Origin: Nitrospira sp.
Lineage (GTDB): Bacteria; Nitrospirota; Nitrospiria; Nitrospirales; Nitrospiraceae
DNA length: 64,000 nt
Direction: 5' to 3'
Assembly: GCA_035968315.1 (NCBI GenBank)
Contig: JAVYIN010000005.1
Span: 682,001-746,000, forward strand
Positions 1-64,000 of the stretch are shown piece after piece; within the stretch, counting starts at the first letter, position 1; every line of letters begins with the position of its first letter. Under the pieces are notes generated by a model. It did not search any database, was not told the DNA's origin, and saw only the letters and a program-made list of their open reading frames with translations. Made by a program: the position numbers and the translations under genes.

Positions 1-617
1 CCGATATCGTGCAGCAGCCCGCCCACTCCGATTTGCCGCAAGGCCTCGCGCGGATAGCCCAGGGCCTGTCCCAAAATAATCGAGAGCATGGAAACTGTGA
101 CTCCATGCTCATACAGGGTCGGATCGGATTCTTGCAGGCTGATCACGGCATAGCAGGCCGCTTGGCGCTCCAGAATCACGCCGATCATCTCTTCGACCAG
201 CTGGCAGGCCTCCGTATATGACACCAGTCCGGTGGCCCGCGTTCCCTCGAAGAGCCGGTTCAGTCGGCCCATCCATTCAGTGCGCCGCTGTTTGGCCAGG
301 GCCAAGTTTTCCGCCAGGACCACCGGGGTTTCTACGGTAGTATGCCTTGCTCCTATTGCCTCGGAAGATGCGGCTTGAGGATCCAGCCCCTCATTGGAAG
401 ATGCCGGCTGATGGCCGTCTGACCCCACGGCCTCCAGCCCCTGGTCGGTATCGATCGTCACCTCTGCGACGCCGGCTCGACGGAGGCTCTCGATATCGGC
501 GCTGTCGCGGACCTTGAAGTGATGTCGTAAAAATGGTGTGAGAAGCCAGGAGCGATCGATCCCGATCACATACATCCCGACCCTCAGCTCATGCAGCGGG
601 ATCCGCCGTTGTGCCAT
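1..617 (-). CDS. HD-GYP domain protein with N-terminal DUF3391 (partial, runs off the left edge)
   Basis: I translated the minus strand from ATG at 617. The product starts MAQRRIPLHELRVGMYV, the usual opening of DUF3391, which precedes HD-GYP domains. A low-complexity linker follows at about residues 60-95, then a helical region with YEHGVTVSML and, at the window edge, GLLHDIG, the HD metal-binding motif. HD-GYP proteins hydrolyse cyclic di-GMP in the cytoplasm. The rest of the catalytic domain, including the GYP motif, lies outside the window, so activity cannot be judged. A GGAG-type ribosome site lies just upstream of the ATG. The gene diverges from a c-di-GMP riboswitch and a flagellar gene, which fits a motility role. 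Confidence 0.85.
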   Translation of the reverse strand, partial: MAQRRIPLHELRVGMYVIGIDRSWLLTPFLRHHFKVRDSADIESLRRAGVAEVTIDTDQGLEAVGSDGHQPASSNEGLDPQAASSEAIGARHTTVETPVVLAENLALAKQRRTEWMGRLNRLFEGTRATGLVSYTEACQLVEEMIGVILERQAACYAVISLQESDPTLYEHGVTVSMLSIILGQALGYPREALRQIGVGGLLHDI

Positions 618-954
618 GCGCTATTCGCACTCCATTAAATACACGAACGTATTCACTTACATTATCGGCAAGTGCGACCTAACCTTAACTTCCAGTACAG
701 GCCGGACCGGTCGGTTTCTGTTCGAGCCTGTCGGTTACACCTGGTTCTTTCACGCGCCATCGTATCGCACGAAACTTTTTTGACCTGGAATAGCTCGGCA
801 GACCAGACTGAGACCGCCGGCGGCGGCCTTTTCTCAGACTCTCATCCTATTGTTCCCTGTTCGGCTCTCTCTCAGGCTGTTGTGGGCGAATAGGTGCCGG
901 CAGTTTCTGCTATACTGATGACTGTCGGGAGTGGATCGGATTCTGAGATCGTTC
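618..954. other. Divergent intergenic region without a convincing gene
   Basis: About 340 bases separate the HD-GYP start from the riboswitch. Short open frames here have no family resemblance and no ribosome site. A GATAAT hexamer on the minus strand (661-666) could be the -10 box of the HD-GYP gene, and TATACT on the plus strand (911-916) could be the -10 box for the riboswitch transcript. Neither has a clear -35 partner at standard spacing. Confidence 0.4.
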
Positions 955-1052
955 CCGGCGCGTGACAAAGGCAAACTGCCCGAGAGGGCAGGACGCAAAG
1001 CCAAGGGACCTAACCAGGAACGGACGATGTTCCAGGGTCAGCCTAGCCGCCA
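955..1052 (+). promoter_or_regulatory. Cyclic di-GMP-I (GEMM) riboswitch
   Basis: The hallmark GGACGCAAAGCC is at 991-1002. It is preceded by GGCAAAC (970-976) and by a hairpin TGCCC-GAGA-GGGCA (977-990) closed by a GNRA tetraloop. It is followed by GACCTAA, a tetraloop-receptor-like strand, then a second hairpin GGAAC...GTTCC closed by GGTC, and a 3' strand ending GCCGCC that can pair with GGCG at 957-960. This order matches the class I aptamer. Downstream, CCTCCC at 1111-1116 is complementary to GGGAGG (1149-1154), the ribosome site of the next gene, so control of translation is plausible (inference). CTGGCGCGCCAG at 1077-1088 is a further palindrome in the expression platform. Confidence 0.85.
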
Positions 1053-1160
1053 CAACTGTATCCGCCTCGCAGACGACTGGCGCGCCAGCTCACTTCTGGA
1101 TCTTCTCCCTCCTCCCCGGCGTCACGCATATTCACCGTGTGGTTCGATGGGAGGTGCCGT

Positions 1161-1514
1161 ATGATGTCCGCCATAGATACTGCGCTGTCTGGAATGGCCG
1201 CCTTTTCGAAAAAAATCGAAGTGACGGCGCACAACGTCGCCAACGTCAATACCGACGGCTTCCACAAGTCTCGAACCGAGTTCGTGGAACTGAAAACCGG
1301 CGGTGTGCTGCCGGTCGTGCAAAAAGACGACTCGGCCGGTCCTGCCGTCCTCAAGGACACCGGCTATGGAGCGGCTCAAGTCGAATTGTCCAATGTCGAT
1401 CTCGGAGAAGAAGCGGTCAGCCAGATCATCGCGCAACGCGGCTTTGAAGCGAATCTCAGCACGCTGAAAACCGCCAATGACATGCTCGGGAGCATCTTAG
1501 ATATCAAGAAATAG
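1161..1514 (+). CDS. Small flagellar basal-body rod/hook family protein (FlgC-like)
   Basis: The 117-residue product has both conserved ends of the flagellar axial family. The N-terminal rod motif is SAIDTALSGMAAF...TAHNVANVNTDGFHKSR. The C-terminal segment is NVDLGEEAVSQIIAQRGFEAN followed by LSTLKTANDML. These coiled ends pack in the rod or hook core. The middle domain is almost absent, so it is shorter than usual FlgC (about 135 residues) and far shorter than FlgE, FlgF or FlgG; the C-terminal motif is closer to those longer proteins, so the exact subunit is uncertain. The start ATGATG at 1161 has GGGAGG 6 bases upstream. No other flagellar gene is nearby. Expression probably depends on c-di-GMP through the leader riboswitch. 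Confidence 0.8.
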   Translation: MMSAIDTALSGMAAFSKKIEVTAHNVANVNTDGFHKSRTEFVELKTGGVLPVVQKDDSAGPAVLKDTGYGAAQVELSNVDLGEEAVSQIIAQRGFEANLSTLKTANDMLGSILDIKK

Positions 1515-1589
1515 CCGGCTCGACGGTCGGGCATACGTCCTCTGGCCTGCCGGATGCCCACATAGCAATCCCGTTCGCCTCTATGCTAT

Positions 1590-3785
1590 GTGGACACCAT
1601 GAACCAGCCGCATGTCCTGCTCCTGACGCCCCCGCTCACACAACTGAATACCCCCTATCCCGCGACCGCCTATCTGACGGGGTTCCTGCGATCGCAGGGG
1701 ATCCCCTGCGATCAAGCCGATCTCGGCATCGACATGGTGCTCAGGCTGTTCTGCCGGGAGGGCCTGACCTCTGTCTTCACCGCCATCCGGCAGCGGCAGG
1801 ATGATCTCCCCGGTGAAGCGCAACAGATGCTGGCCCTTGAACAGGCCTACCTGAACGCCATCGATCCGGTCATTGAGTTTTTGCAGGGACGGAATCCTTC
1901 GCTCGCACCGCTCCTGGCGCGAACCGGTGTCTTGCCGCAAGGCCCCCGCTTCGCCGGACGAACCGGAAAGACAGCCCGCTCGCGCAGCCTGTCCGAGCTC
2001 GATCGCGCCAAGCAATTCGCCACGTTCTTTCTCGAAGACCTGGCCGACCTCATCCAAGCCACCGTCTCTCCGCAATTCGCCTTGAGCCGTTATGCGGAGC
2101 ACATTGCCCGCTCGGCCTCCTCCTTCGACACCATCCTCACGGCACTGGCCTCCGCCCCGACCTTGACCGACCGGTACATGCTGGACGCGCTCTGGCACCA
2201 CCTCGACCGCGTCAGCCCCTCCCTGATCGGGCTCACCGTCCCCTTTCCCGGCAACCTGTACGGGGCGTTTCGTGTGGCGCAGGCAATCAAGTCGCAACGG
2301 CCTGAGATGATCGTCGCGCTCGGGGGAGGCTATGCCAATACGGAGCTCCGGCGCATCAGCGATCCCCGCGTGTTCGACTATGTGGACTATGTCACGCTCG
2401 ACGATGGCGAACGTCCGCTGCTGTCGCTGGTAGAACATCTGGCAGGAACACGGCCGCGCACGCAGCTCTGCCGGACCTTCTATCGGGAGAAGGGACAGGT
2501 GGCCTTCTCCGATAGCCCATCCGATCACGATTTTCGCATGGGAGAAGCAGGCTGCCCAACCTACAGCGGGCTGGCCCTGGACCGCTATCTCTCGATCCTG
2601 GACAGCGTCAATCCCATGCATCGCCTCTGGTCGGAAGGCCATTGGAACAAACTCACCGTCGCGCACGGCTGCTATTGGAAACAATGCACCTTTTGCGATG
2701 TCGGGTTGAACTACATCAGCCGCTACGAGATGACGCCGACCGACCGGCTCATTCAGCACATCGAGCGCCTGATCGCCGAAACAGGCTGCCGCGGCTTTCA
2801 CTTTGTGGATGAGGCCGCGCCTCCCGCCGCGTTGAAAGCGCTCGCCTTGGCCCTGCTTGAACGGGGACTGACGATTTCCTGGTGGGGCAATATCCGGTTT
2901 GAAGAGGCCTTTTCACCCGACTTGTGCCGCCTGCTGGCCGCCTCCGGCTGCATCGCCATAACAGCCGGTCTCGAAGCGGCGTCGGACCGCCTGCTGGAGA
3001 AGATCAAGAAAGGCATTACCGTCGATCAGACCGCGCTGGTCGCCGCCGCTTTCAAAGACGCCGGCATTCTCATTCACGCCTATCTGATGTACGGCTGCCC
3101 CTCCGAAACGGTTCAAGAAACCGTGGACTCATTGGAACGCGTCCGGCAATTGGTGTCAGCCAATCTCATTCAATCCGCCTTTTGGCATCGCTTCACCGCC
3201 ACCGCCCATAGTCCGATCGGCCTCAATCCCGCGGCTCACGGATTACGCATTCTTGGGCCGGCTTTTCAGGGCTTTGCCGAAAACGACCTCCAGCACCGGG
3301 ATCGCCGCGGTGCCACTCCGGAGTGGCTGGGCGAAGGGCTCCGGCGGTCTATGCTCAATTATCTCGAAGGGCGAGGACTCACGCTGGACGTCCGTGAATG
3401 GTTCGATCAGCCCGTCCCCAAACCCTGTGTGTCTCCGGCCTGGATCAGGCGGCTGCTCAACAATCGTATGGTGGCCGATCATCCCCAGGCAGAGCGACGA
3501 TTCGTATGGCTCGGCGGAGAGCCGGTCTGCCAACCGGTCGGGAAAAGAACCAGGCTCATTCTTCCGGGGCGTGCCAGCGATCACACCATCCTCCTGGCCA
3601 GCCAAGAAGCCGAGTGGCTCTACCAGCTTATTCAACGCTCGACCCCTCGCAGCACCCCTATAAGCTCCTACCCCCCGATGAAAGAAACAAGTGCGACATT
3701 TCCGGGAACCGCAATGGAGTTCGAGCGCTTCCTCGATAGTTCACGCTGGCAGCAGGCCCGCGCTGCCGGTCTGCTGCTGGTTTAA
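1590..3785 (+). CDS. B12-binding domain radical SAM protein
   Basis: The 731-residue protein opens with HVLLLTPPL, as in B12-binding Rossmann domains that precede radical SAM cores. A central LGGGYANTELR segment and the cluster motif HGCYWKQCTFCD near residue 360 follow. The cysteine spacing is C-x4-C-x2-C, seen in several B12-radical SAM subfamilies rather than the classic C-x3-C-x2-C. The core continues through HFVDEAAPPA, ISWWGNIRFE, AGLEAASDRLLEKIKKG and HAYLMYGCPSE, typical TIM-barrel strands. The C-terminal 200 residues are unassigned. The reaction and substrate are unknown; methylation or tailoring of a lipid or cofactor is possible. GTG at 1590 and ATG at 1599 are both possible starts and neither has a good ribosome site. 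It appears monocistronic. Confidence 0.8.
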   Translation: MDTMNQPHVLLLTPPLTQLNTPYPATAYLTGFLRSQGIPCDQADLGIDMVLRLFCREGLTSVFTAIRQRQDDLPGEAQQMLALEQAYLNAIDPVIEFLQGRNPSLAPLLARTGVLPQGPRFAGRTGKTARSRSLSELDRAKQFATFFLEDLADLIQATVSPQFALSRYAEHIARSASSFDTILTALASAPTLTDRYMLDALWHHLDRVSPSLIGLTVPFPGNLYGAFRVAQAIKSQRPEMIVALGGGYANTELRRISDPRVFDYVDYVTLDDGERPLLSLVEHLAGTRPRTQLCRTFYREKGQVAFSDSPSDHDFRMGEAGCPTYSGLALDRYLSILDSVNPMHRLWSEGHWNKLTVAHGCYWKQCTFCDVGLNYISRYEMTPTDRLIQHIERLIAETGCRGFHFVDEAAPPAALKALALALLERGLTISWWGNIRFEEAFSPDLCRLLAASGCIAITAGLEAASDRLLEKIKKGITVDQTALVAAAFKDAGILIHAYLMYGCPSETVQETVDSLERVRQLVSANLIQSAFWHRFTATAHSPIGLNPAAHGLRILGPAFQGFAENDLQHRDRRGATPEWLGEGLRRSMLNYLEGRGLTLDVREWFDQPVPKPCVSPAWIRRLLNNRMVADHPQAERRFVWLGGEPVCQPVGKRTRLILPGRASDHTILLASQEAEWLYQLIQRSTPRSTPISSYPPMKETSATFPGTAMEFERFLDSSRWQQARAAGLLLV

Positions 3786-3827
3786 AACCGGGGGCAATCA
3801 ACCTGCCAAATCCCTGAGTCTTGCCGG

Positions 3828-3870
3828 CCAGAAATAATAAGGGCGGGAGAGGCATCGCCCCTCCCGCCCT
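3828..3870 (-). terminator. Rho-independent terminator of the peroxiredoxin gene
   Basis: GGGCGGGAG (3841-3849) pairs perfectly with CTCCCGCCC (3861-3869). Read on the minus strand the stem is followed by TTATTATTT, a T-rich tract, about 20 bases beyond the peroxiredoxin stop. There is no T tract on the other side, so it works mainly for the minus strand. Confidence 0.75.
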
Positions 3871-3891
3871 CATGCACTGTCCGACAGTGAA

Positions 3892-4527
3892 CTACTTGTT
3901 CGGTTGCGGCGTGTATCGGAGATAGGGCTTCACGACCTTGAATCCTTTGGGGAACAACGTCTTGGCTTCTGCATCATTCACCGCGGGGGTAATGATGCAA
4001 TCCTCCCCATCCTTCCAATTGGCCGGCGTGGCAACCTTGAACTTTGATGTCAGCTGAAGAGAGTCGATCACGCGCAGCAATTCATCGAAATTTCGCCCGC
4101 ATGACGCAGGATAAGTCAAGGTTAACTTGATCTTTTTATCTGGACCGACAATAAAGACCGATCGAACGGTCATATTATCGATCGCGTTGGGATGAATCAT
4201 GTCGTAGAGCGTGGCGACCTTCTTATCGGGATCGGCGATGATCGGATAATTCATCGTCGTATTCTGGGTCTCATTGATGTCGTTGATCCATCCCTTATGG
4301 GAATCCAACGGATCGACGCTGACGGCGATGACTTTTACGCCCCGCTTTTTAAATTCCGGGGTGATCTTGGCCACCGTTCCAAGCTCCGTCGTGCATACTG
4401 GCGTATAATCTTTCGGATGAGAGAAAAGAATCCCCCACCCGCCATTCAGCCACTCATGGAAATTGATTGTGCCTTCCGTCGTTTCCGCCGTAAAATTCGG
4501 CGCCTCATCTCCCAAGCGCAAAGCCAT
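3892..4527 (-). CDS. Peroxiredoxin, 1-Cys (Prx6) family
   Basis: The product is 211 residues long. The peroxidatic site is SHPKDYTPVCTTELG with Cys45, and the Prx6-type tail continues through SVDPLDSHKGWINDI, NYPIIADPDKKVATLYDM, VFIVGPDKKIKLTLTYPASCGRNFDELLRVIDSLQ and ATPANWKDGEDCIITP. It reduces H2O2 and organic peroxides in the cytoplasm. I start at ATG 4527 because AAAGGAG lies 6 bases upstream; the in-frame TTG at 4533 would abut that site. It is a single gene with its own terminator. Two further cysteines (in PASCG and GEDC) are present, but the second Cys pattern of typical 2-Cys enzymes is not seen. Oxidative-stress defence suits an aerobic chemolithotroph (inference). Confidence 0.93.
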   Translation of the reverse strand: MALRLGDEAPNFTAETTEGTINFHEWLNGGWGILFSHPKDYTPVCTTELGTVAKITPEFKKRGVKVIAVSVDPLDSHKGWINDINETQNTTMNYPIIADPDKKVATLYDMIHPNAIDNMTVRSVFIVGPDKKIKLTLTYPASCGRNFDELLRVIDSLQLTSKFKVATPANWKDGEDCIITPAVNDAEAKTLFPKGFKVVKPYLRYTPQPNK

Positions 4528-4677
4528 GCTCAACTCCTTTCAATGATAATCGGGGACCCCTTCCCCGCTCTCACTGCCCTATTCCCCCGTACCTTACTGA
4601 CTTCCCTCCGGGAAGCGCAAGCCCTCCCAACCCTACTCTCCCGGCCATTCAGTTATCGTAGGGACCGTCGGCCACCA

Positions 4678-4706
4678 TTGCGAAAAACGAACCGTAAAGA
4701 TAGGAT
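4678..4706 (+). promoter_or_regulatory. Candidate sigma-70 type promoter for the DUF5069 gene
   Basis: TTGCGA at 4678-4683 and TAGGAT at 4701-4706 are separated by 17 bases and lie about 50 bases ahead of the DUF5069 start. Both boxes match the consensus imperfectly. Confidence 0.4.
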
Positions 4707-4757
4707 ACCTTTCATTGATATGTCACGCCGGAACCAAATAGTAGGAAAGGCCGAGCC

Positions 4758-5192
4758 ATGCCTACTGAATACCCACGGAGCCCCAAAGCCTTGCTCGGTG
4801 GATTAGCCCATCTTGGCCGGCTCTTCGATAAGATTCGAATGCGCCAGAAGGGGCAGATTCAGGGCTACAATTACCTCACCGTTGGATTCGACAAAGATCT
4901 GCTCGACTTTCTCCAACTTGACGGGACCGCTGTGGAGGAACGTGTGCGCCAGGGAGGAACGGATCAGGAACTCCTGGCCTGGGTGCAGTCGATCGCCAGG
5001 CCCCTCTCAGACGAAGACATCCGCCAATGGAACGAACGGATCCTGACCGGACAGCCGCAGGACGAAAGCGCCAGAATTCGCTACCATCGGCGCCTGGAGG
5101 AAATTGCCAGGAAACGCGGCATCCCCGTCAGCCGCCTGCCTCCGATTCATACCTGGGCCGAGGCGATCGACTTGGACGAAGGCCGTCTCTAA
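4758..5192 (+). CDS. DUF5069 domain-containing protein
   Basis: The 144-residue protein has the DUF5069 pattern: an opening YPRSPKALLGGLAHLGRLFDK, then GYNYLTVGFDKDLLDFL, then VQSIARPLSDEDIRQWNE and a C-terminal HTWAEAIDLDEGRL. The family has no established function; its proteins are short, soluble and probably cytoplasmic. GGAAAGG precedes the ATG by about 9 bases. A second, diverged copy lies at 32352-32798, so the genome has at least two paralogues. The following pentapeptide gene starts about 100 bases downstream on the same strand and may share the transcript. Confidence 0.85.
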   Translation: MPTEYPRSPKALLGGLAHLGRLFDKIRMRQKGQIQGYNYLTVGFDKDLLDFLQLDGTAVEERVRQGGTDQELLAWVQSIARPLSDEDIRQWNERILTGQPQDESARIRYHRRLEEIARKRGIPVSRLPPIHTWAEAIDLDEGRL

Positions 5193-5294
5193 CACCACGG
5201 CGACCAGGATATGGCGGCTTCCGGCCCAACCCTCCTTTAGAATCCATCCGTTCCATCCGATAAAGACGTACGCCCACACGCCCAGGGGGATTTT

Positions 5295-5657
5295 ATGGAC
5301 AACACCAAACCCACAACGCCGGGACTCCGCATGTCGAATGACCCGATGTATAAGTTGTTGCGGGAAGGCTGTATCAAGGAATTCAACGTCAAGAAAGCCG
5401 CCGGCGATACATGCGATTTGCGCAGTTGCGACTTGCGCGGACTCGATCTTCGAGGTCTGGATGCGGCCGGCCTCGATTTCAGTGACTCCTACTTCCGGCA
5501 ATCCGACCTGCGAGGGATCGACTTCAGCCAGTCCAACCTGCGGGGCGCGTCGATCAACGCCTGCAAGATTTCCGGGGTGCTCTTTCCCGCGGAACTGTCC
5601 GCTTCAGAAATCGAACTCTCTCTGCTCCAGGGCACGCGCATGCGCTATTTGAAATAG
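5295..5657 (+). CDS. Pentapeptide repeat protein
   Basis: The 120-residue protein has an N-terminal helical part (MYKLLREGCIKEFNVKKAAG) followed by A(D/N)Lxx-type repeats from about residue 38 to 90: CDLRS, CDLRG, LDLRG, LDAAG, LDFSD, SDLRG, IDFSQ, SNLRG. Such repeats form a right-handed quadrilateral beta-helix. There is no signal peptide or membrane segment. Small proteins of this kind are often of unknown function, and I see nothing that ties it to gyrase protection. GGGGGA sits 4 bases before the ATG. It ends 58 bases from the convergent DUF748 gene. Confidence 0.85.
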   Translation: MDNTKPTTPGLRMSNDPMYKLLREGCIKEFNVKKAAGDTCDLRSCDLRGLDLRGLDAAGLDFSDSYFRQSDLRGIDFSQSNLRGASINACKISGVLFPAELSASEIELSLLQGTRMRYLK

Positions 5658-5715
5658 GTTCGAGCGGGACTTGCCTGCCGGTGCAGTGTCAGGAAGGGCG
5701 TTGTCCGGAACGAAG

Positions 5716-8631
5716 CTAGCGTGCGGCAAGATTGAGGTCCGTCTGCACGGTCGTGCCTGTCCCTTCTTTCAACGCGGCTTCAACGAGAAATATCCTGGCC
5801 TCCCCAATCTCCCCCTCTTGTATCAGCCACTCCCGGATTCGTTCCGCTCGTTCCCGCGCCAAGAGGCGCAAGGCGGCCTCTTCAACAACCATGGCCTCCA
5901 GCAACCGGGCCTTCATCTCCGACACCGAAGGCGCTGGCTTCTCAGATGCGCCCGCTGACGGAAACTGCTGCGCAAACCGGGCGGCGACCAAAGAGGCTTC
6001 TTCTTCCGCTGGAAGCGGGGAATCCGGTTTTACCTCCCGATCAGAACCTCCGGCTTCCTTCAATTTGGCCTGACGCAATTGCTCCCGTAATTGCCTCTCG
6101 GCTAGAACCCGTCGATCCGCTTGCCGATCAGCCGCGCCGGTGATGTCGAGCGACAGCCCTGGCCGTTCCGTCAGCACGGTGACCAGCGCGGCCAGCTTCT
6201 TGGTCTCTGCCTCCCCCCATTCGCTACGCCCTGCCGGAAACTCGACAAAGCGGAGTTCATCACCGCTCCCTCCTATGAGTGCGCCGACCAGAGACAGCGG
6301 GGACGTCGCCACTTTCCCCAGAAGATTGAGCAGCGTATTCAACAGCACCCGACCGTATTTGAAGTCCGGGTCGTCCAAGTTTCCACGCACCGGCAAATCG
6401 ACATCGATCTGCCCCTTGCGATCCTTGAGCAGGGCCACGGCCAGCGGCACCGGCAGCGAGGTGGCATCAGGACTCTCCGTCTTGCCGCCAAAGGTCAGCT
6501 GATCGATTAGGACCTTGTTCTCCCCGGCCAATTCCTTCTTGGCAATTTTATAGGCCAGATCGAGAAACAGCTTGCCCTTCGTGATCGGATACCCGGCGTA
6601 TTTCCCCGCATAGGAAGACGCCGCCAGAAGATCGACGTTCTCGAACTTGACGGCGAGATCGGTATAGGCATCCTCGCTCAGCGGATTGATCTGCCCCTTG
6701 ATCTGCAGCGGCGCCACCCGATCCACCTTTCCCGTTAACAGGACCTCGGCCTTCGCCAGTTCGCGTGAGGACAAACCTTTGATGCTGCCCGTCAATTCGC
6801 TGATCCCCACTTTCACCGCCGGCTGAATCGACCGGTCTCGAAATGTCGCTGAGGCGTTAATCAGTTTGACGGCTTCAATATTGACCGGAACCGGCTTGGC
6901 CGGCTTCTCAGGAGCTGGCTTCACCGGCTGAGCGGAGGACTCCAAGGGAGGGTGCTTGGCGATCTGCGCCAGATTCAACGTGCCATCCGATTGCACCACC
7001 AACGAGACGGCAGGCTCTTGCAGCACGACTTCGCCGATCTTCACGGATGTCGGCTCGACGTCCAAGACCACACGGTTCAATCCCAGACGCCTCCATGACA
7101 GCAGTTCATCAAAGTCCTGGCGATCGGTGATCGACACCCGGTTTACTGCGAGATTGCCCTGATACGTCAGGAAGGGACTGCGGCTATGTTCTTTCGCAAT
7201 ATGGAGCTTGCCGCCAAGCTCCAGCACGCCATCCCGAACATCGATGTCGGCGAACGGGTCAAGATAGGGCTGAAACGGGCGCAACCCCACCTCCTTCACA
7301 TTGAGATCAAGATCAGCCGTCAAGGGATCGACCGTCACTGAGCCCTTCGCGCCGACCCGGCCCGCTTGATTCAGCTTGAAAGCCACATCCACGCCAAGCG
7401 CCTGCCGCAACGGCAGCTTCAAGCCCTTCACCGTCAAGTCGAACCCGTCGATCTCCAGATGGCTCGGCCGCTCCAGCGTTCGATCCTCGAAGATTGCCCG
7501 ATAATTATTCAGCACCACCTCTTTGATATCGATCGACCAAGGATGCTCCGGCGCGGCCACTGCGGCCGCCTCCGTCTGTTGCTTTCCGGCCGCCCGTTCC
7601 GGTTCACCCGATGCGGCAAACAGCTGCTGGTAATTCAGCACACCACCGGGATTGATCCAGACCTCGAACCGCGCCCCGGCAGAATGCACATGCACCGCCG
7701 CCACCTGTTTCTTGAGCACATCCACGCCCAGCCCATCGATCGCGAACGACGGAATCGACACCACCGGAGCATCAGCGCCTTTTTCCCCGATCGCAAGATC
7801 GATGATCGAGAGCGTCCCGTCGCTGACGACGATATTCGGGGCCTCGCCCTTCAGATCGATATGATACTGGCCCCCGATCGACAGCTGTCCCTGGCGCACC
7901 TCAAACCCAACCCGGTCCTGCACATATTGCGCGAGCGGCCTCAGGCGAACGCCGCTCAGGCTCAGCTTCCCGTCCGACTCCACCGGCTCCAGCGATACCC
8001 GCCCTTCCCATGCGAGCGATTCGCCTTTCCCAATTTCTGCGGTGAAGGCATAGGCATTTTCGCCCCCTCGTACGGTCGTAAAATTGCGGAGCGAGATCTG
8101 AATCGGCACGATACTCAGCTCGAACGGCTTCGGCTTGGACTCATCTCGAAACTCGACGATCCCACGCTCGATCGTCAGCAGCCCGATTTCCAGCGGGACA
8201 GACGCCCCCCCGCCGCTCGGTTTCTTGCTTCCTCCCGCTGCCTCCGCCCCTGGCTGGGGCGGAGGCAGGAGCCCAAGAAGATTCATCTTGCCCTCAGCGG
8301 AGACCTTCATCGAGACAAACGGCATCACCAGGCGAATCTCCTCGAAGGCATAGGCCCTGAGAAGCAGCGTCTTGGCATGGACATTCACGGAGAACTGCTC
8401 GAACCCGAGGAGAGGCGTTTGGTCCGGCTCGCGGATTTCCAGCCCGTCTATCGTCAATGCCAAGGTAAAGGGGTTGAACGCGACATCCTTCACCGACACC
8501 GGATGGCGAATCTTCTCCGCCACGGCAGGAACCGCATACTGTGTGATGAGGTATGGGACGGCAAGAAATCCGATGAGGCTGTACAGGAGGAGCGCACCCG
8601 CTAGACTGGCAACAATCCGTGGACGCAGCAT
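5716..8631 (-). CDS. DUF748 domain-containing AsmA-like envelope protein
   Basis: The 971-residue protein begins with a single membrane anchor (VASLAGALLLYSLIGFLAVPYLI) and continues with long beta-rich repeats typical of DUF748 and AsmA-like proteins: VSVKDVAFNPFTLALTIDGLEI near the N-terminus, ATFRDRSIQP and PITKGKLFLDLAYKIAKKELAGEN in the middle, and GQIDVDLPVRGNLDDPDFKYG, the strongest family signature. The C-terminus (GRSEWGEAETKKLAALVTVL...LDITGAADRQADR) has an OmpA-like flavour. Relatives bridge the periplasm and are implicated in lipid transport or envelope integrity. It lies downstream of two tRNA genes on the same strand, and its start is only 24 bases from the tRNA-Arg 3' end. Confidence 0.85.
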   Translation of the reverse strand: MLRPRIVASLAGALLLYSLIGFLAVPYLITQYAVPAVAEKIRHPVSVKDVAFNPFTLALTIDGLEIREPDQTPLLGFEQFSVNVHAKTLLLRAYAFEEIRLVMPFVSMKVSAEGKMNLLGLLPPPQPGAEAAGGSKKPSGGGASVPLEIGLLTIERGIVEFRDESKPKPFELSIVPIQISLRNFTTVRGGENAYAFTAEIGKGESLAWEGRVSLEPVESDGKLSLSGVRLRPLAQYVQDRVGFEVRQGQLSIGGQYHIDLKGEAPNIVVSDGTLSIIDLAIGEKGADAPVVSIPSFAIDGLGVDVLKKQVAAVHVHSAGARFEVWINPGGVLNYQQLFAASGEPERAAGKQQTEAAAVAAPEHPWSIDIKEVVLNNYRAIFEDRTLERPSHLEIDGFDLTVKGLKLPLRQALGVDVAFKLNQAGRVGAKGSVTVDPLTADLDLNVKEVGLRPFQPYLDPFADIDVRDGVLELGGKLHIAKEHSRSPFLTYQGNLAVNRVSITDRQDFDELLSWRRLGLNRVVLDVEPTSVKIGEVVLQEPAVSLVVQSDGTLNLAQIAKHPPLESSAQPVKPAPEKPAKPVPVNIEAVKLINASATFRDRSIQPAVKVGISELTGSIKGLSSRELAKAEVLLTGKVDRVAPLQIKGQINPLSEDAYTDLAVKFENVDLLAASSYAGKYAGYPITKGKLFLDLAYKIAKKELAGENKVLIDQLTFGGKTESPDATSLPVPLAVALLKDRKGQIDVDLPVRGNLDDPDFKYGRVLLNTLLNLLGKVATSPLSLVGALIGGSGDELRFVEFPAGRSEWGEAETKKLAALVTVLTERPGLSLDITGAADRQADRRVLAERQLREQLRQAKLKEAGGSDREVKPDSPLPAEEEASLVAARFAQQFPSAGASEKPAPSVSEMKARLLEAMVVEEAALRLLARERAERIREWLIQEGEIGEARIFLVEAALKEGTGTTVQTDLNLAAR

Positions 8632-8655
8632 TCAACCCATGCCCAATTCGTCAGG

Positions 8656-8732
<77 letters not shown>

Positions 8733-8798
8733 TCAACACAAACGGTGCCTCTCCCGTCGCCACAACATATGAGGCTCCGGGTCCGAGCAAGCTTGGTT

Positions 8799-8875
8799 TG
8801 GTCGGGGCGACAGGATTTGAACCTGCGACATCCTGCTCCCAAAGCAGGCGCGCTACCGGGCTGCGCTACGCCCCG
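8799..8875 (-). tRNA. tRNA-Pro (anticodon TGG)
   Basis: The minus strand gives the acceptor stem CGGGGCG/CGCCCCG, D-arm TAGCGCAGCCCGGTAGCGC, anticodon arm CCTGC-TTTGGGA-GCAGG with TGG, T-arm AGGTTCAAATCCT and encoded CCA. Its first 10 bases (8866-8875) are also the last codons and stop of rdgB, so the mature 5' end must be cut from inside that coding sequence if the genes are co-transcribed. Confidence 0.95.
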
Positions 8876-9483
8876 ACGATCAATGCTGACTGACACGACC
8901 GCAAGATGGCCTTGGCTTGCAGGAACGCCTTCGCTCGATGGCTGATCTGATTCTTCTGCTCGGCCGTGATGTCCGCGAGCGTGGCCCCCACCTCGGGCAC
9001 AAAAAACACCGGATCATATCCGAATCCGCGCGATCCGCTGGCTGAATCCGTGATGTATCCGTCCAGCACTCCGCGAGTCACCTGCACGGCTTCACCCGGC
9101 ACGGCAATCGCCGCCACCGTGACGAACCTGGCGGTCCGCTTGTCGCGCGGCACCCCGGCAAGTTCCTGAAGCAGTTTCCGGCAATTATCCTCATACGTGG
9201 CATCTTCGCCGGCATACCGCGCGGCATAGACGCCGGGCCTGCCGCCCAAGGCCTCGACTTCGAGGCCCGTATCATCAGCCACCGCCGGGAGGCCTGTGGA
9301 TTGGGAAATCACCGTGGCCTTCTTGATCGCATTGGCCTCGCAGGTCGCCCCGTCTTCTTCGACTTCCGGCGCATCCGGAAAATCCGCCAGCGTGCGAATA
9401 CGGATGTCCAGGTCGCCGAGCAAGGCCGCCAGCTCTTCTCCCTTATGCCGATTCCTGGTGGCGAGCACCAACTCTTTGATCAC
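8866..9483 (-). CDS. rdgB: Non-canonical purine NTP pyrophosphatase (dITP/XTP), RdgB/HAM1 family
   Basis: The 205-residue enzyme hydrolyses dITP, ITP and XTP to monophosphates and so keeps deaminated purines out of nucleic acids. Motifs seen are LATRNRHKGEEL at the N-terminus, DGATCEANAIKKA, LPAVADDTGLEVEALGGRPGVYAARYAG, GSRGFGYDPVFFVPE and QKNQISHRAKA. It starts at GTG 9483, with GAGG upstream, 10 bases after the rph stop, so the two form an operon. The stop codon TAG lies in the 5' part of the downstream tRNA-Pro gene, a 10-base overlap on the same strand. The last residues (SCQSALIVGA) are less conserved, as expected where the sequence is constrained by the tRNA. Confidence 0.95.
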   Translation of the reverse strand: MIKELVLATRNRHKGEELAALLGDLDIRIRTLADFPDAPEVEEDGATCEANAIKKATVISQSTGLPAVADDTGLEVEALGGRPGVYAARYAGEDATYEDNCRKLLQELAGVPRDKRTARFVTVAAIAVPGEAVQVTRGVLDGYITDSASGSRGFGYDPVFFVPEVGATLADITAEQKNQISHRAKAFLQAKAILRSCQSALIVGA

Positions 9484-9493
9484 GAGCGCCTCG

Positions 9494-10237
9494 TTAATCC
9501 AGCGAGCCGATCAATTCTTTTTGAATCGCGGTCAGACGCTGAATCGCCTGCCAGCCCAGATTCAGGAACTCGTCCATATCCTGCTTGGCAAAAGGGGTTC
9601 GCTCAGCGGTCCCCTGCACTTCCACATACCGGCCTCGGCCGGTCATGACCAGATTCATATCCACTTCGGCCATTGAGTCTTCGGTATAGGCAAGATCGAC
9701 CATCACTTCCCCCCCGACCTTTCCCACGCTAATCGCGGCAAGGTAATCGGTCAGTGGAATGCGCTTGATCAAATCCTTCTTTTTCAGAACCGCAAATGCG
9801 TCGGCCAGCGCGATGAAGGCGCCGGTAATGGAGGCCGTTCGGGTCCCGCCATCGGCTTGAATCACGTCACAATCGATCCAAATGCTGCGTTCCCCCATCT
9901 GCGTCATATCCGTGACGGAGCGCAATGCGCGCCCAACCAGCCGTTGAATCTCAAGGGTTCGTCCCCCCTGCTTGCCTTTTACCGCTTCCCGCGACGTCCG
10001 TTCGTGGGTGGCGCGAGGAAGCATCGAATACTCCGCCGTCACCCATCCGCTCCCCTTCCCTTTCATGAACGGCGGCACTTTTTCCTCGATCGACGCGGTG
10101 CAAATAACCTTGGTATCGCCCATTTCGATCAGCACCGATCCCTCGGCATGTTTCGTAAAGTTCCGAGTGACCTTGACCGGTCGATGCTGGTCTTTCCGAC
10201 GTCCGTCAAAACGTACTAATCCAGACACTGCGCTCAT
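9494..10237 (-). CDS. rph: Ribonuclease PH
   Basis: The 247-residue protein matches RNase PH over its full length: [13 protein letters not shown] at the start, [46 protein letters not shown] (RNA-binding arginines), [38 protein letters not shown] and [17 protein letters not shown]. It is a phosphorolytic 3'-5' exonuclease that trims tRNA precursors. GGGAG precedes ATG 10237 by about 6 bases. It heads a minus-strand operon with rdgB, and two tRNA genes follow in the same direction. Both tRNAs encode CCA, so RNase PH would trim their 3' trailers, which gives the arrangement functional sense. Confidence 0.97.
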
Positions 10238-10270
10238 CTCAAGCTCCCATCAGCAGAAAGTAAGGTTGGG

Positions 10271-10299
10271 ATTATAGTGGAGCGTCTGGGAAAGCGCAA
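10271..10299 (-). promoter_or_regulatory. Sigma-70 type promoter of rph-rdgB
   Basis: On the minus strand TTGCGC (10299-10294) and a perfect TATAAT (10276-10271) are spaced by 17 bases. The predicted start of transcription is about 25-30 bases before the rph ATG. Confidence 0.65.
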
Positions 10300-10704
10300 A
10301 CCAACTGCACATCGGTTGCGCATGCGGACTCCGCTCCGTTCCTATCCATTTGTGCGGCGATTCGACATCCTGGCTGCCGTTCTCTGTACAAAAATGCGAC
10401 TCCCCAAACTGTTTTGTTCGCCCCTGACTGAGACCCCAGACCTCTCCACTCATAAATTCGGCCAGCCGAAACAATCAGCCTCTCGGAGACAGCACAACAC
10501 CGCATCAAAGCAATGGATTTGCATCGTGGCCCGTGCTGGAGTCAGACGGTTTCACGGGGTGCGATCCGCTCTCATACGCAGCCAAACGGCACAAAAGATG
10601 CACTAATATTTTTACATCCCGAGGCTCAAGAGTCGAGGCAAAAAACCGATAAGAGATCTACGATTACAAACCATTTCCACCCGAACACCATTCCCTCATT
10701 CACC
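10300..10704. other. Intergenic region upstream of the HD-GYP regulator
   Basis: About 400 bases with no gene I can support. Open frames on either strand lack ribosome sites and family features. Base composition is lower in GC toward the right end (10600-10700), as expected for a promoter region, and a TAATAT at about 10605 could be a -10 box without a clear partner. Confidence 0.4.
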
Positions 10705-11850
10705 ATGACCACATTACTTGCCCAAGACGCACCACAGGCCCTTCTTGAAAATCGGAAGATTCTGGTGGTCGATGACGAAGAACCCATCCGCCGGCTCATC
10801 GGCTATCTGCTCCAGACTCATGGCTATACCGTCACCCTGGCGGCCGATGCCCGTGAAGCCCGGCAGCTGCTGGACAAAGAGCCCTATGCCCTCATGCTGT
10901 GCGACGTGAACATGCCGGGTGAATCCGGCATGGATCTGGTTCGCACCATCTTGGAAGAACATCCCCATACCGCGACGATCATGGTCACAGGACTGGACAG
11001 TTCCGTCCTCGCCAATGCGGCGCTCGATATGGGCGCCTTCGGATACATCGTCAAGCCGTTTGAAACGAATGAAGTCCTCATCGATGTGGCCAACGCCCTG
11101 CGCCGCCGCAAACTGGAAATCGAAAATCGCTTCCACCGGGAACATCTTGAGGATCTCGTCCGCACCAGAACCATGGCCCTCCAGCAAGCCCTCGAATGGC
11201 TGGAACGCAGCGAGAAAGAACTGCGCCTGTCTCGTGAGGAAACCATTCAGCGATTGGCCATCGCGGCGGAATTCCGGGACCATTCGACCGCGCAACACAT
11301 TCACCGCATGAGCCACTATTGCGAGTTGCTCGCCAAAAAGCACGGCCTGTCCGCCGAGCAGTGCGATCTCATCCGCACAGCAAGCCCCATGCACGATATC
11401 GGGAAAATCGGCACCCCCGACCAGGTGCTGCTCAAGCCGGGGAAATTTACCGCCGAAGAGTTCGACGTGATTTCGCAGCATGCGGAGATCGGCTACAAGA
11501 TCCTCTCCGGATCCGATTCCGATCTGCTCAAAGTGGCCGCGACCATCGCCTGGACGCATCATGAGCGGTACGACGGAACCGGCTATCCGCGCAAACTGAA
11601 GGGAGAAGAGATCCCCATCGAAGGCCGCATCGCCGCCATCGCCGACAATTTTGATGCCCTGACCACCGCCCGGGTGTATAAACCCGCCTTTGACTTCGCC
11701 CATGCCCGCTCGCTGATGTTAAAAGAGCGCGGCACCCAATTCGATCCCGAACTCCTGGATCTCTTCCTCTCATGCGAAGAAGATCTGAGGCGCATCCACG
11801 ATCACTACGCCGACAACCCCGCCAGCCAGGAGCTCCCGGACGTCGCGTAA
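10705..11850 (+). CDS. Response regulator with HD-GYP output domain
   Basis: The 381-residue protein has a receiver domain at about residues 16-130 (ILVVDDEEPIRR, phosphoacceptor Asp67 in LMLCDVNMPG, Lys117 in IVKPF), a coiled-coil linker at about 135-185 and an HD-GYP domain at about 185-365. The HD pair is in SPMHDIGKIG (His230-Asp231), the second site in AWTHHERYDGTGYP with GYP at 293-295. All metal ligands expected for c-di-GMP phosphodiesterase activity appear intact. No histidine kinase lies next to it, so it is an orphan regulator here. I choose ATG 10705 because longer in-frame starts add a low-quality extension. It probably lowers c-di-GMP, which links it to the riboswitch upstream in the window. 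Confidence 0.93.
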   Translation: MTTLLAQDAPQALLENRKILVVDDEEPIRRLIGYLLQTHGYTVTLAADAREARQLLDKEPYALMLCDVNMPGESGMDLVRTILEEHPHTATIMVTGLDSSVLANAALDMGAFGYIVKPFETNEVLIDVANALRRRKLEIENRFHREHLEDLVRTRTMALQQALEWLERSEKELRLSREETIQRLAIAAEFRDHSTAQHIHRMSHYCELLAKKHGLSAEQCDLIRTASPMHDIGKIGTPDQVLLKPGKFTAEEFDVISQHAEIGYKILSGSDSDLLKVAATIAWTHHERYDGTGYPRKLKGEEIPIEGRIAAIADNFDALTTARVYKPAFDFAHARSLMLKERGTQFDPELLDLFLSCEEDLRRIHDHYADNPASQELPDVA

Positions 11851-11977
11851 TCAGAATCTCCGCAATTCGTTGACCGTCTTTCCCCTCACCGATATACTTT
11901 TTTCAACTGCCGGCAGACCCGTGCCCGCGCCTGCTGCAGACTACCCCGCGTGTCCAGTTGATGAAAGGGTTCCCCTC

Positions 11978-12484
11978 ATGGCCAAGAAAACCGCCTCGAT
12001 TCGCGTTCGGTCCACCGCCAGAAACTGGATTGCCTATCTCTGTGAAGCCCTGGTCACCTCCGGCGTGATGCCGACATGGGAAGCGGCGACCTATCTCACG
12101 GAAAACCTGTTCGGCGAGAAACCCAATCCGCGCCTTTTAACCCCTTCGATCCCCTATGAAGCCACAGCGCAATTACTCCAGCGGCTCTACCAACCGATCG
12201 CCGAGGCAGCTACTCGGGACGCCAATCTCCCTGCGGCGGCCAAGCTCCATGTCTTTACTGACATCAGCCTGACCGGCAATACCGCCGTGCTCGTCGTCTA
12301 TTTTCCAGGCCCGCATCAGACGCAGCATCTGCTCTTGCTCGATGCCGTGAAGGCCTGGGACTTGGTGTTTGCCGACGCCGAATCGTTCAATCGCTGGGCG
12401 GACGAGCGCTATCGGTCCATCCTCCAGGCCTTGCAGCGGGCCGTCGCGGAGGTCACCGACGACGTGCTGAGCACGGCGGTCTAA
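11978..12484 (+). CDS. Conserved hypothetical protein
   Basis: I do not recognise this 168-residue protein. It opens with MAKKTASIRVRSTARNWIAYLCEALV, is predicted soluble, and has a central beta segment (KLHVFTDISLTGNTAVLVVYFPG) followed by LLLLDAVKAWDLVFADAESFNRWADERYRSIL, which suggests an alpha/beta fold. There is no signal peptide. The start is set by GAAAGGG, 8 bases before ATG 11978. It follows the HD-GYP regulator by 127 bases on the same strand and converges on metH, 48 bases away. Confidence 0.6.
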   Translation: MAKKTASIRVRSTARNWIAYLCEALVTSGVMPTWEAATYLTENLFGEKPNPRLLTPSIPYEATAQLLQRLYQPIAEAATRDANLPAAAKLHVFTDISLTGNTAVLVVYFPGPHQTQHLLLLDAVKAWDLVFADAESFNRWADERYRSILQALQRAVAEVTDDVLSTAV

Positions 12485-12532
12485 ACGGCTCTCTTCCCGT
12501 AACACGGCACACAGTCCCGCTAGGATTACGGC

Positions 12533-16255
<3,723 letters not shown>

Positions 16256-16377
16256 GAATGGCTTAAGCCGAGCGCTGATGATACTGGAAGCCCCGGTCAC
16301 CAGCAAGACAACATTGCGATTTCTTGACAGACCTTCTCAGGCGCCGATACGATGACGGTGCCACAAGGAGGATCGCA

Positions 16378-17148
16378 TTGCGTACCCGACACCGCTGGTA
16401 CAGCCTGGCACTGCTGCTCTCTGCCCTCGTCCTTCCCCCCACGCTCTCAGCGGCCCCCTATTTCGAAGACGGCTTTCTCGGCTTGACGCAGAAAGAACTG
16501 CACGAACGATTGGGCATGCCGCAAGCCGTGCGGGACCGGAAATCCGCCCTGCGGGTCTTCACCTACTACCCCATCACCGACTGGCAGAAGTATTTCAGCA
16601 AATTGGTGTCGCCGGAAAACGGCGAGGACGTGTATACCTTCAAACGGAACAATATCGACGTACGCTATTCCTTCAGCTACACCATCGATCCCAATGACGC
16701 CAGCGACAATCGCCCGCTCTTTGTGCGCCTGGTGGACATCGAATTTTCTCCGCCCGTGCCGATTGCGCAAGTGCCTTCGCTGGTGCCGGAATTCAAACCT
16801 TCTCCCGAAGCAGGCTCCCCGGCCTTCCGCTCGAATATCTGGGTCCTGCTGTTCGAGGGGGCGCCCTCTCCCGCGGCCCGCTTTCTCATCAGAGAGAAAG
16901 GCAAGGAGCAGCTCGATTGGACTCTGACCTACCAACTCTTTTCCCTGCAAGGCCTCCCCGACCGGCTGACCACCAGCGCCACCGTCGATCGCATGGAAAT
17001 CGGCACCCAAAGCCTGCAGCTCGTCACACAGCGGCAGCGCCATACCCACGAACCGATCATCAATCCCTATTCGCCTGAGTTTGCCGCGCAGGCAGCCCCA
17101 TCGCCAGTTCAACGCAAACCAATCCCCATGCCCAAATACGCAGAATGA
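16378..17148 (+). CDS. Secreted hypothetical protein with BamE/SmpA-like start
   Basis: The 256-residue product begins at TTG 16378, placed by a perfect AAGGAGG 6-7 bases upstream. It has a signal peptide (RTRHRWYSLALLLSALVLPPTLSAA). Mature residues GFLGLTQKELHERLGMPQAVRDRKSALRVFTYYP resemble the helix-turn of SmpA/OmlA (BamE) proteins, in which a short helix precedes a conserved GxP. The rest is beta-rich and unassigned, with a Pro-rich tail (SPVQRKPIPMPKYAE). It is probably periplasmic. It diverges from metH with about 120 bases between them. No function is known. Confidence 0.6.
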   Translation: MRTRHRWYSLALLLSALVLPPTLSAAPYFEDGFLGLTQKELHERLGMPQAVRDRKSALRVFTYYPITDWQKYFSKLVSPENGEDVYTFKRNNIDVRYSFSYTIDPNDASDNRPLFVRLVDIEFSPPVPIAQVPSLVPEFKPSPEAGSPAFRSNIWVLLFEGAPSPAARFLIREKGKEQLDWTLTYQLFSLQGLPDRLTTSATVDRMEIGTQSLQLVTQRQRHTHEPIINPYSPEFAAQAAPSPVQRKPIPMPKYAE

Positions 17149-17205
17149 GCAGCGCAGCCTGCGGTAGATGCTTGGGGATATGTTGATGGGGTATTCCCTG
17201 GCCGG

Positions 17206-17784
17206 CTACTGGCCGGCTGGTTTGAGGCGATCCTGCTGGACTTGCCCGGCCGCAAGGGCTTTCTGTTTTAGGATGTCCGCCGGACCATCTTCGCTCACAT
17301 ACATCAGCAGCGGCGTCCCGATCCCGATGACCATGAGCAGGCCCAGCCCCAGCAGGCGCAGCATAGGACTCTTCGTCAGATACATGATGATCAGCAACAC
17401 AACCGCTGCCCCGCCCGCATACGTCAGGATCTGAGACTGACTGGGACTGATACCTGAAAATTGAATGGATCCGATAGTCGGTGCGGATCGCGGCTTCATC
17501 GACGGCACCGTAATACCGAACCCCTGCACGGTCTCACGCACGGTCTGCTTCGCCACCTCGAATTTGGAGGGGGGGATCACCTGGGGATCGGCTTGTTCAT
17601 GCGTCTGAACCTTCGCCCGGTACTTCTCGGGAATCGTGTCGGGCGAATCGGTCGCGTGCAGATTCCCCTGCTCGTCGAGATAGGAGTAGACCGTCCCGGC
17701 ATAGGATAGAGTTGCCCCAAGACTGAGCAGCAAAAGACTAACCAGCACGCCTGTTATGAAATCTTTACGCACTTGAGGTTTCAT
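17206..17784 (-). CDS. DUF4124 domain-containing membrane protein
   Basis: The 192-residue protein has an N-terminal signal or anchor (GVLVSLLLLSLGATLSYAG) and then the DUF4124 motif GTVYSYLDEQGNLHATDSPDTIPEKYRAKV. Two more hydrophobic segments follow near residues 127-145 (ILTYAGGAAVVLLIIMYL) and 150-172. The DUF4124 part would face the periplasm. The family is common in Gram-negative bacteria and has no defined role. The start ATG 17784 has GAGGTGG just upstream. It is flanked by other envelope genes of unknown function. Confidence 0.75.
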   Translation of the reverse strand: MKPQVRKDFITGVLVSLLLLSLGATLSYAGTVYSYLDEQGNLHATDSPDTIPEKYRAKVQTHEQADPQVIPPSKFEVAKQTVRETVQGFGITVPSMKPRSAPTIGSIQFSGISPSQSQILTYAGGAAVVLLIIMYLTKSPMLRLLGLGLLMVIGIGTPLLMYVSEDGPADILKQKALAAGQVQQDRLKPAGQ

Positions 17785-17937
17785 CTCCCACCTCACTTGG
17801 CTGATTGAGCACCAGACCCCCGACAAGCCCAGCCGGCCTATCTCGCTGAAATTTCATGAGAACCCGCCAGGCTTGGCTTGACTCACCACACACCCCTTGT
17901 TAGCATGCACCGGCTTAAACCGGAAGAAATAACGACT

Positions 17938-18381
17938 ATGGAACAGCCCCCCTCGACTATGGATCCCCTTGCCCTGGAACAGGAAGAACAGGCCTTTATC
18001 CGCCGGCCGCTTGTGCGCAAAGTCATCTATGCCTGCCTGGCCATCGCCTTCCTCTTGATGGTCGTCTGGCCGATGATCGTCCATTTCCAGGACCCTGATT
18101 TTTCAAAGCACATTGAGCAGCGCCGAGTGATGGCCGGCATGACGAAAGACCAGGTCCTCAAGTCCTGGGGCGGGCCGCAGACCATCAACACCTCCTTTAC
18201 CGCCGACGGCCTCCGCCGGGAAGAATGGATTTTCGAAGATTGGATCAGCACCTCCGAGGTGAAGCACCGCTATCTCTACTTTGAGGAAGGCGTGCTCATC
18301 GGCGGGTGGTTCGAAGGCTCGGAGGAACGGAGTCCCATGAATGCACCAGTAGACTCTCCTCATCCCAAGATGGGTCGATAA
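17938..18381 (+). CDS. Membrane-anchored BamE/SmpA-like protein
   Basis: The 147-residue protein has a cytoplasmic N-terminus, one membrane helix (KVIYACLAIAFLLMVVWPMIVHF, about residues 27-49) and a C-terminal domain with VMAGMTKDQVLKSWGGPQTINTSF...REEWIFEDW...HRYLYFEEGVLIG, the pattern of the SmpA/OmlA fold. Lipidation is not seen, unlike in true BamE, so it is an inner-membrane anchored relative. GGAAG lies about 10 bases before ATG 17938. pepM starts 28 bases downstream and may be co-transcribed. Confidence 0.65.
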   Translation: MEQPPSTMDPLALEQEEQAFIRRPLVRKVIYACLAIAFLLMVVWPMIVHFQDPDFSKHIEQRRVMAGMTKDQVLKSWGGPQTINTSFTADGLRREEWIFEDWISTSEVKHRYLYFEEGVLIGGWFEGSEERSPMNAPVDSPHPKMGR

Positions 18382-18408
18382 ACGAGCACTCACGGCAGGG
18401 ACCCCATT

Positions 18409-20043
18409 ATGAGTTCGACCCCCAATACCCGCACGACATCGCAATTCCGGAACCTGCTCCTGTCGGAACAGCTGGAGTTCATCTGCGAAGCCCACAACGG
18501 CCTAAGCGCCAAGATCGTCCAGGAAGCCGGATTCAAAGGCATTTGGGCCAGCGGCCTCTCGATCTCAGCCCAATTCGGCGTCCGCGACAATAACGAAGCC
18601 AGTTGGACCCAGGTGCTCGAAGATCTGGAATTCATGTCCGACGCCACCACGATTCCCATTCTCCTCGACGGCGATACCGGCTACGGCAACTTCAACAACA
18701 TGCAGCGGCTCGTCCGCAAACTGGAGCAGCGCAAGATCGCCGCCGTCTGCATCGAAGACAAGCTCTTCCCCAAGACCAATAGCTTCATCAAGGGCGGCGC
18801 CCAGCCCATGGCGGACATGCACGAGTTCTGCGGCAAGATCAAAGCTGGCAAAGACGCGCAGACCGACCCCGACTTTTCCATCATCGCCCGTGTCGAAGCC
18901 TTCATCTGCGGCTGGGGCCTGGCGGAAGCCCTGCGGCGCGCCGAGGCCTATCATCAGGCAGGCGCCGACGGCATCCTGATTCACAGCGCCTTGTCGGTGC
19001 CGGACGAAATCCTGGCATTCAAACAGGAATGGGGCAATCGCTGCCCGGTCGTTATCGTGCCGACGAAGTACTACGCCACGCCGACGGACGTGTTTCGCCA
19101 GCATGGGTTTTCCGTCGTCATTTGGGCCAATCACATGCTCCGGTCTTCCGTGACCGCCATGCAGAAGACAGCGAAGACCCTCAAGGAGCAGGAGCACCTG
19201 CTCTCGATCGAAGACAAAGTCGCGCCGGTATCAGAAATCTTTCGGCTGCAAAACGCCGCCGAACTGCAAGAGGCCGAAGACCGCTATCTGCCCAAAGGGG
19301 CCGAAGACACCAGCGCGATTGTGCTGGCCGCCTCTCGGGGAAAAGAACTGGGCGAACTCACCGAACAACAGCCCAAAACGATGGTCAAGATCCAGGGCGC
19401 GCCCATCCTCTCCCACATCGTGGACGCCTACAACGCCGTGGGCATCAAGGATATCGTCGTCGTGCGCGGGTACAAGAAAGACGCGGTCACTCTGCCCAAC
19501 CTGACCTACGTTGATAACGACGACTATGCCGACACCGGCGAGCTGGATTCGCTCCTCAAGGCCCTGAAGTCCAGAAAGGGACCGGCGCAGAGCACCATCA
19601 TTTCCTACGGGGATGTCCTGTTCAATAAGTACATCCCTCAGTCGCTCTGTCAGGAGAACGATGACTGCGTGATCTTCGTCGATAGCAACTGGCAGGAACA
19701 GAGCAGCTACGCCCGCCTGGGCGGATTCGCCGAATGTTCCATTCCCAATTCCAGAAAAGCCTTCAACGCCAAGATCTATCTCAAGCAATTGGGAGCTGCG
19801 CTCCCCAAAGACTCCATCCACGGTGTCTGGATGGGCTTCCTCAAAGTTTCCCCCAGCGCCACCACCCTCATCACCGGCATCATTGCCGAACTCCTGGCAA
19901 AGCCCGATAACCGCAAAGCCGCCATCCCCCAGCTACTCCAAGAACTGCTGAAATGGAACTATCCCATCCGCGTCCTCTATACAGCCGGCCATTGGCTCGA
20001 CATCAATAGCCTGGAGGATGTGGTGCAGGCGGGGAACTTTTGA
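18409..20043 (+). CDS. pepM: Phosphoenolpyruvate mutase fused to a nucleotidyltransferase domain
   Basis: The 544-residue protein has an isocitrate-lyase-fold domain (residues about 10-295) with the PEP mutase signature [10 protein letters not shown] (116-125, pattern EDKx5NS) and metal-binding [10 protein letters not shown] (D87, D89). This signature separates true mutases, which make phosphonopyruvate, from hydrolases. Residues about 305-540 form a sugar-nucleotidyltransferase-like domain: [15 protein letters not shown]...[13 protein letters not shown], then [10 protein letters not shown] and [11 protein letters not shown]. This order is the reverse of Fom1, in which the cytidylyltransferase comes first. 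The expected partner, phosphonopyruvate decarboxylase, is not nearby. It may feed a phosphonate cell-surface decoration (inference). Confidence 0.88.
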
Positions 20044-20125
20044 AGGTTGATTACTTCTTCCCTCTGCCATGACTTATTCTACTTCACCAGATGCACACTC
20101 TCTCTGACGCCTTGAAGGATACACC

Positions 20126-20407
20126 ATGAACCGAATACGACCAGAGCTGATCAAAGATAATCCGGCGGCCCCGCAACCCTATGTGAGCCCGAGGAGAAGC
20201 CGCACAAGCCCTCGTACTGTGTCGTCGGCACGGACCACAGCACAGGTCGGCATGAAAGAGGCGCTAAAGTTGTTGATGAGATCGGCGGAACGTTTCGTCG
20301 ACAGCCTGCCGGCATCGATAAATAAGAACAAGGAACTGCCCGCGCTTCTGATTGCGATGACCCAGGCGGAACGGCTGCTATCGGCCAAACGGACGCCAGC
20401 GAAATAG
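20126..20407 (+). CDS. Small hypothetical protein
   Basis: A 93-residue basic protein with a disordered N-terminal half rich in Pro, Arg and Ser (PYVSPRRSRTSPRTVSSARTTAQ) and a helical C-terminal half (MKEALKLLMRSAERFVDSLP...LPALLIAMTQAERLL). I recognise no family. AAGGA lies 8 bases before the ATG, which supports translation. It follows pepM by 82 bases on the same strand. Confidence 0.5.
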   Translation: MNRIRPELIKDNPAAPQPYVSPRRSRTSPRTVSSARTTAQVGMKEALKLLMRSAERFVDSLPASINKNKELPALLIAMTQAERLLSAKRTPAK

Positions 20408-20868
20408 GATGAATCTCGCAAGTGTCACTTCGACATCAGACAGGGCAGTCATAATGTGCCTGCCAATCACGAATAGCCGAGACGCTCCTATATCACTCCG
20501 ACAACCGCACCCTGCTCCCTCTTCTATCACAAATCGCAACGACAACAGACATTCCATCCTGACTGAACCCTTTCATCGCCCCCCTTTCTCAATCATTCTA
20601 TGAGAGCATGATCGCTTGCTCTGTTATCATAAAAGATACAGCACTGAATCTCTTCCGGTACGTATTTGATCATTTCCCGTTAAGTTTTTCTGGTTTATCT
20701 CAGCATTTGCTGGCAATTCATCACCCACAAGTACGGCACAGAACTCGCTCTACATATACAGCAGAAAACAACGAGATACGACACCGGGTTTTCGCACAGC
20801 ACCACACCCCTTCATGGAACCACGACGACTAACGCCGATGTGTCCATGAAAAAGCCAAGGAGGTTTTT
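20408..20868. other. AT-richer intergenic region without a gene
   Basis: Some 460 bases precede the DUF3365 gene. They are visibly richer in A and T than the neighbours, especially 20600-20760. I see no coding pattern. TATCAT at 20625-20630 might be a -10 element, but no -35 box stands at normal spacing. The stretch may hold an activator-dependent promoter or long leader. Confidence 0.35.
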
Positions 20869-21462
20869 ATGACATCCTCCAGCAAGTTGTTCAGGGGAGT
20901 TCTCATGTCGGTATTCGGATTAGGCATCGTCGGCTTCGTTGGGCCGAGCCATGCCGCGACGGAAGGAACAGCTGTGAGCCTGCCCATTGAAATGGTGGCG
21001 GACTATGTACATGCCGTCATCGAGGCAGACCGTGAAGTCTACACCAAGCACGTCGTTGAACGGATGCAGGCCAAAGGAGTGGTCGTGGCCTCGGAGAACT
21101 GGGAACAAAAGAATACACTCCCCCTACCGGCTCAATTCCTGATCGAGTCGGGCCGCGTGATGGCCAGAAAAAATATCGGTATCCAGTATCGACTCATTAG
21201 CCTCTGGCCGATCAATAAACGGAATGTGGCCTCCAGCGAGTTCGAGAAAACTGGCTTGGGCACCGTCCTCACGCATCCGACCAAACCCTATACCGGGTTT
21301 GTGACGGTAGGGGGCGCCCGGCACTTCCAGGCCGTCTATCCGGATCTCGCTGTAACCCAGGCTTGTATCGGCTGCCATAATGCCCATCAGGAGAGCCCCA
21401 AGCGGGACTTCAAGATCAATGATGTCATGGGAGCGATCGTGATCAGTATTCCCGTGAAATAG
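20869..21462 (+). CDS. DUF3365 (Tll0287-like) haem-binding periplasmic protein
   Basis: The 197-residue protein has a signal peptide (SSKLFRGVLMSVFGLGIVGFVGPSHA) and the Tll0287-like domain with VADYVHAVIEADREVYTKHVVERM near the N-terminus and a single c-type haem motif ACIGCHNAH near residue 170. The spacing after the haem site (KRDFKINDVMGAIVISIPV) is standard for the family. These proteins are PAS-like periplasmic haem sensors or redox proteins. GGAGG stands 5 bases before the ATG, one of the strongest ribosome sites in the window. It is a single gene, ending at a strong hairpin. Confidence 0.85.
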   Translation: MTSSSKLFRGVLMSVFGLGIVGFVGPSHAATEGTAVSLPIEMVADYVHAVIEADREVYTKHVVERMQAKGVVVASENWEQKNTLPLPAQFLIESGRVMARKNIGIQYRLISLWPINKRNVASSEFEKTGLGTVLTHPTKPYTGFVTVGGARHFQAVYPDLAVTQACIGCHNAHQESPKRDFKINDVMGAIVISIPVK

Positions 21463-21494
21463 TCAGGAGTGTGTAGCACCCTCTCCCTCAATGA

Positions 21495-21540
21495 CCGAAC
21501 AGCCTTGCGGTTCGCCCCTAACGACCGCAAGGTTGTTCGG
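21495..21540. terminator. Strong inverted repeat between convergent genes
   Basis: CCGAACA-CCTTGCGGT (from 21495) pairs with ACCGCAAGG-TGTTCGG (to 21540) with one mismatch in the stem and a loop of about 10 bases. It lies 33 bases after the DUF3365 stop and 30 bases from the rsuA-family stop, so it could end both transcripts. There is no clear T tract on either side, so this may be a stem that blocks exonucleases. Confidence 0.55.
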
Positions 21541-21570
21541 TGTCCGCCATCCAGTGAGCACGCCAAGCAC

Positions 21571-22308
21571 TCACAGCCTCAGTACCTTCCGTGCGTCCTC
21601 GATCGGCATCTCACGCCAGGCGCCGGGCGGAAGATCTTCCAGTGTAAATGGGCCGTATTGAATACGCCTGAGCCTGGTCACTTCATGCCCCAGTGCCAGG
21701 AACAACCGGCGAATTTCCCGATTCTTTCCCTGCACCAACACCACTTCCAGATGCGACTCGCGGCCGGAACTTTTTTGAATCTTCACACTGTGGCACTGGA
21801 GGCGCTCACCATTATCGACGACGCCAACCGTGGCGTCATTCGCTTGCGCCTCGGTGAATTCACCCCGCACAGATACCAAGTAGGTCCGCATCACTTTATT
21901 GGCCGGATCGGTGAGATAGCTCGACAAGACCGAATCATTGGTCAGCAACAGAAGCCCGCTGGTCGCTTGATCCAGCCGCCCGACGGCGTGCAGGTAGCCT
22001 AAGTCCGCCGGCAACACATCGAAGATAGTCTTCCGCGCCTTCTCATCACTATGTGTCGTGATGACCCCCTTGGGTTTGTGAAAGAGCAGAAACCGCTTGG
22101 CTGAATCCTGAATCGGCCGGTCATCAACCGAGATGGCGTCTTTCGGCCACAAGACCCAGGTGGCCGGATCGCGAACCACCCGCCCATTGATCTGCACGCG
22201 CCCGGCGCGGACCCACTCCTGGCTTGTGCCACGAGAGGCGATGCCTAGCTTCGAGAGCAAGCGATCCACCGTGTAGCGTTTGGAGGAGACCTTAGACTTC
22301 AGTGACAT
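21571..22308 (-). CDS. rRNA pseudouridine synthase, RsuA/RluB/E/F family
   Basis: The 245-residue enzyme has an N-terminal S4 RNA-binding domain (YTVDRLLSKLGIASRGTSQEWVRAGRVQINGRVV) and the synthase core with HKPKGVITTHSDEKARKTIFDVLP, the catalytic motif HAVGRLDQATSGLLLLTND (Asp in GRLD) and the closing NREIRRLFLALGHEVTRLRRIQYGPF. It isomerises a uridine in 16S or 23S rRNA; the family member and target site cannot be told from the sequence alone. It is the last of a run of minus-strand genes downstream of aqpZ, but 310 bases of aqpZ-side sequence separate their starts and they may be independent. Confidence 0.92.
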   Translation of the reverse strand: MSLKSKVSSKRYTVDRLLSKLGIASRGTSQEWVRAGRVQINGRVVRDPATWVLWPKDAISVDDRPIQDSAKRFLLFHKPKGVITTHSDEKARKTIFDVLPADLGYLHAVGRLDQATSGLLLLTNDSVLSSYLTDPANKVMRTYLVSVRGEFTEAQANDATVGVVDNGERLQCHSVKIQKSSGRESHLEVVLVQGKNREIRRLFLALGHEVTRLRRIQYGPFTLEDLPPGAWREMPIEDARKVLRL

Positions 22309-22437
22309 GGTGAACTCTGTTCAATGATAAAGCCTGATGGCGAAACGCAATAATCTACCGGCATTGAGCAGACCTGACAATCCGCAGGCCACCGGGAATA
22401 TAGGCCTCGGCAACCTGCGGCGCGGTGAAAAACTTGG

Positions 22438-23127
22438 TTACGACTTTTTGCTTCCCGCGATCATCGGATAGGCCAGTCCGGCCAATGCCGCGCCGATGAT
22501 CGGAGCGAGCCAGAAGAGCCAGAGCTGCGCGATCGCCCACCCTCCAACGAAAAGGGCCGGACCGGTGCTCCGGGCGGGATTCACGGAGAGATTGGTGACC
22601 GGAATCCCGATCAGGTGGATCAATGTCAGTCCAAGCCCAATTGCAATCGGCGCAAAACCTTGCGGCGCCCGGCTATCCGTAGCCCCCAAAATGATGAAGA
22701 GAAACATGAAGGTCAGCACGACTTCGGCTATCAAGGCCGCCATCATCGAATAGCCGCCGGGTGAATGCTCGGCAAAGCCGTTGGAAGCAAACCCGCCGAG
22801 TTCAAATCCCGGCTTGCCGCTCGCAATCAGATACAACACCCCCGCTCCAACAACGGCGCCGAGGACCTGTGCGCCGATATAGCCGGGCAGATCGCTCGCA
22901 GGGAATCGCTTCCCCACAACCAATCCCACCGACACGGCAGGATTCAGGTGACAGCCGGAAACATGGCCGATGGCATAGGCCATGGTCAAGACCGTCAGAC
23001 CAAACGCAAACGAGACCCCGAGTAACCCGATGCCGACCTCTGGAAACGCCGCGGCTAACACGGCGCTCCCGCACCCGCCAAAAACCAGCCAGAACGTCCC
23101 CACCGCCTCTGCTGCGAGTCGATTCAT
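22438..23127 (-). CDS. aqpZ: Aquaporin Z
   Basis: The 229-residue channel has six membrane helices and two NPA boxes, HLNPAVS (62-64) and VNPARST (183-185). His171 (LIHLIGIP) and Arg186 (NPAR), with an aromatic residue in SFAFGLTV and a small residue in TNLSVN, give the narrow water-specific selectivity filter of AqpZ rather than a glycerol channel. It moves water across the inner membrane. It stands alone on the minus strand. Confidence 0.95.
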
Positions 23128-23253
23128 CGTCGTTCCTCCACATAGGGTTCAGTGCTGAAACCGAACTATGCGCGCGGATCTCAAAAAGCGCAAGGCGCAC
23201 GGATCGAGTACGGTCTCACAGGAGAGAGATAATTGAGGGTGTTCAGAACCCTG

Positions 23254-23490
23254 CTACGCAGTAGGCCCGACTTCGCGAAGAGGCATCCGCAGCCGACGCA
23301 ACAAAATGCCGGTCCGCTCCCAATCGGCCTCGTCGACCAATAGCCGGCAGAGCAAGGCGGAACATCCGGGATAGAGACTGCTGATGTGTTCGTGCTGAAA
23401 AAAACATGAGATGGCGTTGGCCTCGCACAGGCTCTTGATGATCGCGAGTTCCCCCATGTCTTGAGCGGTGGTCAGATAGCGCATTGCCAT
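23254..23490 (-). CDS. DUF2007-type putative signal-transducing protein
   Basis: A 78-residue protein with the DUF2007 layout: MRYLTTAQDMGELAIIKSLCEANAISCFFQHEHISSLYP followed by CRLLVDEADWERTGILLRRL. In this family a ferredoxin-like fold is formed by a first helix that begins about ten residues in and a final helix after the valine-aspartate strand. Function is unknown. ATG at 23490 or 23484 could be the start; the ribosome site is weak. It lies downstream of a small hypothetical gene on the same strand, 88 bases away. Confidence 0.65.
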   Translation of the reverse strand: MAMRYLTTAQDMGELAIIKSLCEANAISCFFQHEHISSLYPGCSALLCRLLVDEADWERTGILLRRLRMPLREVGPTA

Positions 23491-23578
23491 GGGCCAGCGG
23501 GTTCCCCTGACACAGGATATCGGACAGATTGCGCAAGCATTTGCACTTTTCCCCCGTCCCCTCTACACTCGCCCTCAC

Positions 23579-23863
23579 CTACGGGGTTTCGGTAATGCGC
23601 ACACGGCGCTCCTGGCCAGGACCGCCTGAAACGGTCAACACCCGTTTCCACTCGCGCACCTGATACACAGCCCAGGCGTTCGGCTGGCCCTTGTAGAATG
23701 CGGCAGGATCTTCGCCGCTGGCGTTCAAGAAGATCGGTTCGGTGAACCCTTCTTCAAGCACGTAATCCAGCAGGCATTCGGTGGAGAACCCCGGCCCGCG
23801 CAACGCGATGTCGGCCAGCAGGGTGAGAATGTCGTCCGGGTTTTGAATGGTAATGGGATTCAT
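23579..23863 (-). CDS. Hypothetical protein
   Basis: A 94-residue acidic soluble protein (NPDDILTLLADIALRGPGFSTECLLDYVLEEGFTEPIFLNASGEDPAAFY...VYQVREWKRVLTV). I recognise no family. AAGGAG lies 5 bases before ATG 23863, which fixes the start and supports real translation. It diverges from the diiron oxygenase-like gene at 23924 with only 60 bases between, so the two share a promoter region. Confidence 0.6.
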   Translation of the reverse strand: MNPITIQNPDDILTLLADIALRGPGFSTECLLDYVLEEGFTEPIFLNASGEDPAAFYKGQPNAWAVYQVREWKRVLTVSGGPGQERRVRITETP

Positions 23864-23923
23864 CACAGCTCCTTATCGGGCCGCCGGATTCTAACGAGGC
23901 GGCCTTCAGGAAGGCAAGGTACG

Positions 23924-24673
23924 ATGGCAGCACGACTGACGCAAGCCCGGTTCCTCGACGCGCTTCTGAAAATCATGGACGGCAAACACCATTGGGCCTG
24001 GGACCATTTCGCCAATGGGCGCCTCACCAAAGACCAGCTCAAGATTCATTTCCAGCAGGAATACTTCGTCTACGTGCGCGATTTCCCCGTGTTCCTCGCG
24101 CGCATCCACGGCCAGAATCCGCCGCCAGACGTGCGCCGCATGCTGGCCGAGAATATTTATGAAGAAGATACCGGCGGGTTGTCGCTCGGCCAATCGCATC
24201 CAGAACTCTTTCTCACGATGATGGAAGGGCTGGGGTTTTCCACCAAGGACTTCGAGCGGGTCCGGCCTCTCCCCGCCAGCCGCGCGTATCGCGCCTGGCT
24301 CGACCAGATGTCCACCCACAAGCAATGGGTGCTCGGCGCGGCCACGCTCACGGTCTTCGTCGAAGGCAGCGTGAAAGATCGGAAGGAGCTGCTCGAACCC
24401 TCGAAACCGAAGACGGCGGAAGAGATCGAGGCCACGATCAAGAACCATCCCCTGGTGCGCTTTCATGGAGCCCATCCCGACTCCATGGATCTCATTCGGG
24501 CTCACCAGCTCGTGGAGGCTGGCCACCGGCATGACGCCTATAAGATGGTGACGGAATACACGCCCTCCGCGGCGCAGCAACAATCCGTCATGACCAGCCT
24601 CAAGAAAAGCCTGCGCCTCTGGCTGGCCTACCGGGATGCGGTCGCCAAAGCCTGCGGGATCAAGAAGGGGTAA
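23924..24673 (+). CDS. Haem-oxygenase-like diiron enzyme (CADD/PqqC-like family)
   Basis: The 249-residue all-helical protein matches the CADD/TenA/PqqC group (HHWAWDHFANGRLTKDQLKIHFQQEYFVYVRDFP). Candidate iron ligands are E81 in NIYEEDTGG, H92 in QSHPELF, E147 in TVFVEGS, and H194, E198 and H201 in an HxxxExxH run, close to the E-H-E-HxxxDxxH set of CADD. Known relatives make p-aminobenzoate from their own tyrosine (Chlamydia CADD, Nitrosomonas NE1434) or act on PQQ precursors. The true reaction is not known. It overlaps the next gene by one base (TAATG), so the two are translationally coupled. Confidence 0.75.
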   Translation: MAARLTQARFLDALLKIMDGKHHWAWDHFANGRLTKDQLKIHFQQEYFVYVRDFPVFLARIHGQNPPPDVRRMLAENIYEEDTGGLSLGQSHPELFLTMMEGLGFSTKDFERVRPLPASRAYRAWLDQMSTHKQWVLGAATLTVFVEGSVKDRKELLEPSKPKTAEEIEATIKNHPLVRFHGAHPDSMDLIRAHQLVEAGHRHDAYKMVTEYTPSAAQQQSVMTSLKKSLRLWLAYRDAVAKACGIKKG

Positions 24674-25560
24674 TGAAGGGGCAGCTCGCCGGCATTCTGG
24701 GCCTCTTCCTCCTTGGTCTCTGCCATTCGCCATCAGCCATCAGCTCTCAGCTCCCCGAGGGCATGGTTCTCATTCCCGCCGGAGAATTCACGATGGGCAC
24801 TCCGGAGGGGAGCGGCGGGCTGGCCGACGAACATCCCGAGCGACAGGTGTTCATCGGCAGTTTTTATCTCGACCGATTTGAAGTGACGAACGGCGACTAC
24901 TTCGAATTTGTCCAAGCGACCGGTCATCGCATGCCGGAAAATGCGCAACCCTCGGCGACTCTGTGGGCGCATGGATTCCCCCTCCCTGAAATTAGAACTC
25001 ATCCCGTCGTCAACGTAAGCTGGGAGGATGCGGTGGCCTATTGCCGCTGGGCCGACAAACGGCTCCCCACCGAAGCCGAATGGGAAAAGGCCGCAAGGGG
25101 AACGGACGGCCGCCGCTATCCCTGGGGAAACGAGTGGGATTTCACGAAAGCGAACAGCGCCAGTTACTGGGCTGGCCGCACGGTCGATTTTCAAAGCGGA
25201 GCCGACTGGGACGCCTTTTGGGTGAAGGGGGACGGCGCACGGATCGCAAAAGAGCACGGAGTGCTGGGTGAAATTTTAACTATGCCGGCCGGCAGTTTTC
25301 CCTCAGGCCTCAGCCCCTACGGCATTCACGATCTCGCCGGGAACGCGGCGGAGTGGGTGCAGGATTGGTACGATCCCAACTACTATCGATCCGCTCCGTT
25401 GAACGATCCGCCCGGCCCTGTGCGAGGCGCGATCAAAGCGATGCGCGGCGGCTCCTGGCTGAAACCGGCCGTGAGTCTCCGGACGACCGACCGGGACTGG
25501 GGCCTGATGGATAGCCGGCCCAGCGGCACCGGATTTCGCTGCGCGAAAGACGCATTCTGA
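24673..25560 (+). CDS. SUMF1/formylglycine-generating-enzyme-fold secreted protein
   Basis: The 295-residue protein has a signal peptide (GILGLFLLGLCHSPSAISS) followed by the full SUMF1 domain: PEGMVLIPAGEFTMGT, YLDRFEVTNGDYFEFVQATGHRMP, HPVVNVSWEDAVAYCRWADKRLPTEAEWEKAARG, YPWGNEW, GIHDLAGNAAEWVQDWY, MRGGSW and GTGFRCAKD. The two catalytic cysteines of true formylglycine-generating enzymes, which follow RGGS(Y/W), are absent: here the segment reads GGSWLKPAVSL. It is therefore unlikely to make formylglycine and is probably a structural or otherwise adapted member. It overlaps the diiron enzyme gene by one base. Confidence 0.88.
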   Translation: MKGQLAGILGLFLLGLCHSPSAISSQLPEGMVLIPAGEFTMGTPEGSGGLADEHPERQVFIGSFYLDRFEVTNGDYFEFVQATGHRMPENAQPSATLWAHGFPLPEIRTHPVVNVSWEDAVAYCRWADKRLPTEAEWEKAARGTDGRRYPWGNEWDFTKANSASYWAGRTVDFQSGADWDAFWVKGDGARIAKEHGVLGEILTMPAGSFPSGLSPYGIHDLAGNAAEWVQDWYDPNYYRSAPLNDPPGPVRGAIKAMRGGSWLKPAVSLRTTDRDWGLMDSRPSGTGFRCAKDAF

Positions 25561-25588
25561 GAGGCCTGGGCGCGGAGCCCTCCGCCAA

Positions 25589-26257
25589 TTACCGAGCCTG
25601 TAGGTACTGCACCTGCTCGACGCGGATAAACGGCATGACGAGCCCCATCCCTTCCTGATCGTGCGAGAAGTCGTAGACGATCGATTCTTCGGGGATCAGC
25701 CGGCCGATGAAGATCACCACCAGTTCCACCGGGTCTCCACGATCCATCGACTGCCGCACATGATGCCCCTGCTGAGAATCGAGTTTCACGCGCAAGTCAC
25801 CGGGAACATCCTCCGGCTTGAATCGGACCATGCCCCAGCTGGTCGCAATGAACACCGGACCGAGCGCAACGGAATAGCCGCCGACCTCGGAATCGAATCG
25901 CGACAATTCCCCCGACCAGACAAACGCAATCCGCGTCTGCAACGCAGGATTTCCTCTCCGCTTGGCATCCCGTTCGCGGTTCAGATTGAACAACCGTTCG
26001 TCATGCGCCGGATCATGATGGCCCTGGCCATACACCGTCGGCCAATCGGGCGGCTCGCCGTCCAACGCAGCGAAGAATGTTTCGATGGAGGCAGGATCGT
26101 TCAAGAAGCGGATGTCTGCAGGAAGCGTCTTCGCAAAATCCGTAACAGACCCGCGGAGAAGCGGCCCGATTCCCGGCACCTCATCAGCCGCAACGGCCGG
26201 CACCACGCACAGCAGGACTGCCGATACAAATAGAGACAGGCACCGCATCGCAGGCAC
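25589..26257 (-). CDS. Secreted hypothetical protein
   Basis: The 222-residue protein has a signal peptide (RCLSLFVSAVLLCVVPAVAA). The mature part is beta-rich (RIAFVWSGELSRFDSEVGGYSVALGPVFIATSWGMVRFKPEDVPGDL; VELVVIFIGRLIPEESIVYDFSHDQEG). I recognise no family, but the pattern of a small periplasmic beta domain is clear. GTG 26257, two bases after the upstream stop, or ATG 26248 could be the start. It is the last gene of a minus-strand operon with the genes at 26260 and 26591. Confidence 0.6.
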   Translation of the reverse strand: MPAMRCLSLFVSAVLLCVVPAVAADEVPGIGPLLRGSVTDFAKTLPADIRFLNDPASIETFFAALDGEPPDWPTVYGQGHHDPAHDERLFNLNRERDAKRRGNPALQTRIAFVWSGELSRFDSEVGGYSVALGPVFIATSWGMVRFKPEDVPGDLRVKLDSQQGHHVRQSMDRGDPVELVVIFIGRLIPEESIVYDFSHDQEGMGLVMPFIRVEQVQYLQAR

Positions 26258-26259
26258 AC

Positions 26260-26580
26260 TTATTCGCTTGGGGCCTGGGCCATGGCGTGGGAAAACGCCG
26301 ACTCCAGCGACTGGACCGCTGGCTGGGTGGCGTGCAGCACGCCCGCCTCAATCAGCACAGCCACCCTGGGAGAGGGATTGATCCGGCTGAGCGCGGCTTT
26401 GGTCAAACCGGGAGAGGCCACCACTTTTTGATACGTCGCCAGCCAGGCCTCAACGATGGCGCGCAACCCGGCGTCGGCCGGTTTCATCTTTCCCAATTTC
26501 ACCTGCTGCAAGAGCTTGATGATCGGGTCCGATTGGGAAATAGTCCCAATGGCCCGTTGCAATACGGCCTCAGAGTCCAT
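26260..26580 (-). CDS. Hypothetical helical protein
   Basis: A 106-residue, mostly helical protein (VLQRAIGTISQSDPIIKLLQQVKLGKMKPADAGLRAIVEAWLATYQKV) with no signal peptide or known motif. Ten bases separate it from the fmdB-type gene upstream and two from the secreted protein gene downstream, so it sits inside an operon. Function unknown. Confidence 0.6.
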   Translation of the reverse strand: MDSEAVLQRAIGTISQSDPIIKLLQQVKLGKMKPADAGLRAIVEAWLATYQKVVASPGLTKAALSRINPSPRVAVLIEAGVLHATQPAVQSLESAFSHAMAQAPSE

Positions 26581-26590
26581 CAGCCGCCAC

Positions 26591-26821
26591 TCAATTCATC
26601 GAGCAGGCGCCAGGGCCTCGCGGATCGCCGCAGCTCCCGCAGGAACCGCCCCCGCCCGAGCCAGGAGAGGCCCAGCTGCCCGTCGCCCCGACTCCGAACG
26701 ACGAAATGAGCTTTTCAAGCCTGGTGGCCTTGCACTTCGGACAAGCCGCTTGCGCAGAACCTTGCAGCAACAGCTCAAAGCGGTGTTTACATTCACTGCA
26801 GACATATTCGAAGATAGGCAT
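26591..26821 (-). CDS. FmdB family zinc-ribbon protein
   Basis: A 76-residue protein beginning PIFEYVCSECKHRFELLLQG and continuing ACPKCKATRLEKLISSF, the two CxxC knuckles of the FmdB zinc ribbon. The tail is rich in glycine, serine and cysteine (GGGGSCGSCGDPRGPGACSMN), as in many members. FmdB proteins are small zinc-binding proteins that may affect transcription. AAGGAG 7 bases upstream fixes ATG 26821. It heads a three-gene minus-strand operon. Confidence 0.85.
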   Translation of the reverse strand: MPIFEYVCSECKHRFELLLQGSAQAACPKCKATRLEKLISSFGVGATGSWASPGSGGGGSCGSCGDPRGPGACSMN

Positions 26822-26873
26822 CGGGAGACTCCTTCTGTTGGCCCCATTATAAAATCGCCGCGCCCGGATCGCA

Positions 26874-27152
26874 ATGAAAGGCCCCATGTACCGAGAAGAA
26901 AAATCCTTCACCCTGCAATTCAGCCTCGAAGCAATTTTTCCCGACAACTATGAAGGGGATGACGATCACCAGGCCTGGACGCGTGAATGGGAAACGAGAA
27001 TGAAGCCGGATATTATCAAGGTGGTGTTTGAATCGTTGCGCCGCCACCCAGGCTGGAGCGCCCATATCAGAAATCGTGGCAAGTCCGCTCAAGATGAAAT
27101 TGAAGTAGCGCTTGAGAAAGATTTCACAAAACCATACCCGTTCAAGATTTAG
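26874..27152 (+). CDS. Hypothetical protein upstream of hemW
   Basis: A 92-residue acidic protein (EEKSFTLQFSLEAIFPDNYEGDDDHQAWTREWETRMKPDIIKVVFESLRRHPGWSAHIRNRGKS). The mixed pattern looks like a real folded protein, and it ends 3 bases before hemW, which suggests co-translation. ATG 26874 or ATG 26886 could start it; only the second has a plausible GAAAGG. No family is recognised. Confidence 0.6.
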   Translation: MKGPMYREEKSFTLQFSLEAIFPDNYEGDDDHQAWTREWETRMKPDIIKVVFESLRRHPGWSAHIRNRGKSAQDEIEVALEKDFTKPYPFKI

Positions 27153-27155
27153 TCA

Positions 27156-28286
27156 ATGGCGCAACATAAGGACATCGGACTCTATCTGCATATCCCCTTC
27201 TGCCGGCAACGCTGCCACTTCTGCGCCTTCTATCTGGAAATCCCCAAGGGCGACCGGCTCGACTCATTCATGTTTGCGCTCGAACGAGAACTGGATCTCT
27301 ATCGTGAGCAAGCCGTCATTGGCAATCGGCCCCTGCACACCGTCTATCTGGGAGGCGGCACACCGACCGTCATTCCAGCCCGGCGATTGGCCGCCCTGCT
27401 CAACCGAATTCGGAACACCTTCCCGCTGACACCTCAGGCGGAACTCACCGTGGAAGCCCATCCCTCGACGGTCGGCACAGACGATGTCCGGATCCTCGCG
27501 GACGCTGGATTCACCCGCATCAGCTTTGGCGCCGAATCGATGAACCAGGCGGATTTTGCCCCTCTTGGCCGCCCCGGCTCGGTGAACGAGACCAGGCAAG
27601 CCGTTGCCGATGCCAGAGCCGCCGGATTCACCAACATCAATCTCGACCTGATGTATGGCTTGCCGGGACAGAGCCTGGCCTCATGGCGCACCACCCTGCA
27701 CTCGCTCCTGGAGCTCTCGCCAACGCATGTCTCCTGTTATGCGCTGACCATCGAGGAAGGCACCAAGCTGGCCCAGGATATCGCCAAGGGGCTCGCGCCG
27801 GCGCCGGACGACTCGCTCCAACTCGATATGGAAGCCGCCACCGAAGCCATACTGGGCAAGGCGGGACTGACCCGCTACGAAATTTCCAACTACGCCAAGC
27901 CTGGATTCGCCTGCCGGCACAATCAATTGTATTGGACTAACCAGGACTATCTCGGGCTCGGCCCGAGCGCGCAATCCTACGTCGATGGGGTCAGATTCGG
28001 AAACATCGCCAATCTGGAAACCTACTGCAGTCTCCTACAGGAAGACCGCCTGCCCGTCTCCGATCGCGTGCGCCTGTCTCCCGATGAGCAACGGCGCGAT
28101 GCCCTGATCTTCGGCCTGCGCCTGCTTACAGGCGTCCCCCGCGAGATGGCCCTGAACGATCCCGACCAACGCCCCGCCATCGAGCAACTCGCAGCCAAGG
28201 GCCTGCTCGCCACGGAAGATGACCGAATTCGACTCACGCCCCTCGGCCGGCGCTATCATGACAGCGTGGCGGAGGAACTCTTCTGA
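27156..28286 (+). CDS. hemW: Radical SAM haem chaperone HemW
   Basis: The 376-residue protein begins GLYLHIPFCRQRCHFCAFY, with the radical SAM C-x3-C-x2-C cluster motif. It continues with VYLGGGTPTVIPARRLAALL, ELTVEAHPSTV, RISFGAESMNQ and NLDLMYGLPGQSL. The C-terminal HemW region (GLGPSAQSYVDGVRFGNIANLETY and a winged-helix-like end) is complete. HemW inserts haem into respiratory enzymes and is not a coproporphyrinogen oxidase, although often named so. It probably forms an operon with the small gene just upstream. Confidence 0.93.
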   Translation: MAQHKDIGLYLHIPFCRQRCHFCAFYLEIPKGDRLDSFMFALERELDLYREQAVIGNRPLHTVYLGGGTPTVIPARRLAALLNRIRNTFPLTPQAELTVEAHPSTVGTDDVRILADAGFTRISFGAESMNQADFAPLGRPGSVNETRQAVADARAAGFTNINLDLMYGLPGQSLASWRTTLHSLLELSPTHVSCYALTIEEGTKLAQDIAKGLAPAPDDSLQLDMEAATEAILGKAGLTRYEISNYAKPGFACRHNQLYWTNQDYLGLGPSAQSYVDGVRFGNIANLETYCSLLQEDRLPVSDRVRLSPDEQRRDALIFGLRLLTGVPREMALNDPDQRPAIEQLAAKGLLATEDDRIRLTPLGRRYHDSVAEELF

Positions 28287-28359
28287 CTCTGCCCACCATT
28301 GACAAGCACGTTCGGGGAAAGAGAGACTACCAGCCTGTCCCCTTCACACGAGGTACCTC

Positions 28360-28566
28360 ATGCCCGTCAATATGGACCCCTCCAAGAAACGACGAAAAAG
28401 TCAGACCGACACCGTGCCAGTCCAGGATACAGTTGGCGACTCCGTTGCGCCGACGCCCAGGGCATTTGGAGAAGAAACTCATATCGACCGGGAGAAAGAC
28501 CTGGCCGACGCCGAATGGAAGAACTTGTGGGATGCGACCGAAGTGATCGATATGGACAAGATCTAG
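28360..28566 (+). CDS. Small hypothetical protein
   Basis: A 68-residue hydrophilic, probably disordered protein (PVNMDPSKKRRKSQTDTVPVQ ... DLADAEWKNLWDATEVIDMDKI). GAGG precedes the ATG by 6 bases. It lies between hemW and the convergent cax gene, ending 8 bases from the cax stop. No family is recognised; a short real gene is likelier than chance because of the ribosome site and the fit of the space. Confidence 0.5.
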   Translation: MPVNMDPSKKRRKSQTDTVPVQDTVGDSVAPTPRAFGEETHIDREKDLADAEWKNLWDATEVIDMDKI

Positions 28567-28574
28567 CGGAACGT

Positions 28575-29648
28575 TCAGGCCGGCAGGAAATAGAACGCGA
28601 TTGCCAGCATCGCATAGACGCCGACCAACATCGCCCCTTCCATCCAGTGAGACTCACCATCCATCCCGACAAAGCCGAGCACCAGCACCGAGATCGTCAC
28701 CGCCGCGACTTCGAACGGCGTAAAGATCAAGTCCAGCGGCGTGCCGAAGAGATAACTGGCAAACACCAGCGCCGGCGCCACCAAGAGCGCAATTTGAAGG
28801 CTGGACCCGACGGCGATGCCGAAGGCCAGATCCATCTTATTCTTCATCGCGACCAGCACCGCGGTCGAATGCTCCGCCGCGTTGCCGACCAGCGCTACAA
28901 GGATCACGCCGACGAACACCTGCGTGAGGCCCAGCTGATGGGCGGCCGGTTCGATCGCGCCGACCAGCAATTCGCTCATCAGCGCGATCAATGCCGTCAC
29001 AACCGTCAGCACCGTCACCGAGAGGCGATAGCTCCAGGGCTTTTCGCCCAGATCCTCCGCGCCGTGATCTTCTCCGGCAAACAGATGGCGGTGGGTCTTC
29101 AATGAAAACGTCAGGCTCAAGACATACATGACAAACAGGACAATCGCGATTTCCAGACTTAGCTCCCGCTCGATCGCCACCCCGCGATCAGACGCCGTAA
29201 AATGGAACAACGCGGGAATAATCAGTCCGATGGCCGCCAGCAGCAACAAGCTGGCCCCCATGCCCGCCGCCGTCTGGTTGAACTTCTGCCGCTCATACTT
29301 GAGGCCGCCGGCCAGCATCGAGGCGCCGAGGACAAGAAGAATGTTGCCCAGAATCGAACCCGTGAGGGACGCCTTCACGACATCGTGCAAGCCCTCGCGC
29401 AATGCGGCGAGCGCGATGATCAGCTCCGCCGCATTCCCGAGCGATGCGTTCAGCAAGCTGCCAACACCCGCCCCCACATGGGAGGTCAGATGTTCAGTCG
29501 CGCGCCCCAGCATGCCGGCGAGCGGCACGATGGCCAACGCCGAGACGATGAAGACGAACAGCGGATCGGCCTTGAAAAGTTCCAGTGTCACCGCAATCGG
29601 AATACAGACGAGCAACACATCGAGCCAGGACGTAAAAATCTTTTTCAT
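28575..29648 (-). CDS. cax: Calcium/proton antiporter, CaCA family (Cax type)
   Basis: The 357-residue protein has about ten or eleven membrane helices and two copies of the alpha-repeat signature [24 protein letters not shown] near residue 70 and [42 protein letters not shown] near 250. An acidic cytoplasmic loop ([12 protein letters not shown]) divides the halves. It exchanges cytoplasmic Ca2+ for H+ at the inner membrane. It is a single minus-strand gene, divergent from the gene at 29683. Confidence 0.92.
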
Positions 29649-29682
29649 GGGCGAAAACTAGCATGAGTCGGGACGCTTGTCG

Positions 29683-30363
29683 ATGAAACCTATCCTCCAT
29701 GCCGACGCGTTGTTCTATCCGTTTCACCTCTGCCATGCGGAGACGCTCGCGCGCCTGCTCACCCGTTTTTACCGCATCCACTTTCGCGACTACATGGCGC
29801 TCCGACTGACCCCCTTTTCAGGCACCACCGCCTACGAAGATCGCATGGGGGGAACATTTCCCGAACTGGTTGCCAGCGGGCGGCTTGTCCAAGGCTACAA
29901 TGTCAGCGGGCCGCTCACGGACGGCCTGCGCCAGGCCATCGACCGGGACCTGGCCGATCACGACTGGCGCACCCTCTTCCATCACGCCTTCAAGGAAGAC
30001 CGGCGTGTCCAGCGGGGGCTCTTTGATCCGACGCATGCCATGCCCATCGGCCGCGACCTCGTCCCTGGACCTGCCGCGCTGCTGCGGCTGATGAGCGAGG
30101 AGTTCCACCGCCACCCCTTTACCGTCGCAGAGGTCCAAGACCTGAGTGCGGGAAGATTATCGGGAGAGGCCGCCTATCGGTTTGAATATGGCCTGGCGCT
30201 CATCAAAACCGCCGCCGCCTTGCGCTATACGATCGCCCTGGCGGAGGCGCACCTGCTCGCAGCCGTGACAGACTCCTCCGCTCATTGTCACCTGCTCTCC
30301 AGAACGATCGCGCGGGAAGGCCTCACTCTCTCCAATCATCTGGTCATCAAGACAGGATATTAA
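29683..30363 (+). CDS. Hypothetical protein
   Basis: A 226-residue, mainly helical soluble protein (HADALFYPFHLCHAETLARLLTRFYRIHFRDYMALRLTPFSGTTAYEDRMGG ... GYNVSGPLTDGLRQAIDRDLADHDWRTLFHHAF). I recognise no family. It is rich in His and Arg and lacks a signal peptide. ATG 29683 is preferred over TTG 29677; no strong ribosome site stands upstream of either. The ClpS-like gene follows 31 bases later, so the two may be co-transcribed. Confidence 0.6.
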   Translation: MKPILHADALFYPFHLCHAETLARLLTRFYRIHFRDYMALRLTPFSGTTAYEDRMGGTFPELVASGRLVQGYNVSGPLTDGLRQAIDRDLADHDWRTLFHHAFKEDRRVQRGLFDPTHAMPIGRDLVPGPAALLRLMSEEFHRHPFTVAEVQDLSAGRLSGEAAYRFEYGLALIKTAAALRYTIALAEAHLLAAVTDSSAHCHLLSRTIAREGLTLSNHLVIKTGY

Positions 30364-30394
30364 CCTCCACCCAGGACTCTGCTAAGATTTTTCC

Positions 30395-30691
30395 ATGCCG
30401 AAACCATCCGCCCCCTTTGCCACGCCCGATGTCACTGAAGAAACGGGAACCGGGTCCGGCCAGGGGCTCGAAGCTCGCGTGATCGTGTACAATTGCGACT
30501 GCCATACCTACCAGCAAGTCATTACCCTGCTGTGCCGGTACATACCGGGCATGTCGTCATCATATGCGTTTGAGCTCGCCTATCGAATCGATCATGAAGG
30601 AGAAGCGACGGTCTTCGAGGGTGAGGCTGAGAAGGCAGAGCAGATCGCGTCAGGCTTGGCAGGCGGGGGGCTCCGCGTCGCCGTCCAGTAG
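30395..30691 (+). CDS. clpS: ClpS-like ATP-dependent Clp protease adaptor
   Basis: A 98-residue protein whose core ARVIVYNCDCHTYQQVITLLCRYIPGMSSSYAFELAYRIDHEGEATVFEGEAEKAEQIASGL follows the ClpS fold: a beta strand with N-D/N near its end, a helix that starts with the T/H-pair, and the second strand V-x-x-G that leads to a helix. ClpS binds the N-domain of ClpA or ClpC and delivers N-degron substrates. The usual N-D-D metal or N-end pocket residues are partly replaced (NCDCH), so substrate preference may differ. No clp ATPase gene lies nearby. Confidence 0.7.
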   Translation: MPKPSAPFATPDVTEETGTGSGQGLEARVIVYNCDCHTYQQVITLLCRYIPGMSSSYAFELAYRIDHEGEATVFEGEAEKAEQIASGLAGGGLRVAVQ

Positions 30692-30724
30692 CAGGACGAT
30701 CGTACGGCTGGAGAAACCTAGCCC

Positions 30725-31114
30725 TTACTTCGCTTTGCGCTTGGCCGGCAGCTTGGCGGCTTTCTTGGGAGCCGGCTTGGAAGCTGGCTTGGCAGACTTC
30801 GCGGGCGGCGCGGGCTTCGCCGGCTTCACAGGCTTCTCGGCCTTCGTGGATTTTACCGGAGCCGCAGGCTTCGCCGGGGGCTGTTTGGCGCTTTTCGACG
30901 AGGACTTGCTGGACTTCGAGGCCTTAACCGGCAACGGCATCGCCGCATAGACCTTGTTGATCTTGGTCAATTGATCCGGATTCATGACCCGCACTTGATA
31001 GAGCTCAAAGAGCTTGGCAATCGCTTTTTGATCGCCCCGCTTCGCCGCATTCAACAGCTTGCGGCGTTGATTCATCTCTTCTTCTTCCGTATGGGAAGCC
31101 GCGCGTCGTTCCAT
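30725..31114 (-). CDS. Basic Lys/Ala/Pro-rich protein, histone H1-like tail
   Basis: The product has about 129 residues. The N-terminal half is a short helical domain (EEMNQRRKLLNAAKRGDQKAIAKLFELYQVRVMNPDQLTKI). The C-terminal 70 residues are repeated PAK/KPA units like the tails of histone H1 and AlgP, and end PAKRKAK. Such tails bind DNA or RNA without sequence preference. ATG 31114 or ATG 31075 may be the start; the latter has an AAGAAGAG run before it. No partner gene is nearby. The assignment rests on composition only. Confidence 0.65.
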   Translation of the reverse strand: MERRAASHTEEEEMNQRRKLLNAAKRGDQKAIAKLFELYQVRVMNPDQLTKINKVYAAMPLPVKASKSSKSSSKSAKQPPAKPAAPVKSTKAEKPVKPAKPAPPAKSAKPASKPAPKKAAKLPAKRKAK

Positions 31115-31305
31115 GCCGATCCACCATCCTTTTCTGAGCACATCCCGTCGATCGAGAGCCCGCTCGCCCGGGCAGGTGCAAAAATCGCCGAACTATATCA
31201 GAAAACACATGATTTTTGAAATATTTTGAGGGAAGAAATGAACAGGAGCTCAAAATGGCTGTCCGATGGGCTCAGCAAGCGGAAATCCTGCCTAAACCAG
31301 CCCCA

Positions 31306-31335
31306 TTGAGCCCTATCGAATGGGGTAGGTATAAT
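31306..31335 (+). promoter_or_regulatory. Sigma-70 type promoter of the DUF3386 gene
   Basis: TTGAGC (31306-31311) and a perfect TATAAT (31330-31335) with an 18-base spacer lie about 30 bases before the start codon. Confidence 0.65.
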
Positions 31336-31366
31336 CGCCCCAACCTTATCAACTGGAGAATTGCCC

Positions 31367-32041
31367 ATGTCCATGCATACAGCCCCGCAATCAACCGTTG
31401 CCGACGACCCCCAAGCCCGTGAACTCCTCCGCCAGGCGTTTGAGAAGACCGCCCGCTGGCAACCGGACTTCAAAGGCTTCACTGCCGATCTCACGGTCAA
31501 TATCAACGGGAAGGAAACCACAGGCCCCGTCATGGTCAAAGGGCCGCGGGAAGTCTCCGTCCAACTCGGCGATGCCGACGTGCAGAAGTGGGCGCAGGAA
31601 CAGCTCGGCATGATCGCCGTGCACCGGGGACCGCGCACATTTGAAGAGTCCGACGGAAAATATTCCCTCACCATGGAAGAAGATGGCCACCCCTTCGGCA
31701 CGAAGGTGGACATCCACGGCTCCAACTCCTTCTACCGGGTCAAGGATAACCGGATCACCCAGATCAACCGGAAGATGGCCCACCCCGGCATGACCCCGTT
31801 CGCCTTTACGATCAACGTCGAGGAAAGCGCCGTCACGCAGGATCAAAAGAACCTGACGACCCGCTATACCGTCTATTACTACTCCCCGACCGACGGGAAG
31901 CTGAACAATGTCGAGAGCTTCACCGACACCCATGTGCGCGTGGGCTCGTCCGACTTGCCAGCAACCCGCCGCATCATCACGTATGAAAACGGGGCAGTCG
32001 TCGTGAAGAACCTCACGTTCACGAATCACAAGCTGATCTAA
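31367..32041 (+). CDS. DUF3386 domain-containing protein
   Basis: The 224-residue protein follows the DUF3386 pattern known from cyanobacteria: ARELLRQAFEKTARWQPDFKGFTADLTVNINGKETTG, VQKWAQEQLGMIAVHRGPRTFEESDGKYSLTMEED, then a beta-rich remainder (SFYRVKDNRITQINRKM ... TRYTVYYYSPTDGKLNNVESFTDTHVRV). No signal peptide is seen. Function is unknown. ATG 31367 has GGAG 8 bases upstream and a good promoter. It is a single-gene unit followed by a repeat element. Confidence 0.8.
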   Translation: MSMHTAPQSTVADDPQARELLRQAFEKTARWQPDFKGFTADLTVNINGKETTGPVMVKGPREVSVQLGDADVQKWAQEQLGMIAVHRGPRTFEESDGKYSLTMEEDGHPFGTKVDIHGSNSFYRVKDNRITQINRKMAHPGMTPFAFTINVEESAVTQDQKNLTTRYTVYYYSPTDGKLNNVESFTDTHVRVGSSDLPATRRIITYENGAVVVKNLTFTNHKLI

Positions 32042-32117
32042 CAGGCTGCGGAAATACTCGCGTTGAACTGTTCAGCATTGATGAATGGATCAGACATGGG
32101 AACGGTTCAGAGAGGTC

Positions 32118-32276
32118 GCAGGATGATCAAAAAGGCCGTCCAGCAAGGCCGCAGCAAGCGAAGAGGCGAGGCGTACTGACGAACGTACGTTGAGTCTCTG
32201 AGCGCCGCGACCTGCCTGCGCGAAGCGCTTCGGCGAAGGCAGGGAACGCCGCTGGCGGACTTTTTCAGCATCCTGC
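32118..32276. repeat. MITE-like element with terminal inverted repeats
   Basis: The left end (32118-32144) begins GCAGGATGATCAAAAAGGCC and the right end (32251-32276) is its near-perfect reverse complement, with about 22 of 26 positions matching. The 159-base element has no open frame. Its interior holds further palindromes: CGAAGCGCTTCGG near 32222 nested in CCTGCC...GGCAGG. It fits an 310-base intergenic stretch between the DUF3386 and DUF5069 genes. The form is that of a non-autonomous, hairpin-forming repeat. Confidence 0.7.
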
Positions 32277-32291
32277 TAAGCCTCATCACTC

Positions 32292-32323
32292 GCGGCCTCT
32301 CCCCGCTTACGGGGAGAGGCCGC
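32292..32323. repeat. Perfect 13-bp stem hairpin
   Basis: GCGGCCTCTCCCC (32292-32304) and GGGGAGAGGCCGC (32311-32323) pair without mismatch around a 6-base loop. It lies just outside the MITE-like element and 28 bases before a start codon. No T tract follows on either strand, so it looks like a REP-type intergenic hairpin rather than a terminator. Confidence 0.6.
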
Positions 32324-32351
32324 AGCGAGAAGGGCTCATCGGTCGAGCGAT

Positions 32352-32798
32352 ATGGACTTGCGAAAGAATTTTCCACGCAGCATGCGTGTCAAACTGGAAG
32401 GCTACGTCCACGTCGCGCGCATGATCGACAAATGCCGCGCCGTGCTGGCCGGCACCGAGGGGGAATACATCTACCCCTGCCCGATGGACTTTCGCCTGCT
32501 GGAATTCGCCGGGATCACGCACGAACAATTCACGGCAGCGGTGAAGACGAATCCCACCGATGAGGGCGTGGCCAACTGGTTCCGTGGGGTGGCAACCCCT
32601 CACACACCGGCTGAGCTGGACGAGTGGAATGCCATGATGCTGAAGCGCGGCCCGAGCACGCCGGAGAAACAGGCCTATTTCGACAAACTCCGCGATGCCG
32701 TCGATCCCTCACGCACCGATCTGACAGCCTGGTCCGATTTGCAGGATTTGGAAGAAGGGCGAGTGGTTCCGAAACGAGAACGAACAACCGCACGCTAG
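32352..32798 (+). CDS. DUF5069 domain-containing protein (second copy)
   Basis: The 148-residue protein has the family opening MDLRKNFPRSMRVKLEGYVHVARMIDKCRAVLAG, then GEYIYPCPMDFRLLEFAGI, a central NWFRG, the ELDEWNAMMLKRGPSTPEKQAYFDKLRDAV helix pair and the closing TAWSDLQDLEEGRV. It keeps the domain better than the copy at 4758. The function is unknown. The stop lies 8 bases from the convergent TPM-gene stop, so the two transcripts meet here. Confidence 0.88.
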   Translation: MDLRKNFPRSMRVKLEGYVHVARMIDKCRAVLAGTEGEYIYPCPMDFRLLEFAGITHEQFTAAVKTNPTDEGVANWFRGVATPHTPAELDEWNAMMLKRGPSTPEKQAYFDKLRDAVDPSRTDLTAWSDLQDLEEGRVVPKRERTTAR

Positions 32799-32805
32799 TA
32801 TCTAC

Positions 32806-33558
32806 CTACCGCCAGCCCTCCCCGCTGGTGCCTCCGCCGAAGCCGCCCCAGTTGCCGCCGAATCCGCCTTGGCCGGTCCCCCAATACTCGCCTTGCTGGA
32901 TGCGTCGATAGGGATGGCGAAGGTCCGGGCGGCTGATCCACCAAAAGAAGGAGAGCGCCCCGACACTGGTGAAGAGAGTGATCCAGAAACCCACACCTTT
33001 GAAATGGTGCTTGGCCAGCGTGCTGACGCGCACTTCTTGCGCCGGGGTCGCGAGCGCCACCACGGTACGATAGAGGCCCTCGCCGAAATGCCCGAGCTGA
33101 ATCGCAGGGTGCAGAGTGCCCCCGCCGACTTCGCTCATGATCGCAGGCGTGATGACCGGCAACATCTGGCGGCCCAACGTCATGGCCGCTTGCCGCTCCT
33201 GCACCGCGACGAGCACCAACACCCCATGTTCCTGCTGCGCGGATCCAATTCCCCACTTTTCGTAGAGCGCTGTCGCGTATTCATTGGCCGACTCAAACGG
33301 TTTCAGCGTGGGCACCGTGACGACCACCATCTCGACGCCGGTCTTGCGCTCCAAATCCTGGCACACGGATCGAATGCGCGCTTTCCAATCGTCGTCCAGC
33401 ACCTGCGCATGGTCGCTGACATAGCCCATCGGACTCGGCAGCTTCGCCCGTTCCTTGGGACGGTCATAGAGCGCGGCCTGACCAAGATTGTCGCAGGCCA
33501 ATCCCTGACCAAACACCAAAAGAAACGCGAACAGGATGATTCGCCAGGAATAAATCAT
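32806..33558 (-). CDS. TPM domain protein (YgcG-like)
   Basis: The 250-residue protein has a signal peptide (RIILFAFLLVFGQGLAC), a TPM domain at about residues 45-180 (GYVSDHAQVLDDDWKARIRSVCQDLERKTGVEMVVVTVPTLKPFESANEYATALYEKWGIGSAQQEHGVLVLVAVQERQAAMTLGRQM), one membrane helix near 205-222 (FWITLFTSVGALSFFWWI) and a Gly-rich tail. TPM domains are found in envelope proteins involved in stress or photosystem repair; in this case the role is open. Its ATG overlaps the upstream stop as ATGA, so it is co-translated with the nucleotidyltransferase-like gene. Confidence 0.85.
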   Translation of the reverse strand: MIYSWRIILFAFLLVFGQGLACDNLGQAALYDRPKERAKLPSPMGYVSDHAQVLDDDWKARIRSVCQDLERKTGVEMVVVTVPTLKPFESANEYATALYEKWGIGSAQQEHGVLVLVAVQERQAAMTLGRQMLPVITPAIMSEVGGGTLHPAIQLGHFGEGLYRTVVALATPAQEVRVSTLAKHHFKGVGFWITLFTSVGALSFFWWISRPDLRHPYRRIQQGEYWGTGQGGFGGNWGGFGGGTSGEGWR

Positions 33559-34319
33559 GAGGTTTTCTGCCCGATGAGGGATTCGACCTTGGCAACAAAC
33601 TGGCTCAAGCTCTCCACATAACGGTCGAACAGCCGGGGCACTTCTTTATGACCGGGGGAAATCTGTCCGCGCTTCAGCAATAACGCATCGCGTAGCCCGG
33701 AACAATCCAATCCAAGATGGCTGGCGACATCGCTCAACAGCGCGTCGCTCTGCGACAGGACCGGACGCCCCAGCAACCGTTGCAGACCGCGCAACGGAGG
33801 GAGCAGCGCCGTCACCGATAGCGGCAGCAAAATCGTCGTCGCCTCTTCGCTGCCGCCCCCCTCAACGTATCGTTGCCGCATCCGAAGCAAATTCCCGCGC
33901 AGACTCTGCAGCACCTGGCTTGCCAGATGGCGCTGATCGACCTTGAACCCGACGAAGGGATCCTGCCCCCAAAGGACACGATGCTGTTCCTGGATTTCCA
34001 GATATTCAAGCGGAAACACCAGCGAAGCCGCCTGCAAATCTTCGGAGGTCAGGAACAGCGGCACCACCACTTGCTCCTTGGCCCATCGCCGATGCACCGC
34101 ACCGTACTTCTTCAGCGACTCGCCCGCATACGACTTCAGCAGCAGCACGATGTTGAAATTCGACCGGCCCGGCAGGAATTCGCCGCGCACGGCGCTGCCA
34201 TACAGCAACAAGCCGTCGAGCTGATCCCCGTAGGCCGCGCGGACGTCTTTTACATACCCGCGCAGCTGTTGCTGCGACTCCTCCGGCAGCCCTTCGATCA
34301 CCCACTCACTCGGCCCCAT
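33555..34319 (-). CDS. Nucleotidyltransferase-fold protein with altered active site
   Basis: The 254-residue protein has the start of a pol-beta-type nucleotidyltransferase, DGLLLYGSAVRGEFLPGRSNFNIVLLL. In active members the residues after the GS motif read SDxD; here they are SNFN, both metal-binding aspartates being replaced by asparagine. A long helical C-terminal domain follows (HLASQVLQSLRGNLLRMRQRYVEGGG ... LFDRYVESLSQFVAKVESLIG). It is therefore probably inactive as a transferase and may act as a binding or scaffold protein. It starts 10 bases after the FAD monooxygenase stop region and overlaps the TPM gene by 4 bases. Confidence 0.75.
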   Translation of the reverse strand: MGPSEWVIEGLPEESQQQLRGYVKDVRAAYGDQLDGLLLYGSAVRGEFLPGRSNFNIVLLLKSYAGESLKKYGAVHRRWAKEQVVVPLFLTSEDLQAASLVFPLEYLEIQEQHRVLWGQDPFVGFKVDQRHLASQVLQSLRGNLLRMRQRYVEGGGSEEATTILLPLSVTALLPPLRGLQRLLGRPVLSQSDALLSDVASHLGLDCSGLRDALLLKRGQISPGHKEVPRLFDRYVESLSQFVAKVESLIGQKTS

Positions 34320-34328
34320 GCGCGCACC

Positions 34329-35603
34329 TCATCTTCCCGCTGTGTTATTCCCGGCGCAGGGATCAGGAAGCAACCCCGCCGCCATCACTCGATCGATCAA
34401 TGAAAAGGGAGCCGTCTGCCGCAAACCCGCCGTGGTGGACAAGACACGATACCGCAGGCGCGGATTCCGGTCGAGCGTGCGAAATACACGGTCGCGCAAA
34501 AATCCAAGGACCGGATTCGCCGTGTTCCAAAACACCACCTGCTCGTCCGCAAGCCGCTGCAACATGGTCACCTGCGGCCGGCGCGCGGCTTCATATTGCT
34601 TGAGCGTGGCGGCAGAGAAGTCCTGCTGGGCCAAACAGTCCGGCAACAAGTCAGCCACGGTGATGGCATCGACCATCGCCTGCATGCGCCCTTGTGACGC
34701 GTGCGGATTCATCGCATGGGCCGCATCGCCAATCAGCAACGCGCCGTCCGCCACCCAGGTGGGTGTGCGCACACGACCGGTCGGCATGAAGGCCGTCTGA
34801 CTCCAGTCGGTCAATCGCTGAAAGACCGGCTTCAGCGTAGGATCAATGGCCGTCCAAGCTTGCTGCAAGGCCGGAAGCCCCTGTGCTTTCACCTTGTCAT
34901 AGGTGCCAGTTGGAATCATGTAGAAGCAATAGACCTTGTCGCCGGCTGCTGGAAAGAGTCCGAGGATGGTCTTCTTGCCGACAAAGTACTTCGCTTCGCT
35001 CACCGGCAGGGGCGAATCCAGAATCGCGATGAGATAGCCTTGCGGGTAGAGATGGAGATCGGCGGGAATCTGCAAGGCCTCCCGCACTTTTGAAAAGGCC
35101 CCGTCCGCGCCCACCACGACCTTCGCCCGAATCGTCACCTCTTCATCGCCTCGCTTCGCTACCAAGCCGGAGACCTGCGTTCCCTCCCTTATAAGGCGGA
35201 GAAAGCTGGTGCCGTACCACAGCGTGACCGAGGGCTCGGCTTGAATGGCATCGAGAATGGCGTGGTGCGCCACATTCGGCAACGTCACAACGGCCCGGTT
35301 ATAGGGCGCGGGCAATTCTCCATAATCCACCGTGCAGAGGCGTTCGCCGCCGACACGGCAGAAGTGGAACTTGCGCACGGTCCTGGTCGAGTCAGCCGGC
35401 AGCTTGCTCAGGAGACCGAGCCGATCCAACACGTGCTGGCCGTTGGGCTGGAGGATTTCTCCGCGCAACCCCTGCGGCGGCCCGGAGGCCTGCTCGATGA
35501 TGAGCGTCTTGATCCCCTTCTGCGCCAGCGCGAGGGCCAGCACGGCTCCGCCGCCGCCCGCGCCCACCACCGCGATGTCGGTGTCGATCATCGTCCCAGC
35601 CAT
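34329..35603 (-). CDS. FAD-dependent monooxygenase (UbiH/PHBH type)
   Basis: The enzyme has about 424 residues. FAD motifs are complete: DIAVVGAGGGGAVLALALAQKG (dinucleotide fold) at the start, VVVGADGAFSKVREAL (DG motif) near residue 165 and GALLIGDAAHAMNPHASQGRMQAMVDA (GD motif) near 285. This pattern is that of class A flavoprotein hydroxylases such as those of ubiquinone, menaquinone or aromatic pathways. The substrate cannot be deduced. ATG 35603 is chosen; ATG 35591 is an alternative. It lies in a minus-strand series with a PLD-like gene upstream and the nucleotidyltransferase-like gene downstream. Confidence 0.85.
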   Translation of the reverse strand: MAGTMIDTDIAVVGAGGGGAVLALALAQKGIKTLIIEQASGPPQGLRGEILQPNGQHVLDRLGLLSKLPADSTRTVRKFHFCRVGGERLCTVDYGELPAPYNRAVVTLPNVAHHAILDAIQAEPSVTLWYGTSFLRLIREGTQVSGLVAKRGDEEVTIRAKVVVGADGAFSKVREALQIPADLHLYPQGYLIAILDSPLPVSEAKYFVGKKTILGLFPAAGDKVYCFYMIPTGTYDKVKAQGLPALQQAWTAIDPTLKPVFQRLTDWSQTAFMPTGRVRTPTWVADGALLIGDAAHAMNPHASQGRMQAMVDAITVADLLPDCLAQQDFSAATLKQYEAARRPQVTMLQRLADEQVVFWNTANPVLGFLRDRVFRTLDRNPRLRYRVLSTTAGLRQTAPFSLIDRVMAAGLLPDPCAGNNTAGR

Positions 35604-35614
35604 CGAATGCCGCC

Positions 35615-36184
35615 TTATTCTTTCCAGGGACGGTAGCGCTGCCCGTCCTTCCACATCGCCAGAAACTTGTCACGCGCCTTCAGCGAGATCGCACGATCCC
35701 TGATCACATCCAACCGTTCGTCATTATAGCGATTGCCGCTGCCGGTGTGGTTCATCGAGCCGGATGTATTGATCTCGTCATCGATCACCACCTGTTTCAA
35801 ATGCATGAGGCCGTCGTGCTGATTGATCAGGATCGGAATACCCGCCAGATGCAGCGTTTCGACGGCCGCCTGCTGCTTTTGATCATTGAGCCGTTCCCGA
35901 TCCGTGATCACGCGCACATCGACGCCCCGCTTGCTGGCCTCGACCAGCCCTTTGACGGCAAGCGGAGAGGTCAGCCCATAGACCGCCACATAAATATAGC
36001 GGGTCGCGTGATCGTAGAGCTTCGCCAGCCTCGTCAGCGGTTCATCTTCAGGGGCGTAATACACCTCGACGGTCGCGGCAACGGACTGGCCGATACCCAC
36101 GCCGGCCACACAGGCCGCGAGCACAAATGCCGCGCTGAGCCGACTCCATCCACCAGGCTGCATCGGCAAGGACGGCCTCGTCAT
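35615..36184 (-). CDS. Phospholipase D-like secreted protein, single HKD motif
   Basis: The 189-residue protein has a signal peptide (RLSAAFVLAACVAGVGIGQSVAA) and one PLD domain: VEVYYAPEDEPLTRLAKLYDHATRYIYVAVYGLTSPLAVKGLVEASKRGVDVRVITD, then the HKD motif HLKQVVIDDEINTSGSMN (HxKx4D with GSxN). A single HKD motif is typical of the Nuc-type endonuclease and related dimers. It is likely to be periplasmic. Its ATG overlaps the upstream stop codon as ATGA, so it is coupled to the gene at 36181. Confidence 0.87.
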   Translation of the reverse strand: MTRPSLPMQPGGWSRLSAAFVLAACVAGVGIGQSVAATVEVYYAPEDEPLTRLAKLYDHATRYIYVAVYGLTSPLAVKGLVEASKRGVDVRVITDRERLNDQKQQAAVETLHLAGIPILINQHDGLMHLKQVVIDDEINTSGSMNHTGSGNRYNDERLDVIRDRAISLKARDKFLAMWKDGQRYRPWKE

Positions 36185-36558
36185 TCGGCTTCGAACAGGT
36201 CGCGGAAATGGTCGTCGGAAGCTTCCCAGGCCTGAGGAGCGTGGGAGCTCAGCCAGCCACGAAGAAAATCCTTTTGCCCAGCCGTCAGCTGTTGCTTGAT
36301 CTGGTGCGACCGCCCTTGCAGCGGCTGGAGGAAACCCACGCGTTTTTGAAAGTCCAGCGTCGCGGTGCGCACATAGCAATTCGTGTAGGCCGTCGGCTTC
36401 TCGTCCTCTCCGTCGCCTTGAATCCACACGGACAAGAACTTCTCCAGATGGAGTCCCGCGCTATCCATCGCCGGGTCGGTATCGTGAAATAATTCCTGTT
36501 CGGATTCCTTCAACGGCGTGGCGTCAAGCGCCCGAAACATGAAATTCTGCTTCCACAT
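36181..36558 (-). CDS. Hypothetical protein
   Basis: A 125-residue soluble protein (WKQNFMFRALDATPLKESEQELFHDTDPAMDSAGLHLEKFLSVWIQGDGEDEKPTAYTNCYVRTATLDFQKRVGFLQPLQ). GGAGGAG 7 bases upstream fixes ATG 36558. I recognise no family. It overlaps the PLD-like gene by 4 bases and is the first gene of a minus-strand operon, divergent from the sulfur-carrier operon. Confidence 0.6.
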   Translation of the reverse strand: MWKQNFMFRALDATPLKESEQELFHDTDPAMDSAGLHLEKFLSVWIQGDGEDEKPTAYTNCYVRTATLDFQKRVGFLQPLQGRSHQIKQQLTAGQKDFLRGWLSSHAPQAWEASDDHFRDLFEAE

Positions 36559-36637
36559 GAGATCGCTCCTCCGAGAAGGCGGCATACTGTAGGGGGACCG
36601 GAAAGAAAGTCAAGCAACTCCCAGGCCAGGCGTTACC

Positions 36638-36666
36638 TTGACAATAATGAAGGCTCTTTGTTAACT
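36638..36666 (+). promoter_or_regulatory. Candidate promoter of the sulfur-carrier operon
   Basis: A perfect -35 box TTGACA at 36638-36643 is followed after 17 bases by TTAACT (36661-36666), a weak -10 box. The sulfur-carrier operon starts about 40 bases downstream. A weak -10 suggests need for an activator, but no operator is recognised. Confidence 0.45.
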
Positions 36667-36706
36667 TCTTGAATTCATTAATCTCTGGGCCAACTTGGGA
36701 GAATCC

Positions 36707-36903
36707 ATGCAGGTCAAGGTCAATGGAAAAGCAGAGGACATTCAGGGCGGAACCGTCCTGGATTTGCTCAAACTCAAGAAGATTGAACCGCAGATGGTTG
36801 CCGTGGAAGTCAACGAGAAGATGATCGATCGGGATCACCTCGCCTCGACCCAGCTCAATGAGGGCGATCAGGTGGAATTCCTCTTTTACATGGGGGGTGG
36901 CCG

Positions 36904-36907
<4 letters not shown>
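36707..36907 (+). CDS. ThiS/MoaD-like sulfur carrier protein
   Basis: A 66-residue ubiquitin-fold carrier: MQVKVNGKAEDIQGGTVLDLLKLKK, VAVEVNEKMIDRDHLASTQLNEGDQVEFLFYMGGGR. The body matches ThiS. In active carriers the chain ends in Gly-Gly, whose carboxylate is adenylated by an E1 and turned into a thiocarboxylate. Here a terminal Arg follows three glycines, so trimming may be needed first. GGGAG stands 6 bases before ATG 36707. Its stop overlaps the GTG start of the cysteine synthase gene, so they are coupled. That neighbour and the JAMM protease downstream suggest a role in cysteine or homocysteine formation rather than thiamin. Confidence 0.88.
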
Positions 36908-37833
<926 letters not shown>

Positions 37834-37846
37834 CGTGAGACGTAAG

Positions 37847-37896
37847 ACGTAAAAGGTTGAGATCAGATTCAGGCAACAACGAGCCACCTTTTACGT
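37847..37896. repeat. Intergenic inverted repeat, copy 1 (before the first E1 gene)
   Basis: ACGTAAAAGGT (37847-37857) and ACCTTTTACGT (37886-37896) form a perfect 11-bp inverted repeat around 28 bases. The flanking CGTGAGACGTAAG (from 37834) and TTTAACGG recur before the second E1 gene (40519-40602). The element lies wholly within the 77-base gap between cysK and the E1 gene. Confidence 0.65.
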
Positions 37897-37910
37897 TTAA
37901 CGGGGTCTGC

Positions 37911-38723
37911 ATGGAATTCACCGAAGAACAGATCAACCGCTACAGCCGGCACATTCTCCTCCCCGAAGTCGGCGGGAAGGGACAGAAGAAGATCGCGAAA
38001 GCGAAGATTCTGCTGGTCGGCGCCGGAGGCTTGGGCTCGCCTGCCGGGCTGTATCTGGCCGCCGCCGGAGTCGGCACGATCGGCTTGATCGACAGCGACG
38101 TCGTGGACCTGACGAACCTGCAGCGGCAGATCCTCCACCACACATCCGATGTCGGCCGTCCCAAAGTGCTGTCGGGAAAAGAAAAGATTCAGGCCTTGAA
38201 TCCCGATGTGGCCGTGAACATGTACGAGGAGCGCCTGACCGCCGGAAACGCGCTGAAGATTTTCGGCGAGTACGATGTCATCATCGACGGCGTCGATAAT
38301 TTCACCGCCAAGTTCCTGATCAACGACGCCTGCTACTTCGCCGACAAACCGCTCGTGCATGGCGGCATTCTGCGATTCGACGGCCGCGTCACCACTATTG
38401 TGCCGAAGAAGTCCGCCTGCTATCGTTGCGTCTTCAAGACTCCGCCGCCGCCGGGCCTGGTGGCCTCCTGCCAGGAAGCGGGCGTCATCGGAGTCTTGGC
38501 CGGCATTATCGGAACGATCCAAGCGACGGAAGCCCTCAAGCTCATTCTGGGCATCGGCCGCCCGCTCACCGACCGGCTGCTGGACTTCGATGCGAAGAAA
38601 ACGCAATTCCGAGAAATCAAAGTGAAGCGCAATCCGAATTGCGCGCTCTGCGGTGAACATCCGACGATCACCGAACTGTTCGACGATGGAGACCCGTTCG
38701 CGGGCTGTGCCGCACGTCCGTAG
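37911..38723 (+). CDS. moeB: MoeB/ThiF-type E1 adenylyltransferase (copy 1)
   Basis: The 270-residue protein activates a sulfur carrier by adenylating its C-terminal glycine. Seen are ATP-binding GAGGLGS (37-43), VVDLTNLQRQ with the arginine finger, IIDGVDNFTAKFLINDAC, zinc cysteines C170/C173 (ACYRC) and C244/C247 (NCALC), and Cys187 in ASCQEAGV. There is no rhodanese domain, so the sulfur source must be another protein. It resembles the second E1 of the operon at 40609 very closely at the N-terminus (YSRxIxLxEVGGKGQKK in both). Start is ATG 37911. A repeat precedes it. Confidence 0.92.
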   Translation: MEFTEEQINRYSRHILLPEVGGKGQKKIAKAKILLVGAGGLGSPAGLYLAAAGVGTIGLIDSDVVDLTNLQRQILHHTSDVGRPKVLSGKEKIQALNPDVAVNMYEERLTAGNALKIFGEYDVIIDGVDNFTAKFLINDACYFADKPLVHGGILRFDGRVTTIVPKKSACYRCVFKTPPPPGLVASCQEAGVIGVLAGIIGTIQATEALKLILGIGRPLTDRLLDFDAKKTQFREIKVKRNPNCALCGEHPTITELFDDGDPFAGCAARP

Positions 38724-38750
38724 TGCTCAACTTCTTACGATGGTGTCGCA

Positions 38751-40001
38751 ATGCCGAAAATGAAAGCTCTTGTGTGCCGGGAGTGCGGAAAAGAATATCC
38801 GACGAAGGCGATCCACGTCTGCGAAATGTGCTTCGGTCCCCTCGAAGTCAAGTACAACTACGAGGAGATCAAAAAGGCGATTTCGAGGAAGAAGATCGAG
38901 GACGGCCCCCACAGCATGTGGCGCTATCTCGATCTGCTGCCGGTCGAAGGTACCAATTTCGTGGGGCCCCATGCCGGATTGACGCCGCTGGTTCGCGCCA
39001 AGAATCTCGGCGCTTATCTCGGCCTTGATGAGCTCTACATTAAGAACGATACGGTCAATCACCCGACGCTCTCCTTCAAGGATCGCGTCGTCGCCGTCGC
39101 GCTGACGCGGGCCCGCGAGCTGGGCTTCGAGACCGTCGCCTGCGCCTCGACCGGCAATTTGGCCAATTCAGTGTCTGCGCACGCCGCGGCCGCGAACCTC
39201 CATTGCTACGTCTTCATCCCTGGAGATTTGGAAGCCGCAAAAGTGTTGGGCAACCTCATCTACAAGCCCCATGTGGTGGAAGTCGAGGGCAACTACGACG
39301 ATGTGAACCGGCTCTGCAGCGAAATCGCCGGTGAACATGGCTGGGCCTTCGTGAACATCAACATCCGCCCCTACTACGCCGAAGGCTCCAAGACCCTCGC
39401 GTATGAAACCGTGGAACAGCTGGGCTGGAAAGCACCCGATCAAGTCGTCATTCCCATGGCCTCGGGCTCGCTCCTGACCAAGATTTGGAAGGGCCTGCAC
39501 GAAATGAAATACGTGGGGCTCATCGATGAGGTGCATACGAAGCTCAACGGCGCCCAGGCGGAAGGCTGCTCGCCGATCTCCACCGCCTTTAAGGCAGGAC
39601 GCGACTTCTTCAAGCCCGTGAAGCCGAAGACCATCGCCAAGTCGCTGGCCATCGGCAACCCGGCCGACGGCTACTACGCGCTCAAAGCCACGGCGGAGAG
39701 CAAGGGCGCCATGGAGATGGTAACCGATGAAGAAGTGGTGGATGGCATCAAGCTGCTCGCGCAGACCGAAGGCATCTTTGCGGAAACCGCCGGAGGCGTG
39801 ACGATCGGCGTGCTGAAGAAATTGGTCAAGCAGGGCGTGATCAAGAAAAACGAAGTGACGGTGGCCTACATCACGGGCAACGGATTGAAGACCCAGGAAG
39901 CAGTCATTGATGCCGTCGGACGGCCGACCCGCATTCAGCCGAGCCTGGTGGCCTTTGAAAAAACCTTTAAGCTGGGAAAGAACGGTGGTGGTGACGCATG
40001 A
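38751..40001 (+). CDS. thrC: Threonine synthase with N-terminal zinc ribbon
   Basis: The 416-residue PLP enzyme starts with a zinc ribbon ([11 protein letters not shown] ... [12 protein letters not shown]), then [43 protein letters not shown] with the PLP lysine in [22 protein letters not shown] and ETAGGVTIG. It converts O-phosphohomoserine to threonine. Sitting between two sulfur-carrier modules, it could be accompanied by use of the same phosphohomoserine for homocysteine (inference). ATG 38751 or ATG 38760 may start it. Its stop overlaps the carrier gene start as ATGA, so the two are coupled. Confidence 0.92.
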
Positions 40002-40270
40002 TTAAAGTCCGCATTCCGACTCCGCTCAGACCGCTGACCAAGAACCAAGGCGAAGTGGAGATTGCCGCCGGCTCTATCGGCGATATGGTCAATACCTTGG
40101 AAGGCTCGTATCCCGGCATCAAGGCACGCCTCTGCGATGACAGCGGCGAGCTTCGCCGGTTCGTGAACATCTACGTCAACGAGGAAGATATCCGCTTCCT
40201 CAAGGGCAAAGACACCGCCTTGAAAGCCGGCGATGAAGTCTCCATCGTTCCGGCGATTGCGGGAGGCTAA
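39998..40270 (+). CDS. MoaD/CysO-like sulfur carrier protein
   Basis: A 90-residue ubiquitin-fold protein: [89 protein letters not shown]. It ends precisely in the Gly-Gly required for thiocarboxylate formation, and its long loop ([14 protein letters not shown]) is as in CysO of M. tuberculosis. It is the second carrier in this operon and the more CysO-like. It overlaps thrC by 4 bases and precedes the NIL gene by 2 bases, so the three are tightly coupled. Confidence 0.92.
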
Positions 40271-40272
40271 CC

Positions 40273-40512
40273 ATGTCACACTTGCGCTTTCATGTCCGCT
40301 TTCCGGAAGACAAGGTCAAGGAACCGATTATTTACCAGATCGGCCGCGAGTACAACATCGTCACCAACGTGCGCCGCGCCGATGTGCGGGAAACCACCGG
40401 CTGGGTCGATGTGGAGCTCTCGGGCGAGACAGCGGAAATCGAGCGGGCGCTCGAAGGCCTTCGCAAAAAAGGCTGCGTCGTCGATCCGATCGAACTGAAT
40501 GTAGTGGAATAA
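40273..40512 (+). CDS. NIL domain protein
   Basis: A 79-residue protein with the NIL ferredoxin-like fold: LRFHVRFPEDKVKEPIIYQIGREYNIVTNVRRADVRETTGWVDVELSGETAEIERALEGLRKKGCVVDPIELNVVE. NIL domains bind small ligands in methionine ABC importers (MetN) and occur with the methanogen homocysteine-forming system. Here it stands alone, with no ABC or ferredoxin domain. Its place inside a sulfur-carrier operon suggests a sensing or delivery role in sulfur amino acid synthesis (inference). Confidence 0.9.
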   Translation: MSHLRFHVRFPEDKVKEPIIYQIGREYNIVTNVRRADVRETTGWVDVELSGETAEIERALEGLRKKGCVVDPIELNVVE

Positions 40513-40518
40513 TACTTC

Positions 40519-40602
40519 GTGAAACGTAAGACGTGAAAGGTTAGGCGCAGGATCGTCGAGAAGACTTTTTACATTTCACATTTTACCTTTTACGTTTAAC
40601 GG
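40519..40602. repeat. Intergenic inverted repeat, copy 2 (before the second E1 gene)
   Basis: CGTGAAACGTAAGACGTGAAAGG (from 40519) reproduces copy 1 with two substitutions, and CCTTTTACGTTTAACGG (40586-40602) is identical to copy 1. AAACGTAA on the left is complementary to TTACGTTT on the right. The middle is longer and diverged, with an additional TTTTTACATTTCACATTTTA stretch. It fills the gap between the NIL and second E1 genes. Confidence 0.65.
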
Positions 40603-40608
40603 AAATCC

Positions 40609-41412
40609 ATGGAACTCACCGATTCACAAATACAGCGCTACAGCCGCCAGATCATCCTGAATGAAGTCGGCGGCAAAGGGCAGAAGAAGCTGGGCAAGGC
40701 GAAGATTCTTTTGATCGGGGCCGGCGGCCTCGGATCGCCCTCTGCGCTTTACCTGGCCGCCGCCGGCATTGGCACGATCGGCCTCGTGGACGGCGACGTC
40801 GTGGACCTGTCGAATCTGCAACGCCAGGTTATGCATTCCACGGCCACTCTGGGACAGCCCAAAGTGGAGTCCGGCCGCAAGACCCTGTCTGCGATCAATC
40901 CGGAGATCACGATCAACACCTATCATCAGTTGGTCGATGCCGACAATATTCTCCCGCTCATTTCCCAGTACGACATCGTGCTGGACGGCTCGGATAACTT
41001 CTCGACCCGTTTTCTGGTGAACGATGCCTGCTTCTTTGCCAAGAAGACACTCATCTCAGCCAGTATGTTCCGGTTCGAGGGCCAGCTCACGACGATCAAG
41101 CCGCATGAAGGCTATCCCTGCTATCGCTGCCTCTATCCAGAACCGCCGCCGGCCGGGCTGGTCCCGAACTGCCAGGAAGCCGGTGTGCTCGGCGTGTTGG
41201 CCGGTACGATGGGAATCCTGCAAGCCTCCGAGGCGATCAAGGAAGTGCTGGGCATCGGCGAGACCATTGCCGACAAGCTCGTGATCTACGATGCGCTCGA
41301 CATGAAGTTCCGCAAAGTTAGCCGCCCTAAGGATCCGGCCTGCCCGCTCTGCGGCCCGAATCCTAAGATTAAAGACCTGAATCTCGACTACACAGTCAGC
41401 TGCACTATCTAA
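40609..41412 (+). CDS. moeB: MoeB/ThiF-type E1 adenylyltransferase (copy 2)
   Basis: A 267-residue carrier-activating enzyme with GAGGLGS (37-43), VVDLSNLQRQ, DGSDNFSTRFLVNDAC, zinc cysteines C171/C174 (PCYRC) and ACPLC near the end, and Cys188 in PNCQEAGV. It has no rhodanese domain. It is a paralogue of the E1 at 37911, so each carrier could have its own E1. It lies 5 bases before the JAMM gene. Either E1 could also serve molybdopterin or thiamin synthesis, as no other E1 is in view. Confidence 0.92.
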   Translation: MELTDSQIQRYSRQIILNEVGGKGQKKLGKAKILLIGAGGLGSPSALYLAAAGIGTIGLVDGDVVDLSNLQRQVMHSTATLGQPKVESGRKTLSAINPEITINTYHQLVDADNILPLISQYDIVLDGSDNFSTRFLVNDACFFAKKTLISASMFRFEGQLTTIKPHEGYPCYRCLYPEPPPAGLVPNCQEAGVLGVLAGTMGILQASEAIKEVLGIGETIADKLVIYDALDMKFRKVSRPKDPACPLCGPNPKIKDLNLDYTVSCTI

Positions 41413-41417
41413 CCATC

Positions 41418-41927
41418 GTGGCTGATCTCGTCATCCCACAAGCGATTCTCGACGACATGGTCGCCCATGCGAAGGCACTCGCCCCCTACGAGTGCTGCGG
41501 CCTCCTCGCAGGGACTGGCGGCACCGTTACCCACCTCTACCGAATCAAGAATATCGTGGCGCTTGAAGGGGCGGAGAAACTCTCCACGTTCGACCCCTCC
41601 AAAGCCGCGCATCTGGAACGGCTCTCGCCGGCCGAACGCGCGGAAATCGCCTTCGTCATGGACATGCAGGATTTCTCCAGCGCCAAAAAAGACATGCGGA
41701 CCAAAGGGCTCGACCTGCAGGTCGTCTACCATTCCCATCCGCACGACCCTGCCCGCCCGTCTGTCACCGACATCAAAATCGCGACCGACTACGAAGAAAT
41801 TTGGCCCAAAATCAATCTCCCCACACCCGCCTACATCATCCTCTCACTCATGCACAGCACGCCCGATATCAAAGCCTACTGGATCAAAGGTGGGGCCGTG
41901 TCACCGGCCAGCATCGACGCGGCCTAG
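41418..41927 (+). CDS. JAMM/MPN+ metalloprotease (Mec-like, M67 family)
   Basis: A 169-residue zinc protease. The JAMM site is complete: Glu25 (YECCGLLAG), His105 and His107 (YHSHPHDP), Ser115 and Asp118 (SVTD), which is E...HxHx7Sx2D. Bacterial members next to sulfur carriers either free cysteine from the CysO-cysteine adduct (Mec+ of M. tuberculosis) or remove extra residues after the Gly-Gly of a carrier (HcyD of Wolinella). Both tasks exist in this operon. It starts at GTG 41418, 5 bases after the E1 stop. Confidence 0.93.
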   Translation: MADLVIPQAILDDMVAHAKALAPYECCGLLAGTGGTVTHLYRIKNIVALEGAEKLSTFDPSKAAHLERLSPAERAEIAFVMDMQDFSSAKKDMRTKGLDLQVVYHSHPHDPARPSVTDIKIATDYEEIWPKINLPTPAYIILSLMHSTPDIKAYWIKGGAVSPASIDAA

Positions 41928-42007
41928 TCGGCAAATTCATATTTCCTTCTGTCCGTGCGAATGCGATAATGCCGCCGTCATCGTCCTATTTAAAAGGAGC
42001 GATCGTT

Positions 42008-42334
42008 ATGGCACTCATACGGACCATTCTTTTTGCTGCCTCCCTCACTCTCCTCCTCGCCGGTCAAAGCCGCGCCGAGGACAAGAGCTTCTACAGTCCG
42101 GTCATCCACATCGACGTTGAAAACCACCGCATCCTGATCTCCAAACTCGGAGGGGTCTTCTACATCGACGTCCCGGAGGTCGCGCGGCCACACATGGAAA
42201 AACTGCCGATCTCAGGATTGGTGGATTTTGTCGTTGAATGGAAGGGCGATGATCAGATGGCCGTGATCAAGACCTGGAAAGTCAAATCCGGGGAATCGAC
42301 CTGCATGTATTTCAACGGAAAAGAGTGCAAGTAG
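42008..42334 (+). CDS. Small secreted hypothetical protein
   Basis: A 108-residue protein with a signal peptide (ALIRTILFAASLTLLLAGQSRA) and a beta-rich mature part (FYSPVIHIDVENHRILISKLGGVFYIDVPEVARPHMEKLPISGLVDFVVEW ... CMYFNGKECK). It has two cysteines near the C-terminus that could form a disulfide. AAGGAG before ATG 42008 is a strong ribosome site. It follows the JAMM gene by 80 bases and probably has its own promoter, so I do not count it in the sulfur operon. No family is recognised. Confidence 0.65.
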   Translation: MALIRTILFAASLTLLLAGQSRAEDKSFYSPVIHIDVENHRILISKLGGVFYIDVPEVARPHMEKLPISGLVDFVVEWKGDDQMAVIKTWKVKSGESTCMYFNGKECK

Positions 42335-42358
42335 CCAAAGACTGATAGATCGGCGCCC

Positions 42359-42568
42359 CTATTCTGAACTCCCCAGCATGTCGTCGATCAGCGGGCGATT
42401 AATGTCGGTGCAGCCGAGGCAGATCGTATCGAAGAGCGCTTCGTGGTCTGCGACAAAGTTCCTCGCGTCCGGCAGCTTCTCCGCGTATACCTGGTCATAG
42501 CACGTTTCACACAACATCATGAGTCCCCGCGAGACGGAGACGGTTTTCCGGCCTGTACTCCCAGCCAT
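42359..42568 (-). CDS. Small zinc-binding hypothetical protein
   Basis: A 69-residue protein with two CxxC pairs, LCETCYDQV and ICLGCTDINRP, about 32 residues apart, likely to bind one zinc ion. There is no signal peptide. It starts 2 bases after the stop of the small gene at 42571, so they form an operon. Function unknown; a rubredoxin-like or ribbon fold is possible. Confidence 0.6.
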   Translation of the reverse strand: MAGSTGRKTVSVSRGLMMLCETCYDQVYAEKLPDARNFVADHEALFDTICLGCTDINRPLIDDMLGSSE

Positions 42569-42570
42569 CT

Positions 42571-42765
42571 CTACACCGATCCCTTCTGTCGTGCGATCCA
42601 AAAATCTTCAGGCTCCAGATCGATTCCACACGCTGCGCACTCATAGATGGACTGCCCTTCCGGCAACTGGATTTCAGTCCGAATGATGCGTCCACGGCAC
42701 ACGTGATAGAACCGCCCTCTCGCATCCTCGTCATCCAACGGATCGCTTTCGTATATCAACACCAT
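42571..42765 (-). CDS. Small cysteine-containing hypothetical protein
   Basis: A 64-residue protein (VLIYESDPLDDEDARGRFYHVCRGRIIRTEIQLPEGQSIYECAACGIDLEPEDFWI) with cysteines in HVCRG and YECAACG that could ligate zinc. The pattern resembles a half ribbon. It is followed at 2 bases by another small Cys-rich protein gene. No family is recognised. Confidence 0.6.
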   Translation of the reverse strand: MVLIYESDPLDDEDARGRFYHVCRGRIIRTEIQLPEGQSIYECAACGIDLEPEDFWIARQKGSV

Positions 42766-42856
42766 CGCTAGTCTCCCATCAAATGGCCTTCAGTATACTG
42801 GCTGGCCTGATCTATCCACAACGGCCAGACACGTCACTCCACGTTTCACAGTCTCG

Positions 42857-44581
42857 TTACACCTGAAACTGGGCCTCGTACAACCCGGCATAGACCCCGC
42901 CTCGCGCGAGCAACACATCATGCGTCCCGTCTTCGACCACTCGCCCATGATCCACGACCACGATGCGGTCCACATCCTGAATCGTCGAGAGCCGGTGCGC
43001 AATGATGATCGTGGTCCGCCCCTTCGTCAGCTCGTTGAGGGCTTCCCGGATCTTCACCTCTGTTTCGGTGTCAATATTGGAGGTCGCCTCATCGAACAGG
43101 ACGATGGGCGGATCTTTCAGGAGGACCCGGGCGATCGACACGCGCTGCCGCTGTCCCACGGACAACTTCACGCCCCGTTCCCCGATCCAGGTATCGTAGC
43201 CCTCGGGAAGGGCCATGATGAACTCATGGGCGCGCGCCGCCTTGGCAGCGGCTTCCACCGCCTCCTGTCCCGCGGACAGATTCCCGTACAAGATATTCTC
43301 ACGGACCGTGCCGTTGAACAGGAACGGTTCCTGCTGCACCAGCCCGATCTGGCTGCGTAGAAAGCTCAAGGGCAGCTCGCGAATATCATAACCATCGATC
43401 GTGACCGATCCCTCCGTCACATCGTAGAACCGGGGAATCAGCTTGAGCGTCGTGCTCTTTCCCGCTCCGCTGGGCCCGACCAGTGCGACCCGCTCCCCGG
43501 CCCGCACGGCAATGGTGACGTCGCTCAGAATCGGCACATCCGCCCGATAATGGAACCGTACATGGTGAAAGGCCACCTCGCCCTTCAGCCGTTTCAGCGG
43601 CGCGACCGCCCCTGGCCGGTCATGCACGTCCGGCACGGCATCGAGGATATCGAAGACCCGTTCGCTGGCGGCCAGCGCATGTTGCAGCATGTGATTGACC
43701 GAATGAATCTGATTGATCGGCACATAAAAGAGGGCGAGATACGACACGAACATCACCAGTTCGCCAACCGAGAGCTGCTGTTGCAGCACCTCCTCGACCC
43801 CGAACCAGAGCACCAAGACCCCGCCAAGGCTGCCGAGCAGCGTCATCCCCGGCGAATAGAACGACCAGAGGTACATGGCCTTCAAGGTATCCTGCCTGCA
43901 GCGATCACTCTTGCGGCCGAACCGCTCCTGTTCGTAGGGCTGCCGGTTGAACCCCATCGTCTCACGGATGCCAGCCAGCGCATCTTGCAGCAAGGCGTTG
44001 AGTTCGGCCGACCCTTTGCGAATCTCCTTGTAATAGCCATGCACCCGCTTGGTGAACCCCATCGCGCCCAGGATCAGCAGAGGAATCGGCACCAGCGCCA
44101 GCAGCGCCAGCTTCCAGTTGAGCCAGAAGAGCACCCCCATGATGCCGGCCAATGTCAGCCCCGCGGTAATGACGCCTTCCAGGCCATCGACGAAGATGCG
44201 CTGCATGTGCTCGGTGTCATTCAAAACCCGCGACATGATTTCGCCCGTCGGCCGGTTCTCAAAAAAACTGATGGAGAGCCGCTGCAGTGCGCCAAACACT
44301 TGGATATGGAGATCATGCACCACCTGCTGTTCCAGCGTGTTGTTCAGACGGATGCGCAGGGAGCTGGAGAGATTTCTCAGAAGATAGGCGGCGACCAGCC
44401 CGGCAAAGACCCAGCCGAGCAAGTCCACGCGCTGCGCGTGAATCACGTCATCGATCAGGATTTTCACCAGCCAGGCCGGAACCAGTTCAAAGGCCGTCGT
44501 CAGGCCGGCAAAGAGAAACGTCCCGATCACCATCAGGCGATAGGGCCGGAGATACTGGAGCACACGGAGCAGGGTGTTCAC
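42857..44581 (-). CDS. ABC exporter, MsbA type (permease fused to ATPase)
   Basis: The 574-residue half-transporter has six membrane helices in residues about 15-300 and an ATPase domain after about 335. Walker A is GPSGAGKSTT, Q-loop LVQQEPFLF, signature VKLSVGQRQRVSIAR (LSVGQ, not the canonical LSGGQ), Walker B IVLFDEATSNID and H-loop IIAHRLS. Lipid A-core flippase MsbA and multidrug exporters share this build; there is no gene for lipid A synthesis nearby, so the substrate is open. It follows def by 23 bases on the same strand and may be co-transcribed. Confidence 0.93.
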   Translation of the reverse strand: MNTLLRVLQYLRPYRLMVIGTFLFAGLTTAFELVPAWLVKILIDDVIHAQRVDLLGWVFAGLVAAYLLRNLSSSLRIRLNNTLEQQVVHDLHIQVFGALQRLSISFFENRPTGEIMSRVLNDTEHMQRIFVDGLEGVITAGLTLAGIMGVLFWLNWKLALLALVPIPLLILGAMGFTKRVHGYYKEIRKGSAELNALLQDALAGIRETMGFNRQPYEQERFGRKSDRCRQDTLKAMYLWSFYSPGMTLLGSLGGVLVLWFGVEEVLQQQLSVGELVMFVSYLALFYVPINQIHSVNHMLQHALAASERVFDILDAVPDVHDRPGAVAPLKRLKGEVAFHHVRFHYRADVPILSDVTIAVRAGERVALVGPSGAGKSTTLKLIPRFYDVTEGSVTIDGYDIRELPLSFLRSQIGLVQQEPFLFNGTVRENILYGNLSAGQEAVEAAAKAARAHEFIMALPEGYDTWIGERGVKLSVGQRQRVSIARVLLKDPPIVLFDEATSNIDTETEVKIREALNELTKGRTTIIIAHRLSTIQDVDRIVVVDHGRVVEDGTHDVLLARGGVYAGLYEAQFQV

Positions 44582-44604
44582 AGGGTAGGATCAATCCCGT
44601 TGCG

Positions 44605-45135
44605 TCAGATGACGGCAGCCGGATCTTTCTTCCAATAATGATCGAACTCGGCAAGCTGGGTGAGCGTCGAGAGATCCGACATCCGGTCGAGGAAGACCTT
44701 TCCGATGAGATGGTCCATTTCATGCTGAATGCAGACGGCATAGAGGCCGGTCGCTTCAAAATCCAAGGGCTTGCCCTTGCGATCCAAGGCCTTGACCCGT
44801 ACCAGCGAAGGCCTCGTCACTTTGCCGCGCAAGCCATCCACGCTCAGGCACCCTTCCCAATTCTCGACCTGTTGCGGCCCGTAAAACACGATGGAGGGGT
44901 TGATCAACACCGTCTCGGGAAACCCGTCCTCCCCTTCACAACCCATCACCACCAGCTGGACGGAACGGGATACTTGAGGCGCCGCCAGCCCGATCCCCGG
45001 TTCGTCATACATGGTTTCGAACATATCGTCGATCAACCGCTGTATCGCCGAGGACAGAATTTCCTTCTGGCTCAACGATGCCGCCTGTTGGCGGAGAACC
45101 GGATTCCCGAGTTTTGCAATATTCAAAATCGCCAT
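44605..45135 (-). CDS. def: Peptide deformylase
   Basis: The 176-residue metalloenzyme removes the formyl group from N-terminal methionine of new proteins. All three motifs are intact: GIGLAAPQ (47-54), EGCLS (94-98, metal ligand Cys96) and QHEMDH (137-142, metal ligands His138 and His142). Length is normal. No fmt gene lies beside it, which is unusual but not rare. A consensus-like promoter stands just upstream. Confidence 0.97.
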   Translation of the reverse strand: MAILNIAKLGNPVLRQQAASLSQKEILSSAIQRLIDDMFETMYDEPGIGLAAPQVSRSVQLVVMGCEGEDGFPETVLINPSIVFYGPQQVENWEGCLSVDGLRGKVTRPSLVRVKALDRKGKPLDFEATGLYAVCIQHEMDHLIGKVFLDRMSDLSTLTQLAEFDHYWKKDPAAVI

Positions 45136-45152
45136 CGATTACGGATCCACTG

Positions 45153-45182
45153 GTTAGACAGACAAATCACCAACCGTGTCAA
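45153..45182 (-). promoter_or_regulatory. Sigma-70 type promoter of def
   Basis: On the minus strand a perfect TTGACA (45182-45177) and TCTAAC (45158-45153) are 18 bases apart, about 20 bases before the def start codon. Confidence 0.6.
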
Positions 45183-45235
45183 AAGCTACCACACCGCTCT
45201 TTTTACGCGCAACCTGGTCTCTCGACGCGCGCTCC

Positions 45236-46027
45236 CTATGAGCGCTGTCCTGAACGGCGGGGCTCAGGAATTTCAAAGATCTCCTTGTTCGCCTCCCACC
45301 ACTCCACCCACTCCGACACCCAGGCCTGCCGGTCCTGTTTCGTCGAGGTATCCCAATCATGGAACTCGGTTTCATGCCGGGTGAGAATCCACAAGGAATG
45401 CAAGGCCGACATCGCCACAAACCGCTCCTCATCGATGATCATGGGGATGAGCGTCGGAATCACCGCCTTCTCCCGAACATAGCGGGCCTCAAACGCCGCC
45501 GCTTTGCGCACCGACGGATTGAGATCCTTCGCCATGACGGCAATCGCGTCCGGCGTCTTGGCCGCATCCAGCCGGATGGCGACGCGCAGCGCATGCTCAC
45601 GGACGCGGGGAATCTCATTCGGCTCTTTGGCCGTCGCCAGCAAAGCCGGCACCCCCGACACCCCCTTCATCATCGAAAGGGTTTCAATCGCGTTGTAGCG
45701 AATTCTTGGGCTCGGCATCGTCAGCGCCTTGATCAACACCGGAACCGACGGCTCGCCGAGATGCACGAATTCACCCATGGCCCAAAACTCCTGCTTGCCC
45801 TCCAATAACGGCAACAGGGCTTCGGCTCGTGTGATCTCTTCGGGATTGAGCGGATTCGTATTGGGCGGCACCGAGACATCTGGAAAATCCTGGCTCTTGG
45901 GTGGAGCCTCATACGGAATTTGCGCCAAAATGACGGGAGGGGTGTGACTCACCTCTCCCCACGCCGCGCCGCCGCCGCACACAGCCACCGCACTCAGAAT
46001 CGCACTGACGATGTAAGACCGTTTCAC
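45236..46027 (-). CDS. Secreted HEAT-repeat protein
   Basis: The 263-residue protein has a signal peptide (YIVSAILSAVAVCGGGAAWG) and several HEAT-like helical repeats from residue about 65: VPVLIKALTMPSPRIRYNAIETLSMM, VPALLATAKEPNEIPRVREHALRVAIRL, AIAVMAKDLNPSVRKAAAFEARYV and VIPTLIPMIIDEERFVAMSALHSLW. The repeats form a protein-binding solenoid in the periplasm. It lies 15 bases downstream of the czcA stop on the same strand, so it may be the last gene of the metal-efflux operon. Function unknown. Confidence 0.8.
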   Translation of the reverse strand: MKRSYIVSAILSAVAVCGGGAAWGEVSHTPPVILAQIPYEAPPKSQDFPDVSVPPNTNPLNPEEITRAEALLPLLEGKQEFWAMGEFVHLGEPSVPVLIKALTMPSPRIRYNAIETLSMMKGVSGVPALLATAKEPNEIPRVREHALRVAIRLDAAKTPDAIAVMAKDLNPSVRKAAAFEARYVREKAVIPTLIPMIIDEERFVAMSALHSLWILTRHETEFHDWDTSTKQDRQAWVSEWVEWWEANKEIFEIPEPRRSGQRS

Positions 46028-46042
46028 TGGTTCTCTCTCCTT

Positions 46043-49000
46043 TCAGACTGCCTCATCGGCGCTGTCTTCCGTTATTTCTTCCTCGTTCCGATGCACCACT
46101 TCATACAACACCGGCAGGACGACCAAAATCAAGAAGGCGGCCGTTAACATCCCGCCCACCACCACACGCGCCAGCGGCTTTTGCGCTTGTGACCCGATGC
46201 CGGTCGCCAGCGCGGCAGGCAACAGGCCGATCGCCGCCCCCAGCGTCGCCATCAGAATCGGGCGCATTTGCATATCCGCGCCTTTGCGCACAGCCTCACG
46301 CAGCGTTTCCCCAGTCCGGCGAAACTCCTCAATGCGCGAAATGAGCAGCACCCCGCCGAGTATCGCCACCCCCAACGTCGAAATGACACCCACCGCCGCC
46401 GAAATGCTGAAGTTGGTGTTGGTCAGCACCAGCGCCAGCACGCCGCCGACCAATGCAAAGGGAACCGTCGCCAGCACCAGCAGCGCATTCTTCAAGGAAT
46501 CGAACGTCGTATAGAGCAGGAAGAGAATGATCAGCATGCTGATCGGCACGATCTTGGCCAGCCGCTTTTGCTCATCTTTCAACTGATCGTACTGCCCGGC
46601 CCATTCCATTCGATAGCGTTCCGGCAGCGTCACCGCCTTGGCCATTCGCGCCTGCGCCTCTTCCACCGTGCTCTGCAGATCGCGGTCCCGCACGCTGAAC
46701 TTGATGGGGATATACCGCTCATTGTTTTCCCGATAAATAATGAACGCCCCGGTCTGAGTCGTAATGTTGGCCAGCTGCTTGAGCGGAATCCGGGCGCCGT
46801 CCGGCGTGCTCACCAGAATATTGCCGATGGACTCCACATCCTGGCGGAACTCCGGCAGGAAGCGCACGACGAGATCGAACAACCGTTCCCCCTCATAGAC
46901 CTGTGTGACGGCCTGGCCGCCCACCGCCGCTTGGACCACGGCGTTGACATCGGCGACTTGCAGTCCGTACCGGGCGCTCGCCTCGCGATCCACTTGAATC
47001 AGCAAGTTGGGCTGGCCGACAAGCCGGAAAATTCCAAGGTCCTTGACCCCGCGAATCTGTTTCATCACCTGTTCGACTTCGACCGCCTTTTCCTCCATCG
47101 TCTTGAGATCGGTGCCGAACAGCTTGATCGAATTTTCGCCTTTGACTCCGGACATCGCTTCTTCCACGTTATCCTGAATGACCTGTGAGAAGTTGAAGAT
47201 CACGCCGGGAATATCTTTCAGCTTCCCCTCGATTTCCTCGATCAAGGCCTCCTTGCTCAACCCCTTCCGCCACTCCTGCTGCGGCTTCAAATTGGCCAGG
47301 AACTCGGCGTTGAAAAAACTGGTCGGATCCGTCCCGTCATCCGGACGGCCGAGCTGGGACACGATCGTCGTGATCTCCGGCGACTCTTTGAACAGGCGCC
47401 GGATCTCCCCCGTCAAGCGGGCGGCCTGATCGAATGAAATATCCACCGGCATCGTGGCGCGCACCCACAAATTTCCCTCTTCCAACGCCGGCATGAATTC
47501 TCCACCGAGGAACTGCAGCGCGACCATCGCCGAGAGCAGAGCCCCTCCGGCAAACCCAAGCACGACCATGCGATGGTCCAGCGCCCATTCGAGCGTCCGC
47601 ATATACACACGGCGCACACCCCGCACCACGACCGTATCGGCCTCACTGATCTTGCCCCTCAGCAAAAATGAGCACAGCACCGGCGCGAGCGTAAAGGCCA
47701 TCAACAGCGCGCCAAGCAACGCAAATCCATAGGTGATCGACATGGGCGCAAAGATTTTCCCCGGGACACCGGTCATGGTGAAGAGTGGAATGAAGGCCAC
47801 CACGATGATCGCGGTCGAGAAGAAGATCGGCCTCCCCACCTGCCGCGCCGCGCGGATAATCTGCTGGTGCGTCGTCAAGCCCTGCACCTTGCCATGCGCC
47901 AGGTGGAAGAAGATGCTCTCCACCATAATCAACGTGGCATCGACGATAATCCCAAAGTCGATGGCGCCAAGCGAGATCAGATTGGCCGACTGTCCAATCA
48001 GAATCATCGCTGTAAACGTGAAGAGGAGCGAGAGCGGAATGGTCAGCGCCACGATCACGGCGGCGCGGAAATGCCCCAGAAATACGACGAGAATGACGAA
48101 TACCAGCACCATGCCGCTGATCAAAATATCCGTGACCGTTTCCACGGTGGTATGGATCAGCTTCGTGCGATCGTAGAAGGTCTTGACCTTCACCCCCTCC
48201 GGCAGTTTCCAGGCATTCAACTCCTCGACTTTGGCGCGCACTTTATCCAGCACCGGCAGCGCCTTATAGCCGCGTTGCAGCAGCACCACGCCTTCGACCA
48301 CATCGTCCCGGTCGTCAATCCCGACCTTGCCCAGCCGCACCTGATGGCCGACCGCCACCCGGCCCAAGGTATTGATATAGATCGGCGTCCCGTCTTTTTC
48401 CGCCACGACCACGTTTTCGATATCTTCCAGCCGATTGATGAGGCCGAGCCCGCGGATGTTGTAATTCTGCGCCCCGATCGTGAGATAGTTGCCGCCCACG
48501 TTGGCATTGCTGTTCGTCAGGGCCGTCATGACTTGCGAGAGACTCACGCCGTAACTGATCAGCTTCCCCGGATCGATATCGACATGGTATTCCTTCGTCG
48601 TCCCGCCGAAGGCCGTAACATCGATCACCCCGGGAACCCGCTTGAATTCCCGCCGCACCTGCCAATCCTGAATCGTCTTGAGCGTCGTGAGGTCGGATCC
48701 TTCGCCCGTCAGCTCATAGCGAAAGATTTCCGCGATGGCCCACCAGGGAGACAACACCGGTTCCGCCCCCGGCGGGAGCCGGACTGTCCCGATCCGGTTG
48801 AGCACTTCCTGGCGATCACGGAACATCTCCGTGTCGAAGTCGAAATAGACTTTGATGTCGCTCAGACCGAAGATCGACAGGGACCGGATATCCGTCAGCC
48901 CCGGCATGCCGTTCAGCGCCACTTCGAGGGGGATCGTGATCTGGCGTTCGACCTCCTCCGCCGACCAGCCGGGATGCTGCGTGATCAGCTCCACCATGGG

Positions 49001-49132
49001 CGGCGAAGGATCGGGATAGGCGACGATGTCCAGCAGATGGAAGGCGTAGAGGCCGCCGAAAAGCAGCAGCAGCCCCAATGCACAGATGAGGAACCGCTGT
49101 ACCAGCGAGATCTCAACGAGGCGTGTAATCAT
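46043..49132 (-). CDS. czcA: Heavy-metal RND efflux pump, CzcA/CusA type
   Basis: The 1029-residue transporter has the RND layout of 12 membrane helices and two large periplasmic loops. The N-terminus is LVEISLVQRFLICALGLLLLFGGLYA, a class mark of heavy-metal RND pumps, with the first loop AYPDPSPPMVELITQHPGWSAEEVERQITIPLE. The TM4 proton-relay segment SLGAIDFGIIVDATLIMVE is near residue 392. It exports divalent or monovalent metal from the periplasm or cytoplasm with CzcB and CzcC. The metal cannot be told from the sequence. It stands 47 bases after the czcB stop. Confidence 0.93.
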   Translation of the reverse strand: MITRLVEISLVQRFLICALGLLLLFGGLYAFHLLDIVAYPDPSPPMVELITQHPGWSAEEVERQITIPLEVALNGMPGLTDIRSLSIFGLSDIKVYFDFDTEMFRDRQEVLNRIGTVRLPPGAEPVLSPWWAIAEIFRYELTGEGSDLTTLKTIQDWQVRREFKRVPGVIDVTAFGGTTKEYHVDIDPGKLISYGVSLSQVMTALTNSNANVGGNYLTIGAQNYNIRGLGLINRLEDIENVVVAEKDGTPIYINTLGRVAVGHQVRLGKVGIDDRDDVVEGVVLLQRGYKALPVLDKVRAKVEELNAWKLPEGVKVKTFYDRTKLIHTTVETVTDILISGMVLVFVILVVFLGHFRAAVIVALTIPLSLLFTFTAMILIGQSANLISLGAIDFGIIVDATLIMVESIFFHLAHGKVQGLTTHQQIIRAARQVGRPIFFSTAIIVVAFIPLFTMTGVPGKIFAPMSITYGFALLGALLMAFTLAPVLCSFLLRGKISEADTVVVRGVRRVYMRTLEWALDHRMVVLGFAGGALLSAMVALQFLGGEFMPALEEGNLWVRATMPVDISFDQAARLTGEIRRLFKESPEITTIVSQLGRPDDGTDPTSFFNAEFLANLKPQQEWRKGLSKEALIEEIEGKLKDIPGVIFNFSQVIQDNVEEAMSGVKGENSIKLFGTDLKTMEEKAVEVEQVMKQIRGVKDLGIFRLVGQPNLLIQVDREASARYGLQVADVNAVVQAAVGGQAVTQVYEGERLFDLVVRFLPEFRQDVESIGNILVSTPDGARIPLKQLANITTQTGAFIIYRENNERYIPIKFSVRDRDLQSTVEEAQARMAKAVTLPERYRMEWAGQYDQLKDEQKRLAKIVPISMLIILFLLYTTFDSLKNALLVLATVPFALVGGVLALVLTNTNFSISAAVGVISTLGVAILGGVLLISRIEEFRRTGETLREAVRKGADMQMRPILMATLGAAIGLLPAALATGIGSQAQKPLARVVVGGMLTAAFLILVVLPVLYEVVHRNEEEITEDSADEAV

Positions 49133-49179
49133 CAGCGTTCAAAATCCAGGAAGGCTTTGGGAGGACGGTTCACAGGAGT

Positions 49180-50337
49180 TTAGAAACCCTTCACTTCTTG
49201 GCCCTTGATCAGCACCGCCCCCTTGGTGACGATCCGCTGCCCGCGCGCAAGCCCTTCAAGCACGCGGACCTGCTCCGAGGAAATATTGGCGACTTTGACT
49301 TCGCGCTTGACGTACCGGTTCTGATCCTCCACCACATAGACGAACTGCTTGCCGTCCGCCTCCAACACCGCTTCCCTGGGCACCACAATGAATTGCGACG
49401 CCTCTCCCACATCCAGATGCAGACGGGCAAACATCTCCGGTTTCAGCTTATGGGCCTCGTTATTCACCCAGGCCCGCACCTTGATCGTCCGGGTCGCCGG
49501 ATCGACCACATCGCCGATCGCGGCCAGCGTTGCTGGAAAATCGATGCCGGGATAGGCTTCCACGCTCACACGGGCAAACTGGCCTTCCTTCACCAGCGCC
49601 AGATCCCGCTCATAGAGATCGGCCAAGACCTGCAACATATCCAAATCGGCGACGGTGAAGAGCACCTGGGCCGGATCGCCCCCCACGGATTGCCCCGGCG
49701 TCACGGCCCGTTCCACCACCACCCCCGTCAGGGAGCTCTTCATTTCAAAACGCGACGTAATTTTTTGTTTATCGAGCGGCTTGGTCAATTCCTCGGCCGG
49801 CACCCGGAGCGACAGCAGCCGTTCCTTCGCCCGGCGGAACTCCGCCCGGGCCTTCACCAGTTCGTTCTCCGCCTGCTTCAGATCTTTGAGCGGCATCGCT
49901 TTGTTTTCGTACAGATCCTTCGCCAGCTCATGCGCCCTGGTCGCGTACTGCAGGTCGGAGTCCTCTTTCACATATTCCGAATAGGCCTGCGCGATATCGG
50001 GGCTATCGACCACCAGCAGCACGTCGCCCGCCTTCACCCGATCGCCCAAATGCACCCGCACTTCGACGACCCGGCCCTGCAACGGCGACGAAATCTTCGA
50101 ATAGCGATCTTCTCCGTAGGCCACCTTCCCCGACAGGGTCAGGGCTTGATGAGACGAGCTGAAATCGACGACGGCCGTTTCGACGCGTGATTGTGCGTCG
50201 GCCAGCGATCCGGCCGATGGAGGGGACGGAACTGCCGCTGAATCCGGATGAGACGGCTGATCCGTCCGTCCGCAGCCAGAGACGGTCAGCAGCAATAGCA
50301 CCGCCAGCGTGAGGGGAGCGCTCTGCGCAGACGTCAT
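49180..50337 (-). CDS. czcB: Periplasmic adaptor (membrane fusion) protein, CzcB/CusB type
   Basis: The 385-residue lipoprotein has the lipobox LTVSGC (about residues 16-21). The biotinyl-lipoyl-like domain (GRVVEVRVHLGDRVKAGDVLLVVDSPDI), a helical hairpin (AQAYSEYVKEDSDLQYATRAHELAKDLYENKAMPLKDLKQAENELVKARAEFRRAKERLLSL), barrel and membrane-proximal domains follow in the standard order. It bridges the RND pump and the outer-membrane channel. It overlaps czcC by 4 bases (ATGA). Confidence 0.93.
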   Translation of the reverse strand: MTSAQSAPLTLAVLLLLTVSGCGRTDQPSHPDSAAVPSPPSAGSLADAQSRVETAVVDFSSSHQALTLSGKVAYGEDRYSKISSPLQGRVVEVRVHLGDRVKAGDVLLVVDSPDIAQAYSEYVKEDSDLQYATRAHELAKDLYENKAMPLKDLKQAENELVKARAEFRRAKERLLSLRVPAEELTKPLDKQKITSRFEMKSSLTGVVVERAVTPGQSVGGDPAQVLFTVADLDMLQVLADLYERDLALVKEGQFARVSVEAYPGIDFPATLAAIGDVVDPATRTIKVRAWVNNEAHKLKPEMFARLHLDVGEASQFIVVPREAVLEADGKQFVYVVEDQNRYVKREVKVANISSEQVRVLEGLARGQRIVTKGAVLIKGQEVKGF

Positions 50338-51701
50338 AGAATCTCCTGCCCCACGGCGCTCTGTAATTGAATCACGTTGCGCTGATAGTTGAAGAGCGCC
50401 TCGAAGTAATTCTGCTGGATCGTCCGCGAGGTTCTGGCCGCATCGAGCAGGTCGAGAATGGTCGCGCCCCCCCGCTCATAGGCCCGCTCCACAATGGTCA
50501 GCGTCGAGCGCGCATCGTCCAGGACACCGCCCAGGAAGGCCTCCACCAGGCGCCGGCTCTGCATCAGGTTCTTGTAAGCGACATCCACTTCGTTTTCGAC
50601 CTGATTGAGCGTCTTGTTCAAATCGGCCTCGGCGCTCTGCACCGCGACTTCCGCTTGCATGATCCCGCCCTGATTCCGGTTGAACAACGGCAAGGGCACC
50701 CCCACACTGAGCGCGACCTGCCCCGGATTGTCAGGCCCCCTGGCCCCCTGCACAGAATACCCGCCGCCGACGGTCACATCGGGAATCCGGTAGGCCATGG
50801 CCAGTTTCAAATCAGCCTCGCGCTGCGAGAAGACAAACCGTTTCATCCGCACATCGGCGCGCGCATCCAGCGCCACCGTGCGCAGCCGGCTGATGTCCGG
50901 ATCGATGCGCTTATACTCGAACTCCGAGGTCAATTCGAGCTGCGTGGCCGGAGAGAGGCGGAGGAGCTGCCGGAGATCGGCCCGAGCCGTTTCGCTCTCC
51001 TGAATGGCCTGAATGACTTGGGACTGAAAATCGATGAACTGCAACCGGATGCGGATCAAATCGACTTCCGCGATATAGCCCTTCTTGAACCGGATGGTAT
51101 TAACTTCAAGGATGCGGGAAAACCGGTCCCGATTTTCCTCGGCCAGCGTCAGACGGCGCTGGGCCAATTGAATGCGATGGTAGGCGTCTTTCACCGTAAA
51201 ACTGAGCTGCCGTACCGCGTCTTCAAACGCGGCTTCGGCCGACTGAGTCCCGAAGGCGGCGCTTTCGATTCGATACCCGCGTTTGCCGGCCAGTTCGAAC
51301 AATTGCTGCACCTGGGCGATGACCGCCCCGCTATTCCCCATCGTTCTGCCCTGGGTAAACGCGCTCAGCGTTCCGATCGACGCCACCGGATTGGGAAAGA
51401 GTCTCGCCGTAATTTGCTGTCCTTTGGCCGATTCGATCCCGAATTTCGCGATCAACAGATCGAGATTCTGGCGCAAAAACAACGCAACGGCGTCATCGAG
51501 ACTCAACCGAATAGCTGAAGCTGTAGCAGGCACACCCGGCATCTTGCCCGGACTATCTGTGGCGGATTGGATCGATTGTCCCAAGGCAGGCGGGGAGAAG
51601 AATAGGCCCATGGCCAGGAGAGCCACGCCTCCCAACAGAAGACCGCACATACCACTACGAAGAGATCGCGCTGAATTCGTAATACGCACTCCCCCACACA
51701 T
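50334..51701 (-). CDS. czcC: Outer-membrane efflux protein, TolC/CzcC family
   Basis: The protein has about 455 residues. It has a signal peptide (GLLLGGVALLAMGLFFSPPALGQ) and two repeats of the outer membrane efflux protein fold, with LDDAVALFLRQNLDLLIAKFGIESA near the N-terminus and AEADLNKTLNQVENEVDVAYKNLMQSRRLVEAFLGGVLDDARSTLTIVERAYERGGATILDLLDAARTSRTIQQNYFEALFNYQRNVIQLQSAVG at the end. It is the channel of the CzcCBA system. I start at ATG 51701 because the promoter at 51751-51778 would place the transcript start downstream of the longer in-frame start at 51752. Confidence 0.9.
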   Translation of the reverse strand: MCGGVRITNSARSLRSGMCGLLLGGVALLAMGLFFSPPALGQSIQSATDSPGKMPGVPATASAIRLSLDDAVALFLRQNLDLLIAKFGIESAKGQQITARLFPNPVASIGTLSAFTQGRTMGNSGAVIAQVQQLFELAGKRGYRIESAAFGTQSAEAAFEDAVRQLSFTVKDAYHRIQLAQRRLTLAEENRDRFSRILEVNTIRFKKGYIAEVDLIRIRLQFIDFQSQVIQAIQESETARADLRQLLRLSPATQLELTSEFEYKRIDPDISRLRTVALDARADVRMKRFVFSQREADLKLAMAYRIPDVTVGGGYSVQGARGPDNPGQVALSVGVPLPLFNRNQGGIMQAEVAVQSAEADLNKTLNQVENEVDVAYKNLMQSRRLVEAFLGGVLDDARSTLTIVERAYERGGATILDLLDAARTSRTIQQNYFEALFNYQRNVIQLQSAVGQEIL

Positions 51702-51750
51702 GTCCGGTGAACCGCGGCAGAGAGGCTGACGGCAGAAGCAAGTTGTCCAC

Positions 51751-51778
51751 ATTATACTGATTTCATCGGCACTTGCAA
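51751..51778 (-). promoter_or_regulatory. Sigma-70 type promoter of czcCBA
   Basis: On the minus strand TTGCAA (51778-51773) and a perfect TATAAT (51756-51751) are 16 bases apart, in the 95-base gap between potD and czcC. It shows that the metal-efflux operon has its own start even though the pot genes lie upstream in the same direction. Confidence 0.6.
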
Positions 51779-51796
51779 CGACATCACGGAATCGGG

Positions 51797-52867
51797 TTAC
51801 CGCATCTTGAGTTCCGTCCAGGCCCGGTCATACAAGCGCATCGCCTTCCCGACGTCCGTCATCCATTCCAATCGCGGCATCAACTCAGCCGGAGGATAAA
51901 CGGCCGGGTTCGCCAGAAGGTCTTTTCTCACGAAGGCCCTCGACTCCCGATTGGAAGCCGCGAACAGGAGCCGCTCGGAAGCGTTCGCCGCCACCCGCGC
52001 GTCGATCAGAAAATTGATAAAGGTCATCGCCAGGGCTTTCCGTTTCGACGATTGCAGGACCACCAGGCAGTCGGCCCAGATCGTGCCCCCTTCCTTTGGC
52101 ACCACGTAGCGAATCGAGGGCCGGTCTGCCATCGCCCGCGCCACAGGCCCTCCCCAGCCCTGCGCCAAAACCACATCCCCGGATGCAAGCAGCTGAGAGT
52201 AGTTGTCGCTCGCATAGGTCTTCACCAGCGGTTTTTGGGCGATCAGTTTCTGTTTCGCCGCCTCGATCACCAGCGGATCGGTCGTATTCATCGATTGCCC
52301 CATGGACCGCAGCACCGCACCAAACACTTCCCGCTGGTCGTTCAACATGCTGATCTTCCCCCGGTATCGTTCATCCCACAATACGTCCCAGCTGTCCGGC
52401 GGAATCGTGACCACGGCAGAGTCGTAGCCGATCCCCACCGTTCCCCAGAGGTACGGCACGGAATAACGGTGCGAGGGATCAAACGCAAGCTGCTGCAAAT
52501 GCGCTTCCAGGGACCTCAGATTGGGAAGAGCCGCCTGGTCCAATTCAGCCAAGAGCCCCTGAGCCGCCATGATCGACACCATGAAATCAGACGGCACGGT
52601 CACATCGTAGCCGGATGCCCCGCCTTGGAGCTTCGCCAGCAACTCTTCATTGCTGCTGAAGGTATCGATGACCACCTTCGCCCCATGCGCGCGCTCGAAC
52701 TCCCCAATCAACTCCGGGCTGACATAATCCGACCAGGTGAGGTAATGCAGCGTCTCCGCCAACCCGCCCTGTGCCTGCCTCCCCACGCCGGGCGTCCGGT
52801 CACAGGCCAGCAGGGCGATGAGACTGAACAGGGAGAGCAATACGATCCGTATATTCATCACGCGCAT
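51797..52867 (-). CDS. potD: Polyamine ABC transporter substrate-binding lipoprotein, PotD/PotF type
   Basis: The 356-residue protein has a lipoprotein signal (IRIVLLSLFSLIALLACDR; lipobox LLAC). The body follows the spermidine/putrescine-binding family: LHYLTWSDYVSPELIGEFERAHGAKVVIDTFSSNEELLAKLQGGASGYDVTVPSDFMV at the start and GDVVLAQGWGGPVARAMAD later. It delivers polyamine or a similar amine to PotBC. ATG 52867 lies 1 base after the potC stop. Substrate is inferred from family. Confidence 0.92.
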   Translation of the reverse strand: MRVMNIRIVLLSLFSLIALLACDRTPGVGRQAQGGLAETLHYLTWSDYVSPELIGEFERAHGAKVVIDTFSSNEELLAKLQGGASGYDVTVPSDFMVSIMAAQGLLAELDQAALPNLRSLEAHLQQLAFDPSHRYSVPYLWGTVGIGYDSAVVTIPPDSWDVLWDERYRGKISMLNDQREVFGAVLRSMGQSMNTTDPLVIEAAKQKLIAQKPLVKTYASDNYSQLLASGDVVLAQGWGGPVARAMADRPSIRYVVPKEGGTIWADCLVVLQSSKRKALAMTFINFLIDARVAANASERLLFAASNRESRAFVRKDLLANPAVYPPAELMPRLEWMTDVGKAMRLYDRAWTELKMR

Positions 52868-52868
52868 C

Positions 52869-53636
52869 CTACCGGCGCTGAAACAATAGCGACAGTCCGA
52901 CCAGCCCCATGGAGACCATCACCAGCACCGCCGAGAGCGCGTTGATCTCCGGAGACACTCCGGACTTGATCATCGAATAGACCTTCAGCGGCAGCGTGGT
53001 CGCGCCGGGCCCTGCCACAAAGAAGGTGACGATGAAGTCGTCGAGCGAAATCGTGAAGGCCAGCAGCGCGGCCCCCAAGATGGCCGGAAAGAGCAACGGC
53101 AGCGTGACCCGCCAGAACCCCTGCCACGGCGTCGCGCCCAGATCGTAGGCCGCTTCGAGCAGCCGGGGATCGAGCTTCTGAAGCCTCGCGCGAATGACAA
53201 GGATCGCGACCGGGAGATTGAATGCGGCATGCCCGACGATCACCGTCGTCATACTCAGCGGCATCCGCAGCAGGACAAACAACAAGAGGAGCGCCACGCC
53301 CATCATCACTTCGGGAATGACCAGCGGCAGAAGCACGATCGGATCCAACAGCCCGCGCCATCGCGGCCGGACCCGCTCCAGCCCCATCGCAGCCGGCATG
53401 CCGAGCAGCATGACGATAACCGTTGAGATGGCCGCCACCAGCAGACTATTGCCCGTCGCGGCCCGCAAGGCGTCGTCCCGCCATAAGATTTCGTACCACT
53501 GCCAGGAGAACCCCTGCCACGTTGCAGACAACCGTGAGGCATTCATGGAAAACACCATAAGGACGGCAATCGGCAAATAGAGAAAGGCCAGCCCCAGCAC
53601 ACTGAGCACCCGCAGCCAGCCCCCCTGGGCTCTCAT
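52869..53636 (-). CDS. potC: Polyamine ABC transporter permease, PotC type
   Basis: The 255-residue inner-membrane protein has six helices and the EAA loop LLEAAYDLGATPWQGFWRVTLPLLFPAI, which docks to the ATPase. FYLPIA-type first helix (LAFLYLPIAVLMVFSMN) is typical of PotC. ATG 53636 overlaps the potB stop as ATGA, so it is translationally coupled. It works with PotB and PotA. Confidence 0.93.
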   Translation of the reverse strand: MRAQGGWLRVLSVLGLAFLYLPIAVLMVFSMNASRLSATWQGFSWQWYEILWRDDALRAATGNSLLVAAISTVIVMLLGMPAAMGLERVRPRWRGLLDPIVLLPLVIPEVMMGVALLLLFVLLRMPLSMTTVIVGHAAFNLPVAILVIRARLQKLDPRLLEAAYDLGATPWQGFWRVTLPLLFPAILGAALLAFTISLDDFIVTFFVAGPGATTLPLKVYSMIKSGVSPEINALSAVLVMVSMGLVGLSLLFQRR

Positions 53637-54526
53637 GACGCCCTCCGCTTGCCATTTGCCGACGCACGCGACCTGAAGGACCAGATCATCGCCCCGGTCA
53701 CAAACGCCATCAGCACCATGGAGAGCGCCGACCCCAGCGGCCAATCCCGGGCAATCAAATATTCGTGCTGAATCAGATTACCCACCATCATGCTCCTCGC
53801 GCCGCCCAGCAGATCCGGCGTGATGAAAGCCCCGAGCGAAGGGATAAACACCAGCACACAGCCAGCCACGATGCCGGGCTTCGTGAGCGGAACCAGCACC
53901 CGCCAGAAAACCGACCATCGGTCCGCATAGAGATCCCAGGCCGCTTCGATGAGCGTACGATCGACTCGTTCAATCGCCGCATAGAGGGGCAGCACCATGA
54001 ACGGGAGATAGCCGTAGACAAGGCCGAGCACCACCGCCATGTTGGTGTAGAGGAGCTCCAGAGGAGTCGAGATCAGGCCGAACTTCAGCAGCACCGTATT
54101 CATCAGCCCCTCGGTCCTCAGAATGAATATCCAGGCGTAGGTCCGCACGAGAAAATTGGTCCAGAAGGGGATCATGACCAGCACCAGCCACACGGCCTGC
54201 CGCCGTGGCGCCAGCCGGGCGATGTAGTAGGCCAAGGGAAAGCCCATCGCCAGACAGATGATCGTCGTCAGCGCCGCCAGCAGGAGGGACTGTCCAAAGA
54301 TCCGTCCATAGAGGGCGTGCAGCAGATCCCGGTAATTCTCCAGACTGAAATCCCAGACGATCCCCCCATAGGTCCCACGCGTGGCAAAACTGACGAGGAG
54401 AATCACGGCCATCGGCAGCACGCAGAACAACGCCGTCCAGCACAGGCCAGGCGCCAGCAACCACCACGCGGCGCCACGGGCTTCACCCTCACCGCCAGTT
54501 CTGTGTGCCGATGGTTCAGACATCAT
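53633..54526 (-). CDS. potB: Polyamine ABC transporter permease, PotB type
   Basis: The 297-residue permease has six helices and the EAA loop LIEAAWDLYADRWSVFWRVLVPLTKPGIVAG. WWLLAPGLCWTALFCVLPMAVILLVSF and the IPFWTNFLVRTYAW motif mark the PotB family. ATG 54526 overlaps the potA stop as ATGA. It is the second gene of potABCD. Confidence 0.94.
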   Translation of the reverse strand: MMSEPSAHRTGGEGEARGAAWWLLAPGLCWTALFCVLPMAVILLVSFATRGTYGGIVWDFSLENYRDLLHALYGRIFGQSLLLAALTTIICLAMGFPLAYYIARLAPRRQAVWLVLVMIPFWTNFLVRTYAWIFILRTEGLMNTVLLKFGLISTPLELLYTNMAVVLGLVYGYLPFMVLPLYAAIERVDRTLIEAAWDLYADRWSVFWRVLVPLTKPGIVAGCVLVFIPSLGAFITPDLLGGARSMMVGNLIQHEYLIARDWPLGSALSMVLMAFVTGAMIWSFRSRASANGKRRAS

Positions 54527-55623
54527 GACAGCGGCAGCACCACCCCATCCGACACATTCCACTGCACCGAGACCGGATCGCCAATCTTCCACGGCGGCGA
54601 CCCGGCCGTGCGGTTGGGCAGATGGATGGTCCAAGAAATCTGGTCGGCCACACGAACGGTACAATGCCACTCGCTGCCGATATAGCGCAGGGACTCCACT
54701 CTGACGGGCAGTTCATTGTCGAAGCCTCTGCCGCCGCCGTTTGCTGTCAGCTGCACCCGTTCAGGCCTGAGGATAAGCGCCACTGCCGCGCCGGACTGGA
54801 GCCCGGAAGGCATCGCCACGCGAATCCTGTTTGGCAACATGGAATCGGCACAGGCCAGTATGGCCTGCCCGTCATGAAGCTCCGTGACAGTCCCGCGCAA
54901 TTCATTCGACATGCCGATGAATTGAGCGACAAAATGCGTGGCCGGCGATTCATACAGGTCCTGGGGACGACCGATCTGCACCACCCGCCCCTGCTGCATC
55001 ACCGCCAACCGGTCCGAAAGCGCCAGCGCTTCTTCCTGATGATGCGTGACACAGACGAACGTCACGCCCACCTGCGCCTGAATCGACTTCAGTTCGGCCT
55101 GCATCTGCTGGCGCAACTGCTGGTCGAGCGCGGCCAGCGGTTCGTCGAGCAAGACCACCGCCGGCCGGTTCACGAGCGCGCGCGCCAGCGCGACACGCTG
55201 CTGTTCCCCTCCCGACAACTGGCCCGGCATGCGATCCCGCTTGCCTCCGAGCTGCACCAACTCCATGGCCGCAGCCACGCGCGCCTCGATCTCAGGGCGG
55301 GCCACCCGCTTCATTTCCAGCCCAAAGGCCACGTTCTCCGCAACAGAGAGATGAGGAAAGAGCGCATAGGATTGGAAGACCAGATTGACCGGACGCCGGT
55401 TGGGAGGCACGCCCGCCATCGACCGTCCATCGATGAGGATCTCACCGGAGTCCGGCGTTTCAAACCCGGCCAGCATCCGCAACAGCGAGGTCTTGCCGGC
55501 TCCGCTGGGACCAAGAATGGAGAAAAATTCACCCCGGCGAACGCCGAGGGTGACATGGTCCACCGCCAGGGTGGCCCCGTGGCGTTTGACCAAGGCGCGG
55601 ATGTCGATGCTCAGATCGGCCAC
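54523..55623 (-). CDS. potA: Polyamine ABC transporter ATPase, PotA type
   Basis: The 366-residue protein has Walker A GPSGAGKTS, Q-loop LVFQSYALFPHLSVAENVAFGLEMK, signature QLSGGEQQRVALARAL, Walker B AVVLLDEPLAALD and H-loop VCVTHHQEEALALSD. After residue 240 a TOBE-type regulatory domain follows (ELRGTVTELHDGQ ... ALILRPERVQL). It powers uptake of polyamine by PotBCD. It begins at GTG 55623 and is the first gene of the operon. Relatives in this clade may move other cationic or carboxylic solutes. Confidence 0.95.
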   Translation of the reverse strand: MADLSIDIRALVKRHGATLAVDHVTLGVRRGEFFSILGPSGAGKTSLLRMLAGFETPDSGEILIDGRSMAGVPPNRRPVNLVFQSYALFPHLSVAENVAFGLEMKRVARPEIEARVAAAMELVQLGGKRDRMPGQLSGGEQQRVALARALVNRPAVVLLDEPLAALDQQLRQQMQAELKSIQAQVGVTFVCVTHHQEEALALSDRLAVMQQGRVVQIGRPQDLYESPATHFVAQFIGMSNELRGTVTELHDGQAILACADSMLPNRIRVAMPSGLQSGAAVALILRPERVQLTANGGGRGFDNELPVRVESLRYIGSEWHCTVRVADQISWTIHLPNRTAGSPPWKIGDPVSVQWNVSDGVVLPLS

Positions 55624-55688
55624 GGAATGGATGTCCTACACAGGCCGGACGGAGAGGTGAGAAGACGGATCAGGACAGCGGCAGCCGC

Positions 55689-55979
55689 TCAACTATCCAG
55701 CCCGCTCTTGGAATGATGGTCCCGCAAATGTTTCCGCACACGCACTTTTTCGTGATGCTTCCGCAAGAGCTGTTGCCGGATCACATTCCGGTCCTCCGCC
55801 ACGATGCGGACCAGGCGATCCACATCTTCGGCATGGTCACGCACTAACTCGGTCAGTTTCTGGAGCTGGAACTCCAGCCGCTCAATCCGCCACATGGCAT
55901 CTTTCGCGGGCTCCGCCGGCTTGCGAGCGACTTTGCCGTTGCTGCGAGGAAGAGCCGCCACAATAAGATCACGTTTCAT
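55689..55979 (-). CDS. Small coiled-coil hypothetical protein
   Basis: A 96-residue basic protein with a coiled-coil core (MWRIERLEFQLQKLTELVRDHAEDVDRLVRIVAEDRNVIRQQLLRKHHEKVRVRKHL). AAGGAG 5 bases before ATG 55979 fixes the start. It may bind nucleic acid through its basic C-terminus. It precedes potA by 65 bases on the same strand and diverges from glgC. No family is recognised. Confidence 0.65.
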   Translation of the reverse strand: MKRDLIVAALPRSNGKVARKPAEPAKDAMWRIERLEFQLQKLTELVRDHAEDVDRLVRIVAEDRNVIRQQLLRKHHEKVRVRKHLRDHHSKSGLDS

Positions 55980-56110
55980 ACACACTCCTTTATTCACTCG
56001 GCCGTCACGCGTCCACCTACGACTTTCGGCTAGTATTATCCGTGGTCTCCCCGAAGTCAATCATTCAGCTTCCTTTCCATTTCCCGGCGGTCCTGTTACA
56101 ATTCGCGGCC

Positions 56111-57349
56111 ATGCACAATGTGTTCACGATGATCCTCGCCGGCGGCAAAGGCGAACGCCTCCATCCGCTCACCGAGCAGCGGGCGAAACCGGCCGTGCCG
56201 TTCGGCGGCAAGTACCGCATTATCGACTTTACGCTCAGCAACTGCCTCAACTCCGGCCTGCGGAAGATCGCGGTCCTGATCCAATACAAATCCCACTCGC
56301 TCGACAAGCACATTCGCAGCGGCTGGAACATTCTCAATTCGGAACTCGGCGAATACATCGCCTCTGTCCCCCCGCAGCAGCGCATCAGTGAAGAGTGGTA
56401 CAAAGGCACGGCCGACGCGGTGTACCAAAATCTGTTTCTCCTGGACAACGAGCGCGCCGACTATCTCCTCATCCTCGCCGGCGATCACATCTACAAGATG
56501 AATTACGCCGAGATGTTTCACTGGCTGCTGGCCAAGAATGCCGACGCCGTCGTCGGCGCGCTGGACATTCCGATTCAGGATGCCACGCGATTCGGGGTTA
56601 TCAGCGTGGACGACGATCTCCGCATCAACCGGTTCGACGAAAAGCCGGCCAACCCGGCCCCGATTCCGGGCGATCCCACCCACGCCTTCGCCTCAATGGG
56701 GATTTATCTTTTCAAGACCGAGGCCATTCGGCAATACCTGACGGCGGACGCGCAGGAAGGCACCGCGCACGATTTCGGCAAGAACATCATCCCGCGCATG
56801 ATCCGGGAAGGCCGCGTGTACGCCTTCAAATTCCAGGACGAGAACAAGAAAGCCGTCAAATACTGGCGCGACATCGGCACCCTCGACGCCTATTGGGAAG
56901 CCAACATGGATCTCATCGCCGTCGATCCGCTCTTCAACCTGTACGATCCCAACTGGCCGATCCGCACCTATCAAGGGCAGTTTCCTCCGGCGAAATTCGT
57001 CTTTGCCCAGGATTTCCAGGGCGGCCGCATGGGCGTGGCGCTGGATTCGATCGTCTGCGGCGGCTGCATCATTTCCGGCGGCCGGGTGCAGAATTCGATC
57101 CTCTCCCCGAATGTGCGCGTCCAGGACCATGCCGAAGTGCGCGAATCGATCGTGATGGAAAACGTGGTCATCGGCGAACAGAGCCGCATCCGGCGCGCGA
57201 TCATCGATAAAGACGTCATCATTCCGCCCAAGACCGAGATCGGGTATGATCGGGAGGCCGATGCCCATCGATTCAAAGTCACCGAGTCCGGTCTGGTGGT
57301 CATTTCAAAGGGAATGAAACTGCATGCCTCCCTCGATTCATCCGGTTGA
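56111..57349 (+). CDS. glgC: Glucose-1-phosphate adenylyltransferase
   Basis: The 412-residue enzyme makes ADP-glucose for glycogen. [43 protein letters not shown] is the nucleotide and regulatory N-terminus; [26 protein letters not shown] (catalytic Asp), [13 protein letters not shown] (substrate Lys) and [17 protein letters not shown] follow, and a left-handed beta-helix ends the chain ([38 protein letters not shown]). Start is ATG 56111. Its 3' end overlaps the next gene by 26 bases in another frame. glgB lies 4.8 kb downstream on the same strand. Confidence 0.96.
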
Positions 57350-59183
57350 TCTTATCGCCGCTCTGCGGGACAAATCCCTCACGCCTGCGATCGTGTTTTT
57401 GACCTCGCGCCGGGCTTGTGACGAAGCCATGGAGGCGTTCGACCATGCGCAGACGGTGCTGCCGCCCGCGAGGCAAGAGGCCATCGCCGCCGCGCTGGAG
57501 CGGGTCATCGCCCAATATCCCAGCATCGGCGAACATCCGTTGATTCCCACGGTCCAGCGTATCGGCGTGGCCGCCCACCATGCCGGCCATCTGCCGTCCT
57601 GGAAAATCGCGATCGAAGAACTGATGCGGCAGGGCTGTTTGGACGCCGTCTTCGCCACCACGACGCTGGCCGCGGGAGTGGACTTCCCGGCCCGCACGGT
57701 CGTCATCACGCAATCGAGCATCCGCAAAGCGCGCGACTTCATGGATCTGACGATCGGCGAAGTGCAGCAAATCGCCGGCCGGGCCGGACGGCGTGGCAAA
57801 GACTACGTCGGCTTCGCGGTCGTGACGCCGTCGCCCTACATCGACCTCGGCGTCCTCACCAAAGGGTTTACGGGAAATCCTGAGGCCATCGACAGCCAAT
57901 TCACCATCACCTATCCGATGGTCCTGAATCTGCTGAAGGCCCATCCGCACAACCAAATTCAGGCCATCCTGGCCAAGAGCTTCGCGCAATTCCAGCTCAA
58001 CCAGCGCGCGGAACTGCTGGAGCGCAAACTGGATACGCTCCACGTGCAGATGGAACCCTTCGGCCCGCGCGTCTGCACCGACTGGATTACCCAGTGGCAT
58101 ACCTTCGATCAGGCCAGGCGGCAGAAATCGCACCGGCATCAGACCGTGCGCCACGAAGCGCCGGAAATGACCGCACGGTTTCACTTCCTCACGCCCGGCC
58201 GTGTCGTGGGACTCAGCCGGGGGCGCGGCATTGTCTTGCGCCAATATCGCAGCAAGGGACAGAAGAGTCCGATGGTCACGATCCTCCGCCCCGGAGGCGC
58301 CGTGACCGAATGCCCCGCCGGCATCGTCACGGAAATCTACGACCGCATCTTCGACTGCGAGGAACAACCGGGCTATCCCTGGTGCACCGCCGAGTCCTTT
58401 GACGAATTGCACTATCAGCTCACCGAGCTGCCCACGCGCCTCCCGGTGCTGCCGATTCTCGTCTCCAAAGAGTCGGAACCGCTGCCCGATGCCATCGTGC
58501 AAAGCCTGGGAGATTTCCCCTGCCCCACCTGTTCGTCACGATCAGCCTGCCAGAAGGACTACCTCGCCGCCTCGCGCATGCGCCAAGAGCAGCAGCGCCA
58601 TATGAAGTCGATTCAGGCCTTGCGGACCAGTCTCTGGCATCGTTTTCAAGAGCGCATCGACGTGCTCCAGAAATTTGGCTATCTCACGCCGGAGTCGCAA
58701 CTCACGGCCGACGGGGAATGGGCACGGCTGATCCGCATCGACCATTCCCTGCTCATCACCGAGTTGATCCGCGCCGAAGCCTTCACCGGAGCCGACCCGG
58801 CGGTGCTCACCGGCATCATGGCCAGCATCGCCCACGACGACGACCGGCCCGGCGCCTTTCCGCGTATCAGCTCAGGACTGAGCTCACTGCTTGGCCAAGT
58901 CCGGAAATTGGCGGAGAGCCTGTCCCCCTATGAAGATCCACCCCTGCTCCGCGCCGATATCGCCGCCGTAGCGGAGCGCTGGGTCTCCGACCCGAACCTC
59001 ACCTGGATCGGGCTCTGCCGCTCGACCACCATGGCCGAGGGGGACATCTATCGCCTGCTCGCGCGGACCCTTGAGTTTCTCTCCCAACTGCACACGCTCA
59101 AGGCCACCCATCCGGGCCTGGCCGACACGGCATCGAAAGCCCTTGCCCTCATCCGGCGCGGCGTGCTGGAGGAACTCCCGTGA
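57324..59183 (+). CDS. Ski2-like helicase, C-terminal half as a separate gene (RecA2 to DSHCT)
   Basis: The 619-residue product begins inside the second RecA domain: LIAALRDKSLTPAIVFLTSRRACDEAMEAF, HHAGHLP (85-91), motif V ATTTLAAGVDFPAR (about 111-124) and motif VI QIAGRAGRRG (149-158). Winged-helix and helical regions follow, with a Cys-rich CPTCSSRSACQ near 400, and the C-terminal DSHCT-like domain (WIGLCRSTTMAEGDIYRLLARTLEFLSQLHTL). Walker A and DExH are absent here; they lie on the separate gene at 59263. The product cannot hydrolyse ATP on its own. Its start overlaps glgC by 26 bases. The natural order of halves is reversed. Confidence 0.9.
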   Translation: MPPSIHPVDLIAALRDKSLTPAIVFLTSRRACDEAMEAFDHAQTVLPPARQEAIAAALERVIAQYPSIGEHPLIPTVQRIGVAAHHAGHLPSWKIAIEELMRQGCLDAVFATTTLAAGVDFPARTVVITQSSIRKARDFMDLTIGEVQQIAGRAGRRGKDYVGFAVVTPSPYIDLGVLTKGFTGNPEAIDSQFTITYPMVLNLLKAHPHNQIQAILAKSFAQFQLNQRAELLERKLDTLHVQMEPFGPRVCTDWITQWHTFDQARRQKSHRHQTVRHEAPEMTARFHFLTPGRVVGLSRGRGIVLRQYRSKGQKSPMVTILRPGGAVTECPAGIVTEIYDRIFDCEEQPGYPWCTAESFDELHYQLTELPTRLPVLPILVSKESEPLPDAIVQSLGDFPCPTCSSRSACQKDYLAASRMRQEQQRHMKSIQALRTSLWHRFQERIDVLQKFGYLTPESQLTADGEWARLIRIDHSLLITELIRAEAFTGADPAVLTGIMASIAHDDDRPGAFPRISSGLSSLLGQVRKLAESLSPYEDPPLLRADIAAVAERWVSDPNLTWIGLCRSTTMAEGDIYRLLARTLEFLSQLHTLKATHPGLADTASKALALIRRGVLEELP

Positions 59184-59266
59184 ACATCGGCGAGACAGGC
59201 GCGAATAGCGAGACTCGCACGATATGCCCGGCATGCAAGTGCCGCAAAAGGATATTTGAACCATGA
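59180..59266 (+). CDS. 28-residue Cys-rich reading frame linking the two helicase genes
   Basis: GTG at 59180 overlaps the stop of the helicase C-half as GTGA, and its stop TGA (59264-59266) overlaps the N-half start as ATGA. GGAGG stands 7 bases before the GTG, a full ribosome site. The product is short and ends RTICPACKCRKRIFEP, with C-x2-C-x-C. The strict coupling at both ends and the ribosome site favour real translation; a coupling leader with no use of the peptide is the alternative. I know no family for it. Confidence 0.5.
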   Translation: MNIGETGANSETRTICPACKCRKRIFEP

Positions 59267-60330
59267 CGACCGACGAACTCGCACAACTTCTGGCCCAGCA
59301 ACCAGTGGCCATTCTGCATCGCCTGGCGCGCGGACGCGTGCAGCGGCATTTCCGGGCCGGCAAGCGCCGCCTGGTTGAGATGATCCTTCAATACTCGACC
59401 AACAATCTCGCCGGTCTTGAATCAGACTTGCAGGCCCTCATCGGAGAACGTCAATCACGCGCTCAAGCCCCGCCTCCTGCGGCCAAGCCCACGCCTCAGC
59501 GCCCAGCGGCTCCTCACACCAGCCGAAGCCCCGCACGCACACATGAACCGGAATCGACCGAACCGGGCGTCACACTGACGGCCTGGCTCGAGGGACTCGG
59601 CGTGCCGACCCCGCAGCCATTTGTCCCGGACGCCTGGCAGGAAGACGCCCTCGCAGGGTTGGCGGAAACGGATGTCGTGGTGAGTGTTCCGACAGGCAGC
59701 GGCAAGACCTATGTCGCCGTGGAAGCGGCCAGACGGGCCATGCGCGAAAACCGGACCGTGATTTACACCTCTCCGCTGAAGGCCCTGTCCAACACCAAGT
59801 TCACGGAGTTTTCAAAAATTTTCGGCAGCGACCAGGTCGGCATTCTGACGGGCGACCGCCAGGACAACAGCCAGGCGCCCATCCTGATCATGACGACGGA
59901 AATTCTGCGGAATCTGCTCTATGACGCGGCCAGCGGTGAGATCGATGTGCGGCTCGATACCTTGGGGCTGGTGATTCTGGATGAATCGCAATACATCGCC
60001 GACCCCGAGCGCGGCGTCGTGTGGGAAGAAACGATCATCTTCTGTCCGTCACAGGCCAAGCTGCTGCTGCTCTCCGCCTCCATCGGCAATCCGCAAGATA
60101 TTGCCGACTGGCTGACCTCAATCCGGCCCTCGCCCTGCCGCCTGGTGCGCCACAGCAAGCGAACGGTCCCCTTGCGCGCCGGCTATCTGCACCCGAACGG
60201 CAAACTCACGCCGCTCTTCCGCACCGCCGGCATTCCCTACGGCCATCCGGGGCAACTCCATCCCGAAGCCAAACGCCTCTTCCTGCAATACGAGGAAGAC
60301 ACGCTGCCGTCAGGGCGGTCCAGGCGCTAA
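59263..60330 (+). CDS. Ski2-like helicase, N-terminal half as a separate gene (RecA1)
   Basis: The 355-residue product has an extra N-terminal helical part (residues 1-65), a Pro/Ala-rich linker (66-100) and a single RecA domain: WQEDAL (Q-like motif), Walker A VPTGSGKT (142-149), Ia TSPLKALSN (169-177), MTTEILRN (210-217), motif II LDESQYI (DESQ at 240-243, in place of DEVH) and motif III LLSASIGNP (270-277). It stops soon after RTVPLRAGYLHPNGKLTPLF, exactly where the gene at 57324 takes up the family sequence. Both halves are needed for a complete motor, so they should pair as proteins (inference). Confidence 0.9.
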   Translation: MTTDELAQLLAQQPVAILHRLARGRVQRHFRAGKRRLVEMILQYSTNNLAGLESDLQALIGERQSRAQAPPPAAKPTPQRPAAPHTSRSPARTHEPESTEPGVTLTAWLEGLGVPTPQPFVPDAWQEDALAGLAETDVVVSVPTGSGKTYVAVEAARRAMRENRTVIYTSPLKALSNTKFTEFSKIFGSDQVGILTGDRQDNSQAPILIMTTEILRNLLYDAASGEIDVRLDTLGLVILDESQYIADPERGVVWEETIIFCPSQAKLLLLSASIGNPQDIADWLTSIRPSPCRLVRHSKRTVPLRAGYLHPNGKLTPLFRTAGIPYGHPGQLHPEAKRLFLQYEEDTLPSGRSRR

Positions 60331-60350
60331 CGTTTTTCTCTATGCAGCCA

Positions 60351-61364
60351 TTAGAATGATGCGGTGAGACCGAACGTGGCCCCGTGGCGGATGGATTGAA
60401 ACTGGGTCATCGGATACGCTTGCGAGGATCCATCAGTCAAATGGTTCTTCCACGTTCCATCGATCATGCGATTCCAAAACACGCGATAACCGGCATTCAA
60501 AGACAGCCACTTTGTGACATTAATCTTGATACCAGCATCTGCATCCGCCCCGATTCCGATCCCCAGCATAGTAAAACTGGGATCTTGAAAGTCGCTCCGT
60601 CTTAAATGATGCGTATCCTGGTTTTCAAAGATGCTCAAGGGCTTGAACAACACCATCCCCTGTGCACTCAGCCATGGTGTGAGATGATACTCCGCCTGTA
60701 TACCGGTCCGAATCGAATACCAAGATGTTTTATTCGTAATAGCCAGGACTGAATTGGCAACAGGAGAGGCTCCTGAATTACAGAGCGGCTGCACGCCCAC
60801 GGTGCTGGGATCCAGATCAATCGTCGCGCCAGCGTTTGAGCAAGACACCTGTCGAACCCCATAGGCTTTATGCTCCTCATGCCAATACTGAAACCCGACG
60901 AGCCCATCAAGGTGGCCTCGGCTCTCCGCAAAACTCATCAGGCGTGCGCCACCTTCAAGATTAATGTAGTACGTCCCGGAGTTTTTGATGTCGCTGTGCG
61001 TCCGTGATGACGGAGTCCCTCCATCAGGAGTCAAAAAGTCGTCGTCCGTAAGCCGTCCGCCACCGATATCTCCAAATCCCAGATTCAATCGCCCAAACCA
61101 GCGAGGGCCGACTGAAATCTTGGCCATCAGATCCACCATATTCGCCGTATGATCTGTATAGGCAAGCCGTGACGTGGGATTTCCCAGTGGCGCGGAAGCC
61201 GACGCATTATGACTCCAACGCGTATCGCCCGACGTGATCCAGGTCCCAACACCCACCTCGACTTTGACGCGAGAAGATGGCGGAGCTTCTTGCGCCAATG
61301 ACTGACCGGCAAGCGAGACTGAGAACAGGGCTGCGGCAACAACGAATCTCCAACTGATCATCAC
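60351..61364 (-). CDS. Outer-membrane beta-barrel protein
   Basis: The 337-residue protein has a signal peptide (WRFVVAAALFSVSLAGQSLAQ), many amphipathic strands and a terminal phenylalanine (HGATFGLTASF), as outer-membrane barrels need for Bam recognition. VEVGVGTWITSGDTRWSHNAS and PTSRLAYTDHTANMVDLMAKISVG look somewhat like the first strands of omptin proteases, but I do not see the catalytic residues and leave the family open. It overlaps the small gene at 61361 by 4 bases, downstream of it. Confidence 0.7.
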   Translation of the reverse strand: MMISWRFVVAAALFSVSLAGQSLAQEAPPSSRVKVEVGVGTWITSGDTRWSHNASASAPLGNPTSRLAYTDHTANMVDLMAKISVGPRWFGRLNLGFGDIGGGRLTDDDFLTPDGGTPSSRTHSDIKNSGTYYINLEGGARLMSFAESRGHLDGLVGFQYWHEEHKAYGVRQVSCSNAGATIDLDPSTVGVQPLCNSGASPVANSVLAITNKTSWYSIRTGIQAEYHLTPWLSAQGMVLFKPLSIFENQDTHHLRRSDFQDPSFTMLGIGIGADADAGIKINVTKWLSLNAGYRVFWNRMIDGTWKNHLTDGSSQAYPMTQFQSIRHGATFGLTASF

Positions 61365-61660
61365 CGTCTCACCCCTCCGCGTTGAATGACCACTGTGTCA
61401 TAGCATCGGTCGGCTGTATCCGGCATGACCCGATGACAGGCCTCGCGTATGTCCCCCTCCGTCCACTTCCTTTGGACAGACAGCGAAAACCAGACAAGCC
61501 ATGTCCCCACTGCGGCCGCAAGCACCGCCCCGGCAACCAGCATCCCCCAAGGCCGCACGATTTCCCACGCCATCTGCCGAGAGGAACCCCTCTCAATCTG
61601 ATCTTGCCCGCCCTCTTGAGATTGCATCTGGCCTATGACTCCTGGCGTTGCTGACGTCAT
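61361..61660 (-). CDS. Small membrane protein coupled to the outer-membrane barrel gene
   Basis: A 99-residue protein with one membrane helix (PWGMLVAGAVLAAAVGTWLVWFSLSV) and a short C-terminal domain with two cysteines (EACHRVMPDTADRCYDTVVIQ) that would lie in the periplasm and could form a disulfide. Its stop overlaps the barrel gene start (ATGA), so the pair is co-translated. ATG 61660 or ATG 61627 could start it. No family is recognised. Confidence 0.6.
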   Translation of the reverse strand: MTSATPGVIGQMQSQEGGQDQIERGSSRQMAWEIVRPWGMLVAGAVLAAAVGTWLVWFSLSVQRKWTEGDIREACHRVMPDTADRCYDTVVIQRGGVRR

Positions 61661-61824
61661 GAAAGATATTTCGGAATCATACCTGAGCTAGGAGAACCTG
61701 AATAGTATTTTTCCACTCTACCCTGTTGCAGAGAACTACGCGATGAGCCCATCGTGAGCTCCCCATCTTGCCCGAGAAAGTCTCCACTCAGACGAGAGAC
61801 CGAACATCGGCCTGTTCACCGCAC

Positions 61825-61854
61825 TTGACCCTGTCTCCCTGAGAACTGTATAAC
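61825..61854 (+). promoter_or_regulatory. Sigma-70 type promoter upstream of tRNA-Arg
   Basis: TTGACC (61825-61830) and TATAAC (61849-61854) with an 18-base spacer lie 90 bases before the tRNA-Arg gene. No other gene on the plus strand stands between. Confidence 0.6.
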
Positions 61855-61944
61855 CTCCCCTGCACGACACAGTGCCGCGCACCACCCTCCTCGCTCTCCC
61901 TCAAGGATTCAGCGTCCGGGGCGCCGCGAAACAAAATATCCCAT

Positions 61945-62020
61945 GCGCCCGTAGCTCAATGGATAGAGCATCTGACTACGGATCAGAAGGTTACAGGTTC
62001 AAGTCCTGTCGGGCGCACCA
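61945..62020 (+). tRNA. tRNA-Arg (anticodon ACG)
   Basis: Acceptor stem GCGCCCG/CGGGCGC, D-arm AGCTCAATGGATAGAGC, anticodon arm TCTGA-CTACGGA-TCAGA with ACG, T-arm CAGGTTCAAGTCCTG and an encoded CCA end at 62018-62020. The first base of the anticodon is normally deaminated to inosine, so it reads CGU, CGC and CGA. Confidence 0.96.
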
Positions 62021-62120
62021 CTCTTCGATCCTTTGCCATCCCGCACATTGCCTGACACATTCCCCCTTTCGATCGCGTTTTCCCCTTCCTTCTCCCCGCG
62101 CGACGATTTAGGATAGGCCT

Positions 62121-64000
62121 ATGCCGACCTCCGCCCATCTCGCACACGACGATATCGACCGCATCGTGTCCGGCACACACTGGAATCCGCGTGCCGTCCT
62201 GGGGCCGCACCCCACACCAGCCGGCCTGGCCATTCGCCTCTGGCAGCCCTTTGCCGAGGCCGTTGAAGTCGTGGTGGAGCAGCATCCGGCGCTCGCCATC
62301 CCCGCCCAACGCATTCATGAGGCCGGGCTCTACGAAGCCGTCGTCCCTCGAGGACAGGAGCCGCTCCGCTACCGGGTGAGAACCAGCGGGCCTGACGGCC
62401 TGGTAAGCGAGCACGACGATCCTTACGCCGTGCCACCGTTGCTGACCGATTTTGAATTGCACCTCTTTGCCGAAGGCACCTTCTATCGCGCCTACGACAC
62501 GCTTGGCGCCCATGTCCGCACCGTCGAGGGCTCCACCGGCGTCCACTTTGTGGTGTGGGCTCCAAATGCCGCGCGTGTCAGCGTGGTGGGCGATTTCAAC
62601 CGATGGGATGGGCGCTGCCATCCGATGACCAATCGAGGCGCGACAGGCCTGTGGGAACTCTTTGTCCCCGATCTGTCTGAACACACGCTCTACAAATACG
62701 AAATCCGTCCAAGGGATCAGGACGCGCTGCTCGTGAAGGCCGACCCCTACGCACAGGCCGCCGAACTGCGTCCCCGCACAGCCTCCAAAGTTCGCACCCT
62801 CTCCGGCTACACCTGGCACGATCACACCTGGATGAACGATCGCGCGACGCGGGATCCCTTGGCCAGCCCCTTCGCCATCTACGAAGTCCATCTCGGATCC
62901 TGGATGCGGGTGCCGGAGGACCACAACCGCTGGTTGACCTATGCGGAGCTGGCCGACCGGCTCATCCCCTATGTGAAGGACCTGGGCTTCACACATCTTG
63001 AGTTGCTCCCCGTGACCGAACATCCGTTCGACGGGTCCTGGGGCTATCAGACCACCGGCTACTTTGCCGCAACCAGCCGGTATGGCGCCCCGGAAGATTT
63101 CATGGCCTTTGTCGATGCGGCGCATCAGGCCGGCATCGGCGTCATCATGGATTGGGCTCCCGCGCATTTCCCCGACGACCCGCACGGCCTCGCCCAATTC
63201 GACGGCACCCATTTGTATGATCATGCCGACCCCCGCCTCGGCTATCACCCGGATTGGCACAGCCGCATTTTTAATTACGACCGCGCGGAGGTCCGCAACT
63301 TTCTCCTGAACAGCGCGCTCTTTTGGCTCGATAAGTACCACATCGACGGGTTGCGCGTGGATGCCGTCGCCTCCATGCTCTACCTCGACTATGGGCGGAA
63401 GGCCGGCGAGTGGATTCCGAATGCGTTCGGCGGACATGAAAACCTCGGAGCCGTCACCTTCCTGAAAGAGCTGAACATTCTGGTCCATCGTGACTTTCCC
63501 GGTGCGGTCACGATTGCGGAAGAATCCACGTCCTGGCCGGGCGTGTCGCGCCCAACCTATACCGGCGGCCTCGGCTTCACCTTCAAGTGGAATATGGGGT
63601 GGATGCACGACTCGCTGGAGTATTTCCAGCACGACCCCGTCCATCGGCGGTTTCACCACAATCAGCTGACCTTTGGACTGCTCTACGCCTTCACTGAAAA
63701 TTTCGTCCTCGTCCTCTCCCACGACGAAGTCGTGCATGGAAAGGGCACACTTCTCAGCAAAATGGCAGGGGATCGCTGGCAGCAATGTGCCAATCTGCGG
63801 ACGCTCTATGGCTACCTCTACGGGCACCCAGGGAAAAAGATGCTGTTCATGGGCGGCGAAATCGGCCAATGGCGGGAATGGAATCACGATGGCAGCCTGG
63901 ATTGGCATCTGCGCGAGGATCCGTCGCATCGCGGCTTGCAACGGTACGTGCAGGATCTCAACCGGCTCTATCAGCAGGAACCGGCCTTATATGAAGCCGA
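62121..64000 (+). CDS. glgB: 1,4-alpha-glucan branching enzyme (partial, runs off the right edge)
   Basis: I translated from ATG 62121, preceded by AGGATAGG; the frame stays open to the window end (626 codons). The N1 domain (HWNPRAVLGPHP) and CBM48 domain (GVHFVVWAPNAARVSVVGDFNRWDGRCHPM) precede the GH13 barrel: YEVHLGSWMR, GFTHLELLPVTEHPFDGSWGYQTTGYFAATSRYG, the nucleophile region DGLRVDAVASMLYLDYGR, acid-base TIAEESTSW and LVLSHDEVVHGKGTL. It makes the alpha-1,6 branches of glycogen. Only the C-terminal beta domain is cut off. Together with glgC it gives two of the three core glycogen genes; glycogen synthase is not in the window. Confidence 0.95.
   Translation, partial: MPTSAHLAHDDIDRIVSGTHWNPRAVLGPHPTPAGLAIRLWQPFAEAVEVVVEQHPALAIPAQRIHEAGLYEAVVPRGQEPLRYRVRTSGPDGLVSEHDDPYAVPPLLTDFELHLFAEGTFYRAYDTLGAHVRTVEGSTGVHFVVWAPNAARVSVVGDFNRWDGRCHPMTNRGATGLWELFVPDLSEHTLYKYEIRPRDQDALLVKADPYAQAAELRPRTASKVRTLSGYTWHDHTWMNDRATRDPLASPFAIYEVHLGSWMRVPEDHNRWLTYAELADRLIPYVKDLGFTHLELLPVTEHPFDGSWGYQTTGYFAATSRYGAPEDFMAFVDAAHQAGIGVIMDWAPAHFPDDPHGLAQFDGTHLYDHADPRLGYHPDWHSRIFNYDRAEVRNFLLNSALFWLDKYHIDGLRVDAVASMLYLDYGRKAGEWIPNAFGGHENLGAVTFLKELNILVHRDFPGAVTIAEESTSWPGVSRPTYTGGLGFTFKWNMGWMHDSLEYFQHDPVHRRFHHNQLTFGLLYAFTENFVLVLSHDEVVHGKGTLLSKMAGDRWQQCANLRTLYGYLYGHPGKKMLFMGGEIGQWREWNHDGSLDWHLREDPSHRGLQRYVQDLNRLYQQEPALYEA

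Follow-up and report, generated by a model that had tools for sequence, protein, structure and literature searches.

The window, a stretch of 64,000 nucleotides from a Nitrospira-like genome, carries on its plus strand a gene of the aepX/ppm type that codes for a PEP mutase (Ppm) fused to a nucleotidyltransferase (NTase). Its features are the following.

18409..20043 (+): aepX/ppm-like gene for a Ppm-NTase fusion of 544 aa (open reading frame; TIGR02320 and PF12804 matches)
18445..19257 (+): PEP mutase domain, residues 13-283 (TIGR02320, 389.5 bits; structures 1m1b and 1s2v)
18754..18783 (+): Ppm motif EDKx5NS, residues 116-125 (pattern match)
19312..20040 (+): fused NTase domain, residues 302-544, with the PntC/LicC fold and a non-PntC active site (PF12804; 6pd2; residue tally)
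19327..19347 (+): altered nucleotide loop AASRGKE, residues 307-313, with Glu313 at the position of PntC Arg15 (LicC and Tde-PntC alignments)
19372..19377 (+): P322-K323, the retained equivalent of PntC Lys25 (residue tally)
19606..19614 (+): Y400-G401-D402, with the metal-binding Asp (D106 equivalent) retained and Tyr replacing the acid that contacts the AEP amine (E104 equivalent) (residue tally)

An earlier note on this DNA had described such a fusion with an intact EDKx5NS motif, and our profile searches agree with it: the N-terminal domain (residues 13-283) scored 389.5 bits against TIGR02320 (PEP_mutase, cut-off 319.55), its closest solved structure is the mussel PEP mutase 1m1b (E 4.5e-128) and the motif, defined for Ppm in the accessible part of Rice et al. 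2019 (PMC6697681), is complete at residues 116-125. The C-terminal domain scored 50.3 bits against PF12804 (cut-off 27, residues 303-424). In an AlphaFold model of the fusion (47-sequence alignment, mean pLDDT 87.8, pTM 0.56) the first domain resembles the mussel Ppm 1s2v (Z 37.7), and residues 299-544 of the predicted structure resemble PntC of Treponema denticola (Tde-PntC, 6pd2; Z 28.1, rmsd 2.0, 226 residues aligned); as the Ppm domain dominates the list of structural matches (VIA list), other NTase families barely ranked in it. The gene probably makes the C-P bond for a surface phosphonate in this Nitrospira-like bacterium. A phage origin of the fusion was rejected, since four phage records matched but none over 80% of the query, and a PHROGs search gave a single weak match of unknown function.

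No phosphonopyruvate decarboxylase (Ppd) gene or remnant was detected near ppm when the Ppd of a relative was compared with window positions 15001-24000 by tblastn (best E 0.079), as the earlier note had said. Its suggestion that ppm may be linked to the envelope genes around it was not supported: of 16 loci compared from relatives, none has the two upstream envelope genes beside ppm. Only the downstream gene for a Tll0287-like domain protein (20869-21462, plus strand, PF11845) recurs there, with high identity in 2 of the 16 loci, and a distant response-regulator match was also found in 2. Further downstream, 23843-24673 (plus strand) encodes a TENA/haem-oxygenase-like iron-containing redox enzyme (PF14518).

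Partner genes on a second contig and in relatives

The genome from which the window was taken (G000) is 99.97% complete and consists of 11 contigs, the window being part of contig C5. On contig C11, positions 18024-22473 (G000:C11) carry on one strand, in this order, ppdA, ppdB, a gene for AEP transaminase (AEPT), a stand-alone pntC and a gene for a CDP-alcohol phosphotransferase. The gene in the window is thus not an 'orphan', as its partners are clustered elsewhere in the same genome. The products of ppdA and ppdB are the two halves of a phosphonopyruvate/sulfopyruvate decarboxylase and stay below the NCBIfam equivalog cut-offs: against TIGR03297 they scored 135.6 and 175.7 bits as separate halves, with a cut-off of 312.5 that was set for a single chain, and PpdB scored 186.5 bits against TIGR03846 (sulfopyruvate decarboxylase beta, cut-off 221.5), more than its 175.7 bits against TIGR03297. 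AEPT reached 348.6 bits against TIGR03301 (cut-off 360.8) and has PhnW (1m32, E 1.3e-60) as its top match in the PDB. The top PDB match of the stand-alone PntC is Tde-PntC (6pd1, E 2.4e-14); in the alignment it retains the equivalents of R15, K25, D106, K153, E196, E220 and D222 and has an Asp at the E104 position, so that it shows both the PntC signature and the acidic residues. The CDP-alcohol phosphotransferase matched PF01066 with 40.7 bits (cut-off 22), and the CDP-OH motif DxxDGxxARx8Gx3Dx3D is intact at residue 327.

At E <= 1e-30 the window Ppm is the one PF13714 protein of the genome. Neither PhnJ nor LicD was found in the genome search and the best PhnX candidate scored 43.9 bits with a cut-off of 220, by which we rejected a catabolic role for AEPT and LicD as the transfer step. 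Taken together with the gene set on C11, these results make one AEP pathway distributed over two loci the simplest reading, and the C11 genes apparently cover every step that leads from phosphonopyruvate over AEP and CMP-AEP to a lipid-type acceptor. For the canonical type of Ppm we did not find the combination that the earlier note had held against a phosphonate pathway, namely a genome devoid of phosphonate enzymes together with a loss of key residues in relatives.

Our main reading, to which we give a probability of about 0.7, is that the window gene supplies phosphonopyruvate to this two-locus AEP tailoring pathway and that its fused NTase is not the AEP cytidylyltransferase but a member of a separate subfamily. 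The Ppm domain would convert PEP to phosphonopyruvate, which PpdA/PpdB would decarboxylate to phosphonoacetaldehyde and thereby pull the unfavourable mutase step; that this step needs a follow-on enzyme had been expected by the earlier note and is supported here. AEPT would then form AEP, the stand-alone PntC would activate it to CMP-AEP and the CDP-alcohol phosphotransferase would transfer AEP to an alcohol, with a membrane lipid as the most likely acceptor, while the fused NTase domain may act on another acceptor or regulate the mutase. We infer every one of these reactions, the lipid acceptor and the role of the fused domain from sequence families, co-occurrence, active-site residues and the predicted fold. 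The weakest parts of the explanation are the substrate of PpdAB, the alignment at E196 and K153 (see below) and the minority of genomes where a second PntC was not detected.

Among 98 genomes searched, including that of the window, 93 carry a Ppm-NTase fusion, 90 carry AEPT and 88 carry both, which is 88/93 of the genomes with a fused Ppm. By identity the 93 fusions comprise 54 of type A (72-100%), 4 intermediate ones (49-55%) and 35 of type B (35-44%). Within the genus of the window ppm lies no more than 10 kb from AEPT in 22 of the 23 genomes with type B but in none of the 34 with type A (AEPT is on another contig in 30, far away on the same one in 2 and missing in 2); outside the genus this was the case in 0/36 genomes, 3 of them without AEPT. 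Types A and B were found together in no genome examined, and given this distribution the type-A ppm seems to work for the operon in trans; the best reading is a replacement in trans of one ppm type by the other. The operon proteins of two type-B loci compared are 69-96% identical to those of G000. In one relative (G069) pntC directly adjoins ppm (L051) and the operon of ppdAB, AEPT and the CDP-alcohol phosphotransferase gene (L066) has no pntC. Eleven type-A genomes possess a full-length Ppd just downstream of ppm in addition to ppdAB, so that in these relatives the type-A ppm may serve a second product.

With these data it can be asked whether the C11 operon makes a sulfonate or some other product, with the window Ppm belonging to an unrelated pathway. 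The slightly higher score of PpdB as a sulfopyruvate decarboxylase beta subunit would fit this, as would the scores of PpdA, PpdB and AEPT below their equivalog cut-offs, but we consider it improbable: a phosphonate-type PntC and a CDP-alcohol transferase lie within the operon, the nearest structure of AEPT is PhnW, fused Ppm and AEPT co-occur in 88/93 genomes and the rearrangement in G069, where pntC lies beside ppm, ties both loci together. The two-locus AEP pathway is our preferred reading. The near-universal AEP tailoring gene set makes surface phosphonates worth seeking in this Nitrospira-like lineage, and judged by titles and abstracts we found no paper reporting them in Nitrospira.

The type-B Ppm of the Nitrospira group (for example L046:10816-12495, plus strand) deserve separate mention. 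In 24 of the 25 examined, out of 35 classed as B, the motif reads EDNV(Y/F)PKRCS and not EDKx5NS, and against TIGR02320 the type-B protein scored 271.6 bits, which is under the cut-off. Methylisocitrate lyases also carry KRC, with the Cys at the same place. Since type-B Ppm is the sole PF13714 protein in nine genomes of the genus and adjoins the AEP operon, it may represent either a lyase or a PEP mutase overlooked by motif filters. One protein of type B by identity (L207 from G077) has the canonical motif EDKLFPKVNS and represents another Ppm type. At G012:C1:1224268-1225987 AEPT and PntC are present a second time, in a broken copy interrupted by in-frame stops, and one type-A genome encodes an extra Ppm-like protein with 40% identity in an open frame of 479 aa (G037:C5:56062-56901).

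The active site of the fused domain

For a comparison with the stand-alone enzymes we aligned 123 distinct fused domains (30 + 13 from Nitrospirales, 3 from plasmids and 77 from a genome scan), a set made up of the relatives, three plasmids and the best 80 of at least 588 scan matches and hence leaning towards our query, with 54 distinct stand-alone NTases (17, 3 and 34 in the same order), which were chosen by similarity to two PntCs (E <= 1e-10) and are not a random NTase sample. Tde-PntC and LicC were added as references; at E104-D106 and K153 the comparison rests on Tde-PntC, because LicC is shifted by 1-2 columns or gapped there. The equivalents of P24, K25 and D106 are invariant in both sets (123/123 and 54/54). 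The other positions separate them: at R15 an Arg is present in 1/123 fused versus 54/54 stand-alone domains, and at E104 all 123 fused domains have Tyr or Phe versus Asp or Glu in 53/54. Lys at K153 was found in 9/123 versus 53/54 and Glu or Asp at E196 in 1/123 versus 54/54, both in regions aligned at about 22% identity and E196 weakly so. At E220 the fused domains have Glu in 4 cases (Asp in 96) and at D222 Asp in 39 (Asn in 84), versus 54/54 for both in the stand-alone set. The window domain accordingly misses the PntC signature GxG(T/S)Rx4-8PK, reading AASRGKEL...PK with the first Gly replaced by Ser309 and Arg15 by Glu313 while PK is retained, and it lacks the acidic contacts to the AEP amine, with Y400 at E104 and P507 at the weakly aligned E196. 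According to the accessible part of the work on Tde-PntC (PMC6697681), E104 and E196 face the AEP amine, and replacing R15, K25 or K153 by alanine reduces the activity to less than 10% of wild type.

In an unrooted tree of 91 rows the fused and the stand-alone domains are split with support of 100/99, types A and B forming one group opposite the stand-alone enzymes, so two independent fusions for these types are not required. The residues that the fused domains miss and this clean split led us to assign the CTP activation step to the separate PntC, which fits the sequences best. Of the earlier proposal that the fused NTase activates a phosphonate with CTP, which is then put on a lipid or polysaccharide, activation and a lipid-type acceptor thus stand by gene content, but the fused domain as activator does not, as it has lost key PntC residues and the genome has a separate canonical PntC.

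The fused domain has conserved residues of its own, namely S309 (109 of 123), R310 (Arg in 104), E378 (121), Y400 (113), W474 (110) and H528 (99). Its dN/dS of 0.07-0.16 in 9 of 10 ortholog pairs (dS being saturated in the tenth) points to purifying selection, which is tighter in the Ppm domain (0.02-0.05, ten ortholog pairs). Between genomes the stand-alone PntC is more similar than the fused NTase of the same genome pair, with identities of 97% versus 86% (G014), 92% versus 82% (G022), 91% versus 83% (G025) and 89% versus 79% (G026). These data suggest a distinct, constrained subfamily which differs from a standard PntC without plain signs of decay and which may use another acceptor or have a regulatory function.

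The domain could still be active if R310 replaced Arg15. It would then be a cytidylyltransferase whose substrate is AEP or some other phosphonate, R310 of AASRG taking the role of Arg15 and the separate PntC serving a second acceptor or being partly redundant. The PntC fold of the predicted model, K323 and D402 in 123/123 and the domain's own conserved residues under purifying selection speak for this, but we find it rather unlikely since most fused domains have lost Lys153 and the two acidic contacts to the AEP amine, the alanine variants of R15 and K153 mentioned above bring Tde-PntC below 10% of wild type and five type-B fusions in the alignment have Phe at the R310 position, with no Arg at R15 either. 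Alternatively, the domain may bind CTP or CMP-AEP as a pseudo-nucleotidyltransferase and serve the mutase as a regulator or scaffold. Several catalytic residues are gone with fold and constraint retained, the domain evolves faster than the stand-alone PntC of the same genome and Ppm without such a tail exist, for example in mussel; against this, the domain has kept Lys25, the metal Asp and a conserved motif of the GHWxD type, and we regard this role as possible with the odds somewhat against it.

Fusions in other phyla and known systems

The genome scan returned at least 588 confirmed fusion matches from many phyla. Among the best 80 of these, which were kept, a separate NTase (HMM E < 1e-20) is encoded in the examined flanks of 38, and each of these 38 belongs to the 67 loci that lie outside the Nitrospira group. 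A genome-wide PntC search for 32 loci (the 29 other non-Nitrospira loci and three whose only nearby NTase is a more distant one) covered 31 genomes lacking a strong PntC near ppm. In 21 of these a separate PntC-like gene was matched at E <= 1e-8, in a few cases weakly. All 13 Paraburkholderia have such a gene, with 80-84% identity. An intact separate PntC was not found in 10 of the 31 genomes, where a second query returned a broken copy (1), only the fused gene itself (8) or nothing (1). Near ppm, two of the ten encode a further NTase of more distant type (about E 1e-24), and without these and the genome with the broken copy 7 remain, most of them MAGs. Such genomes argue for an active fused domain, the reading that we judged rather unlikely above.

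A similar arrangement is found on plasmids of Roseomonas marmotae and Mycetohabitans rhizoxinica, where one annotated cluster combines a fused aepX with aepY, AEPT and a CDP-alcohol transferase and also encodes a separate 'phosphocholine cytidylyltransferase family protein'. The window genome has the same set of fused aepX, separate cytidylyltransferase, decarboxylase, AEPT and CDP-alcohol transferase, but whereas the plasmids combine all of them in one cluster with a single-chain Ppd, it has two loci and a split Ppd. The Pnt (phosphonyl tailoring) pathway, as described in the accessible part of Rice et al. 2019 (PMC6697681), also comprises a Ppm fused to PF12804 together with Ppd, AEPT and a separate PntC, and in some clusters the ppm-fused NTase is accompanied by another NTase at a distance of one or two genes. 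The window genome differs from it in the split over two loci, the split Ppd, the CDP-alcohol transferase and a fused domain without key PntC active-site residues.

According to the same part of that work PF12804 is the domain most commonly fused to Ppm, and about a third of the motif-bearing Ppm proteins carry it, which was read as a sign of CTP activation; in this part we found no discussion of the active site of the Ppm-fused domain. A literature search on Ppm-nucleotidyltransferase fusions and PntC, with subscription journals mostly outside its coverage, returned no other paper on the fused domain. The residue losses call into question the published counts that treat PF12804 fusions as nucleotidyl activation, and if the domain is not an activator, the commonest attachment to the enzyme behind biogenic C-P bonds loses its assigned job. 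As a doubtful but more general idea, the NTase on PF12804-type PEP mutases might be no PntC at all but an ancient separate subfamily that controls or traps the mutase, either by sensing CTP or CMP-AEP or by nucleotidylation of phosphonopyruvate to hold the equilibrium, and fused PF12804 domains would then drop out of the counts of nucleotidyl activation in phosphonate biosynthesis.

Two further proteins allow a comparison. The PntC-AEPT protein of T. denticola (6pd1/6pd2) shares its fold with the fused domain and its active-site residues, or a conservative exchange, with the PntC on C11, but its PntC is fused to AEPT and not to Ppm, and the window domain has no equivalents of its R15, E104, E196 and K153. 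Fom1 is likewise a Ppm fused to a nucleotidyltransferase, which in this case is an N-terminal PF01467 cytidylyltransferase acting on hydroxyethylphosphonate (PMC6697681, accessible part), unlike the C-terminal PF12804 domain of the window protein.
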